Source of the DNA: Fragilariopsis cylindrus CCMP1102
Lineage: Eukaryota; Bacillariophyta; Bacillariophyceae; Bacillariales; Bacillariaceae
Direction of reading: 5' to 3'
Length of the DNA stretch: 64,000 nt
Assembly: GCA_900095095.1 (NCBI GenBank)
Contig: FMBT01000297.1
Span: 434,001-498,000 of the forward strand
The translations under genes and the position numbers were made by a program. Of the stretch, positions 1-64,000 are shown piece by piece (position 1 is the stretch's first letter; each line of letters starts with the position of its first letter). Under the pieces are notes generated by a model, which was given only the letters and a program-made list of their open reading frames with translations, was not told where the DNA came from and ran no database searches.

Positions 1-1887
1 TTCTTCGGCTACTTCTTCTTTGGCTATTTCTTCGATTTCTACGTCTTCGTCTTCGACTTCTACTTCTTCGTCCACCATGAAAATATCAGGCATAAATACT
101 GGTACAGGAGCACCCCACCATCCTCTTGGATTGAGATTTTGAGTGGTCGCAATTCGTACATATTCTTTGGCATTATCCTTGTCGGTAACAAAATCGATCG
201 AGAATTGACTCAAGAGAGATCCAGGAACAGATCCAATCACACCAAATGAAGAAGTTGCCCCATCAAGTCGAAAGCCGAGCAACATTGTCTTTTCCATATA
301 TTCTCCTTTCTCAAGATTCCAGGCCCAACTTTGATCTGTGACCCAGATCCATTCGTCAGTGGCGTACACATAGCCATTATTTCCAGATTGGAGTACCAAC
401 GATTTCGAGACATTCAATGACATATTATCATTCTCGCTCCCGATGATATTGTTAGTATCAATGGAATTCACTTGCGTCATAGTAGTGTAGTCGGAAATCG
501 GATCCGCAATGGGATCCACGAATGCTGACAAGCGCGTGAGGGCAACTTTGTCTTCTTCGTCGCTGACAAGATTGACGAGTTTGCTCACAAATTCGGGCAT
601 AATTTCTTCCGCCTTGAGTGTTGCCGCAGCAACGTATTCGTCGCTTGTCATGTCCTCGAACGTCCAACGCTGCAATGGATTTGACAAATATTCCCATGTG
701 TTTAATGTCATTTTTGTCACAACGTGAAGATTGCTGCCTACCATATACGAGTCAACGTGGTACCCATTCATATTTGACTGTGAGTGCTCGGTGAGCAAAC
801 TTTCGTCAATATCATAAATAACAACTCGAGTTTCCATATAGTTGTGGATAATGGGAAGACGTATCATATCTCTCTCACTGATAGTCGGTTGGAATTCTGA
901 TCCATAACCCCCTGCGACGACAACGAGTTTGGTTCCTTCTGGATTCATGAGTAATGCTTGAATGTAAGGCTTGGGAGACCAATACATGCTGGAACGTTTT
1001 TGCTTGCTTTCTTGCTGTGCTTCTTGTTCGCTTGTTTCGGGTCGATCTGGTACAGTCTTGATAATGCTCGGCATGGTAATTGTCTTCGAAAGAATACCGT
1101 TGAGATCCCACACTAAGATACGATCTTCAACAGCAGCAAAGACGTGCACGCCATTTGATTTCACGAGGTCACTTTTCACGGCACCTTTTTCGTGTTGATA
1201 CGTTTCAAAGTCGTCCGCACCTTCAAAGACCGATCCCGATTCGCTCACTCCTTTCGCAACAGAACTAGCACCACCACCATCACTAGCACTACTAGTACTA
1301 GCACTTGGGGCAGCCGCAAAATTCATGTCGGCCGACATCATTGGCTCAGATTCCATGACGAAGCCGCCGCCACCCCAATTGTTATAATCATCACTTCTAT
1401 TCGCCTCGTCCAAAATGATCTTATTCACAATAGATTTAGCTAACTGTTCAATGTCTTTCCTGGCGTCTTCAATTGAAATGTAGGGCTCGGTATTGATGTT
1501 GGTGTTGTTGTTGGCTGATAGTTCGGTGTCAAATGGATTATCTGTGATGATGAGAGTGTTTCCTGCTGCTTCCTGGACACTATTGCTGTTGCTGTAGGTC
1601 TCGTTCTTGTTCTTTCTCGGTTGAACAACGACGGCAAGAACAATAGCAACAATTACTGCAATGGTAACGACAATTAGAAGAATACCTCCTATCAACACCT
1701 TGCGTTGACTACGAACTGTTTTCTTTCCTTCTGATGCATCTCCTTTTTCGGTAGTAGCTGTATTTGCACTACGAGCTGCTTCTTCTGGTACTGATTGATC
1801 AGTCGTATTACTGCTGTTGGCAAGTTCTTCTTCGCCGGTGTCTTTGACTTCGATTTCGCTATCGCCTGTAGGAATCTCTGATGTCAT
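1..1887 (-). CDS. Membrane-anchored beta-propeller domain protein (5' part, runs off the left edge)
   Basis: One open frame runs from the ATG at 1885-1887 to base 1, giving 629 codons without a stop. An acidic, Ser/Thr-rich N-terminus is followed by a Lys/Arg patch and a single hydrophobic segment at about residues 58-82, which suggests a type II membrane anchor or uncleaved signal. A low-complexity linker follows. From about residue 200 there are propeller-like blades: 'RVVIYDI', a 'MVGSNLHVVT' strand, and a late block with 'GSLLSQFSID' then 'VRIATT'. That last pattern resembles the LNQFSMDE..RVATT signature of the secreted bacterial/archaeal beta-propeller family PF09826. The visible end is Glu-rich and sits in an imperfect repeat. 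Family assignment rests on these motifs; the substrate or role is unknown. The C-terminus is outside the window. Confidence 0.75.
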   Translation of the reverse strand, partial: MTSEIPTGDSEIEVKDTGEEELANSSNTTDQSVPEEAARSANTATTEKGDASEGKKTVRSQRKVLIGGILLIVVTIAVIVAIVLAVVVQPRKNKNETYSNSNSVQEAAGNTLIITDNPFDTELSANNNTNINTEPYISIEDARKDIEQLAKSIVNKIILDEANRSDDYNNWGGGGFVMESEPMMSADMNFAAAPSASTSSASDGGGASSVAKGVSESGSVFEGADDFETYQHEKGAVKSDLVKSNGVHVFAAVEDRILVWDLNGILSKTITMPSIIKTVPDRPETSEQEAQQESKQKRSSMYWSPKPYIQALLMNPEGTKLVVVAGGYGSEFQPTISERDMIRLPIIHNYMETRVVIYDIDESLLTEHSQSNMNGYHVDSYMVGSNLHVVTKMTLNTWEYLSNPLQRWTFEDMTSDEYVAAATLKAEEIMPEFVSKLVNLVSDEEDKVALTRLSAFVDPIADPISDYTTMTQVNSIDTNNIIGSENDNMSLNVSKSLVLQSGNNGYVYATDEWIWVTDQSWAWNLEKGEYMEKTMLLGFRLDGATSSFGVIGSVPGSLLSQFSIDFVTDKDNAKEYVRIATTQNLNPRGWWGAPVPVFMPDIFMVDEEVEVEDEDVEIEEIAKEEVAEE

Positions 1888-4612
1888 TGTTATAATATCA
1901 GCTGCCGTAGTCGGCTGTGTAATGATGATTTTTGGAATAGAGAAGGAGAAAAGAAGAATACAATGAAAGTATGAGATAATAATCGAAATGGTAGGCAGGG
2001 TAATATGGAACTATGAAAACGTGTACGACATTAAGATACTAATCTCATGATAGTACAATAAATAGTATCAGTAACTTACGTAGTGAACCGAATGATGATC
2101 GTGACGTTGAGTTGTTCTTGTTTTTCCTAAAGCAATTGCAATTGTAAATGCTTCTATTTTGTGACGATTTACTTCTACTCGTTTGTTCACTCAAAAAATG
2201 TATTATTGTATTTTTGTTGTACAGATTTAATGAACAACGAATAATAATATGTATCAACGCAACGGCGAGATCGATCGTATCAAATTTATATAAGCTAAAA
2301 TAGGTGGAGTGCATGCGGTATCGTCTTCACAAACTTATGTATGAACGTTGTACTAGTATGATACAGTACTTGTACAACAGTACAAAATATTATATCCCGT
2401 TGTGTTTTCAATCTAAGCACAAGTGTTACTTCTACCGATACGCGAAGAAATCACACTTACGATTCATTCTATTAAGCCTCTCTTTATGCAGTTTTCAATT
2501 GCGAAGGAGTACAAGTAGTTGTCCGTTAAGCGAAGAAATCACATAATCACATCACGATTCAGCTTCTTTTGATGAATGAAGCCTTTTTTGGCGTTCAATG
2601 GAGGGTACGATGAATGATACAATAAAGGATCGTGTTTTTAAAGAATCGAAACACAACTAACAAACTGGTAGAAATTAAGATAAACAAGGTAAAGTAAAAG
2701 ATATAGCATTACATATCTGGTTAAACTAATGGTTACAAAGTAGAAATTGTAAGATAAAAAAATGTAATACATACTAATTTTGTACATTAAATTCCGGGTG
2801 TACCTTTGTAATTCGTTTCTTGCTCCAACCACCTTCAACTAAATCCATATAGTGATTTGTGGCATAATCTCTGTCGTGAGCCAAAACTAGGTAATAATAT
2901 GAAAACTTGCGTATAATAAAAGCATAAAATGTTCCCCTTGTTTCTCGTATTACTACTACTACTACTACTACTACTACTATGCCAGTAGTGGCTACAATAG
3001 CTAGAAATAAACTCACAGGAGTTGAGAGTACAGGCAAGGATTTTCATCCTTAAAATTACCCGAACCAAAAGCCATGGAGAGCCATTATTTTTGATATATC
3101 TAGCTAGATCTCGTTTCTTTCTTCAGACAAATAATGAAAACTGAAAACAAACTTTCCTCACAATATCAACCATTGATTCTGTTATCGGTGTGGTTTGGCT
3201 GTTTGCCTACCGTGTTGTCTTTGTCTTGTTTAGTGTCTCTTGTTGTTGCTTTAAGCGACAATATAACTTTAGACTGTTGAGCTACGATAGAACGGAAGTA
3301 CTTTGGTTATAAACTAATGTCTAGAGTTATTATGAGCTATCTATCTTAGCGTCCAACTGAGTTGCTAATTCCTATTGCAACTGTCTAAATCACTTGATTA
3401 GCAAGCTGCGCTAATCGGTGGTTGATATCTATCTGCTGCGCTGTTTTAGCTAGTAACGGGCTAACTGGCTTAGTCCCGCGTGCTAGTGATTTGAGTATCT
3501 CATCAGTCATCAACTAACTATCAACAACAAAACAACAGATCTCTACCAGAGCTATACTACACAACAACATTACTAAAAACAAACTGCTGTGGCAGGCAGG
3601 CAATGACACCATACATAATATGCATAATACCAGTGGTAGGCAACATGCAATTGTAATAATGAAGATAAATAATACAACTGAGGCTACCCTGATTGTAGAA
3701 AAGAACCTTCACCATATCATTACAATAAGAAAAAATCACGAGGTGGGAAGATCTATATATGGTCCAGCATTTATTACCTCTAAACAAATACTGTATCAAC
3801 AGTGTTCTTAAGAGACCAAGAATGCTCTTTCGCTGTAAACTTTCCCCATCTATGGTTCTATAAAAAATACCCATTGTTTTCAAAAGTGAAAGATGAACTG
3901 GTTTAACAAGCACAAATGCTGATGATGTTTTGTATACAGAGGATAGGAAGAGGTTGACAGAATTGTCATTTTCTGTGATTCCATCCATATTCATCACTTT
4001 CACAAATTCTCCAGCTACAACGGCAACTAATGATATTACTAATACAATAATAATAATAATAATAATACTGTCAGTAGTAGTACTGTGCAATTTTTAATTT
4101 GATTGAAATGATGGATGTGTCATCAGTCTTGGAAACAATATAATAGGGACCTGATTGTACAGCAGGTAAAGGTACTTGTATTGTAGAAGAAGCACAAGAA
4201 TAATGCATCTGAATGAAATAAGCTAATTTCTATCTGGAATAATCAGGATGAACAGGACAACTAACAACAACAACAACAACAACAGCAAGAAGTACTACAA
4301 AGAAGTTTGAATAATAATTATTTAATTGCCACGAGTACAGACAAAAAGCGAAAATGTGAGGCAAAATGCGCTCAGTAGGCTCGTTATTCGAAAATATTTG
4401 TTGTTGCCGTTGATGTTGTTAACTCTACACGATGTCAATTCTTTCAAAAAAAGCCTGAATTCTTTGATCTTTTTCAACATTCCTCATTTCGCATTATTAC
4501 TACTGTGACTAGTAGTATCAATTAAGTCTTCCAAGCTAGTCGAATCGATCGATCGATCCATTGATTCGATCCATTCATTCTAGGCTTTATTCTTCTGGAT
4601 TTCCCTCGTATC
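1888..4612. other. Intergenic, AT-rich, no gene supported
   Basis: About 2.7 kb between the divergent beta-propeller gene and the MFS gene. It holds a (CTA)n microsatellite near 2951-2978, an (AAC)n run near 4261-4281 and a TCGATCGATCGATC run near 4546. A 177-codon minus-strand frame at 3557-4090 begins with a run of Ile codons from an ATT repeat and continues as low-quality sequence. I could not link it to a family and do not call it a gene. Confidence 0.5.
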
Positions 4613-6577
4613 ATGATGGAAACTGAATCTACATTGAGTGAGCCCTTCCTTCCTCCTCATATTCCGGATGATAACAATGATAACGAAAATAATAGAAATT
4701 CTTCTTTTGGCGATGACGAAGAATTTTTCGAATCATCCGTAGAAGTATCACCGATACCGTCGTCGTCATCGTCGTCGATATCAGAATACTCTACTGAGAT
4801 CATTCAATACGCCAAGAAGAATATTCGAAGAACGCTTGCCCTTACATTTTTTACTTTCACAAGTCGAAGTGTATGGAGTCAAAGTCTCTTATCAATATAC
4901 GTCATACTTGTATGGAAAGATCACCCCGAATACGTCGGATATGTATTAGCAACTATGGGTATGATTCAAATGATTTCATCAGCATTGATACGATGTGTTA
5001 CAAGACGTTTTGATATTTCATCATACAATAATGCAGAAGATTCCTATTATTTGATATTGGCGTCTTTGATCTCAGTAAGTGCTATGGGACTTTCTCTTTA
5101 CGCCATAACAATAGAACGGTCAAGATTTGTTCTATTCCTTCTGGCCAACGGACTTTGGGGGATGTCGTGGGGTGTATCAGAATCGATATTGCCAGTCATA
5201 TTTTCTGAATCATCGGCGACTTTGGCCGTTAATAATAACAACAAAACTACAGATAGCACGTATAAAATGTGCTCTATTTTAGTTCGTTTGGGCATCATAG
5301 TTGGTTCATTGTTGACTCTGATAGTCTTTGAAAGACTTGGTAATCAATGGAATATCGAAAATTGTGTTACGGTTATGCTCATTGGGATGGGATGTAACTT
5401 ACCTGTAGTTTTCTTACTTTGTTCATTGAAAACAATCCCATTCGATGATGCGGAAGTAGAGGAATCGGAAGAAGAAGAAGACGAGCAACAAGAATATTAC
5501 GATGCATTCAGCATTGCATACGAATCAGCACTACTTTTGTCGGATGAGGAGATCATGGACGAAAACTATATAGTTGAAGGTAGTTTAGAAGATCGACTTT
5601 TCATTCCCGAAGAGGACGGTGAGGGTGTTGACTACCATCCTGTCCTTGGAGAGAGTGATGACTCGCATGACTCTCATGTTGACGAAGGAACAGAAATCGA
5701 AGACAGAAAAAGTTCTCAATCGATGTGCTGTTCTAACAAGATACGAGTTCCAATTCTGATTCATCTTGCGGATATACTATCATCCTTTGCTGGTGGCATG
5801 TCAATATGGTATTTCCAGTATTCCTTGTTCAACGCTTGAAACTCGATCCTGTTTCGATCCAATTTCTGTATCTGATTATTCCACTGGCCATTGGTTATCA
5901 CCCTATCTTGCAAAGTTATTGTCAAGCGTCATTGGACCTTGTCGCGCTTGCATATCAATGCAAGGGACTTATGTACTATTCATGATTTCTATGATTACCT
6001 GTCATTTGAAGGGATACCCAATTTGGATCATTTGTACATTGTATGTATTGCACAGTTCATTAATGAACTCAACTTCAACATTGAGTAGATCTATGACCCT
6101 ACAGTATGTTCCAGTAGAAGACCAACATAAATGGGGTAATATCGCAGAGAGTATTCAGATGCTTCTATGGTCGTGTGCAGGTGTCACGGGTGGGATAATT
6201 GTTGGTAAATATGGTTTACTCATAGTATTTTTTGTCACCGTAGCTTTGCAATTCCTCGCCACTTTACCTTTGGCGATTCTCTACTGCGTATTGGATCCGC
6301 GTTTAGATGATGTAGGGAAGCTTTCTATTTCAAGTAATATCGTCGTCGGGGACGATAATAATCATCTAACAATAACGAAGACATCATTGATGATATTGAT
6401 ACTCCATCGCGATCAAGGTATGAAAGGAAAAAGAAACGACCTCATGCTGATGGTGACAACACTACTATGATTGGAACTCCTGAAACTCAAGCCACGTGTC
6501 CTAGTACCTCGATGTCATTGGATGATATCGAGTCTAACACGTCTATTTATTCCAACGTATCAATTCATGTGAGTTGA
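4613..6577 (+). CDS. Major facilitator superfamily transporter, frame broken by three apparent 1-base losses
   Basis: Starts at the first ATG of frame 4613. An acidic Ser-rich N-terminus with a 'EPFLPP' segment precedes about twelve hydrophobic segments; a long acidic cytoplasmic loop separates the N- and C-terminal halves, as is usual for MFS. The frame stops at 5837-5839, yet the next helix continues one frame over ('VFLVQRLKLDP'). It switches again near 5895 ('SPYLAKLLSSVIGP', then 'YVPVEDQHKWG') and once more near 6368 into an acidic tail ending in TGA at 6575-6577. Each switch equals one missing base, and the protein sense is continuous across it with no room for an intron. Either the assembly lost three bases or this is a young pseudogene. 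The substrate is not predictable. Confidence 0.72.
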
Positions 6578-6957
6578 TCTACTACTTCCTTAAGTAATCT
6601 ATAATGTTTATAACAAAAATTAAAATTAATGCTTCCATCTGAACTAAATATTCATCGAAATTGTGTACCAATTTTTAGATTCAAGTGCCTTTAAATTAAC
6701 ACCTGTACAGTATTAGACAATAACGAACGACACCACACTACTAATATGTATTCTACATAAGAAAACTAATAGTAGTAAAAAATCTTCCCACTGAATAAGA
6801 AAAATAGTGTTAATATTCTTATTCTCGGTAACACGAATGAAACCAAACAACCTGCTAGTTCTTTTGTAACCAATCTGTTATCAACCGCTGATCGATAGAT
6901 AGATCGTTCGCATTGAATTGGTAACAAGACGTGTATATTATATTTTTCGACATCAAT
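6578..6957. other. Convergent intergenic spacer
   Basis: 380 bp between the 3' ends of the MFS gene (+) and the rhamnose-synthase gene (-). It is AT-rich with no ORF or repeat worth naming, and presumably carries both polyadenylation regions. Confidence 0.5.
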
Positions 6958-8235
6958 TTAAATACGTCTGAATTCTTTTGGTAAACAATCTGGGACCGGT
7001 CCACCGTGTTCCTTTTCAAGATTAATCTTCATACGTTCGAAGCAAAGTTCATATGCCTTCTTAATTTCATTGATTTCAATTCCATCGGGCATGTCACGTA
7101 ACAGTTTAGTCGTATCAAGTTCATTGTTTGACCGGGCTGCTGCAAGAATCTTCGATTGTTCCTCCAAGGTAAAATTGTTGTACGTGTACGTAGGATCAAT
7201 GATCTTCGTGTACAAATCTAACACCTCATTGTGTGAGATAACACCAGGATTGGTAAAGTTGTACACACCGGTCAAACCCTTCTTGGCCATCGCTAATGAT
7301 GCTGGGAGCATTTCCGTTAAGATTGTCATAGAATTAGGAATATTCACAACACGCTCGTACTTGAGGATTTTAGTAACGAAACTACGATGGATAAGATCAT
7401 CAGAAATTGGCATCCGAACACGCAAAATTAAACAATTAGAATATTCCTTCAACATAGGTTCCATGTATCCCTTAGTTTGACTGTAAAAGGATCCATCAAA
7501 GTTTGGCGTATCTTCTTCGCTGAAACCAATACCGGACCCTTCTGGATGTTTTTCATCATAAGCGAAGATGCAACCAGTTGCGTATACCGTACAATGTATG
7601 TTACGGTCAAGGCAAAGATCGGCAAGGTTGAGTGTCCCGATGACATTGGTACGGATCGTTTCTGGTTTATGTGTCTCGCACCAATCGATGTTAGGACGTC
7701 CGGTAATACCCGCAGCATTAAATACGTGAGTTGGTTTGATTTCATCTAATTCGGCTGCGACTGCTTCACGGTTTTGGATACGAGAATTGGCACGGAAAAC
7801 TTCAACTCCCTTTTCTGTTTTGTGTTATGAATCAATCAAAAAATATGATTTCGGGGGGTCATTTTAAAGTTTGATATTGACAGATATAGAAAAAGAAGAT
7901 TGGTTAGTTAATAGAATAATACTATACAGTAGTTACAATTTGGTTAATTCAATTCAATTCAATTCGATTCTATTTTTCCTATGTGTCGAAATTGATCGTT
8001 GTTGAAAAATAAAGTATGGTATACAACAAATCGTATAGCTTTTTGGCAAATATGCCAAATGACTTTTTTTCTCTTGTCGACGACGACAATTTTTTATTTT
8101 TTCGTCGACGGTTTGACCTAACATTCACGCACCTTCACCTTCCATAAGTTCACACATCAGATTGCCAATCCATCCTGTTTTCCCTCCGAAAACGAGGACG
8201 CGTTTCATCTCGGTAGACTTTGCTTCTTCAGACAT
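6958..8235 (-). CDS. NDP-rhamnose synthase: 4-keto-6-deoxyhexose 3,5-epimerase/4-reductase (UER1/NRS-ER type)
   Basis: Two exons, 8235-8133 and 7814-6958, joined over an intron at 7815-8132 (sense GTGCGT...CAG), give 319 aa; plant UER1 proteins are about 300 aa. Exon 1 carries the Rossmann nucleotide-binding turn 'GGKTGWIG'. Exon 2 carries 'NAAGITGRPNIDWCE', the catalytic Tyr-x3-Lys context 'YSQTKGYME', and family-specific blocks 'RVRMPIS', 'VVNIPNSMT', 'NFTNPGVISHNE' and 'ARSNNELDT'. The enzyme converts dTDP/UDP-4-keto-6-deoxyglucose to NDP-L-rhamnose, for cell-wall or secreted polysaccharides and glycoproteins; it is probably cytosolic, as no targeting peptide is seen. The start ATG gives the compact N-terminus normal for the family. 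The frame is clean throughout. A gene for the preceding 4,6-dehydratase is not in the window. Confidence 0.93.
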
Positions 8236-8828
8236 GTTGGGATACGTTTGTTTATAAATTTTTTAATGATAAGCTAATAATTTTACGAAAATAATGGGAC
8301 AAACAAAACAATTTTAAATGAAAATCTTGTAATCTTTCGGATCGCTGCTCCTGTGGTGTTTTCCGAAGGATCGGCATGTGTAACTGTCGAACTGGTGGTA
8401 CAGTAAAATGACCGTTCGTGTTTTGGGGGAGAGGGAGAGCAAAGGGGGGAAACAATTAGATTTTCCTTCGAAACACGACCAAAAATTTGGGGGAAAATTA
8501 GTTTCACTTTACTTCGTATGATTGACAATATTCAATAATAGCACACAAGGTTTCTACATACATACAATTGTATTATAATTAAGAATCGAATTATCTAGTG
8601 ATTACTGTTGCAACGAAGAAAAATTAGTGTAATCGACTAATTTATAGACGAGAAGCGGTAGCATTATTTGTATCTGTAGACATCCTCGTCAAAAATCTAG
8701 TGCTGTGTCGTATTCAAAACGTAAATTCGTAAAAGAGAATATAGGGGACGTAAATAAATTCCAGTTGTAATCTTATCTATTGTACGTTCGCTAGTAGACT
8801 GCTAGAATATACTAGACTATTATCGCAT
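8236..8828. other. Spacer with a duplicated ACOX 3' end
   Basis: 593 bp between two minus-strand genes: the promoter of the rhamnose-synthase gene and the 3' region of the acyl-CoA oxidase gene. It contains an 18-bp exact copy (8643-8660) of the acyl-CoA oxidase stop-codon region at 8830-8847. Otherwise AT-rich with no coding frame that I support. Confidence 0.5.
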
Positions 8829-8847
8829 CTATAGACGAGAAGCGGTA
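8643..8847. repeat. 18-bp direct repeat duplicating the acyl-CoA oxidase PTS1/stop region
   Basis: The same 18 bases (TATAGACGAGAAGCGGTA) occur at 8643-8660 and 8830-8847. On the minus strand both copies read Thr-Ala-Ser-Arg-Leu-stop in one frame. The downstream copy lies in the 3' UTR or spacer. Confidence 0.8.
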
Positions 8848-11337
8848 TAAATACCTGCACCACCTGCAATAAGTCGTTTGAGTTCTGGTTCATATGCTGG
8901 TCCGGGATCAACAGCATTCAAGGGATCCTTTTCGGCTGCCTTCATGATATGAGGGTAGACGTTTCCGTCATATCGTCCAAGTGCACTCTTTAGACGGAAA
9001 TCAGAAAAGTCAGGTGCATCTACTAGTGCCACTGCATTCTTTCGAATCACTGCAAGGTATTTGAGAACGGATGGTGCAACCCACTTAGCTTGATTTGGTC
9101 GAATATAACCATCTTCCAAAAAGTCACCTAGATCCTTTTCCATCCAGTACAATGCGAAGAGTTTTGTTAAATCACTCAGAACTTGAGCTTCAGGACGTCC
9201 AATAATGCCTTTACGTTGTTCGTCGCGGATACCTTCTATGCTATTTCGAATGAGTAAGAATAGGGAAAATGCCTTGGAGGATTTCGCCATAGTAACCAGA
9301 GCGTTATTCCAAGCCACTTTCGGACTGACGTTGTTTGTAGTGATATCATCATTAATTTGCTTCGCGACTACTACCAATAAACGAGCACAACGATGACGGA
9401 AAGCAGCAAGCAACGTAGACAAATCACATAGATCATTTGCGTTAATCGCAGAACATTGCTCTGCTTTACCACGTAGGATCATCTTTAAAGAAGGTACCAA
9501 TGCAAACGAGTTAGATGATTTGTATTTTTCCATTCCATCATCGTGTTGAACCGCATGTACCAATTTAAGTAAAACTCGAATCACCTGTTGCGGAAGCATA
9601 TGATTATCACCTTCAACTGTTGGACTTTGAAGATACGTTGTGAAGAGTTCGGGTAGTCCTGAGCTAGATAAAAAGCCATGACCACCACAGGCCTTACGAC
9701 ACTCTTCGATACCGTCAGCAGCAATCATTGTGCTGAAAGATTTCAATGCCGAAGAGGCAGCATGAACATCTGACACTTCTTCCTTGGTAACCGGTTTGGC
9801 TGCAATAAGCTTCTCCTCGAGAGCCTTGAGGTCTTTTGCCAACTGTCGTCCCGTGAAAAATATACAGTACGATGCAGCTAGGAGAGGGAAGATTCGATGT
9901 TGCTGTTGGGTGTAGTCCAAAACTTGCATTTCTGACTTGCCATCCTCATCAAACCCTTGTTTGCGCACAGCTGAATATCGGATAGTAACAGCACAGGCCA
10001 TAGCGAGAGCTTTGGATGCACCTACTACGATAATAGACCGTACTTGCATCATCTTGTTTGTTTTTTGACCGGGTGGGGGAGGGGGGGGGGGGGAGAGTGT
10101 GAGTGAATTACAAGAAACATTTATATAATTGATAATTAACACAATGCACAACGCGCACTTGAGACATACCGTTATGTACGCAACCTTGGATGCAGCATCC
10201 GACATAACTTTTTTACTGTATCTGCCATTTTTGTCAACAGAAGCAAACCGCATAGCCATATTCCGACGAGGGATCATAACATTTTTGAAATATGCAAATC
10301 CATTATCCATGGTGTTGTATCCAATCTTAGGTCCGATATCACCGGTCTTAACTCCAGGAAGTAATGTATGATCCTCCATTGATCGAAGCTGTACTAAGAA
10401 ATTGTGTATTCCACGATGTATTCCATCACCATCAATCAATTGTGCAATCACCATAGCATGCTATAATAATATTGCGGATGCATCAACAACAAGAAGGAGG
10501 ACACACAGAACAAGAAAAACCGAATATATTAATGAATACACGAGATCTTGCAAATTAACCAGACAATAGCTAGCACACATCAACAGTTATTTGTACTGTA
10601 CTCACGTTTGCCGTACGACCTAAGGTACCAGGCCAAAATTTACCACTGGTCAACGTTGGGCTAAGAATACGTATGATATTGAATACAGCAATTTATAAAT
10701 TACGGTTAGAAATCATCAACATACGTGTGTAGTGAAAAGGAAATACAGATGACAATAATCAATAATACACATGTTGAAATAAGCGAATAACTTACGAATT
10801 AATAACAAATGAACCACCATCACCACCACCATTTAATTCTGATACAAATGTTGCAGTTGTTTCTAATGCACGGATATTTGATCCGTGTCCTAGTTCTGTT
10901 TGTGCATAACAACCAATCATTTTCCAATCTCTACAAAGTGGTAACCATCTAGATTGTTGTTCTTCATCACATAGGCTAACAATATTTGGTTGGAACATAA
11001 TCCAATGTAAAGCTAATGGGATATCATCTGCAACTGCTTCTGATATAACTTGAAAATCTTTACTTTCTGTAATCCGACCCTCGCACTCATCTCCGATACC
11101 TAACTTGCGACAAATTTCAATTAGACGTACACCTTTTGCAATACCACGTTTATGTCGATCTGTTCGATGTAAATAATGATTATCGTCATTATTAAATATT
11201 CCTGTCGGATCACGTTCAATAACAGATTCTAAAAATCGACGTCGTTCCGTCTTATCTTTGTCACCATCAAGAACATTTGTAATTCTTTCTACGTCAAATG
11301 TAGCGTTATTGCGTTCTCGTTTTAACTCTGGATTCAT
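8829..11337 (-). CDS. ACOX: Peroxisomal acyl-CoA oxidase (PTS1 = SRL)
   Basis: Four exons: 11337-10796, 10660-10606, 10460-10170 and 10052-8829, all with GT-AG introns, encoding 703 aa, a normal ACOX length. The N-terminus 'MNPELKRER..ATFD' is typical of the family. The joined protein holds the FAD/substrate motif 'CYAQTELGHGSN', then 'PTLTSGKFWPGTLG' built across the exon 1/2 junction, and later 'CGGHGF' next to the catalytic Glu region. It ends in Ala-Ser-Arg-Leu, a type 1 peroxisomal targeting signal. It catalyses the first, H2O2-forming step of peroxisomal beta-oxidation. The third intron (10053-10169) is 117 nt, in frame and stop-free, so an ORF scan reads through it as a proline run; the conserved junction 'AYIT-MMQVRS' shows that it is spliced. 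That intron has a long C-rich tract before the acceptor. Confidence 0.95.
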
Positions 11338-11900
11338 CGTGATGCTTAATGATGTTGTTGTTTAGCTTGTTGTTTGGTGTTGTTGTTTAACTCGTGTCGC
11401 CGACGTCGTGAAGGGCAGAATTATATGTTTTTGTGATACAGTACGGTAGATGTCGAAACGTATGATGATGATTTTATGTGAAGAATGTCAATGTCATCGT
11501 TGCTGATTAGATTTTTCCGCCGATTTTGACGATCGGTGACATTGAACGTGGCTAAATCAACGTATTGTTCCCCCTTTTGATATTTACCCTCACTTTTATT
11601 TCGCCGTCGTCCCCCTTTTCGGCTTTCGATAATTTGTCGTAATGTACATACAGTAAGTTACGTAAAAAAAAAAATCTTTTTCATCGAATGGTGACAAATT
11701 TAAACTTTTCAAAAAGGCAAAATAATTTGACACGCAGGTCCAGCAAGTGCAGTGATGAATTCGCCTCCTGCGCGTACAACCTACGCGCAAGGAAGGCGGA
11801 GGCAGAGTGAAATAGTATACACCTATTACACTCTCATTCTTTGTCAGATTTGACCTATGTCGTCGAAAAGACTCGACTGAAGTAACCTTACTGTATATGC
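11338..11900. other. ACOX promoter region and left flank of the retroelement-like block
   Basis: Upstream region of acyl-CoA oxidase followed by a GC-richer inverted repeat at about 11762-11806: arms GCCTCC/GGAGGC and TGCGCGTA/TACGCGCA around a CAACC loop. It could form a hairpin and may mark the left edge of the compositionally distinct block that follows. The minus-strand frame at 11596-11955 looks spurious. Confidence 0.45.
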
Positions 11901-11904
11901 TTTC

Positions 11905-12234
11905 TTGGGCTACACCAACATTAAGAGGATCAACACACACTTCACAACAGGACACAGATCAATGGAACCACCAATTTCCGTCAAAAAACTCGACACCAGA
12001 GCCACGACGACGCAAAAATCAATACTTGGGTGGGTTGTAGACAGTACAACACAAACATTTGAACAACGACAGCGCCATAGCACCACACTCCACAGCGGAG
12101 CAACGGTCTGCCATCGTCTTGTTCAAGAATCGACCTCCGGTCTCATAATCCTCACACCGGTACACACCGAGAGGACAGCCAAAGGTGCAACGACACCATC
12201 AGCTCTCGCATCAATCACAATGCAAAAGCAGTAA
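11905..12234 (+). pseudogene. Possible decayed reverse-transcriptase fragment
   Basis: A 109-codon frame contains 'KKLDTRATTTQ.ILGWVVDSTTQTFE', with the dot marking one residue. This resembles the segment after the RT palm in some LTR and DIRS-like retroelements, where a 'LGW.(I/V)D...T..LP' pattern leads into the connection domain. The rest is short and unsupported. Sequence on to about 12560 keeps a C-rich, coding-like composition in several frames but is interrupted by stops, consistent with decay. The assignment rests on one motif recalled from the family and is tentative. Confidence 0.3.
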
Positions 12235-13174
12235 ACAAATACGGATTCGGTCCAAATTTTTGTGACAGCGCACGCCGCGCTCACGTCACCAAAAACCAGC
12301 CAATTGCACTTAAGGACTGCCACCGGCACGTCACTTTTAGTTTTCACTTTCACTTTACTACCACGATACGAGGAACAACGGAAACACCACCGCACACAAG
12401 CGCGCTTTTAGGGATCTCGACGCAGACGTCGACGAACCTTCAAAACAGCCGGCACTACGGGCTATAAACACTATCAGCACGCGCCAGCCACTCATACCTT
12501 TTATCATTTACGGTTGGCTCGCCACACGCCGTCAGGCACAACTCATCGTTACGATCACCTTTTAACATGATAAGGCAAAACGCGAAACACCTTTTCGCTC
12601 ACAAATCACATGTGGTTTCTCCACCTGCTACCACGGGAAAGAGACAATGCCGGAATCAAACTTCCATTCCAACGCTCGACACCAGCGTACGATAAATTCA
12701 ACGCCACCGTACAACTTCAACGCCGGAGTGAATCCTTATATGCCGCTTATTTCAAATTCACGAATGTTCTAAGTACAACAACATTGCAACAAAATTTGCT
12801 ACAACCATATAGGGAACGAGCACCTTTTCTGTGCACTCTCGACTCCGTCACAGGTTACATACGAACCAACGGTAGCGTCAAACGCATTAGATCACGCAAA
12901 CGGAACCAACGCTTCCGTTAGAGCTATATTTCCTTGCCCTAACGCTCAAATGAACAACATTTGACAAAGATTTACTTAAAATATTCTTTTACACTCTAGT
13001 ATTCCACCGAAATTTTACTTGTATTTACGTTAATCCACACGACTTTCATAGCATTTCCGTCGTTCATTTCAAACCTATTAAATGTTCCGGTCTCCTTCTA
13101 GTCACAAAACAAACTTGACTTCAAATCAAAACCTTCTTTGCAACTCAAACAACATCAACGTTTTCTTAGCAATC
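12235..13174. other. C-rich sequence between the RT-like fragment and the gag-like ORF
   Basis: About 0.9 kb whose plus strand is visibly richer in C and A than the neighbouring DNA. A 103-codon frame (12610-12921) and a 90-codon antisense frame (12123-12395) are present, but neither shows a recognisable motif. The last 200 bp turn AT-rich and would serve as leader of the gag-like ORF. I read the stretch as the decayed or untranslated part of a mobile element. Confidence 0.35.
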
Positions 13175-14797
13175 ATGTCTCTTCAAAACACACTTGCATC
13201 CCTCCTTTTGTCTGAGGCACATCGCCCAGCACAGGACACAGCGTTGTTCAACACAGCGTCGTTCGAAACAAACTCGGAACATTTCCCCATCTCGGATGCT
13301 TGGTGGAACACCGGATCCATTTGCGTTGCTATGCTCCAACACGAACCAGGAGTGGTAACAGCGATGATGATCGTAGGAGTTGAAGGTGACAAACGTTACG
13401 CCATCACTCTCGAGTCCACTCCGAAACTCGTCGAATTCACCACCGACGACCTGATGCAAATCCCTATGAAGTTAGCAAAAGTCAGCACCCAAAAAGACAC
13501 AAAACTTTTTGTCCCTGCATCATGCGCCAACGGCCTCCGCCGTGGTCTTCGCATTGCCCCACTCCGAACGGAGTACTTGCATTTCGCTTTCAACGAGGAC
13601 GCCACCCCTCGCCATCCTCATGAATTCTACCATGCCCTGAAGGATATCAAGGACGGCAATGTCCGCATGATCCAAGCTTGGGCAAAGGCAGCTTGCCTTA
13701 AAACCAGCTCACTCACAATTCGAAGTGCAATCGAACTCTCTCCTACTATTCTGCCACAGTTTGCCGATCCAACCGCATACCAGAAGTACCGAGACATCTC
13801 TGATGCCTTCGTCGATGAAGATGATGCTCACGACGTCTTTGTCGCTGCACTCTTAAAGGAATTCAACCCAATCATCCGAATGGAGCCAGATAACGCCGCC
13901 GTTACTGAGGACCGTCCACAAGCTCAAACTGAACGTCCACCACAGCCAGCAGACGACGACTCCGACATCGAAGACGTCACTCCGGCATACGCAAGTCGCA
14001 ACAATCAGGACCGGCAACACACCCGCCGACCAAGTACCACGTCTCCTTACAACGAGCAACGTTCTCAGGGACGCTACCCAAACAGGTGCGTCCAATGGAA
14101 CACCAGCGACAACCTCGAATGCCCTCCACTAGCATCGGAACATTTCACAGCACGCACGAACTACGCTGCCATGGATTCCAACAGCTACAACAACAATTCT
14201 GGGACCCATCCTTGGACTCAAACTCCAAGAAACTCATGGGGAGCTCACTCGGGACCACCTTCTATCAATCGGCACAGCACAGGCACCTCCACCTTCAGGT
14301 CACGTGAACCGAACATTTTCACCACTTCCACCAGAGCAAGCTCTAGCCTGAGTCCCTTTGGCTCCAGTCCGTCATCGAGCGCGGCCGATAAACTCAAAGA
14401 ACTCAGCGAGTTGTGCACTCAACGTCCACCAACAACATCAGAAATGAACCAGTGGAACATTCTCAATGCCATGATCGGTTCACCTACTACATCGGCCACT
14501 GACGAAACCAAGAAGAATTTCTTAGGCATGCAACAGTTTAGCGTCCTTGCATGGGCAAACGTACATCCAAACGACGTAGATTACCTTAACAATCACAACA
14601 ATTACTTTTGGCCTAAACTCAATGCTTGCAAAAACAAGCCCGACGCACGGCACGTCGTACGAACGGAGATGTTCCAACATCTCATACACAAGCACCCGAA
14701 ACTCATCACCTGCCTCCACGACGATTTGATCGAGACCATCATCAACTTTCGCTTCAAACCGGTGAACCTAGAAAGCGACAAACCAACATTACCATAG
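13175..14797 (+). CDS. Gag-like protein of a retroelement, or a domesticated relative (unrecognised)
   Basis: An intronless 540-aa frame from the ATG at 13175 (an upstream in-frame ATG at 13082 would add 31 Asn/Ser-rich residues). A globular N-terminal part of about 230 residues contains 'DAWWNTGSICVAML', 'KDGNVRMIQAWAKA' and a predicted helical stretch. A disordered Pro/Ser/Thr/Asn/Arg-rich middle follows, then a helical C-terminal part ('TSEMNQWNILNAMIG', 'FSVLAWANVHPND'). Large size, no intron, GC and codon use unlike neighbours, an Arg/Gln-rich centre and a possible RT remnant just upstream point to a transposon capsid-type protein. I saw no zinc knuckle, protease or polymerase in it and found no terminal repeats, so gag is an inference. 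The long undamaged frame is notable beside the decayed sequence. Confidence 0.5.
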   Translation: MSLQNTLASLLLSEAHRPAQDTALFNTASFETNSEHFPISDAWWNTGSICVAMLQHEPGVVTAMMIVGVEGDKRYAITLESTPKLVEFTTDDLMQIPMKLAKVSTQKDTKLFVPASCANGLRRGLRIAPLRTEYLHFAFNEDATPRHPHEFYHALKDIKDGNVRMIQAWAKAACLKTSSLTIRSAIELSPTILPQFADPTAYQKYRDISDAFVDEDDAHDVFVAALLKEFNPIIRMEPDNAAVTEDRPQAQTERPPQPADDDSDIEDVTPAYASRNNQDRQHTRRPSTTSPYNEQRSQGRYPNRCVQWNTSDNLECPPLASEHFTARTNYAAMDSNSYNNNSGTHPWTQTPRNSWGAHSGPPSINRHSTGTSTFRSREPNIFTTSTRASSSLSPFGSSPSSSAADKLKELSELCTQRPPTTSEMNQWNILNAMIGSPTTSATDETKKNFLGMQQFSVLAWANVHPNDVDYLNNHNNYFWPKLNACKNKPDARHVVRTEMFQHLIHKHPKLITCLHDDLIETIINFRFKPVNLESDKPTLP

Positions 14798-15150
14798 TTC
14801 ACCTATGATTCAGTCCCGAGTCGTTTCACGACCCAACAATCAACCATAGGAAGAATCGGAAGACTGTCTGCTCCAGAAGAGAGTAGACCCATAGATCTGT
14901 GTTACGACATTGGTAAAATATAACAAGGAATGAATCACGAGCGGATTGTCTGGTACCTAACTTAGGCTAAATTATTGGTCTTTGTGTCACTAATTTAGTA
15001 CAACAACACTGACATAAAGTTAGTTTGTATTATTGCAATAGCGACGTTGCGAGAGAAGAAGTAATCATTACGTGCCCTCTACCATATAAAGAAAACAAAA
15101 AAAAATTAACACCTAGAATTACCATCAGATAGATTATAATAATAATAATA
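14798..15150. other. Spacer with hairpins 3' of the gag-like ORF
   Basis: Just after the stop, CCTATGATT at 14812 and AATCAACCATAGG about 30 bp later can pair around an inner GTCGT/ACGAC hairpin. The rest is AT-rich and leads into the acyl-AMP ligase promoter, with an (ATA)n run directly before its ATG. Confidence 0.4.
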
Positions 15151-17796
15151 ATGGTAATGAAGACATCAGCAACAACCGATGCTAAAACAGAAGATACAGA
15201 TACAGATACAGATACAGTGAATCTTCTGTTGGAACAATTAGAAGGAAATGTAAAGAAGGAACCATCAAAGATTGCTTTTTCTTGGATTGTGAATGGTGTC
15301 GATGGGGGTAGTATATCAAAATCATGTACATACCAAGAATTACAAGATCAAACAACATTCTTAGCACAAAGATTATTATTTGATGCAGGCTTGAAACGAG
15401 GAGATCGGTACGTTACGTTACGTTATGTTACATAACGTTTAGTGTGCAGTGAATTTTTTTCGAATTAAATTGAATTGAATTGAACTGAGATTTCCATTTT
15501 CTAATCGCATCATAATTGTCATTCTACTTCTCCTTCGGTAACCGACATATCATATACACACGCAACAACAACACATAACATATATAAAAGAGCACTATTG
15601 GTATATCCGCCATCTATTGATTTTACTATAGCATTCCTTGCCTGTCTTAAAGCTGGTGTAGTGGCAGTTCCGGTATTTCCACCAAATCCTGCACGACGTG
15701 ATACACTTCACATGTTTACAAAAATCACTGAAAGTAGTGGTGCTAAATTTGCATTAACGAATGTTGAATATAATCACTTTAAAAAATTAGCAAGAGCAAA
15801 AGATGCATTGACAAGATTTAAAAAACGGCAAAATGCTGACACAATAAAATGGCCTGATACGTTAGAATGGATTACAACAGATAATAATACTAAAATAGGA
15901 AGCAGTAGCAAGAAAGAAAATGATGATAATACAAAAAAACTTCCATCATCACCGAAAGCATCAGATTTAGCATTCCTCCAATACACATCAGGTAGTACGA
16001 GTGAACCAAAAGGTGTTATGATTACGCATGGCAATCTTGCACATAATCTTACCATAATCACACGTGAATTAAAAGCAAACGATGATACTGTTGTCGTATC
16101 TTGGTTACCACAATATCATGATATGGGCCTAATCGGTTCGTACCTTGGTGTACTATACTGCAGAGGGTCTGGGTATTATATGTCACCACTTTCTTTCCTA
16201 CAACGACCGATGCTTTGGATAGAAGCTGTTTCTAAATACAATGGTACGCATTTACAGGCACCTAATTTTGCTTTTAAATTAACAGCACGTAAATTCCAAC
16301 CATCCAATTATGTGAACAAACCACTCCAATTATCATCGGTACGACATATAATTAATGCAGCCGAACCGGTCGACGTGGAAGGTATGGATGCATTTTATAC
16401 TGCATTTATTCCATTTGGACTTAAGAAGGTTATATATCCAACGTACGGATTAGCAGAACATACTGTATTTGTTTGTTCCGGTGGGAAACAACAAATTAAA
16501 GTCTTGAAAGAAAAAATGGAAGTTGAAGGAATCATTTCGGTTGTTGCCGACGACGACGACGACGACGACAAAAACGATGATACTAATCCTGCTGCCTTGT
16601 CATCACGGTTGGTCGGTTGCGGATTTCCCCATCGACAAAAAGTGGATGTACGAATCGTCGATCATGAATCACATCATGAACTTCTAAAGGAACGTGTAGG
16701 AGAAATTTGGGTCCGTTCTCCCAGTAAGGCGGCGGGATATTTCCAGAAAGAAAAAGAAACAAAAGAAGAATTTAATGCAAAACTAATAGTAGTAGACATC
16801 GAGAAACAAAAAGACACTGCTCCGACTGATGATGATGTCGGCTATCTACGTACAGGTGATTTGGGATTCTTTTACAATGACGAATTATTTATTTGCGGTC
16901 GTCTTAAGGATTTGATTATTATTGCCGGGAGGAATTACTATCCACAAGATATAGAGGCCACAGCGGAAGCAATGTCTGATTTATTACGACCAGGTTGTTC
17001 TGCGGCATTTACAATCGATGTTGCTCGTGAGGGTGGTGAAGAGGTTGCACTTATTATGGAACTTAAAGAAGTTCCTGGTAATAGTGCCAGTATTCAAAGT
17101 CTTTGTGATCCATTAGCAGATCAGATCAGATCAGCTATTAATCAAGAACATTCCCTTGGTATTACACAAATTATTTTTCTGAAAACTAAAACAGTACCGA
17201 AAACGTCAAGTGGGAAGATTGCTCGAGCATGGTGTCGGAAGGGGTTCTTGGCGGGAACACTTCAGATTGTATACCGAAAATCCTTCAAGAAGAATGGCAG
17301 TACAACATTTGAAATTGAGCAAGAACAATCTAGTGAGGGAAAACCCATGTCAAACAGTACTGCTGGTCCTCTAAGCCAAGACAAAATCCAAGAATTGAGG
17401 GCTATGGGTAAGAAGGAAATCATGGACAAACTTAAAATGGATGTAGCGAAGATGGGACAGATCCCTCCAGACTCAATAGATAATGACACCGCTCTCGTTA
17501 CCATCCTCGATAGCATAACCATTTCTCAATTTAAGGGTCAGTTGGAATCTGCCTATGCAGTAAAGATGTCGGACGAATATCTGTTTGGTGAATCTGTTAC
17601 ATTAAAGAAGTTAGCTGAGGTCGTTAAACTCGGGTATGCACCAGATGACGCTGGTGGAGAAGCATCAGATTATAATAATAACAATGGCCCTTCATCGTCG
17701 TCGTCAGCATCAGCATCACAAGGAGGAAATGCGGATGGATTAGCAGGTATGCTCGGCTGCCCTCCTGGTGTAAAAGTTTGTTGTGTTATACAATAA
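15151..17796 (+). CDS. Fatty acyl-AMP ligase (FAAL-like adenylating enzyme) with C-terminal carrier domain and CaaX-like end
   Basis: Exons 15151-15407 and 15591-17796, joined as 'GDR|ALLVYPPSIDF', encode 820 aa. Adenylation signatures are clear: P-loop-like 'YTSGSTSEPKGVMITH', 'SWLPQYHDMGLIG', 'AEPVD', 'YGLAEHT', 'YLRTGDLGF' and 'GRLKDLIIIAGRNYYPQDIE', ending with the A10-type lysine region 'PKTSSGKI'. The 'WLPQYHDMGLIG' and 'GRNYYPQDIE' forms are typical of FAALs and related enzymes rather than ordinary acyl-CoA synthetases. A following domain of about 80 aa contains 'TILDSITI', matching the phosphopantetheine-attachment D-S-(L/I) motif of acyl carrier proteins. The protein ends Cys-Cys-Val-Ile-Gln; CVIQ fits a prenylation CaaX box. 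It probably activates fatty acids as acyl-AMP for transfer to its own carrier domain. An Asp7 microsatellite run sits mid-protein. Confidence 0.88.
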
Positions 17797-18324
17797 TGGA
17801 TATTGCAACAATGTGATAATCTTTTTAGGGTATTTAGAAATAATAATTACTGTAACTTTCTTTCAAAAAAACTCTACTCTCATACTATTATGCTGAATAA
17901 ACTACTAGTAGCTAATTCAATTTAATCTTTGATTTAAATCCAATGTCGCACTAATCGTTCTAACTAAGTTACTAGAATACAAACTCTAACTTACCACCAC
18001 TTCTCCCTTTACTTTCAGCATGATTAGACTAACTTAGTCCTAAACATAAAAGCAAAGCAACTGATCCAACTAGCTCTTAATGCGGCCACAATATTCAATA
18101 TGGTCAATGGCAGGATCGTCAAATAAGCATACCGCCAAACTTTCGATCTTTTGAAGTAAAAAAATCAAAAGCAAGCAGTAAAAGGTACTACAGTACTTAC
18201 TTCAGTTCCAGAAATAGTTCAACTCGCACGACGTCCTTTGTGATCAACGATAAATGTAAAGTAAGATAAGATAAAATAAAAGTGTTACACGACGGTGGAG
18301 GAAAAGAAAAAGAATATTAGCAAC
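17797..18324. other. Intergenic, no gene seen
   Basis: 528 bp of AT-rich DNA between the acyl-AMP ligase stop and the pantothenate kinase ATG. No repeat or ORF stands out. Confidence 0.5.
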
Positions 18325-20698
18325 ATGACGACGATTGAATATGCTGAATGGCCACGGGATGCACCATCCGCATTGGAACGTAAAGTTATCACTATAGTAT
18401 GTGGTAATTCTCGTCTTCATTGGGCATTGCATGAGGGAATTACAAACAAATTTATACCTATTATGTTTTGGCAGTAAGTACATTTTAAATATCAAGCAGT
18501 TATGTACAGCCTGCTTATTTTAATGGGTACATTATTTCCTGTCGTTATTATTGAGATTTTTTACTAAACTACGTGTGTTTTGTAATTTATTTTTCGCAAT
18601 TAACACAACAGTACTGCTCATGATGACGATGATGAGGACGGCGAAGATGGGTCGGGCGATGACGACGACGACGACGAAGAAGATGAAGATACATGTAGAA
18701 TACTAGAACAACACATTGCAGGTCAAGCTCATTCATTGATCTTTGGTGGTACAGAAAATCATGGAACTGTTCAAAATGTTAGTGAAACTGCAGCAAAGCG
18801 TGATTCACCGGGGATTAGTGTATACGTAATTTCATCGAATCCGCCATTAGAAAAGAAAATACGGTACATGTTCCGGGATGTTCCTGCTAAAATTTTCAAA
18901 TTAAAGAACACAGATTTTTTTACTCCAGAACAGGGTGTGTACCCAACAATGGGTGTAGATCGGGTAGCAGCCTTATATGGTGCGAAGTTACATTATACCT
19001 TACCTGCTCTTGTTATCGATGGTGGAACTGCGATGGTACGTTTTTGTTTGTTTATCTTTTTCCCGATTTATCTTTATCTTTCTTTTGGATCCGTCTTGAA
19101 CCATCTATTCTACGAGAGTCCATACTGATCAACTTCTTCTGTAATCAACAATTCCTCGTAGACCTATACTGTATTAGATGAAAATTCAAATATTGTTGGA
19201 GGTGGTATTGGTCCCGGTGTTAAACTTAAATTACAGTCATTATCGGACTATACTGGATCACTTCCCAGCATTGATCATAAAAGATTCAAATCGATTGTAG
19301 AGGAAGCTATAAATTCAAAAACTCCGATACCATTCTTTGCGAAGGATACTGAAGTGGCAATGATCTCATCCGTTTGTGGTGAATTGGCGTGTCATTTACG
19401 AAACATCGTCAAACAATTCGTCAGTCAATTTCAACCTAATGCAAGTACGGCGGCCAATGTTAGTGAGGTAGCAAAAAAAGAAAAGAAATTAACTGTTATT
19501 ATTACTGGAGGAGATGGAAAGTTTCTACAGGATCTACTTGAAAGGGATGCATCTGGAATTGTAACTGTTGAACCTGGGGTGACGTCAGTAGTGCCAAATA
19601 ATAATGTTGACGTGAAACATGTGAAGAACATTCTCCATTATGCACTGGGTGATCTTATTTATAAGAAATGTTCTGAAAAACCTATGAATCCTGAGGAAAG
19701 ACTACAACTCAAGATACAAGGCCTACGGATAGCATCTCCGGCAATTGATGTAAAGGATTTATTTTCTCGTGGTTGTATCTACGCGATACAAACGGAATCA
19801 ATGATTGATGGGTACCAATTTCATGCAAGATTCGACAATGGGATACGGAAAGTATTAACTCTCAGACAACTATACGGTAAGTTTTAAAAAAATTGAAAAT
19901 TAATACGCACACTATTGAATAATTCGATATCAAACAAGAAGCCTGATTATTGAGTCGTTTTCTTTTACATTGTCTTATATTGCTTGCATGTTTTACCTGT
20001 AATTGGCGACTAAAAAGATGGTCTCGCGCTTTACAACGAGATTGGAGAAAAAGCAAAAACGAATACTACAGTTGCACTGTATGAAGATGTCGACGAAGAA
20101 TGGGTATCGGAAAAGAAGATATGGTCAAAGAAAGTACAAGAAGAACTTGGTAATAGAAGTAGATCCGTTAGGAATCGTATGAGAGAATTAAAGCCATACG
20201 TAGAAAAAGGAGAACTGCACAAGTTATTCAGGACACGTACCGTAAAGAGAGCAGCTAAACGTGCAAAGAGGTTGGCCGAAGAAAATCCTCAAACGTATCT
20301 CGGTATGCGATACGCTAAACATTTCCCAATTGAGGATCCTTCCGTTGCAGTAGACTTAGCCGATCAATATTTTTTGGTACAGTAAAGTACATCTCTGATC
20401 CAGACAGAATCTGGTTCTTTGTTCGTTCGATGACGGGGACAGCGAAGAAGTTGATCTCGAAGAGCTATGTATAGGACTGGATCTTTACAACCAACACAAG
20501 CACAATGATTCAATGCAACGAACAACACATGACTTGATTGCACCTGCTGTGGGAAGGAAAGAGGGAAAGGAGTTGCCTGTTGATGGGGAAGATGCTACAG
20601 TATTTGCTAGTTTGTCAAGTATAGTAGATCTGATGGAATCGACAAATAATGGAGGCGAAGATTCGCGGATGATTTCAGAATTTAAGGAAGATATATAA
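18325..20698 (+). CDS. Type III pantothenate kinase (CoaX, cyanobacterial type) with long C-terminal extension; two apparent 1-base losses near the end
   Basis: Exons 18325-18473, 18612-19035, 19162-19876 and 20018-20698. Type III PanK motifs are in order: phosphate-binding 'CGNSRLHWAL', 'GVDRVAALYGA' with the catalytic Asp-Arg, 'VIDGGTAMTYTV' assembled across the exon 2/3 junction, and 'GGGIGPGVKLKLQSL'. The 'GNSRLHWA' form without Asp in the DxGN position is the cyanobacterial variant, which suggests a plastid-derived gene. The enzyme phosphorylates pantothenate in CoA synthesis. An acidic insert follows motif 1. Beyond the kinase, about 250 extra residues include a basic helical stretch and a block reading 'FFGTVKYISDPDRIW', then 'FDDGDSEEVDLEEL', like the small beta-barrel (Tudor-like) modules common in diatom proteins. 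That block is read only if one T is added at the T6 run near 20371 and one near 20428. Confidence 0.82.
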
Positions 20699-20747
20699 GT
20701 CTGGATCATTTCTATTAGGTTTTCATCACTCTTGTGTAGTTGCCTAT

Positions 20748-22943
20748 TTATTTATTTTTTTGGACTGAAAAATGACAAAATCGTCTTTGATTTCGGTTTG
20801 GTTGAAACTTCTGCTGACTTTTCATCATTATTCTTCGACGACAACGTCTTCTCTTGTCTAGACGAATTTTCTTAGCTGCCGAAGGTCGATCACAAAATTC
20901 TTCTATTCTTTTTGTTCTATGCTTGACGGCTTGATTGCCCTTGTAAATGTTTCCTTTGGCCAATTCAAATCCATTAGGACCCGTTCGGTATCGATGCGCC
21001 CATTTGGTACTTACTTCTTTCTTTCCAACTGTAGGTTTATCACCCCAACCGAAACACCATAAAATACCTCCATAACTAGGTGGAGATAACCCATCTAATG
21101 CGAAACGATCATTTAAACAACACAATTGCCAAAGTACATCATTAGGTAGTGATCTACATGATTGCCAATGTACAACTGTCTTGCCCCTATGTACATGATA
21201 AAAGATTCGGTGATGTCGTGGTGGAAGATAAAATTAAAATAGTTAGGACGATGCTAATAGAAAAAAGAGGATTCGTTACGTCTTATGATGTTTTCTTATT
21301 CAAAAATGAACACAACTAACAGAATAAACAGAAGATGATATATAGAATGGGACTTACCACGTCATACGGGCATTGTTATGTAATTCACCAGTATCGATTA
21401 GATAGGATTGCATTGCATTCCATATTTCGTCTCGTGTCGATGCAGTTTCTAATTGTTTGTAATCATATCCACCCCTACTACTGGTGGTGGTGTTACCTGT
21501 TTTTGTTGTTGTATGGAACAAACTTTCCAGGTATCGACAAGACCATGATGGTAAAATTTGTTGTGAGTGATAGTCAGGTGATGCAAATGCATGTACGTAA
21601 CTACCTTCTCTCCATTTTATAACTTCCTCAAGATATTTGTTACATCCTGTTGTATATCCAGATCGTGATGATTGGATATGCCAAACATCATATATGATAT
21701 CAAATATTGATAGTATACCTAAGTTCAAGTAACAACTTATCCGAGAAACACCATGTGGATTAATAATTTGATTCCGTCTTTTGGCATACATTTTTAATCC
21801 CCCTGATTCATCACTAATAAAATGTTTCCATCTACGTATTGCTGAATTTTGTGATCCATTTGTTTGTTGACATGGCAGAACTGTATTGTCTGCACCTTCC
21901 CATGATATAGCCCATTTTTTACAATCATCTATTTCGGTAAGTTCCTTCACAGTCCATGGTCGTTGACCGGGACTTGATGCATTGTCTTCCTTCCATTTCG
22001 ATGGAATTAGATCTAGTATACGTTTCAAACCACAAATATCATCACTATCATCATCATTATTATTACTATTATCCTTATCATCGTTCATATTGTCAAGTTG
22101 TTGACGGAAAAAGTTACATGGTAATTTACAAATCAATTCAGGCGCATCTAATGATTTATCTTTATATGCACTGAACACATGTTTCTTTCGAAATGCATTC
22201 GTTTGTTTCTCCCATCTCCATGCCTTATTGGGTGCTCCAGTAAAATGCAAATCTCCATCTGTTGCTGTTGTTTGTGATGAAGACGACGTTGTTGCTATTA
22301 CTACCTTTTGTTGTTGCTGTTGTTGTTGTAGTATCAAATTGGGTGGTACTGTAGTACTTCCATCAACAGTCCAGCATGATACACCAGCAGATTTACATGT
22401 TTTCACAATTTGTCTTACGTATGTTCTATACGGTTCAACGAATGGTTCATCGTTTACAACAGCCATGGCCGAATGTGCAAGAGTTAAATAATGTGGTGTT
22501 CGAGCCCCGTTGCTATGAACACGTATAGCAACTCCCGCACCGTGTACGGTTTCCCATTCATAACAACACGATTCTTGTAATGCTTCTAATGTAAATGCAA
22601 GACGTCGTGATGTCATACATATCGGTGATAATGGTTTTCGTGTCAAATGTTTATCATCTAATATTGTAACAAGTACAATAAGTGGTACATTATAATAATT
22701 AGCAAGGTAACATGCAAATGCAAATGCTGGATTATGTCGTTTCCGTAATACAACAGTTGGAAGATATAACACGTACGTAGGCTGATGTTGCTGATGATGT
22801 TGTTGTTGATGATGTTGTTGATGCTGTTGTTGCTGTTGTTGTTTCGCAGCAGAAAAAGGCGAAGGGGGTGCCCGGCATAAAATTCTATCTTTCAGACAAG
22901 CAGGTAGATTAATAGATGATAATAATGTTTGTTCTGACGTCAT
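20748..22943 (-). CDS. FAD-binding photolyase/cryptochrome-family protein
   Basis: Exon 1 runs 22943-21358 and exon 2 21186-20748, giving 674 aa; the junction completes 'RMTWGKTVVHW'. The N-terminal half resembles a photolyase alpha/beta domain ('VLYLPTVVLRKRHNPAFAFA') interrupted by poly-Gln and poly-Asp/Asn runs. The C-terminal half has photolyase FAD-domain signatures: 'KWREGSYVHAF', 'DEIWNAMQSYLIDTGELHNN' followed by Ala-Arg-Met, and 'DRFALDGLSPPSYGGILWC'. The 'TGELHNN.RM' segment is the FAD-contact region. The subgroup looks like the photolyase-related proteins of plants and cyanobacteria rather than classical CPD class I or class II, but I cannot settle it. Whether it repairs DNA or senses light is open. 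An upstream in-frame ATG at 22997 would add 18 residues from a (TG)n microsatellite; I prefer 22943. Confidence 0.8.
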
Positions 22944-22952
22944 CTTTATTGT

Positions 22953-22979
22953 TGTGTGTGTGTGTGTGTGTGTGTGTGC
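22953..22979. repeat. (GT)n microsatellite at the photolyase-like gene 5' end
   Basis: About 13 GT units directly upstream of the preferred start. If translated from the upstream ATG they would encode alternating His-Thr. Confidence 0.9.
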
Positions 22980-23645
22980 GTGCGGCGATGATGTCAAAAC
23001 ACTGCTGTTAGATACTGCTTTAATTGGTTACTGTATGTCTTGGATGATGTATGATACTGTTGACTTATTGGTGATGGAAGTCATGTCATGTCATGTTATG
23101 TCATGTCTTGTCGTCATTGCCATTGTCATCGACTGAGTCTCCTCTCAAGAAAGAAGAAAAAGAACAAATTAGAAGATTTAAAAGAAACAGGAAATCCCTT
23201 CCGTCCTTCAACCTAAGTTAGCGTATTATCAGTCGTGGAAATCTTTTTAAAAAGAATCTCTTAAGAAACCTTCTTAGTCAACGAATATCGATTAGTACGA
23301 GGAACTCGCGCGTTAATTTTTTTTCCTTCCACAACAGTTCGCATCAGACTTTCATGATGATTTCAACTCAAAAATGTGGTTGTATTTCAACTCAAAAACG
23401 CAAAAATGAAACCATCATGCTATGCCGTAATGGTAAGGGATGGCAGCCGTGCCGTTACTCTTGAAGCGATTGATTCAGCGATACATTGAAGAAGAAACGG
23501 ACGTTTGTATGTCTTATTACGATGCTACAGTATAAGAAGAACGAGTGTTGGATGTTCATGTACATTTTCTTACATTCATAAATCCTAATTTCAAATCAAA
23601 TCAAATCAAAACATCATCATCTTTCCTTTCGCTCCTATTATTCCA
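22980..23645. other. Divergent promoter region
   Basis: About 670 bp between the photolyase-like gene (-) and the coiled-coil gene (+). It contains TCATG pentanucleotide repeats near 23082-23110 and an AAATC tandem run just before the plus-strand gene. No further gene is supported. Confidence 0.5.
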
Positions 23646-24194
23646 ATGGTAAAAGATTCGATCAAGCCGTACGTATCATCCTTCACGGCTGCTCGTGAGG
23701 CTGTCGGAAATCCAGATGACAGACTAGATAATTTAACTTGGGATAACGTCGGCCTTCAAACCCTCAAACGGAACGAACAAGAGTTTTCATTGATTAAACC
23801 TGACAATATAACATTGACCGATTGGAATAAGGCATTGGGGTATCATATTGTCAGAAAGCTGGAGACTGAAAGAAAGGAAGCAGAAGCTAAGATGGCAGAA
23901 GCTGAGAAAAAGGCAACTATCGAGATCCTAAAGATACTCCTTCCAGATGGCAATAAAGCAACCCTAGAAGAGAAAGTGAACGTGTTCAAAATGCTCCACA
24001 AGGCTAAGCTTGAAGATGACAAGTCGAAGCGTGATTCTCGGCAACAACAATTCGATCATGATATTAAGATGAAAAAAATGGAGGGTGAGCATGCTATTAA
24101 GATGAAAAAAATGGAGGGTGAGATGGAGCTTATTCTTTCACAAAGGAAAGTAAACGACGATAAAACAAAAATAGCTCTTTCTCTGCTTGCATAG
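23646..24194 (+). CDS. Unrecognised coiled-coil protein, 182 aa
   Basis: A single exon from an ATG with a well-formed frame. The first 80 residues look globular ('LDNLTWDNVGLQTLKRNEQE', then 'LTDWNKALGYHIVRKLE'). From there to the end the sequence is highly charged and helical, including two copies of an 11-residue unit (IKMKKMEGEHA, then IKMKKMEGEM) encoded by a 33-nt tandem repeat at 24063-24122. It lacks a signal peptide or membrane segment. I do not recognise a family. Balanced composition and absence of stops support a real gene; a transposon-associated origin is also possible. Confidence 0.55.
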   Translation: MVKDSIKPYVSSFTAAREAVGNPDDRLDNLTWDNVGLQTLKRNEQEFSLIKPDNITLTDWNKALGYHIVRKLETERKEAEAKMAEAEKKATIEILKILLPDGNKATLEEKVNVFKMLHKAKLEDDKSKRDSRQQQFDHDIKMKKMEGEHAIKMKKMEGEMELILSQRKVNDDKTKIALSLLA

Positions 24195-24622
24195 GATCGA
24201 GCGCACCATCATCATCATCTCCATTGATCGATTGTATCAATCAGTTCTCGCACGGAACATTGAGCGCATCACCATCATCACCATCACCATCATCATCATC
24301 ACCATCTCCCATTTACTCAAAAGTGGTTGGTCGTATCAATCAGTTCGACAACCGAGAAGGGGTTTGATCAACTTTACTTTAGTATTAATTCTATCATCAT
24401 CATACCATTATCATTATCATTATCATCACTATAACTGATTGAAGGTATTGTTTATTGGGCAAGAAAACAACTAACTATATAACGTAAAGCAATAGATTAA
24501 GCATCCATCTATAGTACATCAATTATTTCTACGAGAGGCTCCCGAAAGTCATACATTTAATTGCTTTTTAAATTAATAAACATATAGTGTGTTCCTGATA
24601 CACGCAAAAATACTATACTTTA
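24195..24622. other. Convergent spacer with CATCAC repeats
   Basis: 428 bp between the coiled-coil gene and DGAT2. Imperfect CAT/CAC triplet repeats occupy about 24203-24308 and 24395-24430. They create Ile/Thr/His-rich false frames. No gene is supported. Confidence 0.55.
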
Positions 24623-25801
24623 CTACCAAACTTCTAACTTTTGTGTCTTGGCTATTTCAGGACCATAATATTCTTCTTTGTGTTCCTCAAAGATTCGAGT
24701 CAATGCAGTTATGTATTTATCATGCCAATGTTTCACTTCCTCGCGTGATGGATTTGATATTGTTGGTAATACAACAGGTTCACCAACAACGATCCGTAGT
24801 CCACAATTATCCCGTTTGGGTAATATTGGAAAGAACCACGATCCAAATACAACTATTGCTGGTATACCTAATTTGTTCAACCATAGTCTAAAATTCCACA
24901 TCCCCTGTATATTGTCATATGTTTGATTTTCACCAAATGTATAAACAGGAACAATATTATACCCATGTTGTAATGCTAACTTAACAAATCCCGTCCGTTT
25001 TTTAATATAAACTCGATCCTTATTTCGACATGTTAATGTCGCTTCTTCAAATCCACCAGGTGGTAGTGCCAAATGATTCCTTTGTTTTCCATCCTTCTTT
25101 TTCATCATGTAATTTATCATAGAAGATTTATCAGCGCTACCTGGTGTTCCTGTTAATCTACTCCAAAGACGAAACAGTGGTGATGTGAATAATACAGGAG
25201 AAAAACAAAATTGTACTTTAGCATCATTCATTATTTTTGAACAAAATAATGCAGACCAACCTAAACAAAATGCACCATGGGGATGGACAGCATACAATAA
25301 CGGTTGATGCGGTTGTTGTTGTTTTTGTTTGTTCTCATCTTTATTTTCTTTCGTTTCTAATACCGTTTTTGCTGTTGTTGTTGAAGGAAGTGATTGTTGT
25401 TTTTGAAAAATGACAATATATTTTTTATAATATAGAGTACTGGTTCTAGCATATGATTTCATGATATTGTCATCACTACTTTCGCCCCCCCATGGTAAAT
25501 ATGCAATCAATGTTAACACAACCAAAATAAAAACCGAGAAATAATTTTCATTCCAAAACCAATATAATCCTAATATTGGTGACCCTAATGAAGCGAGCCA
25601 TACTAATATAAAAGTTAATAATGCAATCGCACCAATCATTGTTTGAAGAATTCTACTAGGACTAAGACTGCTGATGTTGTCATTATTATTATCATTACTA
25701 TTGGCATCGTTGATGGATGACCAATAATATGCATATTTTGATGACGCCAAGGATGATGAAGAATTTGCCATAGCGCTACTCTTGTTGTTGGTATTGCTCA
25801 T
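24623..25801 (-). CDS. DGAT2: Type 2 diacylglycerol acyltransferase (DGAT2)
   Basis: A single exon of 392 aa. A Ser/Asn-rich N-terminus precedes two adjacent hydrophobic segments at about residues 53-75 and 80-105, the ER membrane hairpin of DGAT2. A Gln/Lys-rich insert follows, then the catalytic 'AVHPHGAFCLGW' (HPHG), 'PPGGFEEA', 'KKRTGFVKLALQHG', 'IVPVYTFGEN' and 'VVVGEPV'-type C-terminal blocks ('IVVGEPVVLP'). It makes triacylglycerol from diacylglycerol and acyl-CoA at the ER or lipid-droplet surface. Diatoms carry several DGAT2 paralogues; which one this is cannot be told here. The frame is intact. It is transcribed divergently from the neighbouring membrane-protein gene across 396 bp. 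Confidence 0.93.
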   Translation of the reverse strand: MSNTNNKSSAMANSSSSLASSKYAYYWSSINDANSNDNNNDNISSLSPSRILQTMIGAIALLTFILVWLASLGSPILGLYWFWNENYFSVFILVVLTLIAYLPWGGESSDDNIMKSYARTSTLYYKKYIVIFQKQQSLPSTTTAKTVLETKENKDENKQKQQQPHQPLLYAVHPHGAFCLGWSALFCSKIMNDAKVQFCFSPVLFTSPLFRLWSRLTGTPGSADKSSMINYMMKKKDGKQRNHLALPPGGFEEATLTCRNKDRVYIKKRTGFVKLALQHGYNIVPVYTFGENQTYDNIQGMWNFRLWLNKLGIPAIVVFGSWFFPILPKRDNCGLRIVVGEPVVLPTISNPSREEVKHWHDKYITALTRIFEEHKEEYYGPEIAKTQKLEVW

Positions 25802-26197
25802 AGTTGCACTAGCTAGCGTACAGTACTGCTGAGTTTTACTTCTTTCGAAATGCTTTTCTACTTTATATCTTAAACAACCAATCGACGATGCGGAATACTT
25901 TGTACATGTACATAACTTCCTATCTACAGTGTGTATTGTAAGTCAGTTCAATCAGCCAGTGCGGTACTACGTACGTTAGTATCCGATCTAACTCCTGGCG
26001 AATAAAAGATCTTGATTACTACAACAACAAAAACTCCAATTCGTGACTGGCGCGCGTGTTGAGTGTGTCTTTGATTTTGAATTTGAAAAAAGCAAAAAGT
26101 AGTGTTGTATCCGTAAGTCATCACTTATTTCTTCACATCATCTCTCATACCTGTATAATTTTTTATGAAATAAGGAGAGAAAGAGAGACTTTGCGCC
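25802..26197. promoter_or_regulatory. Shared divergent promoter region, DGAT2 / membrane protein
   Basis: 396 bp between two ATGs on opposite strands, so both promoters must lie here unless 5' UTR introns exist. No defined motif was identified. Confidence 0.4.
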
Positions 26198-27518
26198 ATG
26201 GGAAAATCTACCAAAGCAGCGTCGTCGTCACGAGGCAAGATGACGAAAGATCAAAATAAAACTGCCGAAGAGTCTTCTCGCAAGGTTGCTGTTGAAGAAG
26301 TTGCGACCGATCATCTTCCACCAATTTTTCTTATATTTACCGTCATGGCATGTTCCGGTTTTCTTTTTGTATATTCCTTTCGTGATGTTTTTGCAACAGG
26401 GAGGAATATCGGTGGAGCATACGATCACGCTTATTTGGTACGTATAGACGGGTTTTCTTTCTCTTTCACCTTTCATCACCCCTCAACTTTTAGATAAGAC
26501 TATGACAAAATAACTGACGATAAATTTTTCCTTTTCTCTAAAAATTTTCAAAACAAAATTTCGTGTATGACAATGTATTACTCTGTAGACCTTCACAAAT
26601 TCTATAGCGTTCTTTAATAATGAAAAAGGTTGGAAATCGCAACAGGGGGGATTGAGCTCTATTTCACCAGTAACGACCGATGCAAATAATATGGGAGGAT
26701 TATTTGTTCGTAAATTAGGTGGTGCCGCTGCATTGGCTAGTCAGATACAAAAAATATTACCGCTCCTTTTTCATCCAGCAAACGCACGATGGAAAAGAGG
26801 ACATTTCCGTCCTGTACTTATAACAGCTGTCATTGCCAATTTATCTTTGATCGTATTCTATGGTATTTATATTACAGAAGAATTGACCGCCGTTGGTGCC
26901 GATGAATTACCGAAACTTTTTACTGGGATTCTAATTTTGGAAACAATTGTAATCCTAGCATATTTGATCACATCCAGGAACGTTAGCAAAGGACCCGCAG
27001 TTGCGATGCAAGATGGAAAGACACCCAATTCGATTATTTCAAGGATTGTTGCTCGAACAAATTTGTTAGTATCTGGAATGATTGTTGTCATTGCCGGACG
27101 GGATTTGTTCTTCCCCGGAACAATCCTTGATTTTATTCCACGTGATGATATTTATTTAGAATGGACAGGAGCATTGTTACATTCTCCACCGGATGGTTCT
27201 CCAGAAGCTGAAGCTCATGGGATGGAAAGAGATTTTTTCGTTGGTGAAAAATTCTTATCACAATACCTTGCCTTGAATATGTTGATTTTATGTCTATACA
27301 AATTTGTTGGTGCATTTGTAATTAGAACGAGGAACGATGGCGGTGGATTAATTCAGGCTAAAATGGTTTGGAAGGCACAGGCAGTGGGAAATGCCATAAT
27401 TCTTTATTTGTTTCGATTATTTAGTCCTGCTGCCGGCACTGCCTCAATTGACTTTCGTTGGCATTTAATGATGATCGCGTACGAAACATTAATCCTGAGT
27501 CTATATGGATTCTTATAG
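26198..27518 (+). CDS. Polytopic membrane protein of unknown function, 389 aa
   Basis: Exons 26198-26437 and 26589-27518 join in phase 0 ('DHAYL|TFTNSIAFF'). A basic, Lys/Ser-rich N-terminus of about 40 residues is followed by a first transmembrane segment ('IFLIFTVMACSGFLFVYSF'). The second exon has about five more hydrophobic segments with a conserved-looking loop 'HPANARWKRGHFRP'. The final region 'FRWHLMMIAYETLILSLYGFL' ends at the membrane. There is no cleavable signal peptide. I do not recognise the family. The clean frame, a canonical intron and consistent topology make it a confident gene of unknown role. Confidence 0.75.
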
Positions 27519-27708
27519 CTAATGTATTGAATAGATTTTTTCACCTAAAAAACTGTAGACGGTTAAGGAACAGTTTTGATTAAATCTAAATATCTCCAAC
27601 GAGAGTGTAGTGAATAGCCAATTCAGGACTGTTATTTTTAATTTAGCTTGCCATTTCGTAAGTCTCACAGCACCGACAAAATCATTAACCATTAAAGTGA
27701 TGATCTCA

Positions 27709-30700
27709 TCAGTCAAAACGTTGATAGGGGCTACGTGGTAAAGGTAGAGGACGCATAACGAGAGACGTTGGTGCACTATCATCTCTCGTTAGTAGGGTGA
27801 CTACTTCTATCCATTCGGAGAATCGAAGACGCGATGAGAACTCTAGAGATAGCCTATCACGTCCTCTGTGCGTGTAGTACTCAATCCAAAACCAAAGAAC
27901 TTCTCTAAAATTCTGCATTGTGTCGCGTTCTTTGTTATTAGATCGTTGCGTCGTCGACGAGGATCTGCGGTCGATATTCATTTCTTTCATGGCTTGTAAA
28001 AATGATACATCAACCGCACGATCTTCCCTTCTAGCTGCATCATCAACTTGGCGTTCGTGCTTAAGCTCCTCATCACTCATCTGTTTTAAATCTCGAAGCA
28101 GAATATGAAGTTCTTGTCGCCGGTAGGCAAAGATAGTAATACATACCGCGGTGTTTAAGCAGCAGATATTTTCGTGGTTAATGTTTTCAAATTGACAACT
28201 TCCAGCAGGTCTCGTAGCAGTCTTGTTCGATTAACAGATAAGAACCACGACAATCTTTTATGGTGTTGGGCCCATGTGTGATCGATGGCAAGGTATCGTC
28301 TTCTGGCTTAAAAATCCAACCAAAATGAACACTGCTTTCAAGAGAATCATCCGATTTAGCTTCTGTCGTATCTTGATCTTTATTCATGCCCACATCGATA
28401 GTCTTCATTGTTGGAAACCAGTCTGACGGTCGGTTGTGATCTCTCAGTAGCTCACCATTAACACGAGCTGAATCAGAATCATTATTGCTTCATTGATAAC
28501 GCACATATCCCACCACGAGTGAGTTAATACGCTCGAGAGAAGACACCATTGTCACTTTTCCATCTCCTATTACTCATGCAGAGCATATCATTGTCGTCAT
28601 CAGATTGACTACCAAGTGATATTCTCTCTAGGCTTAGTATTACAGAGCGAATGAACACGTTGCTATCGACAAGATTTGAAGCTGCAACTATCATTAGCTT
28701 ACGGAACTTGTCTTCGGTTTCAAGATGACTAACCAATATTTCTAGAGATTCCGTATTTCCTTTACAAAGCTCTCCTAGAAGGTCGAAGGACGTTTGCAAG
28801 CTCCCTGAGCAGTGGAAAGAGTCTCTAGTGACATCGACTATCAGGTGTTCTATCAAACCACTTTTGGCAACGAAGACTTGCTCAACTGAAGAGGATCCGC
28901 GTAGAAAGACTCGATGCAACTTGCAAGCCAAAAACGATACGGTGATTCTTCCGATTCGGAAACGAATGCAGCAACAATCTTCGAAAGAAGACCAGGGGAT
29001 ATATTGGTTGTATCGTACTCAGAAGTATGGTGGTTTCCAAATATAAACATTCGTTCATCGTCGCTTAGCAAGAGTCGTCTACCATCGTAATTGTCACAAT
29101 CTCTGTCGCAATAGTTATGCAATAGCCTCAGTATTGAACCACAAGAGCGCTTTCTGGTGTACATTCGCATCCCGGTCCGTGTATCCCATCTTGTTGCTCA
29201 TTCAAGCTTTCGGACGCATCATTTCGATTTTCTGAGTCTCGACGTGACACGGATTCTCTCGAGGAAGAAAGCGTACCCCAAGGCAGCCTTTGGAACATAT
29301 CATCTAGTATCCTTATGATTCCATTATTTTTCAACATTTCTTGGGCATCTACTTTGCGGCGTCCACCTAGCAAAGTGCATAGAACAAATAGAATTTCCAC
29401 TTGATATGGGCCTAAAAGAAGCGCATTGAACTGTAGCATATTTGCTGCATCCTTGGGCGTCTTGGAACTATCTCTCCTCCGATGTACCTGGTCTGGCGAG
29501 ATATTAGTCGCCGATGCTAAGTCATCCAATTCGCTTCTAGGTAAATCTTCGATATCGCTTGTTTCGCTACCTTCTCTCGTAGGAGCTGTTCCAGCAACTA
29601 CTCCCGCTTGCTGCGCGGCACTGATAACAGCGATTATATGTCCGAGTTGGTTGGTATGTTCACCTCCATTATTAAAAGAACTTGATAGGTTTTCTAGCAT
29701 TTCAGTTACAGATCCAAGGTGGTGAAGTTGTCTTGGAATATCATTATCATTGCTGTTATTATTATTCTCATTGTTTTCTCTACTAGAAGTAGAAATTAGC
29801 AGCTTTCGAGCGATTTTATCTAGATAGTCGACATCATTCCAATCATCAAATTCTTTTAGACCCATCATCATTAATGTATCCGCGATAAACGGAAAATGTG
29901 CCAGTACATGAAATGAAGAAGACTTTGACACTGGAGGTCCAAAATTCATGATTGCTAGAAGTTGCAGTAGTCGTTTTATAAGTATTTCATCACCGAGTAA
30001 AATTGACTGGTTCATATTGACGGTAGAATCTCTACCTGCACGAGCTGCACGATTCTGTCTTAGTTGGAGTAATTCGATCGACTTGAGAACGGCGGGACTT
30101 TCTAGCAATTGTCGATCTTCTGGTTCGAATATTAATAGAGCCAAGATTCGACAAAAGTGCGCGAATTGTCGACAACTAAAGTTCCCCCAAAGAGTGTATA
30201 AATTCGAAACATTTCCCAGGAAAAATGTCGTAGGAGTAGAAACACGAGAGGGTATACTCGCCCCGGTCGTGTTGTTGTTGCTGTAGCTGTTATTGTTGTC
30301 ATGTTCGTCGTTGTTCATCTCATCATCGTTAGTATTATTGGAAGCTGGTTGTTGCTGTTGTTGTGATGAATTCGATTGTAAGCTGAGTATTTCTTCGATC
30401 ACAGTCGCCGCTCCGTCGAAACAGGCATCGTGTGACATCAAGGTGAATAGAAAGGTCAAGAATTCTTGATTATCATCGTTTAAGATATGTTCTTTTTCGA
30501 CTAACGATGGGATGGAATATATGAGTTCTCGAAGACACGCAAGCGCTTCGTTCCAACAATGTCCAAGTCGATTCACGAATAATTCCTTGCTCAAATCTCT
30601 CGCGTCGTACGACCTTGCCATACATTCACCGACAAAGCTCGATTCGCGAAAAATTCTAACAAGAGCTGAAATTCCTCCGGCCAATACGAAAGCATCTCTT

Positions 30701-31833
30701 TCTAATCCCAATCTACCCCCACCTGCATAAAATCGATGAGCCGTTGGATGTAGATTCGGATCGTTCACAACGTCTCGACCTCCTCTCCCCCCAAGATTCA
30801 AAAACGCTGTTGGATCCCCAATCAGACGAGGGGATATCCTAGAAATAATCATTTGAGTTTCCGCCCAATCACCATTATCGATGGCCTCTTCTAATAAAGT
30901 AACTTCGGAGCACATCCCAGAAGCTGGTCCATCTAATGCATTAAAAAGTGAGGTTCCTCCCATCAACTTTAAACGATCGGATGCAGCTATGTCATTATCA
31001 TTTCTTGATTTCAATCTACCGGTAGTCTCTCGAGCAAGCAACGATAACGTAATATTTGGTCCACCCTCACCACCACATCTACATTGACCTTCACCCTCGA
31101 CGCTACGTGTACTACTGATAGGAAGATCTCGTCGTAATTTTTGCCGCCTCCGATGTGCCGATGTAAGATCATTTAAACGTTCGATACTTGTCCATCGTCG
31201 ACATTGCGTTTTTGATACTTCATCCCCTCCTGGTAAATCATCATCGTTAACGTCGTTGATGACTCTCGATGGAATTTCGAGGATCGGTGGAACTAGAGCA
31301 AATCCCGAAATGAGAGTTTCGAGACTCCTTCCCATCCATTCATAATGTCGACTAGGATGAGGAGTAAAGTCGGGTTCCTCGGATATTATTATATCAACTA
31401 CATCAGCAGCTGCAATATTCGTCATCGATGACGACTGGTCTGTTGCGAATGCGGATGCAGATCTTTCTCCTGTAGTATTACCCAGGCCTAATCTACGAAG
31501 GAAACTATTGACTTCTTCCTCTTCTTCGTTAGATCCAAAATCAATATCAGCATACGAATATGAATCATTATAATGATTTCTCGCTCGATCGGCGATAACG
31601 GAAGCGAATACCGGTTGGAGCTGTTGTTGTTGATGATGATAATCACGATATTCTTCTTCTTCCTCTTCCGTGGTTCCATCATCCTCGTATTCTTGCTGTT
31701 CCTGTTGTTGTTGGCGGTGGTCAGAAATAACATTATTATTCCCCCTATCGATAGTATTGGTAACTTCCGATTCTTTTACCATAGTATTGTTCTGGTCGTT
31801 CTCATCCGGATCAGCGGAATGAGAGATTCCCAT
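27709..31833 (-). CDS. TRPC4AP/TRUSS-like protein, CRL4 E3-ligase substrate adaptor; 3' half broken by six apparent 1-base losses
   Basis: The first 901 codons (31833-29128) are clean. They start 'MGISHSADPDE', which fits an N-myristoylation site (Gly2, Ser6). A low-complexity acidic region gives way to helical repeats including 'WGNFSCRQFAHFCRILALL' and 'EILFVLCTLLGGRRKVD'. The family then continues across successive frames: 'CECTPESALVVQY' / 'LRLLHNYCDRDC', 'FRFWLASCIESF'-like, 'LRGSSSVEQVF', 'FDLLGELCKGNTESL', 'NLVDSNVFIRSVILSLERI', 'NHENICCLNT', and a C-terminal 'NFREVLWFWIEYY'. These match human TRPC4AP (PF12463) in order. Human TRPC4AP is the DCX-box receptor of CUL4-DDB1. Breaks lie near 29130, 28906, 28526, 28485, 28243 and 28192, each curable by one base in a short run, so sequence error is likelier than pseudogenisation. 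Confidence 0.85.
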
Positions 31834-32240
31834 ACTAGTCCTATAGAAATGATATGTCGATTTTGTTTTTTTAAATGTACTGATTAATTCTGCGGGTTGT
31901 CGACGCAGCAGTATTCTATCGTCGTCGTCGTCGTCGTCGTCTGATAATCAGAGTGCTTGCTATGCATTACTACCGAGTTCCAATCAAAGACAACTACTGA
32001 CCAGGAACAACTTTCTTTCTGTACTCTCTCTTTCTCTCTCTTTTCCTGTGTTGATTTCTGATCTCACATTATTCTCATCTCAAACTTGTGAAGTTTGAAG
32101 TTTGGTCTCACATTAAATGTAACCTATTTCTCGTCGTTCAACTAACTTATTAATACCGGTAGGTATATTCAACGCAATCAAGCACGGAAATTCTTTTTTT
32201 CGCCACGAAAAACAACAAAATAAAATAGAAAAAAAACTAC

Positions 32241-32346
32241 TTCAGTCGTGGTTTTTATTTTTCTATTTTTAGGGGACTACTAAACAAATATTTTTTTAAA
32301 CCACGACTGAAAAACAGGGGAAAAAAATAGAAAATCCACGACTGAA
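32241..32346. repeat. Inverted repeat family, CCACGACTGAA
   Basis: TTCAGTCGTGG at 32241-32251 faces AAACCACGACTGAA at 32298-32311, giving about 14 paired bases. A further CCACGACTGAA copy stands at 32336-32346. The flanks also pair through A/T runs. Confidence 0.85.
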
Positions 32347-32365
32347 AAATAGCTACAAAAAAATA

Positions 32366-32394
32366 TTTTGTTTATGAGTCAATCATAAACAAAA
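32366..32394. promoter_or_regulatory. Perfect inverted repeat with a TGAGTCA core
   Basis: TTTTGTTTATGA and TCATAAACAAAA, 12-bp perfect arms, flank a GTCAA spacer. The arm end plus spacer reads TGAGTCA, the classical AP-1/bZIP half-site pair. Binding is inferred only from sequence. Confidence 0.55.
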
Positions 32395-32559
32395 TCACAA
32401 ACAGAGCAGAGAGAGTAACTTCGAGACGAGACGAATAAACGAGTACAAGTTCGAAGTCGGTTATTCGATGCGATTCGATTCAATCAACAAACGTCCAAAG
32501 TAAGAATCTAATTCAGGCAGCAGCAATATTAGAAATCTCCGCGGTATTTAATATTTAAG

Positions 32560-33096
32560 ATGTCATCCGCAATAAAGAGTAGCGTCGTTAGACAGAAATA
32601 CAGATCAATGTGTAGACTTATTAAGCGACTACCTGAAGAAAGTAATAATCAAGACAGTTATTGGAGTCAGATTCGAACATCCTTTCGTGAACCTTTAGGT
32701 ACTACTGATACAGCATTGGAAGATCGAATCAAAAAAGCTGATGATCGTTTATCATTCCTTAAAATGATAACACCAAAGTTAGATCATAATCATCCCTCAT
32801 CGTCGTCATCGAATGATTCTGCAACGGGAGGAGGATTAGGAGATGATGATACTACTACTACTAGTAGTAGTGGTGGTGGTGGAGGAGGAGGCAGTTTCGG
32901 TGGAGGACGATGGGTATACAAAAATGGCGAACGTATTGAGATTAGTGGTTCAAGTAGTACCGTCCGAGATTCAAAAGGAAGAGTTATTTCAAATTGGGAC
33001 GGAAAGAATCTTGATCCTGATAGTGTCAAACAACACAATCATCAATTAAAAAGGATGGGATATTTAAATAATTCACACGCTAAAGGTATTTTCTAA
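32560..33096 (+). CDS. Small protein with an N-terminal LYR-like motif
   Basis: A single exon of 178 aa. The N-terminus 'VVRQKYRSMCRLIKRLP' followed by 'SYWSQIRTSFRE' resembles the Complex1_LYR fold, in which a Tyr-Arg pair sits in helix 1 and Arg/Phe residues follow in helix 2. LYR proteins assist mitochondrial respiratory-complex and Fe-S assembly. The middle is a Ser/Thr/Gly-rich low-complexity linker. A C-terminal module carries 'GRWVYKNGERIEISG' and 'KGRVISNWDGKNLDPDSVKQ', which looks folded and is unfamiliar to me. The canonical Leu of L-Y-R is replaced (Lys-Tyr-Arg), so the family call is moderate. The frame is clean. Confidence 0.6.
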   Translation: MSSAIKSSVVRQKYRSMCRLIKRLPEESNNQDSYWSQIRTSFREPLGTTDTALEDRIKKADDRLSFLKMITPKLDHNHPSSSSSNDSATGGGLGDDDTTTTSSSGGGGGGGSFGGGRWVYKNGERIEISGSSSTVRDSKGRVISNWDGKNLDPDSVKQHNHQLKRMGYLNNSHAKGIF

Positions 33097-33744
33097 ATTA
33101 TACCGATCGATATACGATATATACAACAATCTGATAATTTCGGTACAAGTAGGAAGTAATTCATAAAATATATACATAGACGCAGAAGGTATTGGATGTA
33201 ATGCAGTCATATAAAAAGATATATTTGATATTTGATTATTATGGCCAGAATATAAATATTATTTGATCAACAACATCCTCCTATAAATTATTGTAATCTT
33301 TTGGAAATGGGTGATGAACTGCCTGGTCTTTCTTCATATACATACGAATCAAATCTTTTAATACATGCCCACATTTGTTTTGCATATTTGAAGTTAAAAA
33401 ATGACAGATCGTCATCCTCCAGAGTTTCCTATTTTCATTCATTGCCATGATTGTACTAATATTACAGTTGTCGCCTTAATTCCAAGTTAGAATTTCAACG
33501 TAATAATCGACGTTAGACCATAGGTAATTGTTTTAGTATTACATACAAAATAGCTCCCTACTAGAATTTGGTGAGATTTGCTTCTACAAGGATTGTTTTA
33601 GTGGTTAGCCGTAACGACCCCCCTTGACAATTGCTACTACTATTCACTGTCTAGCTTGAAGTCTGAACAAAATACTAGTCAGCTGTATGCATAATGGAAA
33701 CATATTCCTGTAATTTTATTTCAAACATCAAAATTCAGATTACT
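33097..33744. other. Convergent spacer, nothing identified
   Basis: About 650 bp of AT-rich DNA between the LYR-type gene and a minus-strand broken gene. No ORF or repeat worth naming. Confidence 0.5.
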
Positions 33745-34379
33745 CTACGTAACACGGCAAATGAAACTAATCCAAATATAACTTTCGTCACCTTCAACTG
33801 GGATTTTAACTACCGCCCAAGCATCTTCATCGAACGGTTCAATTAAAACTCCTGGTTCAAAGGTCATAGACAATATGACTCTACCAGCATTCCCGGCTTC
33901 GTTTTTTTTTGAGGACAATGGACCATTCAAGATCGATACGCTGTGTCTTGCCTGGTAGAAGTGATGTTTGTTAACCGGACCATGTTGACGATATCATCGT
34001 CGGGAAAAATGTTATATCCAAACCGCTGATGAACAAATACATGGAATTCGTGATGAACCACCTAATTTGTATCTCTGACTGAACCAAGTTAATCGAACCT
34101 ACTTCGCGCGAGTCCTGTGAGCGTTTGAATCTATCAATTGCACGGATGTACCTTATCCCATTATTTCGCATTCTCAACTTGTAGTAGCGAAGTGCTTTAC
34201 GATCTCGTGTAGTCGTCTCAAGCACAGTCTGCCCTTCGTACTTGAGGGTATAGTGATAGAAGGTGATACAGTGCTTTTCTTGGCCATTTTCTGGTTGGCA
34301 TGGACCCTTTCCCTCAATATGAAGAAAACTATTCTTCACTTGCTCGAACGTCGATAAGGAGTAGGATTCACTGCCTTAA
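33745..34379 (-). pseudogene. Unrecognised protein-coding remnant or terminal exon, two apparent 1-base losses
   Basis: Three consecutive frames read as one protein if a G is added near 34061 and a T near 33929. The parts are 'YHYTLKYEGQTVLETTTRD'...'QSEIQIR', then 'VVHHEFHVFVHQRFGYNIFP', then 'LNGPLSSKKNEAGNAGRVIL'...'FICRVT' and a stop. The upstream end sits right after TTTTTTAAG, which could be a splice acceptor (34380), so an upstream exon may exist; coding-like minus-strand fragments near 34500-34640 would fit. I do not recognise the family. It is either an intact gene with assembly errors or a decaying copy. Confidence 0.45.
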
Positions 34380-35330
34380 AAAATCTGGAAATTTACAGCA
34401 TACAATCTGTGTGCAAGTTTAACTAACAATCAAGATCGGATGCGCTTGTGGGGTCAATAGGTGGTATCTATTGTTCTTATAATGCCTATCGCTGCACATG
34501 CGGGGCTGAAAAATCTAGAAATAATACGCATCGTATGCTTCTTCTAGTTCTTATTGCGACTTCCTTGGAGCCAACAGCACAGATTGCTGATCACGTTGTT
34601 GTTGATCAGATATAGACAGCTTTTGGACACTTTTTCTGGCATTCTTCTATAGGTTTACCGACGACGATGATGATATGATATGATATGATATGATATGATA
34701 TAGTGAGTGTGAGAAATGAGAATTCAATTGGTACAGTACCAACTTACTTGTGCTGCGAAGCATCTGTCATTTCTTTCTTCAACGGAGTACCGTTAGCGCA
34801 GGTTTCAAAGGATTAGACTCGTGTCTTCGTAGTCATTGAATAAGTTCAAGGTACAATCGAAAATCTGTTATGTTTTGCTATATTTTAAGCTACACTAACA
34901 TAATTAATAATAGCAACAATCAAGGCAATGATTGATTCTTCCATTTGACCAGTCCTGGTTGACGATTGATTCCCGTGTGTGAACGAAAAACTGCTACAGT
35001 AATTGATAATGGATCGATTTGAGATTGACACGTTATAAGCACGTACAGTAAGCTATTGACACGTCCTACAGTATGCACGTACAGTATGCACGTACAGTAA
35101 GCTTATCGAAATGTTGTTTGATCAAAAGAAACAAGAAAAGAATACGGAATCGTTACTCGTACTATCCCATACCTGCCTGCATTCGTCATTGTGAATTCAT
35201 TACCATTAACTTAGTATCTGATGATGCATTCATTCTAAATTTTTCCTTCAGTTTCATTTTTGCATTGGAATACAAAGTTACTTGTTCAAGTACAGTCAGC
35301 ACTTTTGTAGGGTGTATGAAAAAATAAACC
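34380..35330. other. Spacer with TGATA microsatellite and repeated CACGTACAGTA
   Basis: About 950 bp. A (TGATA)n run lies at 34671-34702. At 35037-35104, just upstream of the ABC1-kinase gene, GCACGTACAGTA occurs three times with short spacers, two of them as an adjacent 15-bp repeat. No gene is supported, although fragments near 34500-34640 (minus strand) look weakly coding. Confidence 0.5.
35037..35104. repeat. Three copies of GCACGTACAGTA upstream of the ABC1/ADCK gene
   Basis: GCACGTACAGTA stands at about 35039, 35075 and 35090, with a related CCTACAGTATGCAC between. Each copy has a CACGTAC core, close to the CACGTG E-box. Confidence 0.7.
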
Positions 35331-37887
35331 ATGTTGTTTGTTCAGACAACTAAAACAATGACGACGACGACGACCGCCTCAATTTGTCATCGGATGATTG
35401 TCCATCATAATAGCAGCCGGTTTTTGTCGTCTACGTCGCGTAATTCTCAAAGTAATAACATTATTCCGAGATTTCTAGCACGACGTCATCGTCGACTGTC
35501 GCTGCAACATCAACAACATCAATGCCAAAGACAATCATCTCTTATTGGAATCCGACAATATCACCATGCGATGATGTCGACAAGATCGCCTTTATGTCGT
35601 CAGATGGGAGTATCTACCTATTATACACAGAGGTCGTTACTTACAGTATCTATCGGGATTGGCTGTGCGTGGTGGATGACGACGACGACGTCGTCGTCGT
35701 CGGACTGTGAAGCTATAATGGTCGTTGCTGATGGCAATAACAACGACGATGCCGTCGTCATTGCGACGAGTGGTGTTCGAATGATAGATGATGATATTAC
35801 GGAAGAAGGGAGTACCAACGATGAAACAACAACAGTATTGTCACGAATTAAACGTATATTGCGAATGATCCGTCGTATTTTGAAATTAACAATCGTTTTT
35901 AGTCCTGTAGTTGTATTATATCCACTACATTTATTGACATGGCGTATCGTCGTCGGGCGAAACAATGATGAAAATAATGATACAGTTACTGATGCTCATG
36001 ATTTAGCCTTAAATTCTATTTCTTTGAATGATTCATCGTCATTGAAACCTATTGGTTGGTATTATCAATTATGTTTATATAGTGTTGAATACAGTGGTGC
36101 TGCATGTATTAAAATTATGCAATGGGCCGGATCACGTCCTGATATGTTTGGACATAATTTTTGTGCAGTATTTTCAAAATTACAAGATTCGACAAAACCA
36201 CATTCATGGAAGTATACAAAAAAAGCAATGAAGGATGCATACGGTGAAAATTGGGAAGAAAAAGTTAAATTAGGTCAAAATGATATACTAGGAAGTGGTT
36301 GTATTGGTCAGGTTTACAAGGGTGTGATATTCGATGATAACGATGAAAGTACCAGTGATATTGACGATAGTAATAAGGAAGTCAATAACAATGTGAATAT
36401 TGTCAATAGTAATAAAGAAGTCAAGAAGAAGAAGAAGAAGAAGAAAGAACATCCGGTGGCAGTAAAAGTCATGCACCCGAATGTAGAAAATGATATCGAT
36501 GCTGATTTGGATATATTACGATTAACAGTTCGTATACTTGAACATATGAATATCGGTCCAGTTAAAGATTTGAAATGGTTAAATTTACCTGGATTTATTG
36601 AAGAAATGGCTACTATGTTAAAAATTCAATTAGATTTACGCACGGAAGGTGAACATTTAATACAATTCAATAAAAACTTTGGTTGTGACGGGGACGAGAA
36701 TAATAAAAAATACCAATCTATTGTATTTCCTAAATTAATTCATGAATACCCACCAACGAAACATGTATTAATGGAAACCTTTTGTGAAGGTCAACCGATA
36801 ATGGATTTTATACGTACTAACAAGGCAGATCAGAAATTATTAACTACCATGTGCACAGAAGCAATCAAGGCTGTTTGTCAAATGATTTTCATAGGTGAGT
36901 CAATCGTTATGCCGGTGAGTCGTTCGGTCGCTTCGGTCGGTCGATCGATTGGTCGATATTTCGGTACCGAAAAGACAATCAGCTCATCATCATTCTTTGG
37001 TTTTTTCCTTTTCCTCTCTTTTTCTTCGTATCTATTTTATTTTAAACACTCTACATACAGATAATTTCACCCACGGTGATCTTCATCCTGGTAAGTGACA
37101 ACAAAGTTGAAGCACATGTAAATTCGTTTGGTTGTTATTGCTTATGCTGATTCTTTTACAACCTTTGCTAATTATTTATTTTATTCATTTATATGTTATA
37201 CTTTGTTCTTGAAACGAAGGCAATGTTTTGGTCACCGACGACCTCAAATTTGTGTAAGTTTGTTTCTGTATCACACATCTTTGCTTCAGTTTTTTTTTTC
37301 TCTCTTTTCTTGTAACTGATAATATATTTCATTGGCTTTTATATTTTAAAAAAATAAGAATTTTGGATGTTGGAATCACGACCGTCCACTCAGAGTCCGA
37401 TCACAAGTTAATTAGTGACGTACTAGCAGCATTCATACGCTGTGATGGTCGAAAAGCAGGAAGATCAATGATCGATGATAGCAATACGAGATTGGAATCG
37501 ATCGGCGACCATTCAGTTGACGCAGAGAAATTTATTGATAGGATGGAGCAGTTGACCATTAAGGCACAGGGGGAAAATTATTTCATGGAACATCTTGGTA
37601 ACTACATATCACATATTTGCCAATGCGCTGCAACACATCACGTTATGATTAATCAGGCATTTATTTCCGCTGCGTTGGCAGTGAAAGTCCAAGAAGGAAT
37701 CGCTTTAGCTCTTGATCCCTCGATCGAAATATGGAAGATTGCCATTCCTATTATTATGGAAGGAGAGCGCAAACATGGGCGAGCAGCGGAAAGAGCGAAA
37801 GAAATCCTCGGCTTTGACAGATTCGTAGGGTGGTTAACGGGTAATAAAAATGATGACGATAAAAAAGATAAAGCAAAGGACCATTAA
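35331..37887 (+). CDS. ABC1/ADCK (UbiB) family atypical kinase, probably mitochondrial (ADCK2-like)
   Basis: Exons 35331-36894, 37061-37090, 37220-37253 and 37359-37887 encode 718 aa. The Arg/Ser/Gln-rich N-terminus without acidic residues looks like a mitochondrial presequence. Kinase-like motifs follow: 'KLGQNDILGSGCIGQVYKG' (the modified glycine-rich loop of ABC1 proteins), 'HPVAVKVMHPNV', 'QLDLRTEGEHL' and, across two micro-exons, 'FTHGDLHPGNVLVTDD' (catalytic loop) then 'VILDVGITT' (metal-binding Asp). A poly-Lys/Asp insert separates the loop from the Lys strand. ABC1 kinases support ubiquinone or plastoquinone synthesis and lipid homeostasis. The 30- and 34-nt exons encode the catalytic loop itself. 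The first ATG at 35331 is followed by further in-frame Mets, so the exact start is uncertain. Confidence 0.9.
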
Positions 37888-38264
37888 ACGAAGACTCAAC
37901 AACGACTATGATGAGGATAAAAATAATTGCCACTACTTTTACTAGGCACACTGCTAAATGCAATTCTTCTTTTGTTATACAATTAAGCATGGTAAAGATA
38001 CGAATCCTCTTAGCCGACAAACGCGTCGCGTACCGGTAGGCTCAGTACACATGTCATAAACAAAATATCATCATTCTCTTTCTTCTCTTTTTCGGCTCTT
38101 ATCCGTGCTCGGTTGAGGAATCATCGTGATCAATCATCCATTAATATGACATATTCAAACTTCCTTTTATTTTCCCTAGACCGTTCCACTCCTTCATTCG
38201 TCGATAGCTTTCCCCGCACATACTTTTCTTCCCACGACATAGTTATTATTACTACTTAGTTTTG
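37888..38264. other. Convergent spacer, nothing identified
   Basis: About 380 bp between the ABC1-kinase stop and a minus-strand broken ORF. No feature recognised. Confidence 0.5.
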
Positions 38265-38777
38265 CTATTTCATCTTTGAAGCAGCTTTGAGATCCTTAGC
38301 ATTGTCCATTACCATCTCATTGATGGTGTGTTTTGTCTTATTGATCCCTTCTTGAACTTTAGTAGCAGAGCTGTATCGTACATATCTTTAAAGACCTTAT
38401 CATAGCTATTTTACTATATAAATCAAAGGATCCATCTTCCTTACAGAATCCAAGGGATCCCTTAAGATCTTTGTCAATTTCACTTATGGTAAACGGCAGC
38501 AATGTTGACAATACTGGACCTTTGACTGTGTTAGGACATTTGAAATCCATCAAAGCACATGCACAGAAATGAAAATTACCAGACATACCAGAAAGGATTG
38601 ATGCATCCTTCTGACTAGTATGAAATGTTTCTTCTAAATATTGGTGCATACTTTCTACCTTTATTAACGCCATATGTTTGAAGTAGGAAGACCCACTCAC
38701 CACCGTAGAACTAAGTAGCTGATTCCCTCCTAGTAGGAAGATTTCAGGGTGCCTTGCAGCTACAAGTACAGTTGGGC
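38265..38777 (-). pseudogene. Unrecognised minus-strand coding remnant, two apparent 1-base losses
   Basis: An open frame from a possible acceptor (ATATAG before 38777) reads 'PTVLVAARHPEIFLLGGNQL'...'YLEETFHTSQKDASILSGMS'...'GFCKEDGSFDLYSKIA'. The protein sense continues one frame over near 38405 ('YDKVFKDMYDTA') and again near 38371 ('TKVQEGINKTKHTINEMVMD', ending 'KAASKMK' and TAG at 38265-38267). The helical, charged C-terminus looks genuine. No family recognised. It may be a terminal exon of an otherwise unseen gene, or a degraded copy. Confidence 0.4.
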
Positions 38778-40146
38778 CTATATTTTATAACTATACTTAA
38801 TACTTGTGTCTCTGTTCAACATAATGTCATGTAATACTGAGGATAGTAAGATTGCTGCATTACCCAGATGAAAACAGGATACTCTATCACAAAAAGAGCA
38901 CATTTTTACAACCAAATAAGAATATATGTTATCCTTCAAAATGCTCATACCTAGCAGGAGTTCACGCTTTCATCTAAGTCCTGATGTGATGTGTGTAATG
39001 AATAATAGTAGGACTCTTCCTAGAAGAGTTCATGGAGGAGTTGCAGTATTTAATGAGACTCTTCCGAAGAAAGCTGATTACTAAACTTTATTCTTCTACT
39101 TCCTTGATCTCCTCCTGATCTTCTTCTGATGATTCTGCTTCTTTGCGGATTGAGAGTGGCATAAAATTGATGAGAGAAATAACAATGCAAGCAGCCAACA
39201 GTTGTGGTCTATATCACCACCCACCCATCAGATTGGAATCCAAAGTTTGTCCACTATTATTGTGATATGCCAATTTTGTTCTTACTTGTCCTAGATCTTT
39301 AAGTTTGTCCACTAGACTGTCCACTAGACTACCAACATAATTTGATGCTATTTCCACCAGCAACTTCCACTTATGATAAAGATCCGACTACCTAACTAAA
39401 GGCTGAGCACTACTATACTTTCCTGCAGTTTTTAACCCTCAGAAGGTACTTCTTATTCATCCATGCAGTAGTTCTTTCTATCTCTATGATTCAATGTGCT
39501 ACTATTGTGCCTAATTTGTCCTCCACTATATAAAGAAGTGGAACTCATTATTGCACATTAATCTTTATATCTAATTGATGGTGATGATTTTGTTGTTGTT
39601 GAGTTGAACTTAATTTGAACAAAAAAATGCTGTTCTCCTCTTTTTCCTTTCTTTTTCTGCTATGTGCTAATTGCTGCTATAAGCACATTATTATCTGTTG
39701 CTGGTGCCAATGCCGTGGCTTCTGTTCTTGATCCCTCGGACAATGCTCTCACTATCTTTCCCGTGGCTTGTAAAGTCAAATAGTTGTTCCTTCTTTGCAT
39801 CAGTTAGCGGAGCACCCCCTTGCCAGGTCAAATCCTTCCTGTCGTTGTTCTTGCTGCTCCTCTGATTAATTTCGGATTGAATGGTTGTTGCTACAGTATG
39901 CTTGTAGTGCCTCGTGATTTTGTTTGAAACATAATATTGATAGTAGAGTGACGGGCGACGGCCTGACTAGAAGCAGTCCTGGACAATTTAAACACAATCA
40001 CAACGACAACTTAAAACTCTCTTCACTTTGAACAATGCTTTCGCATTTTACACGCCCACTTGTAACAACTTTGAACTTACATTAGATTTCAATTAAAATA
40101 TTACCAAGCTACTCATCGATTACGACGTACGCAGGCGATAAACAAA
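38778..40146. other. Long spacer with a gene fragment
   Basis: About 1.4 kb upstream of NUP93. It contains a 160-bp degenerate copy of the nearby FAD-monooxygenase exon (listed separately) and a repeated 'CTAGACTGTCCACTAGACT' near 39309-39330. No other gene is seen. Confidence 0.5.
39727..39887 (-). pseudogene. Fragment of the FAD monooxygenase gene (copy of 44510-44668)
   Basis: About 160 bp aligns end to end, in the same orientation, with the internal exon segment 44510-44668, differing at roughly one base in eight to ten with at most a one-base length difference. On the minus strand it still reads openly over about 50 codons ('PLTDAKKEQLFDFTSHGKDS' against 'PLTDAEKEQLFDFTSHGKDS' in the gene), then loses all similarity on both sides. 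A relic of a partial duplication. Confidence 0.85.
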
Positions 40147-42941
40147 ATGACGCTTATCGGTAACGGTAATATTCAGACCACCGCCACTGCCGACAATGGT
40201 AGCTTTGGTGGTTTAGCTTCCTTACCCAGCTTGGGCGGTGACCCCCTATCTCGTCCATCTTGGAAACGTAGTCTCGGTGAGCTCGCTGCTAGTAATATCG
40301 CTCTGATTGGTAATAATAATAATAGAAATAACAATAACACCAATGGTAGTGGTGGACGGCATCATGCGGCTGCAGCTATGGCTGCTTCAAATGCACCACC
40401 CACATCTGCTGCTCAAATGTTGTTGGGAAGTCGTACCGATTTCGGTTCTCTTATTAGTAGTAGTAAAAGTTCGACCGCCAGTAGTAGTAGTAGTGGTGGA
40501 AAATTCGAAAACAATCACCAAAATCATGTGAAAGACAACAACCTTGATCGTTTTTCTTACGATACGATGAATGGAGGGGGTATTGAAGTAGTCGTACGGC
40601 GTCATCGAGATGGTATGCTGGAACGGATCCTCAAAGATCAACGAGAAGAAACTCAGCGTCTACTTGATAAGGCAGTAGAACGACAAATTGAAGATGATTG
40701 GAAAGAAGAACGAAGTTGGTGGAGAAAAGAACTTGTGGGGGATCGTAATCTAGTTGATGCCACAAATAATAATACTCACAATAATATCGGCCTCGGTGGT
40801 GGTGGTGGAGAATCGAATTTTTCTTCCTCGTCGTCATCGGGAGGGCGGGGATTATTGACCAGTGATTATGGTAGTGGTGACGGGAACAATAATAACACCT
40901 CCGGATCATCATTCGCTACTGGATGTGATCCAAAAATAATGCAAAATCATCTAGACATCGTTAAGGGGATACAACCAACGGATTTGAAACAGGTCATTGC
41001 CGATTTTGAAAGGTTGGCCCGTACCAGCAACAACAACGGTTATCACAATGCCTGGTTACTCCTTGGTTGTATGTTACCAAACATACAAAGTCCTATCGAC
41101 GGTGCTCAGGGCGCGTTATCTCATTTTTGTCGACAATATCAAAGAATCATTAACAATCATGTCAAGTCAGCGAGTTTATCTGGACAAGATACTTCTACAT
41201 CTATAAATTACGGTGGAAGTAGTACAATGGCGGAAACGATTGCTGCCTACGTGAAACTTACGTCTGGAAGCAACGCTAGCGTATGGGAAATCCTTTATCT
41301 TTGTAAGTGCACACGCACACGCACATACGTTTGTGATAATGAAAGTGTGTATCTTTAAAAAAAACTGCTGTATCAACACTTTCTTACATTCTATCTCTTG
41401 TTTCTCTCTATCTCCCCATTAAAATGGGAACAGGTCTTCGATGTGGTGATACCAATGCGGCGAAGTTGGTTCTAGATGTTACACCCGTTGGTGGGCAGGA
41501 AAGCTTCTCCGAACAGCCCATCATCAGTCCCATCATTGGTCAACTCAGTCAAAGACAGGGTACTGCATATTGCATGTTCGAGGTTGGTTCGCCGATGATA
41601 TCATCTCAAGATCGATTCGCTATTTTTAACTTGTACGAGAAGACCAAAAACTTGGATCCCAACAATACACACAAGCTGGGAGTATTAGCACTCTTATGTG
41701 GACATCCATTGGAATCCTTTGATACCGTAGAAGACTACCTGTTCGGTTGTTTATGGCTAGCTTTGATGGATAAGGAAAATCCCGTTCATCAAATCGAAGT
41801 CGTCGGAGCTAATGTCCGAAAATATGGTCCATCGCATTTCGCAGCAGATGGAAGCGGTGAATGGGGATACGTACTTCCTTTAATTGCTTCGCAACAATTT
41901 GAAACAGCCTTGTCGTATCTTGCTGAAGCGGGTGGACCCAACGGTTTAATGCAATCTGTTCACTTGGGCATAGTCTTTGATTTAGCTCAAGTGAAGGTTT
42001 CTGATCTAGGTGATTCATCATCTAGAGGGTCAACATCAAAAGACGTAGTCACTGCCTTACTCGTTAATTATGCAACCCTGTCGGAAAGAGAACCGTCAGC
42101 AAGATTACTTGCTTCGCTTGAGTACCTATCCAAGATTAAAAATCACGATGAATCGAATTACCAAATCTCAAATTTAATTTATCGATCTCCAGACGACCAA
42201 ATGGAGGCTCTTGTGGGAGTCCTAGACGCCGTTGGTAATCGAAAGAATGCTATTTTGGATGAGTTTTTACCTGAGAATGAGGTTTCAAAAATTCTAGTCG
42301 ATGCCGCAGAACTTTTAAAGAAACAATCTTCGGATAGAACAACGGCACTATCGAGTGCAGCAAAGCTTTACATGCTTGGATACCGCCACACGAAAGTCGT
42401 TCAGCTATTGAACGAAAATATCTCTCCCGTCGACATTTCGGACGAGAACAAGATATTCTGGACTCAACAGTCGGAATTATTCTATCAATCTTATCTTTCC
42501 AAGAGGACTAGTGTAGTGGATTCAATAGAACGGGAAGGAAAGTTGAACTTAATCGATACGAACCGAAGTTTGATTGTGCTCCGATCGTTTTTCGATAGAT
42601 ATAGGCAAAGACAATTCCCAGATGCATTCGAAGTGGTAAGAAGTGTGGGTCTTTTACCATTGACACAGGAAGAGTTGAATGAGAAGGCGAGTAAGTTTAG
42701 AGATTTGGATCCTATCCTAAAAGAACAATTTCCGACAGTGCTCGGTGCGACTGTGGAGTGTTTGTGTGAAATGTTTCAACGTCTGAAGTCGGAATCGCGT
42801 GGAATCCCTCCTACGGTTGAAGCTCGTTTGAAAGAGCTCCAATTTTTAGCTAGATACCTCTTCCTCTTTGCAAGTCTTACCAACATGCCAAGTACATGCA
42901 GAAACGATATTGCGAGGATGAGAAATAACATGATCTTCTAA
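40147..42941 (+). CDS. NUP93: Nucleoporin NUP93/NIC96
   Basis: Exons 40147-41302 and 41434-42941 encode 887 aa, near the family's usual 820-850. The Gly/Asn/Ser-rich N-terminal third holds GxFG-like and low-complexity stretches around a charged helical segment ('RRHRDGMLERILKDQREETQ', 'EDDWKEERSWWRKEL'), in keeping with the N-terminal coiled coil that binds other Nups. The helical Nic96 domain follows: 'WLLLGCMLP', 'SVWEILYLCLRCGD' across the intron, 'YLFGCLWLAL', 'FETALSYLAEAGG' and 'DAVHLGIVF'-like ('SVHLGIVFDL'). The protein is a scaffold of the inner ring of the nuclear pore. The frame is clean. The intron's donor is followed by a (CA)n-rich stretch. Confidence 0.93.
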
Positions 42942-43812
42942 AGATAATGTTGATCCTCTTCTTCAACGTCTAATCGGCATGCATTCCAAGCATGTGACAA
43001 TAACAGAGCATTTCCTACAATCATTATGAGGGAGCATGCTCGTACCTTTTCAATTTACTGTAAGCAATTTGAAACGAGAAAGGAAGTATCTTCTTTTCTT
43101 ACAACTAAAAAGCGTTTCGAAGATGATAGAGACCGATCGCACATCATCAATGGTAGCTCTAACTTATAATTAGCTAACTTTTTAATGCCAGAAGGGATTG
43201 GAATAAATGATATTTAATACTACAGTAGTACATACATAAATATTATATAAAATAGCATACAATTTGCTAAAAACTCATTGGAATAAAAGTAGCACACCCA
43301 CACTCACGACGATATCGATCGATACCATCGAGGAGCACGAGAAGGCAACTATTGACGCTTGCATTCCAATAATAGCTGCAATTCCTGCTTCTACTTCTCT
43401 CACTTATACTACTGTTACTACTACTACTACTACTACTACTTCCAGTAGTGGAGAAGAAATTCACGACGATCATCATGACGAACATCATCGTCATTATAAG
43501 TGTCATCAAGCAAGCATATTCTGGAATACGTTCGGACGTAATTTTTGTTTCTCATCTTTGAGTTTGGTACATTCATAAATACGTGTACTTAAATAATTAT
43601 CACGACGTTGAGTGGGACTTAGGAATTATTTGAATCCATCACATTATAATTGAAAAACAAAACTATTGTAAAGTGGATTGAATTCCAATGGAATGAATTA
43701 TAATATAATATAGGATAATGTAGTAGAATAAATCGAATATTAGAATACATTACAGATATAACACTCTCAAAGGGGATACGATGTACGAATTTTTATTGCT
43801 GTCTTCCTGCAA
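42942..43812. other. Convergent spacer, low complexity
   Basis: About 870 bp between NUP93 and the FAD monooxygenase. A 104-codon plus-strand frame at 43264-43578 starts at a TTG and is built on an ACT repeat and His/Asp-rich triplets; I do not accept it as a gene. Confidence 0.5.
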
Positions 43813-45520
43813 TCACGCTCTTTTTTCTTCTTCTTCTTGCCGCATCGCTACTTGCTGTTTCACGCTGCATTGGCTCTCGTCGAGGAGTATCAAATAGTCC
43901 TTGTTGCTCTTGTCCGACTTTGAGAACTGGTCCATGATCATGTTGGAGGAAGCAAATTTAGAAAATAGCCAAACGATAATTAACAAAAATATTCTGTGAT
44001 ACCGAGAAATCACAATTCATCCGGGCACTTTTAATGACACTCTTGACCGTCTTCCGACGTCGGTCGGTGTCACAATTGGAAATTGCCTCCTTCAGGCTCT
44101 TGGTTTTACTTTGAAGAGCCACCGCAATGTTAGTGGCGTACACATAGGCGTCGGTAATTGCCATATTGACTCCTTGTCCCTCAAAGGGTGTTTGTGGATG
44201 GGCCGAGTCTGTGTTTTGTGTAGTAACAATATAAATAGGAAGAAATACGTTGTATGAAATGGATTTTTTCAATTTTAGAATGGCAACAAAACGATGAGAT
44301 TGGAATCGTTTCAAGTCTCAAATCTCAACATCAAAAAAGATAACACCACATAATAGACTGTAGCAGTGTACTAACTTACCACCAAGCAACGCCACGAGTT
44401 TCGATTCGCTCGAGTACGGGAGATCTAGATTCTCTCGGTCGAAGAGACCTGCCTCGGTAATTTCCTTGGCAGGCGTCGCTTCGATCAACTTCTTCAGGAG
44501 TGGAAAGTTCTTGATACCTCGGACAATGCTCTTGCTATCTTTCCCGTGGCTTGTAAAGTCAAATAGTTGTTCCTTCTCGGCATCAGTTAGTGGACCACCC
44601 CCGCGGCGAGTCAAATCCTTCCCGTCGTTGTTCTCGCTATTCCTCTGATTATTTTCGGATTGAATGGTGATAGCCCAAACCAGCTGGGTATTGTTCTCTG
44701 TCGGGACGACAAAAATACTCGCTGGGGCTTTCCGGGTGGGCATGCCCATTGTGATGTAAGAGAGATTGATATCTTTGTTGACTACCTTGTTGTCCTTGTC
44801 GTCCTCCTGTACGATCTTGGCATATTCGATCTCTAGGTCGGATCCTTTGGGTGATGGGGTCTTTGCCCAATAGATCATGGCGTTGCAAAAGTGGAGAGGA
44901 TCCTTGGATTTACCCGTCTGGACATTTGTCTCCCAATCCTGGTTGCTATCATAGCCACCGTACATGACTGCCCGACACCGCGAGTGAATACCGTCGCAGG
45001 CCAACAGGACACAACCGGAAACTTGTATGCCAGAGTTAGTCAGGGTTGCCACAACTTTTCCACCATCGGCTTTGTCTTCTTGGTAGGACTCTATGCCATC
45101 TCCACAAAAGAGAATTCCCTCTTCATCGCTGGGTGAGAGAAAGAGCATCTTCAACAGGTATTTTTGCAACTCGGACCGGTTGACGGATCCGCCGTCGTAA
45201 TCCGGGAGGCTCGAGTGTCGGATTTTCTTCCCCTCGATGGTCATAATCCCTAAACCCCTATAGTAGGACATGATCTTGGAGACATCGATACCGAGCCGGT
45301 TCTTGAGGATCTCGACCGCCGTTGGTGCCAAATCGAATCCACTACCCGCATTGGAACAAATCTTGGACCGTGATGCCTTTTCGATGAGCACAAAAGGGAC
45401 ACCGTATTTCTGGAGAGCTAGGGCGGCGACCAAGCCGCAGGGGCCCGCACCCACGATGATGACGGGAAGTTGATGATTGTCAGCAGTTGGAGCAGTACTA
45501 GTAGAAGCAGAAGAAGTCAT
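43813..45520 (-). CDS. FAD-dependent monooxygenase (PHBH-fold, group A)
   Basis: Exon 1 45520-44380, intron 44209-44379, exon 2 from 44208. The Rossmann motif 'VIIVGAGPCGLVAALAL' begins at about residue 19. The DG motif is 'LLACDGIHSRCRAVMYG', and the GD motif 'LLGDSAHPQTPFEGQGVN' is completed across the splice junction. These three motifs define group A flavin monooxygenases (UbiH, salicylate-hydroxylase and PHBH relatives). The substrate is unknown. Exon 2 ends at a stop at 43958 ('SVSQNIFVNYRLAIF'). A neighbouring frame reads on to 43813 through 'SDKSNKDYLILLDESQC'-like sequence, so the true 3' end may involve a one-base error or another intron. Higher GC than neighbours, and an upstream region related to that of the next gene, are unusual. 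Confidence 0.85.
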
Positions 45521-45526
45521 CTTTCG

Positions 45527-45560
<34 letters not shown>

Positions 45561-46154
45561 TGAATCGTAGTACGCTCTCTTTCTCTTTCTTGTTCTCGCT
45601 ATCTCGTTCTTTTTCTTTTTCTCGAGAGTGTGAGTGTGATTGTTATTTACATCTGTGTATTCTTTGTCCTCTAATATAGCGATATGATATATGATGTCGG
45701 TGAGATAATATGTCATATCAACATCATAAAATGTTGCTCTATTGAATCCACGAATGAAAGAAGGATTCTTTTGGCGTTGCTATGCGCGAGCATGATGTCT
45801 GTTAGCTTCCATCGCGCGATTATTATTTTATCGTGAGATAATATTCAATATGTCCTCATGCAAGATCATAAAATTTTGCTCCGTTGCATCCACGAATGAA
45901 GGAAGGATTAGTTTTGTGAGAGGGGAATCGAATCAATCCATTACATTCTGGCCCAGTAAGCAATCTTTTATGGGTGAATTATTCTCAAGTAATACATGTT
46001 TTAAAGGAAAGTATTTTTAGATTTAACGATTCGGCTATCTATGTACAGGCGGCTACCGGGCTACCGGTATGGAGAAGGGATTTTTTGTGCTAGCAAAACA
46101 CCATGTTAATTTTCCAGTCTAAGAAAAAGAAGATAAAAGCAATGCTTTACGTAG
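45521..46154. promoter_or_regulatory. Upstream region of the FAD monooxygenase, repeat copy A
   Basis: 634 bp. Holds a (GT)n run at about 45528-45555, then copy A (45626-45833) of a segment repeated upstream of the next gene. A further diverged tandem copy of part of it lies at 45840-45912. No ORF. Confidence 0.65.
45626..45833. repeat. Duplicated upstream segment, copy A
   Basis: Shares long near-identical stretches with 47115-47389: GTTATTTACATCT, TGTGTATTCT, GGTGAGATAATATGTCAT, TTGAATCCACGAAT, AAGGATTCTTTTGGCGT, CTATGCGCGAGCATGATGTC and GCGCGATTATTATTTTATCG, all in the same order and orientation. Confidence 0.9.
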
Positions 46155-46868
46155 TTAGCAAAGGTAGGGAACGAAGGCGTAGGGGGTCTGAGTTTGGTAG
46201 GCAGGCCAATCCTGCGCATAACGAGTCTTGAGGTACTTCTCCTTATCAGGAATGTGGAAGAAGTAGAAAGACAAGCCCATGACTATGGGTGTCCACCAAT
46301 TCACCAAATTGCCGGTAGCAACGGCCCAGCCTGCAAACAACAAGGAATCGCCGAAGTAGTTGATATTTCGGCTCCACGAAAAGAGGCCCAGCGTGTAGCA
46401 CCGGCCTTTGTGATCGGGATCTCGTTTCCAAATTTTTCGTTGCAATTCAGAGTATGTGTTCAGGTACGAACCAAGGGTATACATAATCGAAGCTACACCA
46501 AGGCCGACGTCGGAAACATTCTTCGCCAGAAAGATATATGATCCCATAATCGCAGGGAGCCACAGAAGCATCACAACCGTGAGTTCCTCTATCCCAAGTT
46601 CCCGTTGCAAGAGCCACCTGGACATGATGTTGAGTCGAATCATGTAAATCGCTCCGAAAGCAGCGAGTAGATGGGATTGTGCGGAACAGCAGAGCTTCCA
46701 ACCATATATCAGGTAGACATAAACACTTAATACCACCATCGATTCAAACAGAAAGATGTTGGCCCGAAGATTGGACGTTCGCTCGACACTCCGAAAGGTC
46801 GCCTCATCATCCAGCAGCGAAGTGGAATCGGATGGCATGTTCTTTTGTTTTGTTTTGATATTATTCAT
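46155..46868 (-). CDS. DUF1295 / steroid 5-alpha-reductase-like membrane enzyme
   Basis: A single exon of 237 aa (or 227 from the second Met). Six or so hydrophobic segments occupy most of the protein. The C-terminal block 'GLFSWSRNINYFGDSLLFAG' followed by 'IPDKEKYLKTRYAQDWPAYQ' and 'TPYAFVPYL' matches the DUF1295 and isoprenylcysteine methyltransferase/steroid-reductase fold. In that fold an R-x-x-N-Y-x-G/E-like motif and an 'E.yL..rYg..w..Y' tail bind NADPH or SAM. The reaction may be reduction of a steroid or enoyl-type lipid, but this fold does not fix the substrate. GC content is higher than in most neighbours, as in the adjacent FAD monooxygenase. Its upstream region is a copy of that gene's upstream region. 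Confidence 0.82.
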   Translation of the reverse strand: MNNIKTKQKNMPSDSTSLLDDEATFRSVERTSNLRANIFLFESMVVLSVYVYLIYGWKLCCSAQSHLLAAFGAIYMIRLNIMSRWLLQRELGIEELTVVMLLWLPAIMGSYIFLAKNVSDVGLGVASIMYTLGSYLNTYSELQRKIWKRDPDHKGRCYTLGLFSWSRNINYFGDSLLFAGWAVATGNLVNWWTPIVMGLSFYFFHIPDKEKYLKTRYAQDWPAYQTQTPYAFVPYLC

Positions 46869-47060
46869 TGCCAGAAGTTTCGTTTATGATCAGTAAGTTA
46901 GTAGGATTATTTTTATGTATTATTCGAGGCACGTAGTCGTAGTTATTGTTATCGTTGTCGTTATCGTTGTCGTCGTCGTCTAGTAGTAGTACTGTAGAAG
47001 TAGTAGAAGTAGAAGCTGTTTATGTTTCGTGTTTCCGTACCGCCTATCCTATCCTATTCT

Positions 47061-47095
<35 letters not shown>

Positions 47096-47528
47096 ATATA
47101 TTGTTTTTATGACAGTGTGAGTGTGAGTGTGACTGTTATTTACATCTCTGTGTATTCTCTTGTCCTCTACAGCGATATGATACTTGTATGGTATCGGTGA
47201 GATAATATGTCATGCAACATCATAATATCTATTGAATCCACGAATAAAGAAAGGATTCTTTTGGCGTCGCCGTCCCGACCAAGATAACTCTCACCCACTT
47301 GAACAGGATGACACCATATTTTTTTTAATTACTATGCGCGAGCATGATGTCTGCTAGCTTCCATCGATCGCGCGATTATTATTTTATCGAATAAGACGAA
47401 TGATTCACGATAATTACTTAGTCGCATAAGAAATTCGGCTAAAAGAAAAATCACAACAAAAACCACTTGATGTTTTGATTTTGGATATAGCGTAATACTA
47501 CCCACACCCTTAAATCACAGCAAACGAC
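46869..47528. promoter_or_regulatory. Upstream region of the DUF1295 gene, repeat copy B, divergent from DDRGK1
   Basis: 660 bp between divergent genes. Contains GTC/TAG triplet runs, (TTG)n at about 47062-47094 and repeat copy B. Confidence 0.6.
47115..47389. repeat. Duplicated upstream segment, copy B
   Basis: Partner of 45626-45833. Copy B carries an extra block of about 65 bp (about 47268-47330) between the GGCGT and CTATGCGCGAG landmarks. Confidence 0.9.
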
Positions 47529-48563
47529 ATGAAGAAACGGTACGATAGCAACGATGGTCCTTTGGGTAAAGCACCAAACATAGGTGTCGGAGTCTCGGAT
47601 GCATTTATTCTGACCATATCATTGACTGGCTTTGTCTTTCTTGGATGGACAATATATTCTATAATTCTAGCAAAAACCAAAACAGCGAGAGAACTGGAGG
47701 CGGAAGATCAAGATTTTTCATATGAGGATCGACTAGCACAAGCTGATGTGTCAACATTAAATCGTTCTCAAAGGAGGGCACGTGCCCGAATCATGATGAA
47801 AAAAAATCGTCTTGCGAATACTAATCAGAACAACCTCGTTCATCCAATCGAAGTCGTCGGTGATGGAAACGAACAACAGCAGCAGCAGCAACAGAATCTT
47901 CTTCTAGAACAGCAGCAGCAACAACAACATGACGAAGGAATCCCACCCTTTCAGGATGAATCCCATCATTCTACTGCGCATACTATGCTATCAAGAAAAG
48001 AACGACAAAAGGCTGCGAAGCAAGTTGAACTTCAAGAACGAAAGATGTTTGAAGAAGATAGACGAAAGGAACAACAGGAAGCATTAAATGCAGCAAGGTC
48101 TAAAAAAAGAGAAAAAGAAAAAATGGTAGCAATCCAGATTGAACAAAATCGAAAAGAACGACTGGAACAACGACATGCCGACGAAATAGCAAACTATCAT
48201 GCTTGGAGAATACTATTTGTAGAGAATAATACTACTAATCAGAACGATGAAGAATCAATTACTGTTCTGGAATGGATTCAGGAAATGAAACAGAATCGAA
48301 TAGTTACGTTGGAAGACATGGCTACTCGATTCCGGGTGTCACCAGACCGAGTACATGAAAGAATTATGGAATTGATTCATTCCTCACGCATTTCAGGAAT
48401 TATAGAACAGGATGAAAATAATGAAAATCAAAATAGTCGATTCATTTATCTTTCTCCAGATGATATGTCGAGACTGGCATCGTTTGTAAAATTGCGGGGT
48501 AAGATCACGACTAAAGAATTTGCGTCGCAGATACAAGAAGAATTGCAGTTGTCATCGGGATAA
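47529..48563 (+). CDS. DDRGK1: DDRGK1/UFBP1, UFMylation ligase subunit
   Basis: A single exon of 344 aa. An N-terminal membrane anchor at about residues 24-46 ('AFILTISLTGFVFLGWTIYS') is followed by a long charged coiled coil with poly-Gln runs and 'RKERQKAAKQVELQERKMFE'. The C-terminal winged-helix DDRGK domain holds 'NRIVTLEDMATRFRVSPDRV', 'RISGIIEQDE', 'RFIYLSPDDMSRLASFV' and 'LRGKITTKEFA'. The D-D-R-G-K signature itself is replaced by an Asn/Glu-rich insertion before 'RFIYLS'. In animals and plants UFBP1 anchors UFL1 at the ER for UFM1 conjugation. The anchor, the coiled coil and the C-terminal domain are in the normal order. Confidence 0.9.
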   Translation: MKKRYDSNDGPLGKAPNIGVGVSDAFILTISLTGFVFLGWTIYSIILAKTKTARELEAEDQDFSYEDRLAQADVSTLNRSQRRARARIMMKKNRLANTNQNNLVHPIEVVGDGNEQQQQQQQNLLLEQQQQQQHDEGIPPFQDESHHSTAHTMLSRKERQKAAKQVELQERKMFEEDRRKEQQEALNAARSKKREKEKMVAIQIEQNRKERLEQRHADEIANYHAWRILFVENNTTNQNDEESITVLEWIQEMKQNRIVTLEDMATRFRVSPDRVHERIMELIHSSRISGIIEQDENNENQNSRFIYLSPDDMSRLASFVKLRGKITTKEFASQIQEELQLSSG

Positions 48564-48679
48564 AAATAATTACCATTTCCTTCTATATGGAATACACGTA
48601 TGTAGGACTAATGAAGCTAACGACGTACATGGAGAGTATTCAAAATAAAAACGTATCTGTAATAAGTTACAAAACGAAG

Positions 48680-48741
48680 TACAAATAATCGTTTATTTGT
48701 TAATAGTAACTACAAATAATCGTCTATTTGTTAATAGTGTA
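48680..48741. repeat. Two tandem copies of a 31-bp unit between convergent genes
   Basis: 48680-48710 and 48711-48741 share TACAAATAATCGT.TATTTGT (one variable base) plus TAATAGT, differing at about three positions. They lie between the 3' ends of DDRGK1 (+) and the MFSD14-like gene (-). Confidence 0.9.
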
Positions 48742-48779
48742 GTGAAGAATACTAGGTAACGTTAGATCTATATTGAGGT

Positions 48780-50426
48780 TTACATAGTGGATGAATCTTC
48801 AGACTGCGACAGTAGAGGCTCTTCTAAATCAACGGTCTCGTTGTTACTGATCATGTTATCATTATTGCTGTGTGTATCATTATTCCTATTACTGCTGATT
48901 TCATCGGCAATGATCGATGTTTCACAGTTGTCATTTGATGGAGGGATCATATACACAGCTATTGTCCCTAAGCAGTATAAGAATGAAGCAAAAATGAACA
49001 TTATCCCAGGTCCGAAATTGCTAGTCTTCGTTACTCCATAAATACAATTCATAATAACAGGTCCAACGGCACCTGCGAGAGCATTCAAACCAAATAATGC
49101 TCCCTGAACTTGTCCCTGCTTGTTAAATCCTACCTGCTGACTAGCTACCGAGCTTAGTATGGGGTAGTTCAATTTAGTTAATTGAGATAAACTCAATGCC
49201 GCGGTGATTGTAGATTTATTACTAGCCACTCCATACAAAAAATTATGTATTGTACCGGACAAAAACGACAGCACTAATAGCCCACGTTCACCCAACACAA
49301 ATACCAAAGGCTGCAAGCCGATTCCTTGTAATATTACTCCTAAAATTCCCATAATAAAAAACATATGGGCGAGGTCATCTTCATTCACATTAAGATGCTC
49401 CTCGATATAAAAAATCACAAGAGATGAATCTGTAGCATACACAGCAGCGCTTAGAAAGGAACCCAACGCAATTAACCGCATTGCCCCACCTTGATTCAGA
49501 ATTGTCATTTCTCGAAGAGGCCGTACAATTATAGCGCCGATAGCTCGTAGACTGTTGCATTCTCGAATACTTTTACATACGAAATTTTCACTTGGTTCGT
49601 CGGTTTCAGCTATATCCTCCTCCTCCTCCTCCTCTTCTGCTGCTTCTGTAATCATCGATGTTGGTGCTGATGACGACGTTATCAGTGTTTCCGGAAAGAA
49701 TATCATCGTGACTAGTAAAGCCATGATTGAAAATCCTAAGGATAACCAGGAAGCTGATAGATGACTCAACCAAAGTGATAAAGATGGTGCGAAAGTAAAA
49801 CCAGTGTAAAATCCAGCCATAATCATTGCAAATCTTCCTGCACGAAATGAAATTGGACAATTGTCAGATAGCGATGCAAAAAATAGAGCATTATTTGTAA
49901 TGATACCTGTAATCGCGTTCGCTGTATAATACCAATACGGTTTGATCGACTTGACCTTCAACATCATTACCAAGACAGCAGGTGCCAATATCATAAGCAA
50001 CATAGACACGATCAGTAGGTTCCTTCTTCCATGAACGTCACTATGACTTCCAATGATCGGATTGAAGATAAAGATGAAACCACTTTTAAAAAAAGATCCC
50101 CATGCTGATCCTGTTTGAGCATCGTCTTGTCCTAATATACAAGCGTCTGGTACAAGGTTTTTATCGTAGTTTGAGCATAATGTTTCACCTTGTAATCCGT
50201 GATAGAGACGTGCGTACCGATCCGATAAAATTTCTGGTACGATCCCAACGGTTGTTCCCAAACCAAAGGATATGCATACGGATATCGACAACGCTGGCAA
50301 ACCTACGTCTGATCGCACAAACGAGATAATAAACTCTCGAAGACCGGAAATAAAGGACGTAATGTTTTGGGATCTACTCTCTGGTATCTCCTCTGGTCGC
50401 ATATTGTTATTGTCATGGACCACCAT
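48780..50426 (-). CDS. MFS transporter, MFSD14/HIAT1 (tetracycline-efflux-like) type
   Basis: A single exon of 548 aa with about twelve hydrophobic segments. The A-like motif between TM2 and TM3 is 'GSHSDVHGRRNLLIVSMLL', close to the G-x-L-a-D-r-x-G-r-k-x-x-l consensus. Other blocks are 'ARLYHGLQGETLC' in the first extracytoplasmic loop, a Glu-rich central loop ('EEEEEEDIAETDEPS') and 'SVASQQVGFNKQGQVQGALF', typical of MFSD14/TetA-like members. The C-terminal tail is Asn/Asp-rich and ends with 'EEPLLSQSEDS', whose acidic dileucine pattern suggests an endomembrane location. The substrate is unknown. The frame is clean. Confidence 0.88.
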   Translation of the reverse strand: MVVHDNNNMRPEEIPESRSQNITSFISGLREFIISFVRSDVGLPALSISVCISFGLGTTVGIVPEILSDRYARLYHGLQGETLCSNYDKNLVPDACILGQDDAQTGSAWGSFFKSGFIFIFNPIIGSHSDVHGRRNLLIVSMLLMILAPAVLVMMLKVKSIKPYWYYTANAITGIITNNALFFASLSDNCPISFRAGRFAMIMAGFYTGFTFAPSLSLWLSHLSASWLSLGFSIMALLVTMIFFPETLITSSSAPTSMITEAAEEEEEEEDIAETDEPSENFVCKSIRECNSLRAIGAIIVRPLREMTILNQGGAMRLIALGSFLSAAVYATDSSLVIFYIEEHLNVNEDDLAHMFFIMGILGVILQGIGLQPLVFVLGERGLLVLSFLSGTIHNFLYGVASNKSTITAALSLSQLTKLNYPILSSVASQQVGFNKQGQVQGALFGLNALAGAVGPVIMNCIYGVTKTSNFGPGIMFIFASFLYCLGTIAVYMIPPSNDNCETSIIADEISSNRNNDTHSNNDNMISNNETVDLEEPLLSQSEDSSTM

Positions 50427-51411
50427 TATGGCCGTACAGTGTCAATAAAGTCGATATTAACTTGTGCCGTATTTATCCAAGCTATTTAGTAGTACAAGTC
50501 AAGTAATGAAGATATGATGGCATAATGTCATGGTCGTTAACTTTTTTCCTCATGATTTGGTTGAATTCTCATACAAAAAATGTCGCCAAAATTCTGTTTC
50601 ACTCTATCTTGCGAAATCTGAATCATCATCTTCCGCGAAATCAAAAATTGAGCAGAAAAACAAAATCGCCATCTCCCCCTGATGGATGAGAACCTTTAAA
50701 TTTCCTCTATTACTGTACATTGTTCCCTCCAAATCAATAGATGGATTATCAGTAAGGAATAGCAAATCTCATGGGACTGAAAGATACTGTCATATTTCCT
50801 CTTTCCTTTCCTCTCTCACAAATTGCAGAGTATTACTACTGTGCTCTCATGAAATAACTGTCCTTTGCCACCAGCCAATCATTATTTTTTGATGTTGTTG
50901 TCCCCCTTGTAGTCCCGAAGCCAAAGAAGCTGTTGCTGATGTGCCAATACTACAATTAGTTTGCGCTAAGAATCCAAGGAAACTGAGAAGGAAAGTTTTG
51001 AGAAATGGATGTATAATAAGAAAAATTCAATACAAAACGATGATTCCAATGATTATTTATTATTCAGGCACTGTATTCACAAAAATGACACTTCAAATGA
51101 TGTGATTGGGAACGGGTAGCAATATCTAACAAAATAGGGAACTAAAAGTGTCAATCTCCTCCTTCATTATCTAGGACCTACAGCATAAGCTACTCAGTAT
51201 ATATAACACTACTACTATCAAATCTGATAGAATAAATAATTTACTTCATTTTTTACGCTAAATGTTTATGTTAATCTCAGAAATATTCCATTCCATTCCA
51301 TATTATGCATATATATATATGTATACTATGAGCTTATTCATTTATATTAGCGCATTAAATCTTATGACTACATCAAGTGGTGCTTAGGCATCTAAACCAT
51401 GGACAGTCGAC
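50427..51411. other. Spacer between two minus-strand genes
   Basis: About 985 bp, AT-rich, with a (TA)n stretch near 51309-51322. No coding frame supported. Confidence 0.5.
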
Positions 51412-54400
51412 CTAAAATTCTTGTTCGTACGACTCACCACCAATAAATTCGACGTCTTTTGGTTTGTAGTTGCATAACTTGCAATTTGCGCTATTGCATT
51501 GGTGAACGTCAACGGAGGATTGTTTTTCACCTAGAGATACATCGGCTCCAGTAACCAAATTCTGTTTTCGATGATTCGATTGGTCACGTTCCGTGTCATC
51601 ATTTCTATTTGCTGCATCAAAAGTAAAATTTGATCTTCCCATCGACGATATATCATCGTTGTCAAAGAGCAGGTCACGATCCGTTTCCATATTCTCTTCA
51701 TCGATCTTTTGAGCTCCTAATACAGGTTCGAGTTGTGGTGGGTATATTTCCTCCATCATTGCGTTTTGGGATTCGCCATCGGATGTGTAGCCTCCATCAG
51801 ATATGATTACAGAGTGTTGGCACCTATCAGAATCGCTATCTCCTTCCATGATACAGCTCATTGCTTCGGGTTCGTCTAGCCTGTATGAATTTGGAAGCAT
51901 TGCAGAAAAGGGAGTTTCTTTTAGATGAAAACCATCATTTGGTTGAGTAGACGTCATGTGAGATCCCGTCATGTGGGATCCTCCAGGCCCGAGAGTGCTA
52001 ACTCCGTCTGGTTGACTCCTTCGCATTCGAAAGATTCCTAGCACCAATGCGGCAAGCACGAAGACGCCAAGTGCGGCGAAGGCAGTAACAGCTCCGGTAG
52101 AAAAGGAGCCGTCAATCCCTTGCTGCTTGTCGGTAATCACGACACTGCCATCCGAGATTCCAGAGGCATCAATCAGTTCTGGTTCCAAGTACCAGACTTG
52201 AATAATTGTATCCATAGATGGAAAATCACTTCTTTGCATGGTATTACGGATAGCATACAACATATCATTAATCGCAACTTGCCCCTTTGCATCCCTTACT
52301 AAATACATTACCATACGTCCAAAGTAAGTTTCACAAAATCCACCACCAGCTGTTGTCGAGTTGGAAAAACATACCACTTCTTCATTTTTGGTATCGATGG
52401 GCATGTAGTCAAGTCCCGCGATATCATCTTCAAATAGATGACGGTGACGGAAGTATTTTCTAGTTGGTATCTTATTACAATTTAAGACCTCTGAAACTAG
52501 TTTCAGCTCCATGATAGCCATGGTTTCTGTTTTTTGTTTCTCTGTCAAGCCAGGAGAAAATTCGACGGCATAAATCCAGTTAATATTCACTGACTTGTCT
52601 GGTGATTTATCTGGACAAAATTCTATGATAATATGTGACAGTAAGATAGATAAATGAGATAAGGCGAAGTTTTCCATAAGATAGACTGATCAAAACATAC
52701 AGAAATCAAACAGATCTTTCAACGTACCAGCTGTATTATCGACGTTCCCATCGATGTTTACTGTGACTTCTCCATCTGTGTTAGATCCAGTGAGGCCTTC
52801 TTCTTCTTCTTCTTCTCCTCCTCCATTATTTCCGTTACCAGTTCCTTCATTGTTCCCAACGACGGAATTATCAGAGTCATCTCCTCCAACGCCAACGCCA
52901 TTTCCATCGCTTTCACCGTTCTCGTTTCCACTTGAACTTCCACCCGTTGGGTCCACTTCGTCGGTCTCGCTTTCACTTCCATCAGTCTCGCTTCCACTTC
53001 CACCCGTTGGGTCGACTTCATCGGCATCGCTTCCAGTTCCATCAGTGGGATTCCCTCCATTATTTTCGCCTGAAGTTCCATTAACAAGATCGACTGCACC
53101 AGTGGTCCCTGTCGTTTCGTCACTAGGGGCTGCCTGGTTTTCTTCGTCAGTGTCGCTTCCGTTTTCATTAGTTAGGCCATCTTCACCTGAGGCATTACCA
53201 GTACCGGAGCCATCTTCACCTGAGGCATTACCAGTACCGGAGCCATCTTCACCTGAGTCATTACCAGTACCGGAGCCATCTTCACCTGAGTCATTACCAG
53301 TACCGGATTCAATAGACGCACCTCCATTTGCATCACTTCCAACTTCTCCTTCGTTGGTATCGTTCCCGCTCTCATTTCCTACAGTACCGTTATCTTCAAT
53401 TGATGCATCGTTCTCACCTTCGATTCCGGTGGATGATCCTACATCGTTACCTTCTCCTCCAATTCCTTCTGATGCGTCTATTCCACTAGTAGAATCTCCT
53501 TCATTTCCATCTCCATCTCCACCATTCACATTTCCAATGGAAATAGAAGGATCGTTCACTAAATTGCTGTTATCTTCATTTGACACATCGTTATCATTCT
53601 CGGTACCAATTACGTTTTCAGTAGAAGATCCACCTGCTTCATTGCCTTCTCCATCAGTACCTAGAGATGGCAAATCTCCTGTTCCAGCTCCTGTGCCAGA
53701 GCCAGTGGAGGAGGAAGAAGAAGACCCCCTTCACCATTATTTCCGCCTTCGGTTACTACCGATACGTCAACAATAGGTCCATCTTCGTTAACTTCTACTA
53801 CTACTATTCCAGTTACGCCGCCCGAGGGATTACCATTTTCATCACTTTCGTCTTGGACGGAAGATTCTTCCCCGTTGGTTGTACTAGTAGTATACCATTA
53901 CCACTCTCATTATCGATAGTAACAACTTCAATACCTACACCACCGATACCATTATTTGATCCATCTAAAGTAGGTATGTTGTCACCACGTCCTGTCGTTG
54001 GTTCTAAATTGATTTGAATGGAAGAAGAAGAAGGACTTTGTGTAATCATAATTTGAACCGGACCACCTACATTATTGGATGAGGAGGGTGAAGATGCCGG
54101 TGAGGATTCAGCATCATCGGATGGTACTGGACGTTCTCCAGGGATTGGAACTCTTTGATTTGTGGTTCATCAGGATTGGTAGTGGGAACAGGAATGGGAG
54201 ATGTGACAGGAGATGTGGTTGGTTCAAATGTGGTAGGATCTTCGGTTTCAGTTTCATCGCGACTTTCTCCGTAACTGTTTTCGGGGTACTGATTTTCATT
54301 GTTATAATAACCATGATGTTTCCCTGCCTTACCGCCTTTCCCTGCTTTTCCACTTCTACCATTCGGAATCACGCGGCCATTGGTATTATAACCAACACCC

Positions 54401-54540
54401 AAACGTCGTTGTGAAGAAGAAGTACTTCCTCTGCTCCGTCTATAGGATGAAGATTCCACCGCCTCAATGTATGACGATGGAGAAATGATAAACAAAAGAC
54501 TGACAATGGTCGTACTAACAAGAACGGAAAGATACATCAT
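51412..54540 (-). CDS. Type I membrane protein: signal peptide, KxxK cluster, acidic Gly/Ser/Asp repeats, one TM; three apparent 1-base losses
   Basis: Starts 54540. The signal peptide is 'MMYLSVLVSTTIVSLLFIIS' with cleavage likely after 'YIEA'. Then come Arg/Ser-rich sequence with 'RRL', a lysine cluster spaced every third residue ('GKAGKGGKAGKHHG'), a Pro/Thr stretch, and about 400 residues of Gly/Ser/Asp/Glu/Asn low complexity. That stretch includes four 11-residue repeats of the type GTGNDSGEDGS. One intron (52623-52729, GTACGT donor) leads to a Cys-containing globular domain ('NWIYAVEFSPGLTEKQKTET'...'GMVMYLVRD'-like), a TM helix ('AVTAFAALGVFVLAALVLGI') and an acidic cytoplasmic tail. 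Frame changes near 54155, 53894 and 53727 are each one missing base. The layout recalls diatom cell-wall and silica-vesicle membrane proteins; no named family was recognised. Confidence 0.75.
53177..53308 (-). repeat. Four tandem 33-bp coding repeats
   Basis: Units start at 53177, 53210, 53243 and 53276; two read ...GAGGCATT... and two ...GAGTCATT..., changing one Ala to Asp in the encoded 11-residue repeat. Confidence 0.92.
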
Positions 54541-56606
54541 CTTGCTACTAGTATGCTTGTTCTGTTGTGTTGCTTCCGATACGATATACGTTCTCGTATT
54601 TGGATGTTCTTATGATGAGGACGTCGAGTCTTCAATTTTCTTTGTGGCAAGATGGGCTAAGTGTATTGTCGTATGTCGTAATGTCGTTTGTTGCGTGAAA
54701 GATAGCTCCGATTCGTGGATTGATTAGCATTTTAATTTTTGAATTTGAAAAAAGAAGTCGGTCGTGCTCATATTTAAATGTTATGCACGGGGCTTAATTT
54801 ATTATCTACCGGTAACATAGAAAAATAGTAACGAGAAGTACAAAAAACGCGACCAACCAAACGAAAATGCCGTTAGCTAACATAATAAGAAAACTCTAAT
54901 CTGCGGACACACGTTAAGGAAAATTGTCTTCACGTTCGTGCACCAAGAATATAATATAAATAACGGAAAAGCATTCCATCGTCAACATGACAATGGGAAT
55001 GCAACTCCGCTTCTGTAAATGAAAATTAATATTTGTGGGGGGAAATTCTGTGAGGTTGTATAAATTGATGGGAAGGGATATTTTGAGTTGCCACGTCAAA
55101 AGATGTGCATAAGAGGGAAGGATTGTAAATTGAATCATAGAGAATAATCTAAAAGCAAATGCAATAAAAAAGTTGACTGTCTATTATGATCAGATTAGTT
55201 AGTCATCTAGTTGGTTTTATTATCAGAGCCTTAAAAGATGACCCATTGTCAACAGGTGTGTTTGATGTGTTTTTCTTGAAGAAGAAGAGATATCATGTGC
55301 ATGTGAAAACATGCCACAATGATTTTCTAAAAGAACGCCATCCATTTTTTTTAAGGCTCTATTAGTAAAACCGGCTAGACAGTTGATCAATATAACGCTA
55401 TAATAGATGCTTCTATACTACTACTTATCCATTAATAGATGTATTATCCAATCCGTAGTTCTCCTGTCTTATGCGATGCGCCTCTTGGGGTGATTCAAAA
55501 TTTGCCTTCTCATCCCTATACAACCTCTTAGAATTTTCCACAAATGACCAAATTACACCAAATTCCCCCTATTAACCGCATTGAGTGCTAGATATTGCCA
55601 CTTCTGTTGTAGCAAACCAACCTACTAATAATAGAGGTGCAATCAGTTAAATTCCCATCATTGTGGTGATGATGATAATGATGTGGTGAATGATTTCTTC
55701 TTTTGATTCTCTATTTGCACATAAGATAATTTTCCTAATGCAAGGTATCACAAGCGCAATCAAAACTACCAGGAGAAATCTTACCTAGGATTGGATCCTG
55801 TCATGGACACAACACTCTTCTTCCTTCCTTATTCATATCCTATTCCTCTCTTGCTCCTCTCACATTCATTCTACACCTGCTTGCTGCAGTATTTAATTTG
55901 ATTCAATTCCATTGCCAAATGGTTGATCGATTGATCATTGTGCTGTTCTGTTGGTTTTTACATTGATTGATGCTGTGTTACATTCCGCAGGAGTGTGTCA
56001 CACTAACTACTTTCTAACTACTTCTACTACATACATACCTATATATACATACATACATAGTCCTACATACATACAATACGGTATGGTACCGTACCTCTAA
56101 CCAAACTTTTTTAGGAAAATCTGAATGACACGCGAAGCAACGCGCAAAACAAATCAAAAAATATCAATCACATGACATGCACGCTACGGCGAAGAAGAAC
56201 AGGAATTGAGAATGAGTTTATGGCTGATTGTATTCAACAAAAATAAGAACTCTTAATATTATTTGTACTTGTACTGTAGCTGTTCTTTATACGGTGGCAC
56301 TCCCAGCCAAAAGTTTCGCTATCCAGGCCTTTGTCTAAGTAAGCACTAGGCTATCCTCTGCCGGACTCTAATCTGGCCCTTTTGCTTGCTGATAAGCAAG
56401 TTTTTCGATCGTAATTGAATAGACTGAATTACAAAAGAACGAAATATTTTTGGGGGAAAAGTGGTACACTATTACTATTGATTGCTGTCACTACCTACCA
56501 CCATAAATGCATCCGCATATTATCTACACGACAATACAATTTTTTCTATCAGTTTTATAATTGCCTTTTAAAGTTTCGTCCACGGGTCGACTTACGTGTG
56601 AGCATA
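54541..56606. other. Large intergenic region
   Basis: About 2.1 kb between divergent genes. Mostly AT-rich with TACA tetranucleotide repeats (about 56024-56076) and a palindromic GGTACCGTACC stretch next to them. Short frames (for example 54914-55138) lack support. No RNA gene was recognised. An in-frame ATG at 56415 could extend the next protein by 64 hydrophobic residues, but I prefer 56607. Confidence 0.5.
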
Positions 56607-58648
56607 ATGTCTCAACAATATTCTTCTACGGGGTACCAAGACGAGGAAACGACCGCACTTCTTTCGATTCCCGATTCTGCATCGTCAATAATTTGCTGCG
56701 GAACGACGACCACGTCGACGTCGACGTCGACGGCAGTTGCAACAACAATTATCGATAATAATAATAATAATAACAACGCATATTGTACAACGAACATTAC
56801 TTCTTATGGGGCGATTAGTAATAATACCACCACCACCACCACCAGCAACAACATTGACAACAATAGTAGCAATTCACTGGAAGGAGAAGAATCCCGAACG
56901 TTTTTGCCGGTGTCTTTGTCATCTTTATCTAACGATAGCGTGGAAGATGAAGAGAGACATACATCAAATTCTGTCGATATTGAAGAGGGTGAAAATAATA
57001 ATAATAATAATAATAATAGTAATAATAACGAACAACAAAATCAAAATGATCCTCATCACGAAGGAGAAAATAATGCGACGATGATAAATAATGATAATGA
57101 TGAGTCAAATGAAGAAATAGCAGCAGCTGCAGCAGCAGCAGCAGCAGCTGGAGGAGAAGAGGAAGAATCATCATCAAGAGATGGAGCTATCGGAAATCTC
57201 ACTACACGGTTACGATGTTTATTTTCAACAATTACCTGGCCTATTGTTCCACTTGGTACAATTGTTTCACTTGCCTTGTTATGGGTACTATACGCGGCGT
57301 CTTCATTAGATCTGCGAAAGTCATGTTCACACCCATTGCATTCATATGCATTAATATCATTAATTTTAGTTGCATACATACCAAATCATTCACAAGTAAG
57401 ATCTTATTTATTTCAATACTCAAGAGAACGAGGTAAGCAAACAAATTCTTTCACACCGTAACATTAAATAAGTAGATGTATGCACGAGATAGAAAAAAAG
57501 TCCTCACTGATTCCTTTTCTCTGTTTTAAATTGAAGACGGTCCTATTCGTCCCGCTAGGTACGTGAGCCAAATATTTAGAATTTTTCTGGTAAGACAATT
57601 TTTATTTTACTCAAATCTCATTTCTTTTCTTTTTCTACGAACAATCAAACTGACTTGGTTTCAAAAGGGTTCGTATGTATGACCAGTTTTTTCATACAGT
57701 TTGCTTACTATACGTATACACCGGTGTGACGTTAATACAAACCTGTCGAGAAGATATAATAGTTGATAAAGATACTATTTTTATCGCTAAAAATGAACTT
57801 GCAATGCCAAATGATGGACCAATGAATGCATGCCAAGCTTCATGTCCTAATCTATATCAAGCCTTGAGTGTGTATGTTGCAACTCTTGAATTATTCACGT
57901 TTGCTCTGATTTTACCTTTACTATTTCTACCCTGTATCTATCTTTGGTTCTTACAACGAGCAACGACAGAGGCAGATGCTTTTGCACAGTTACAAGACCG
58001 ACTTCAAGAAGAGGAAGCTCTTTTGAGTAATGGTGGGGTAACCACTGGTGAGATTTTAGATAGCTTGGAACCTGTTAAGATGGTATCTCGCACAAAGCAT
58101 AGAACAACACAGAATAAACCATCATCATCAACAACAATATCTGCTGTAGCAGCAGATGACATAGATCCAGAACAACAATTATGGATACTGCCCCATTCTA
58201 CGACAATGGATGCTTCCATTATTGGTACGAAGTGTGATTCGAAGGAATGTTGTATTTGCATGTCTGATTTTATATACACAATGAAGTGGATATAGAAGAT
58301 GGACTAATAATCAAAGACAACGATAGCAGTAACAACAAGGAAAAGGACGAAAATAGTCCAGAACAAAGTGGTGATAGTCATGGTAGTGGAGACTGTAATG
58401 ATGATGACGATTTCTCAACATGTATAATGAAAGAGTCTACAATAGTTCGAACACAGTGTGGTCATGTCTTTCATCATGCATGTATCAAAGGTTGGGTAGG
58501 TGGAATATGGAGTATAAACCCAACCAACAGTGGTAGCAATAGCAACGACAATGAAAATAACAACCAGAATTGGCAGCGACGGAAAGCTCGTCAAATATTT
58601 TGTCCACTTTGTCGAGAAGATTTACGACCACGACCATCTACCAGTTAA
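56607..58648 (+). CDS. Membrane RING-H2 protein (putative E3 ubiquitin ligase) with a 22-nt micro-exon; one apparent 1-base loss
   Basis: Exons 56607-57432, 57537-57558 (22 nt) and 57668-58648. A long Asn/Thr/Ala low-complexity N-terminus precedes two TM segments ('WPIVPLGTIVSLALLWVLYA', 'ALISLILVAYIP'). The junction sequence reads 'YSRERDGPIRPARVRMYDQF', and two further TM segments follow, including 'FTFALILPLLFLPCIYLWF'. The RING is split by an acidic insert: 'CCICMSDF', then 'TQCGHVFHHACIKGW', then 'CPLCREDLRP', i.e. Cys-x2-Cys ... Cys-x-His-x2-His-x2-Cys ... Cys-x2-Cys. A frame stop at 58295 falls inside the insert and is cured by one A near 58280, giving 'YTNEVDIEDG'. It resembles plant membrane-bound RING-H2 E3s. 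The substrate is unknown. Confidence 0.78.
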
Positions 58649-58783
58649 AATAATGGTAAGTAATGATGATTGGTGAAGAAAGATGATCATGTTGATATAG
58701 AAAGAAATGTACAAGTTACTGTATACTATAACAAGTTGTTGTATAATAACATAACAATAATGCTGATAAAATCATAAAACATA

Positions 58784-60658
58784 TCAGTTTATTATTATTT
58801 GTTCTAATATCTTAGCGGATTTCATTAGCGTACTTTCTCCGAGACGGGAGGATATCAGTTGCATACCTCCGAAGAATGTTTTTTCACCCTCAATAGGTAT
58901 CGGAATGGAAACTGCGGGTAGGCCTGCTAATGAGGCAGGGACGGTCATAATATCATTCGCAAACATGGCAGTACTGTCTTCTACTATATAATCATTATCA
59001 TTATTTTGTGCAATTTTGTGTGGAAGAGAAAGTACGGTTGGAATCAATATTAGATCAACTTTTCCATCCAAGACCGAGTAAAACTCTTCTGCTAAATGTG
59101 CTCTAATTTGTGCGGCTGCTTCATAGTGTGTATGGAATTTATCAGAGGATAATACGGATGCACCACATAGAACTCTTCGAGTAACTTCTGTACCGAAACC
59201 TTGTCTTCTAGTAGCAGAGTATTGTCGTTCCAACGGAGTTAGATCGGGAGCAGCTCTATTATTGTCTGGAGCTGTCACTACACCCCCCTCTTCTTTTTCC
59301 GCATCGGCTGCTACGCCATAGCGAAAACCATCATATCGGCTTAGATTTGAGCTTGCTTCTGCGCTGACTAAGATATAGTACGCTGACAAAGCCCTTTGAA
59401 TGAGACCAGGAGATATATCATTTGTTGAAATTTCTATTACGTCTGCACCGTTCTCCTTTAACCAGTCAGCTGCCCGCGACCAGCTGTCCCTAATTTCGTT
59501 CGGACATTCTTTTACTGAAAATGCAGCAGGAATTCCCACTCGAATTCCAGATAAAGGTTTTTCTGGTTCTATCTCCTCTTCCGACGACGACGACGACATG
59601 ATCGTCTGAGCTATTGCAATTTCCGAATAGTTGTGCATGGTACCGTACGAGGAAAACGTCGAGTCTCGACTGTAATCCACGTCACGCTGAGCCAATATGT
59701 CCAATGCAGTCGAAGCACAGTCCACAGATTTTGCCAATATTCCTACCGTATCGAAAGAGGATGCATAACTAACGACGCCATGACGTGAAAGGAGACCATA
59801 GGATGGTTTCAGTCCTACAAGGCCACACCATGCCGCAGGAAGTCGTACCGATCCTCCTGTGTCCGTCCCTAACGATAATAAACTAGATCCATGGGCCACA
59901 GAAGCTGCGGAACCACACGATGATCCACCGGCAGAGTAGTGATAATGAAAATCGTTTCTGCTTGACGATGACGATGATTCTTCTTCTGCTTCTTTTTGTA
60001 GAGATTCCATTGCCTTCTGATGTTTTTCAAAGATAAGCTCCAGCGGTTGTACTATAATTTCAGCCAATCGTTCATCGTCCGATCTCGTTCTATCATTTCG
60101 GATAGGAATATCATCTTCATTGTATTTCTTGTTGTCATTATTTAGATTCAAATGTTTTAGAAACGGCAAGGGATTTTTGACGTGTCGAGGACTGCCATCG
60201 GTATGCCTAGAATTAGTTCCCAATGATCCCATTCCAAATTCGTCCATGGACGTTGTTCCCAGCATAATTCCACCCTTTTCACGTACAAGTATCCGTACCG
60301 TATCAGCATCATAACCACAAGGTGGAGTTCTACTATCCTTATCGTTATTACCGAAACCAAGAATGAAACTCCCCGCAGTGAGTGGTAATGTCTTCTCTGC
60401 TATATTTGCTTTAATTGAAATGGGTATCCCGTCAAAAATTGATAATGTATTCTCGTACCGTCTCCTTTCATCGGATTCCAATGCTCTTTCGGATATGACT
60501 TCCCACGGCACAATGATATTGTATGCGTTTAAACCCCAAATTTCCTCTCCCGCAGTTGCCATCGAATGACAAAATAACGACAATTGTGAAGAGGATACCA
60601 GTCCAGAATCAAGCAATCGCGCCGCCGTTCGAATCGTCAATTGACGAGAAGTGTTCAT
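58784..60658 (-). CDS. gatA: Glutamyl-tRNA(Gln) amidotransferase subunit A (GatA/QRSL1)
   Basis: A single exon of 624 aa, longer than usual (about 480-530) because of charged and Ser-rich inserts. The amidase triad is visible: Lys in 'GIPISIKANIAEK', the cis-Ser in 'SAGGSSCGSAASVAHG' and the nucleophile Ser in 'LSLGTDTGGSVRLPAAWCG'. 'GLVGLKPSYGLLSRHGVVSY' and 'FDTVGILAKSVDCAS' follow, typical of GatA. The C-terminal 'DIMTVPASLAGLPAVSIPI' is also conserved. The enzyme supplies ammonia to convert Glu-tRNA(Gln) to Gln-tRNA(Gln) in organelles, with GatB and GatC. The N-terminus 'MNTSRQLTIRTAARLLDSGL' is short for a targeting peptide, so mitochondrion or plastid cannot be decided. Confidence 0.93.
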   Translation of the reverse strand: MNTSRQLTIRTAARLLDSGLVSSSQLSLFCHSMATAGEEIWGLNAYNIIVPWEVISERALESDERRRYENTLSIFDGIPISIKANIAEKTLPLTAGSFILGFGNNDKDSRTPPCGYDADTVRILVREKGGIMLGTTSMDEFGMGSLGTNSRHTDGSPRHVKNPLPFLKHLNLNNDNKKYNEDDIPIRNDRTRSDDERLAEIIVQPLELIFEKHQKAMESLQKEAEEESSSSSSRNDFHYHYSAGGSSCGSAASVAHGSSLLSLGTDTGGSVRLPAAWCGLVGLKPSYGLLSRHGVVSYASSFDTVGILAKSVDCASTALDILAQRDVDYSRDSTFSSYGTMHNYSEIAIAQTIMSSSSSEEEIEPEKPLSGIRVGIPAAFSVKECPNEIRDSWSRAADWLKENGADVIEISTNDISPGLIQRALSAYYILVSAEASSNLSRYDGFRYGVAADAEKEEGGVVTAPDNNRAAPDLTPLERQYSATRRQGFGTEVTRRVLCGASVLSSDKFHTHYEAAAQIRAHLAEEFYSVLDGKVDLILIPTVLSLPHKIAQNNDNDYIVEDSTAMFANDIMTVPASLAGLPAVSIPIPIEGEKTFFGGMQLISSRLGESTLMKSAKILEQIIIN

Positions 60659-61495
60659 GCTTTACTTTATCAAAGTTGTTGACGCACTAGAGTTGGAGAC
60701 AGTACATTATTATTATGGCACAATCAATTGTCGTTCGTTTTATTAAAGATTTCAATTTGAAATTTATTCCGTTCCCATTCCATGAGGAAGGTAACGTATC
60801 AATACTTAATCACGAACAGACAGACAGAATGTTCCAGTCGTGTATACTAGTTCACAGGATTGAAAATTATCCAGTCCCGATCATCCTTAACCTTAGTAGA
60901 GGAAAAACGAAGAAAAGGTAATTTTCTCTTTTTTGTAAGGGTGACGTGGACTTTTTGTGTTTTTATCCATAAGTAAACTAAAAATGCGCACTAGAGACGC
61001 ATCCCAAAATACTTAACCACGTGTCAACAAAAAATGTTGTGATGTCGTGGTAGGTAAGTGGTGAATTGGTGAAACAAAATTTACACACATCCGACTAAAA
61101 GTGAATGATGCTCACAACCATAACAAGCAACAATTCAACTACTTCTATCGTGTTTGAGAGATGAGAAGACTAAACAAAATTCAATTTAAAGCAACAGCAC
61201 ACATACTAGTAGACAACAACCTGAGATAATAATAGTCATACCCAATAGTAGAATCGTAGTGAAATTAGAGCGATTTGTTATTGCAAAGCAGGTCGAAAGA
61301 ACAAGAAGGTCTTGTAAAACACATCGTTGAAATATATACGGTAAAAAAAAACCACGCCAAACATAAAGCACGAAGTTCGTCGCGCGAATAGTACTTTTTA
61401 CCGCGTTAGGAATCGAATCAACAACAACTTTACTAAAGAATACGTTACCAGTTTGAAGCAACGTCAACACAACAACATACATTACAAGTAACAAG
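60659..61495. promoter_or_regulatory. Divergent spacer GatA / bHLH-PAS gene
   Basis: About 840 bp. A 68-codon frame at 60715-60921 (MAQSIVVRFIKDF...) starts 57 bp from the GatA ATG on the other strand. It is AT-rich, not recognisable, and could be an unrelated small gene or a first exon; I leave it uncalled. It also holds CCACGTGTCAA near 61018, which contains a CACGTG E-box, the binding site of many bHLH factors, about 480 bp before the bHLH-PAS ATG. Confidence 0.45.
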
Positions 61496-63900
61496 ATGAG
61501 TGGTCTTATTAAGGACATTAAGATGAATGAAAACACTGTAGACGGAGATAATCCCTCTGAGAATGGTAGTGCAAATTCATCATCCTCAGGATGTGGTGGT
61601 GGTGGTGGTGGTGGAAACAATTCAGATAATTCTGCTATTATTAGTCTTGGTAATACATCCTTCGGTTTTAACTTCGAAAGTGATGGTGGATTTAACAATT
61701 CAAGTAGTGGAAGTGGGTCTGGTAGTAATTCCGAAGATGGTGGTAGTGGTAGTGATCAGGGTGATAACAATAACAGCAATAATAATAATAATAGTAATCG
61801 CCGCAGCAAATCAACAAAAACGGTTGTGAAGAAAGGCAAGGAAGGAATCAAAAGCAAAAACCGTAACAAAAAAGTTACGGGTAGTTCTTTTACAAGTTCA
61901 AGAATGGATGCATCAACTGATGTGGTGGTGGTGGAAGGACAATCTCAGGTATCATCCGATGAAAAATTACAAGATCAAGATGATCAGACACTACCACAAC
62001 AAGAACTCGCTTCTACAAGTACAGGACCTGCTGTTGTTGATGAGAAGTCTTCTTCCGCTGCTATGACTGTTGTTACAGTTGGTGGTAGTGGCAGTGATTC
62101 GAATACGATGACTGCTGGAGAAACTGCTGCTAAGATTAGGTCGGGGGGTGGTTCGATGAAACCACCACCACCACCACTACCACAATCAGTAGGTTCAGCT
62201 ACAACAGCAGGTGTTCCTATTGCTTCTTCTTCTTCATATGCATCATTATCAGGATATGTTAGTTCAATAACTGCTTCATCGGCTCAATCACAACCTGTGG
62301 TTGGTACCATTGCCAGTGGCGGGGGTGTTTTCAGTAGTTCTCATACTGATGCGGCTGCCGCTGCGGTTGCTAACTTAAATTCAATTGCAACAGCCGCTAC
62401 AAAGAAAATAAAAGCAGAAAACGACGGTAAGTATACTACATGCATTATGTTGTGTTGATTAAGATATCTTGATCTGATTTGATTGAAACCACATGTCGGA
62501 TATAAACTAACTGACTATTCTCTTTATCTTCTCTATCTTACTAGATGCGGAAACAAGGGGTTTGAAACGAAAAGCTAACAACAATTCGGCTGCTGACGAT
62601 GACGATAGCGGTGGATATAACAGTGATGACGATGAGGGGGGAACGGTCAGCTCAAAAACTACTGATACAAGCCCTTTGAAGACCACTACCACAATTACTA
62701 CTACCGGTAGCACTAATGACAACGAAGAAATGAATATGGATGATGATGACGACAGCATTCTTAGTGGCGGGGGTGGTGGTGGGAATAAGAAAGGAGGGAA
62801 GAAAAAGAAATTGGACGAATCGAAACGCGAAGAACGGAATGCAAGAGAAAAGGAAAGAAGTTTCCGTATCTCTCGACAAATCAACGAATTAAGAAATCTT
62901 CTTTCTAGTGGTGGTGTTATTGTACCGAAGGGTACAAAGAGTTCCGTCTTAACAGAGGCAGCGAATTATATTCGTATGCTTCAACAGCATCAGTATCGTT
63001 CTGAAATGTAAGTTTTTCCTGTTTTCTTTTTGTTCTTACGTTATATAAGAATTGCTCAGAGCATGAATGTTAGTGTGATGTTTTCACTGTTGCTCATTAT
63101 TCATTAACTTTTCTAACAACGTTTATTCTTTTTCTCGTCTTCTTTCTATCAATGACCAGTGATCGACACCAGTTAGTTCAACAAGTACAACGGATTGGTA
63201 GTGGTGCCTTAGGACAGGAAGCTGCGAGTGCTGTTAGGCATGTTGCCGCACAGAATGGTGTTTGGTCTTTAGGAAACTTCGGTGGCGTTCCACCGAAATC
63301 TGCCATGATGTACCATCAGCCCAGCGGACCAATAGCCGACGAACCGACAAGTTCTGCGGATTCAGCCTCCTCGTTGAATGGATCTACACTCCCTAGCAAG
63401 ATCGAAGAATCGGACTACAGACAGGTATTCAACTCATGTACGATAGGAATGGCGATCGCATCTATGGGAGGAGCCTTCATCGACTGCAACAAACTTTTCT
63501 GTAATATATCTAATTATACGAAACAAGAAATTTGCTCTATGACTGTATTCAATCTAACTTCCCGGCAAGATCTTCAGTCCGCTTTTGATTTGATCAGTCA
63601 AATGCTCTCAGCTCCACTAGATCCTACCGTTACGAACACTTCTGTGTACTAAGAGGAGCTCTCAAGAACAGAACCGACATCGGACTCAACGTCAAACTAG
63701 TCAAAGGTGGAGATGGTGTCGCAAAGTGTTTTTGTGTAACACTAATTCTGAATCCTGCGTCACCATACGATACATCGAAACCTACTCCGGCGGCAATGGG
63801 ACATGGTATCGCAAATACAGGTCAAATACTTCCTGGTCCTAATGTCAAAGATTCATCTCAAGCGGGATTGGCTCCCTCTCCCGCTTATACTACGGGCTGA
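61496..63900 (+). CDS. bHLH-PAS transcription factor (diatom RITMO1-like); one apparent 1-base loss near the end
   Basis: Exons 61496-62426, 62545-63007 and 63160-63900. The first exon is a Ser/Gly/Asn-rich, probably disordered region with a Lys-rich patch. Exon 2 carries acidic stretches and the bHLH: basic region 'KREERNAREKERSFRISRQI', helix 'NELRNLLSSGG', loop 'VIVPKGTKSSV' and helix 'LTEAANYIRMLQQHQ'. Exon 3 has a PAS domain beginning 'YRQVFNSCTIGMAIASMGGA', through 'FIDCNKLFCNISNYTKQEIC' and 'FNLTSRQDLQSAFDLI', to a final strand set 'CVLRGALKNRTDIGLNVKL'...'VAKCFCVTLILNP'. That last part is reached only if one T is added near 63641. This bHLH-then-PAS order is that of RITMO1, the diel-rhythm regulator of Phaeodactylum. 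The basic residues suggest E-box binding. Confidence 0.85.
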
Positions 63901-64000
63901 TTCGATGGGAATAGCCTTGCACATTTTATGTAGTGATCTGAATGTGCAATCCATCTATCTACCTACACTGCCCAACCGACTGGGGGTATTTTGTCATCCA

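Follow-up and report, generated by a model that had tools for sequence, protein, structure and literature searches.

The described systems closest to the gene reported here are silicanin-1, together with the SiMat7-like proteins of diatoms, and the silicalemma associated proteins (SAP1-3). Silicanin-1 (Sin1, or SiMat7) is described as having a signal peptide, an RRL, a lumenal region that is of low complexity and bears cysteines, one helix and a cytosolic end (PMC5525289; PMC5501833); its NQ-rich domain holds 18 conserved cysteines, the helix is preceded by the heptapeptide GGQKFAL, and 20 residues make up the cytosolic end (PMC5525289). The SAPs have been described with a signal peptide, an RXL, a Ser/Gly-rich stretch, one helix and a conserved cytosolic part (PMC5647440; PMC10503012). 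This conserved part is 28 residues long in T. pseudonana or 23 in C. cryptica and lies just behind the helix, and the SAPs have no KXXK (PMC5647440); the C-terminal region in C. cryptica is 58-68 residues long (PMC5647440). Experiments place Sin1, SAP1 and SAP3 at the silicalemma, and for Sin1 and SAP3 the lumenal part is reported to stay in the silica (PMC5525289; PMC5647440). SAP2-GFP was reported to be cytosolic, although SAP2 is a member of the SAP family (PMC5647440), and a SAP-type layout is therefore no guarantee of location.

Lysine clusters have been used to describe a further set of silica-associated proteins. In CinW2, clusters of four lysines in 11-12 residues are reported, LER3-W2 being one with 11 residues and four lysines (PMC9650480). 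The rule of the silaffin-like screen combines a signal peptide with repeated KXXK in which X is S or G (PMC5501833), whilst the pentalysine rule asks for five lysines in 12-14 residues (PMC5501833; PMC9650480). One published lysine-cluster screen admitted only proteins that lack a membrane helix (PMC9650480), so that membrane-bound proteins like the one described below would have escaped it.

The window, a stretch of 64,000 nucleotides of the Fragilariopsis cylindrus genome, carries on its minus strand a gene that runs from 54540 to 51412, with its parts in the order signal peptide, RRL, lysine cluster, PT-like stretch, acidic stretch, intron, four-cysteine domain, helix and acidic tail (Table 1). 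Its product is predicted to be a long type I (single-span) membrane protein. An original prediction, made from the letters of the DNA, had proposed a type I membrane protein with the marks of silica proteins, and this agrees with what was found: the signals and one helix are present, and the genome encodes silicon transporters. The silicon transporter profile PF03842 gave 27 rows in this genome, all over the cut-off and the best at 757 bits, whilst none of 14 control genomes reached it; on account of these matches, the genome is taken to be that of a silicon-using alga and, its other features considered, most probably of a diatom. Stops interrupt two of the matches (C639:2183-2890 and C77:14459-14959), which again points to single-base steps or broken copies within the assembly.

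Table 1. Features of the window gene, from start to stop codon (positions are those of the window).
Feature	Position	Strand	Basis
Start codon and signal peptide (residues 1-27)	54460..54540	(-)	Cleavage site by eye; frame score
RRL (residues 45-47), possible RXL cleavage site	54400..54408	(-)	Sequence; RXL as described in PMC5525289 and PMC5647440
Lysine cluster KAGKGGKAGK (residues 65-74), 4 Lys in 10 residues	54319..54348	(-)	Sequence and shuffle test
PT/PS-like stretch	54163..54240	(-)	Reading of sequence
Three frame changes	53664..54168	(-)	Codon scores and stops per frame
Acidic Gly/Ser/Asp/Asn stretch, 334 residues	52728..53730	(-)	Sequence composition
33-bp tandem repeat, 4.0 copies, 98% matches	53176..53307	(-)	Repeat search
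Intron, 105 nt, GT-AG, in-frame stop inside	52623..52727	(-)	Splice sites, stops
Four-cysteine lumenal domain, 154 residues	52162..52622	(-)	Sequence
Single membrane helix, then RMRR (positive side inside)	52030..52089	(-)	Hydropathy
Cytosolic tail, 205 residues, pI 4.42	51415..52029	(-)	Sequence
Conserved tail motif DVHQCNSANCKLC (DVHxCxSxxCxxC)	51472..51510	(-)	Genome search and profile tests
Stop codon	51412..51414	(-)	Sequence

At the membrane end, the Cys-bearing domain, single TM helix and acidic tail that had been predicted were all recovered. All four cysteines of the lumenal part lie inside the domain, and hydropathy of the last exon indicates one helix, with a best 19-mer of 2.61 and a next best elsewhere of 0.72. 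The further prediction that the layout resembles nothing that can be named is not supported, since Sin1 and the SAPs have a comparable order of parts (PMC5525289; PMC5647440). With silicanin-1 the window gene shares the form of a type I membrane protein with a signal peptide and RRL, a cysteine-bearing lumenal part, a helix and a cytosolic end; it differs in having 4 cysteines rather than 18, a Gly/Ser/Asp-rich rather than NQ-rich composition, and a tail of 205 rather than 20 residues. The GGQKFAL heptapeptide is absent from the three frames of the gene strand. With the SAPs it shares the signal peptide, the RXL, a Ser/Gly-rich stretch (S+G 0.38) and the single helix, but it is unlike the SAPs in its 205-residue tail, in a tail motif that stands 173 residues behind the helix and in the presence of a K-x-x-K cluster. 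Features that define silicanin, and others that define the SAPs, are thus missing from the window gene.

The N-terminal signals recall a different set of proteins. A signal peptide with an RRL close behind had been predicted and both are in place, the signal peptide as judged by eye, its best 15-mer scoring 2.43 on the Kyte-Doolittle scale. The lysine cluster had been predicted as K-x-x-K four times in a row; the cluster is there, whereas its four lysines make three K-x-x-K steps. The spacing K..K..K..K arose in 1 of 20000 shuffles of the 102 residues behind the signal peptide. At most 4 lysines fall within 14 residues, one short of the five asked for by the pentalysine rule (PMC5501833; PMC9650480), and of the three steps only the middle one, KGGK, follows the strict KXXK rule with S or G as X. 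Silaffins, cingulins and silaffin-like proteins resemble the window gene in their signal peptide, in an RXL (in most of them) and in a K-x-x-K cluster, the window cluster being like LER3-W2 of CinW2. In contrast, silaffins are described as soluble (PMC5647440) and both silaffins and cingulins as having one cysteine or none (PMC5525289), whilst the window gene has a helix and a four-cysteine domain.

Hundreds of acidic Gly/Ser/Asp residues with a 33-bp expansion had also been predicted, and both the stretch and the repeat are confirmed at the lengths and copy number given in Table 1. The main stretch is 23% D+E with S+G at 0.38, and it has no lysine and a single arginine, which is its first codon, stands beside a frame switch and is hence uncertain. 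Its S/T-x-x-D/E sites number 26 against a shuffle mean of 18, a count reached by 25 of 2000 shuffles. Silacidins are small peptides, acidic and rich in serine. The window gene shares with them an acidic Ser-rich stretch behind an RXL site (silacidins are listed among RXL proteins in PMC5647440), but silacidins are described there as soluble and are small, and in the window gene the stretch is long and tethered to a membrane domain.

The window gene is, by comparison of tail sequences, not alone: its tail motif is common to four other genes of the genome. The original prediction, which treated a single gene and made no mention of this motif, is thereby widened to a family. A search of its own genome with the last exon found matches to residues 343-396 in C134 (54% identity, E 7.9e-13 over 54 residues) and C691 (52%, E 1.0e-11), and DVHxCxSxxCxxC is present in five genes, namely the window gene (W), A (C134/C691), B (C686/C297), C (C679) and E (C460/C695), the paired contigs of A, B and E being taken as haplotypes. 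The motif stands behind the helix in all five, 52 to 173 residues away, the window gene having the longest distance. It occurs once in the six frames of the window, and a looser form was found once in total across 20 shuffled windows. Some of the single searches that link the family are weak (A to B, E 0.057 and 0.082; B to E, E 0.018 and 0.022), the reverse step from E to B gave E 0.0014 and the step from B to C is clear (E 1.5e-7). Leave-one-out profiles of the tails, whose blocks were aligned by hand after the sequences had been seen, scored 31.5 bits for A, 33.2 for B, 26.6 for C and 30.2 for E, and the window tail reached 29.9 bits against the profile of five other tails; the best of 20000 shuffles per tail gave 10.7 to 12.7 bits across the five genes, and at most 11.2 for the window tail. 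When the closest sister, A, was left out and the profile was built from B, C and E only, the window tail still scored 20.7 bits, reached by 0 of 20000 shuffles (maximum 12.0). The window gene would accordingly be placed in a family of its own, defined by the cytosolic tail motif DVHxCxSxxCxxC; provided that its product does sit at the silica vesicle, it would still work as Sin1 and the SAPs do.

In a sixth gene, D (the second C679 locus, present on C430 too), the tail is worn: it scored 7.8 bits, reached by 6 of 20000 shuffles, and D was left out of the five tail genes because of this score. Genes C and D lie ~21 kb apart on C679, near 183 kb and 205 kb; by eye, D has no continuous frame, and the same sequence is found on C430 in the stretches compared. 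A genome search for relatives of C returned 47 rows, of which five are the family (C679 itself, C686, C297, C430 and the second C679 locus) and the remainder mostly matched the lysine and PS-PT repeat part alone. A synthetic motif query recovered the copies of W, A and B and missed those of C and E. Three further candidates were set aside: the match to C559 (E 0.036) lies only around the helix and no motif was found in its locus, and those to C97 (E 1.1) and C278 (E 0.44) were taken as chance. Beyond this genome, the pattern matched 11 times in viral contigs and 20 times in contigs of prokaryote genomes, and no match was confirmed. No description of a DVHxCxSxxCxxC tail was found in the literature searched, which was thin in subscription papers; similar tails may occur in other diatoms.

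The sister genes vary in their lumenal halves, their signal peptides having been judged by eye. Gene C is a single open frame of 564 codons (552 from Met); its signal peptide and RRL are followed by a lysine cluster spaced K-x-x-x-K, by PS repeats and by a region with four cysteines, before the helix and tail. Gene B, in two exons, encodes 690 residues in one copy and 698 in the other, and a signal peptide and RRL, a dense lysine cluster, PT repeats and cysteines lead up to its helix and tail; the maximum number of lysines per 14 residues is 7 in B and 5 in C. Gene A (C134) has four exons with standard splice sites in one frame, encoding a signal peptide, RKL, cysteine domain, helix and tail, and has no lysine cluster. 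In gene E, two cysteine-rich repeats precede the helix and tail, and this lumenal part is unlike those of the other tail genes. The resemblance of its repeats to ShK is faint (E 0.35, below the cut-off), and Pfam searches of the sister genes gave only rows below the curated cut-offs (PT repeat in C at E 0.013 being another example). In the PDB sequence search, C gave one row (E 0.94) and a two-sequence profile four rows (E 0.31-0.40), all taken as chance. A and B look like working genes under selection because their copies differ mostly at silent sites, with a pN/pS of 0.16 over 1119 codons, counted for these two genes only and leaving out exons 2 and 3 of A.

In the window gene itself the coding frame changes. 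By codon scores, for which nine other ORFs of the window served as training set, it runs 0, 2, 1, 0 along the gene; in each piece the coding frame outscores the other two, a second frame being open at places with a low score. Bounded by stops, the switches lie at 54168-54070 (0 to 2), 53899-53816 (2 to 1) and 53732-53664 (1 to 0), all in the same sense and each equal to one missing base. Three lost bases had been proposed, and three steps in one sense are indeed seen; that the bases were lost by error is likely and stops short of proof, since a single copy of the locus was found when the assembly (67.9 Mb, 818 contigs) was searched. The steps could instead be real mutations in a pseudogene or broken allele, given that all three fall within ~500 nt, that none falls in the exon with the domain, helix and tail, and that the assembly has one copy of the locus; this explanation is judged unlikely, for coding scores are strong in every piece, the last frame stays open for 425 codons, and one-base differences also separate C691 from C134 and C695 from C460, where the partner copy is open. 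Between the copies of gene A, a one-base length difference lies within exon 2 (by eye), exons 1, 3 and 4 being gap-free. Between those of gene E, the C695 frame is broken where that of C460 is open, and 13 of 16 gaps are multiples of three, the other three being single-base gaps of which two stand close together and cancel. The copies of gene B (C686 and C297) differ by two gaps, of 18 and 6, and by one pair that cancels. The assembly thus does contain lone single-base steps, amid differences that keep the frame. Assembly error seems the likelier cause of the three steps because sister genes show lone one-base steps in one copy with the frame open in the other.

That the N-terminal and membrane parts form one gene, as had been proposed, is probably right, since the C679 paralogue carries its parts in the same order and within one open frame, an argument for joining the window pieces. 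The GT-AG intron at 52727-52623, which the original prediction did not include, connects the acidic stretch and the four-cysteine domain in frame. The alternative of two adjacent genes, a secreted lysine/acidic protein and a membrane protein starting at its own Met, was given more weight on account of a Met at 52677 followed by a fairly hydrophobic stretch, the frame of the last exon being open upstream into the intron; the best 15-mer after this Met scores 1.93, below the 2.43 of the signal peptide at 54540, and the stretch might be a weaker second signal peptide. It is nonetheless considered very unlikely, as the whole order stands in one frame in C, in two exons in B and in four in A, and the intron joins the two halves in frame.

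The four-cysteine domain of this single gene has perhaps, by eye, a beta-alpha-beta-beta-alpha-beta order, and a SEA-like or ferredoxin-like fold is only a thought, likewise formed by eye. The last exon gave no Pfam domain, and the N-terminal piece only three Pfam rows, all below the cut-offs; the PDB sequence search gave no match for the window protein. Pairwise shuffles showed the lumenal domains to be similar for A and C (score reached by 0 to 3 of 400 shuffles) and for C and D (0 to 1 of 400), whilst A against D, and B against any other, gave no significant similarity. The window domain was not significantly similar to those of A, B, C or D, with 30 to 201 of 400 shuffles reaching the score, nor in a profile test (3990 of 20000), which failed also for A (1161 of 20000) and C (3048 of 20000) and gave no match for D. 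Alignment by hand of its four cysteines with those of A, C and D was consequently set aside, its homology being unsupported by the shuffle and profile tests. The window domain may still share the fold of the gene A domain, which we infer from the tail they have in common, the four cysteines and the matching position ahead of the helix.

Taken as a type I membrane protein of this diatom tail-motif family, the product of the window gene is somewhat more likely to work at the silica deposition vesicle, in the manner proposed here, than to work otherwise. The signal peptide would bring the chain into the secretory pathway, and a protease would cleave after the RRL. The lumen of the silica deposition vesicle would then contain the lysine cluster and the acidic stretch, which is probably phosphorylated, and their charges would bind long-chain polyamines and silica-forming proteins (silaffins) at the membrane face; a comparable gathering role has been proposed for the phosphoserines of SAPs (PMC5647440). 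Beside the membrane, the domain, presumably disulphide-bonded, would anchor the chain or bind a partner. The tail, with its clustered cysteines, would bind a cytosolic partner responsible either for sorting the protein or for relaying positional information to the vesicle. Such a partner appears likely because nothing but the motif, with its fixed DVH and three spaced cysteines, is shared by all five genes; the motif cysteines might bind metal or carry a lipid.

For the vesicle role as such, the analysis suggests about even odds or slightly better. The tail alone is no proof of it, since A has no lysine cluster and E a different lumenal part. The same two genes would suit a protein of the plasma membrane or cell surface that relies on the same secretory signals, is concerned with adhesion, sensing or mating and has no part in making silica, its tail serving generally as a signal for endocytosis or sorting: in E the motif follows a quite different lumenal part, and mucin-like acidic stretches beside the membrane are common on cell surfaces. 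The lysine clusters of B and C and the RXL behind the signal peptide in W, B and C speak against such a protein, which is regarded as rather improbable.

The family bears on how the interior of the diatom cell tells the silica vesicle where to deposit glass: the model of dAnk function, according to a 2024 paper, assumes transmembrane proteins of the SDV that are not yet identified (PMC11385223). A family with one half like a silica protein in the lumen and a long cytosolic tail with a motif is a direct candidate for this transmembrane link. On a bolder and doubtful reading, DVHxCxSxxCxxC would be a shared cytosolic docking module of silica-vesicle membrane proteins, linking dAnk-type pattern proteins across the membrane to silica, and each lumenal part would supply its own lysine-rich or acidic silica-forming segment. 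The tail motif is short enough for mutation.

Elsewhere in the window, a 571-residue ORF at 13082-14797 (+) has no Pfam match at E 0.001; the 12-16 kb region around it is higher in GC (0.48 at 12-14 kb) and strongly skewed in both GC and AT, and the ORF is possibly a mobile-element gene. Rfam and tRNA scans of the 64-kb window found nothing. An AMP-binding enzyme is encoded at 15505-17796 (+) (E 4.9e-55), with a DIP2-like end just over the cut-off (E 3.4e-6). The next long ORF downstream of the window gene, on the same strand, encodes a Major facilitator family transporter (48780-50441 (-); PF07690, E 7.2e-22).
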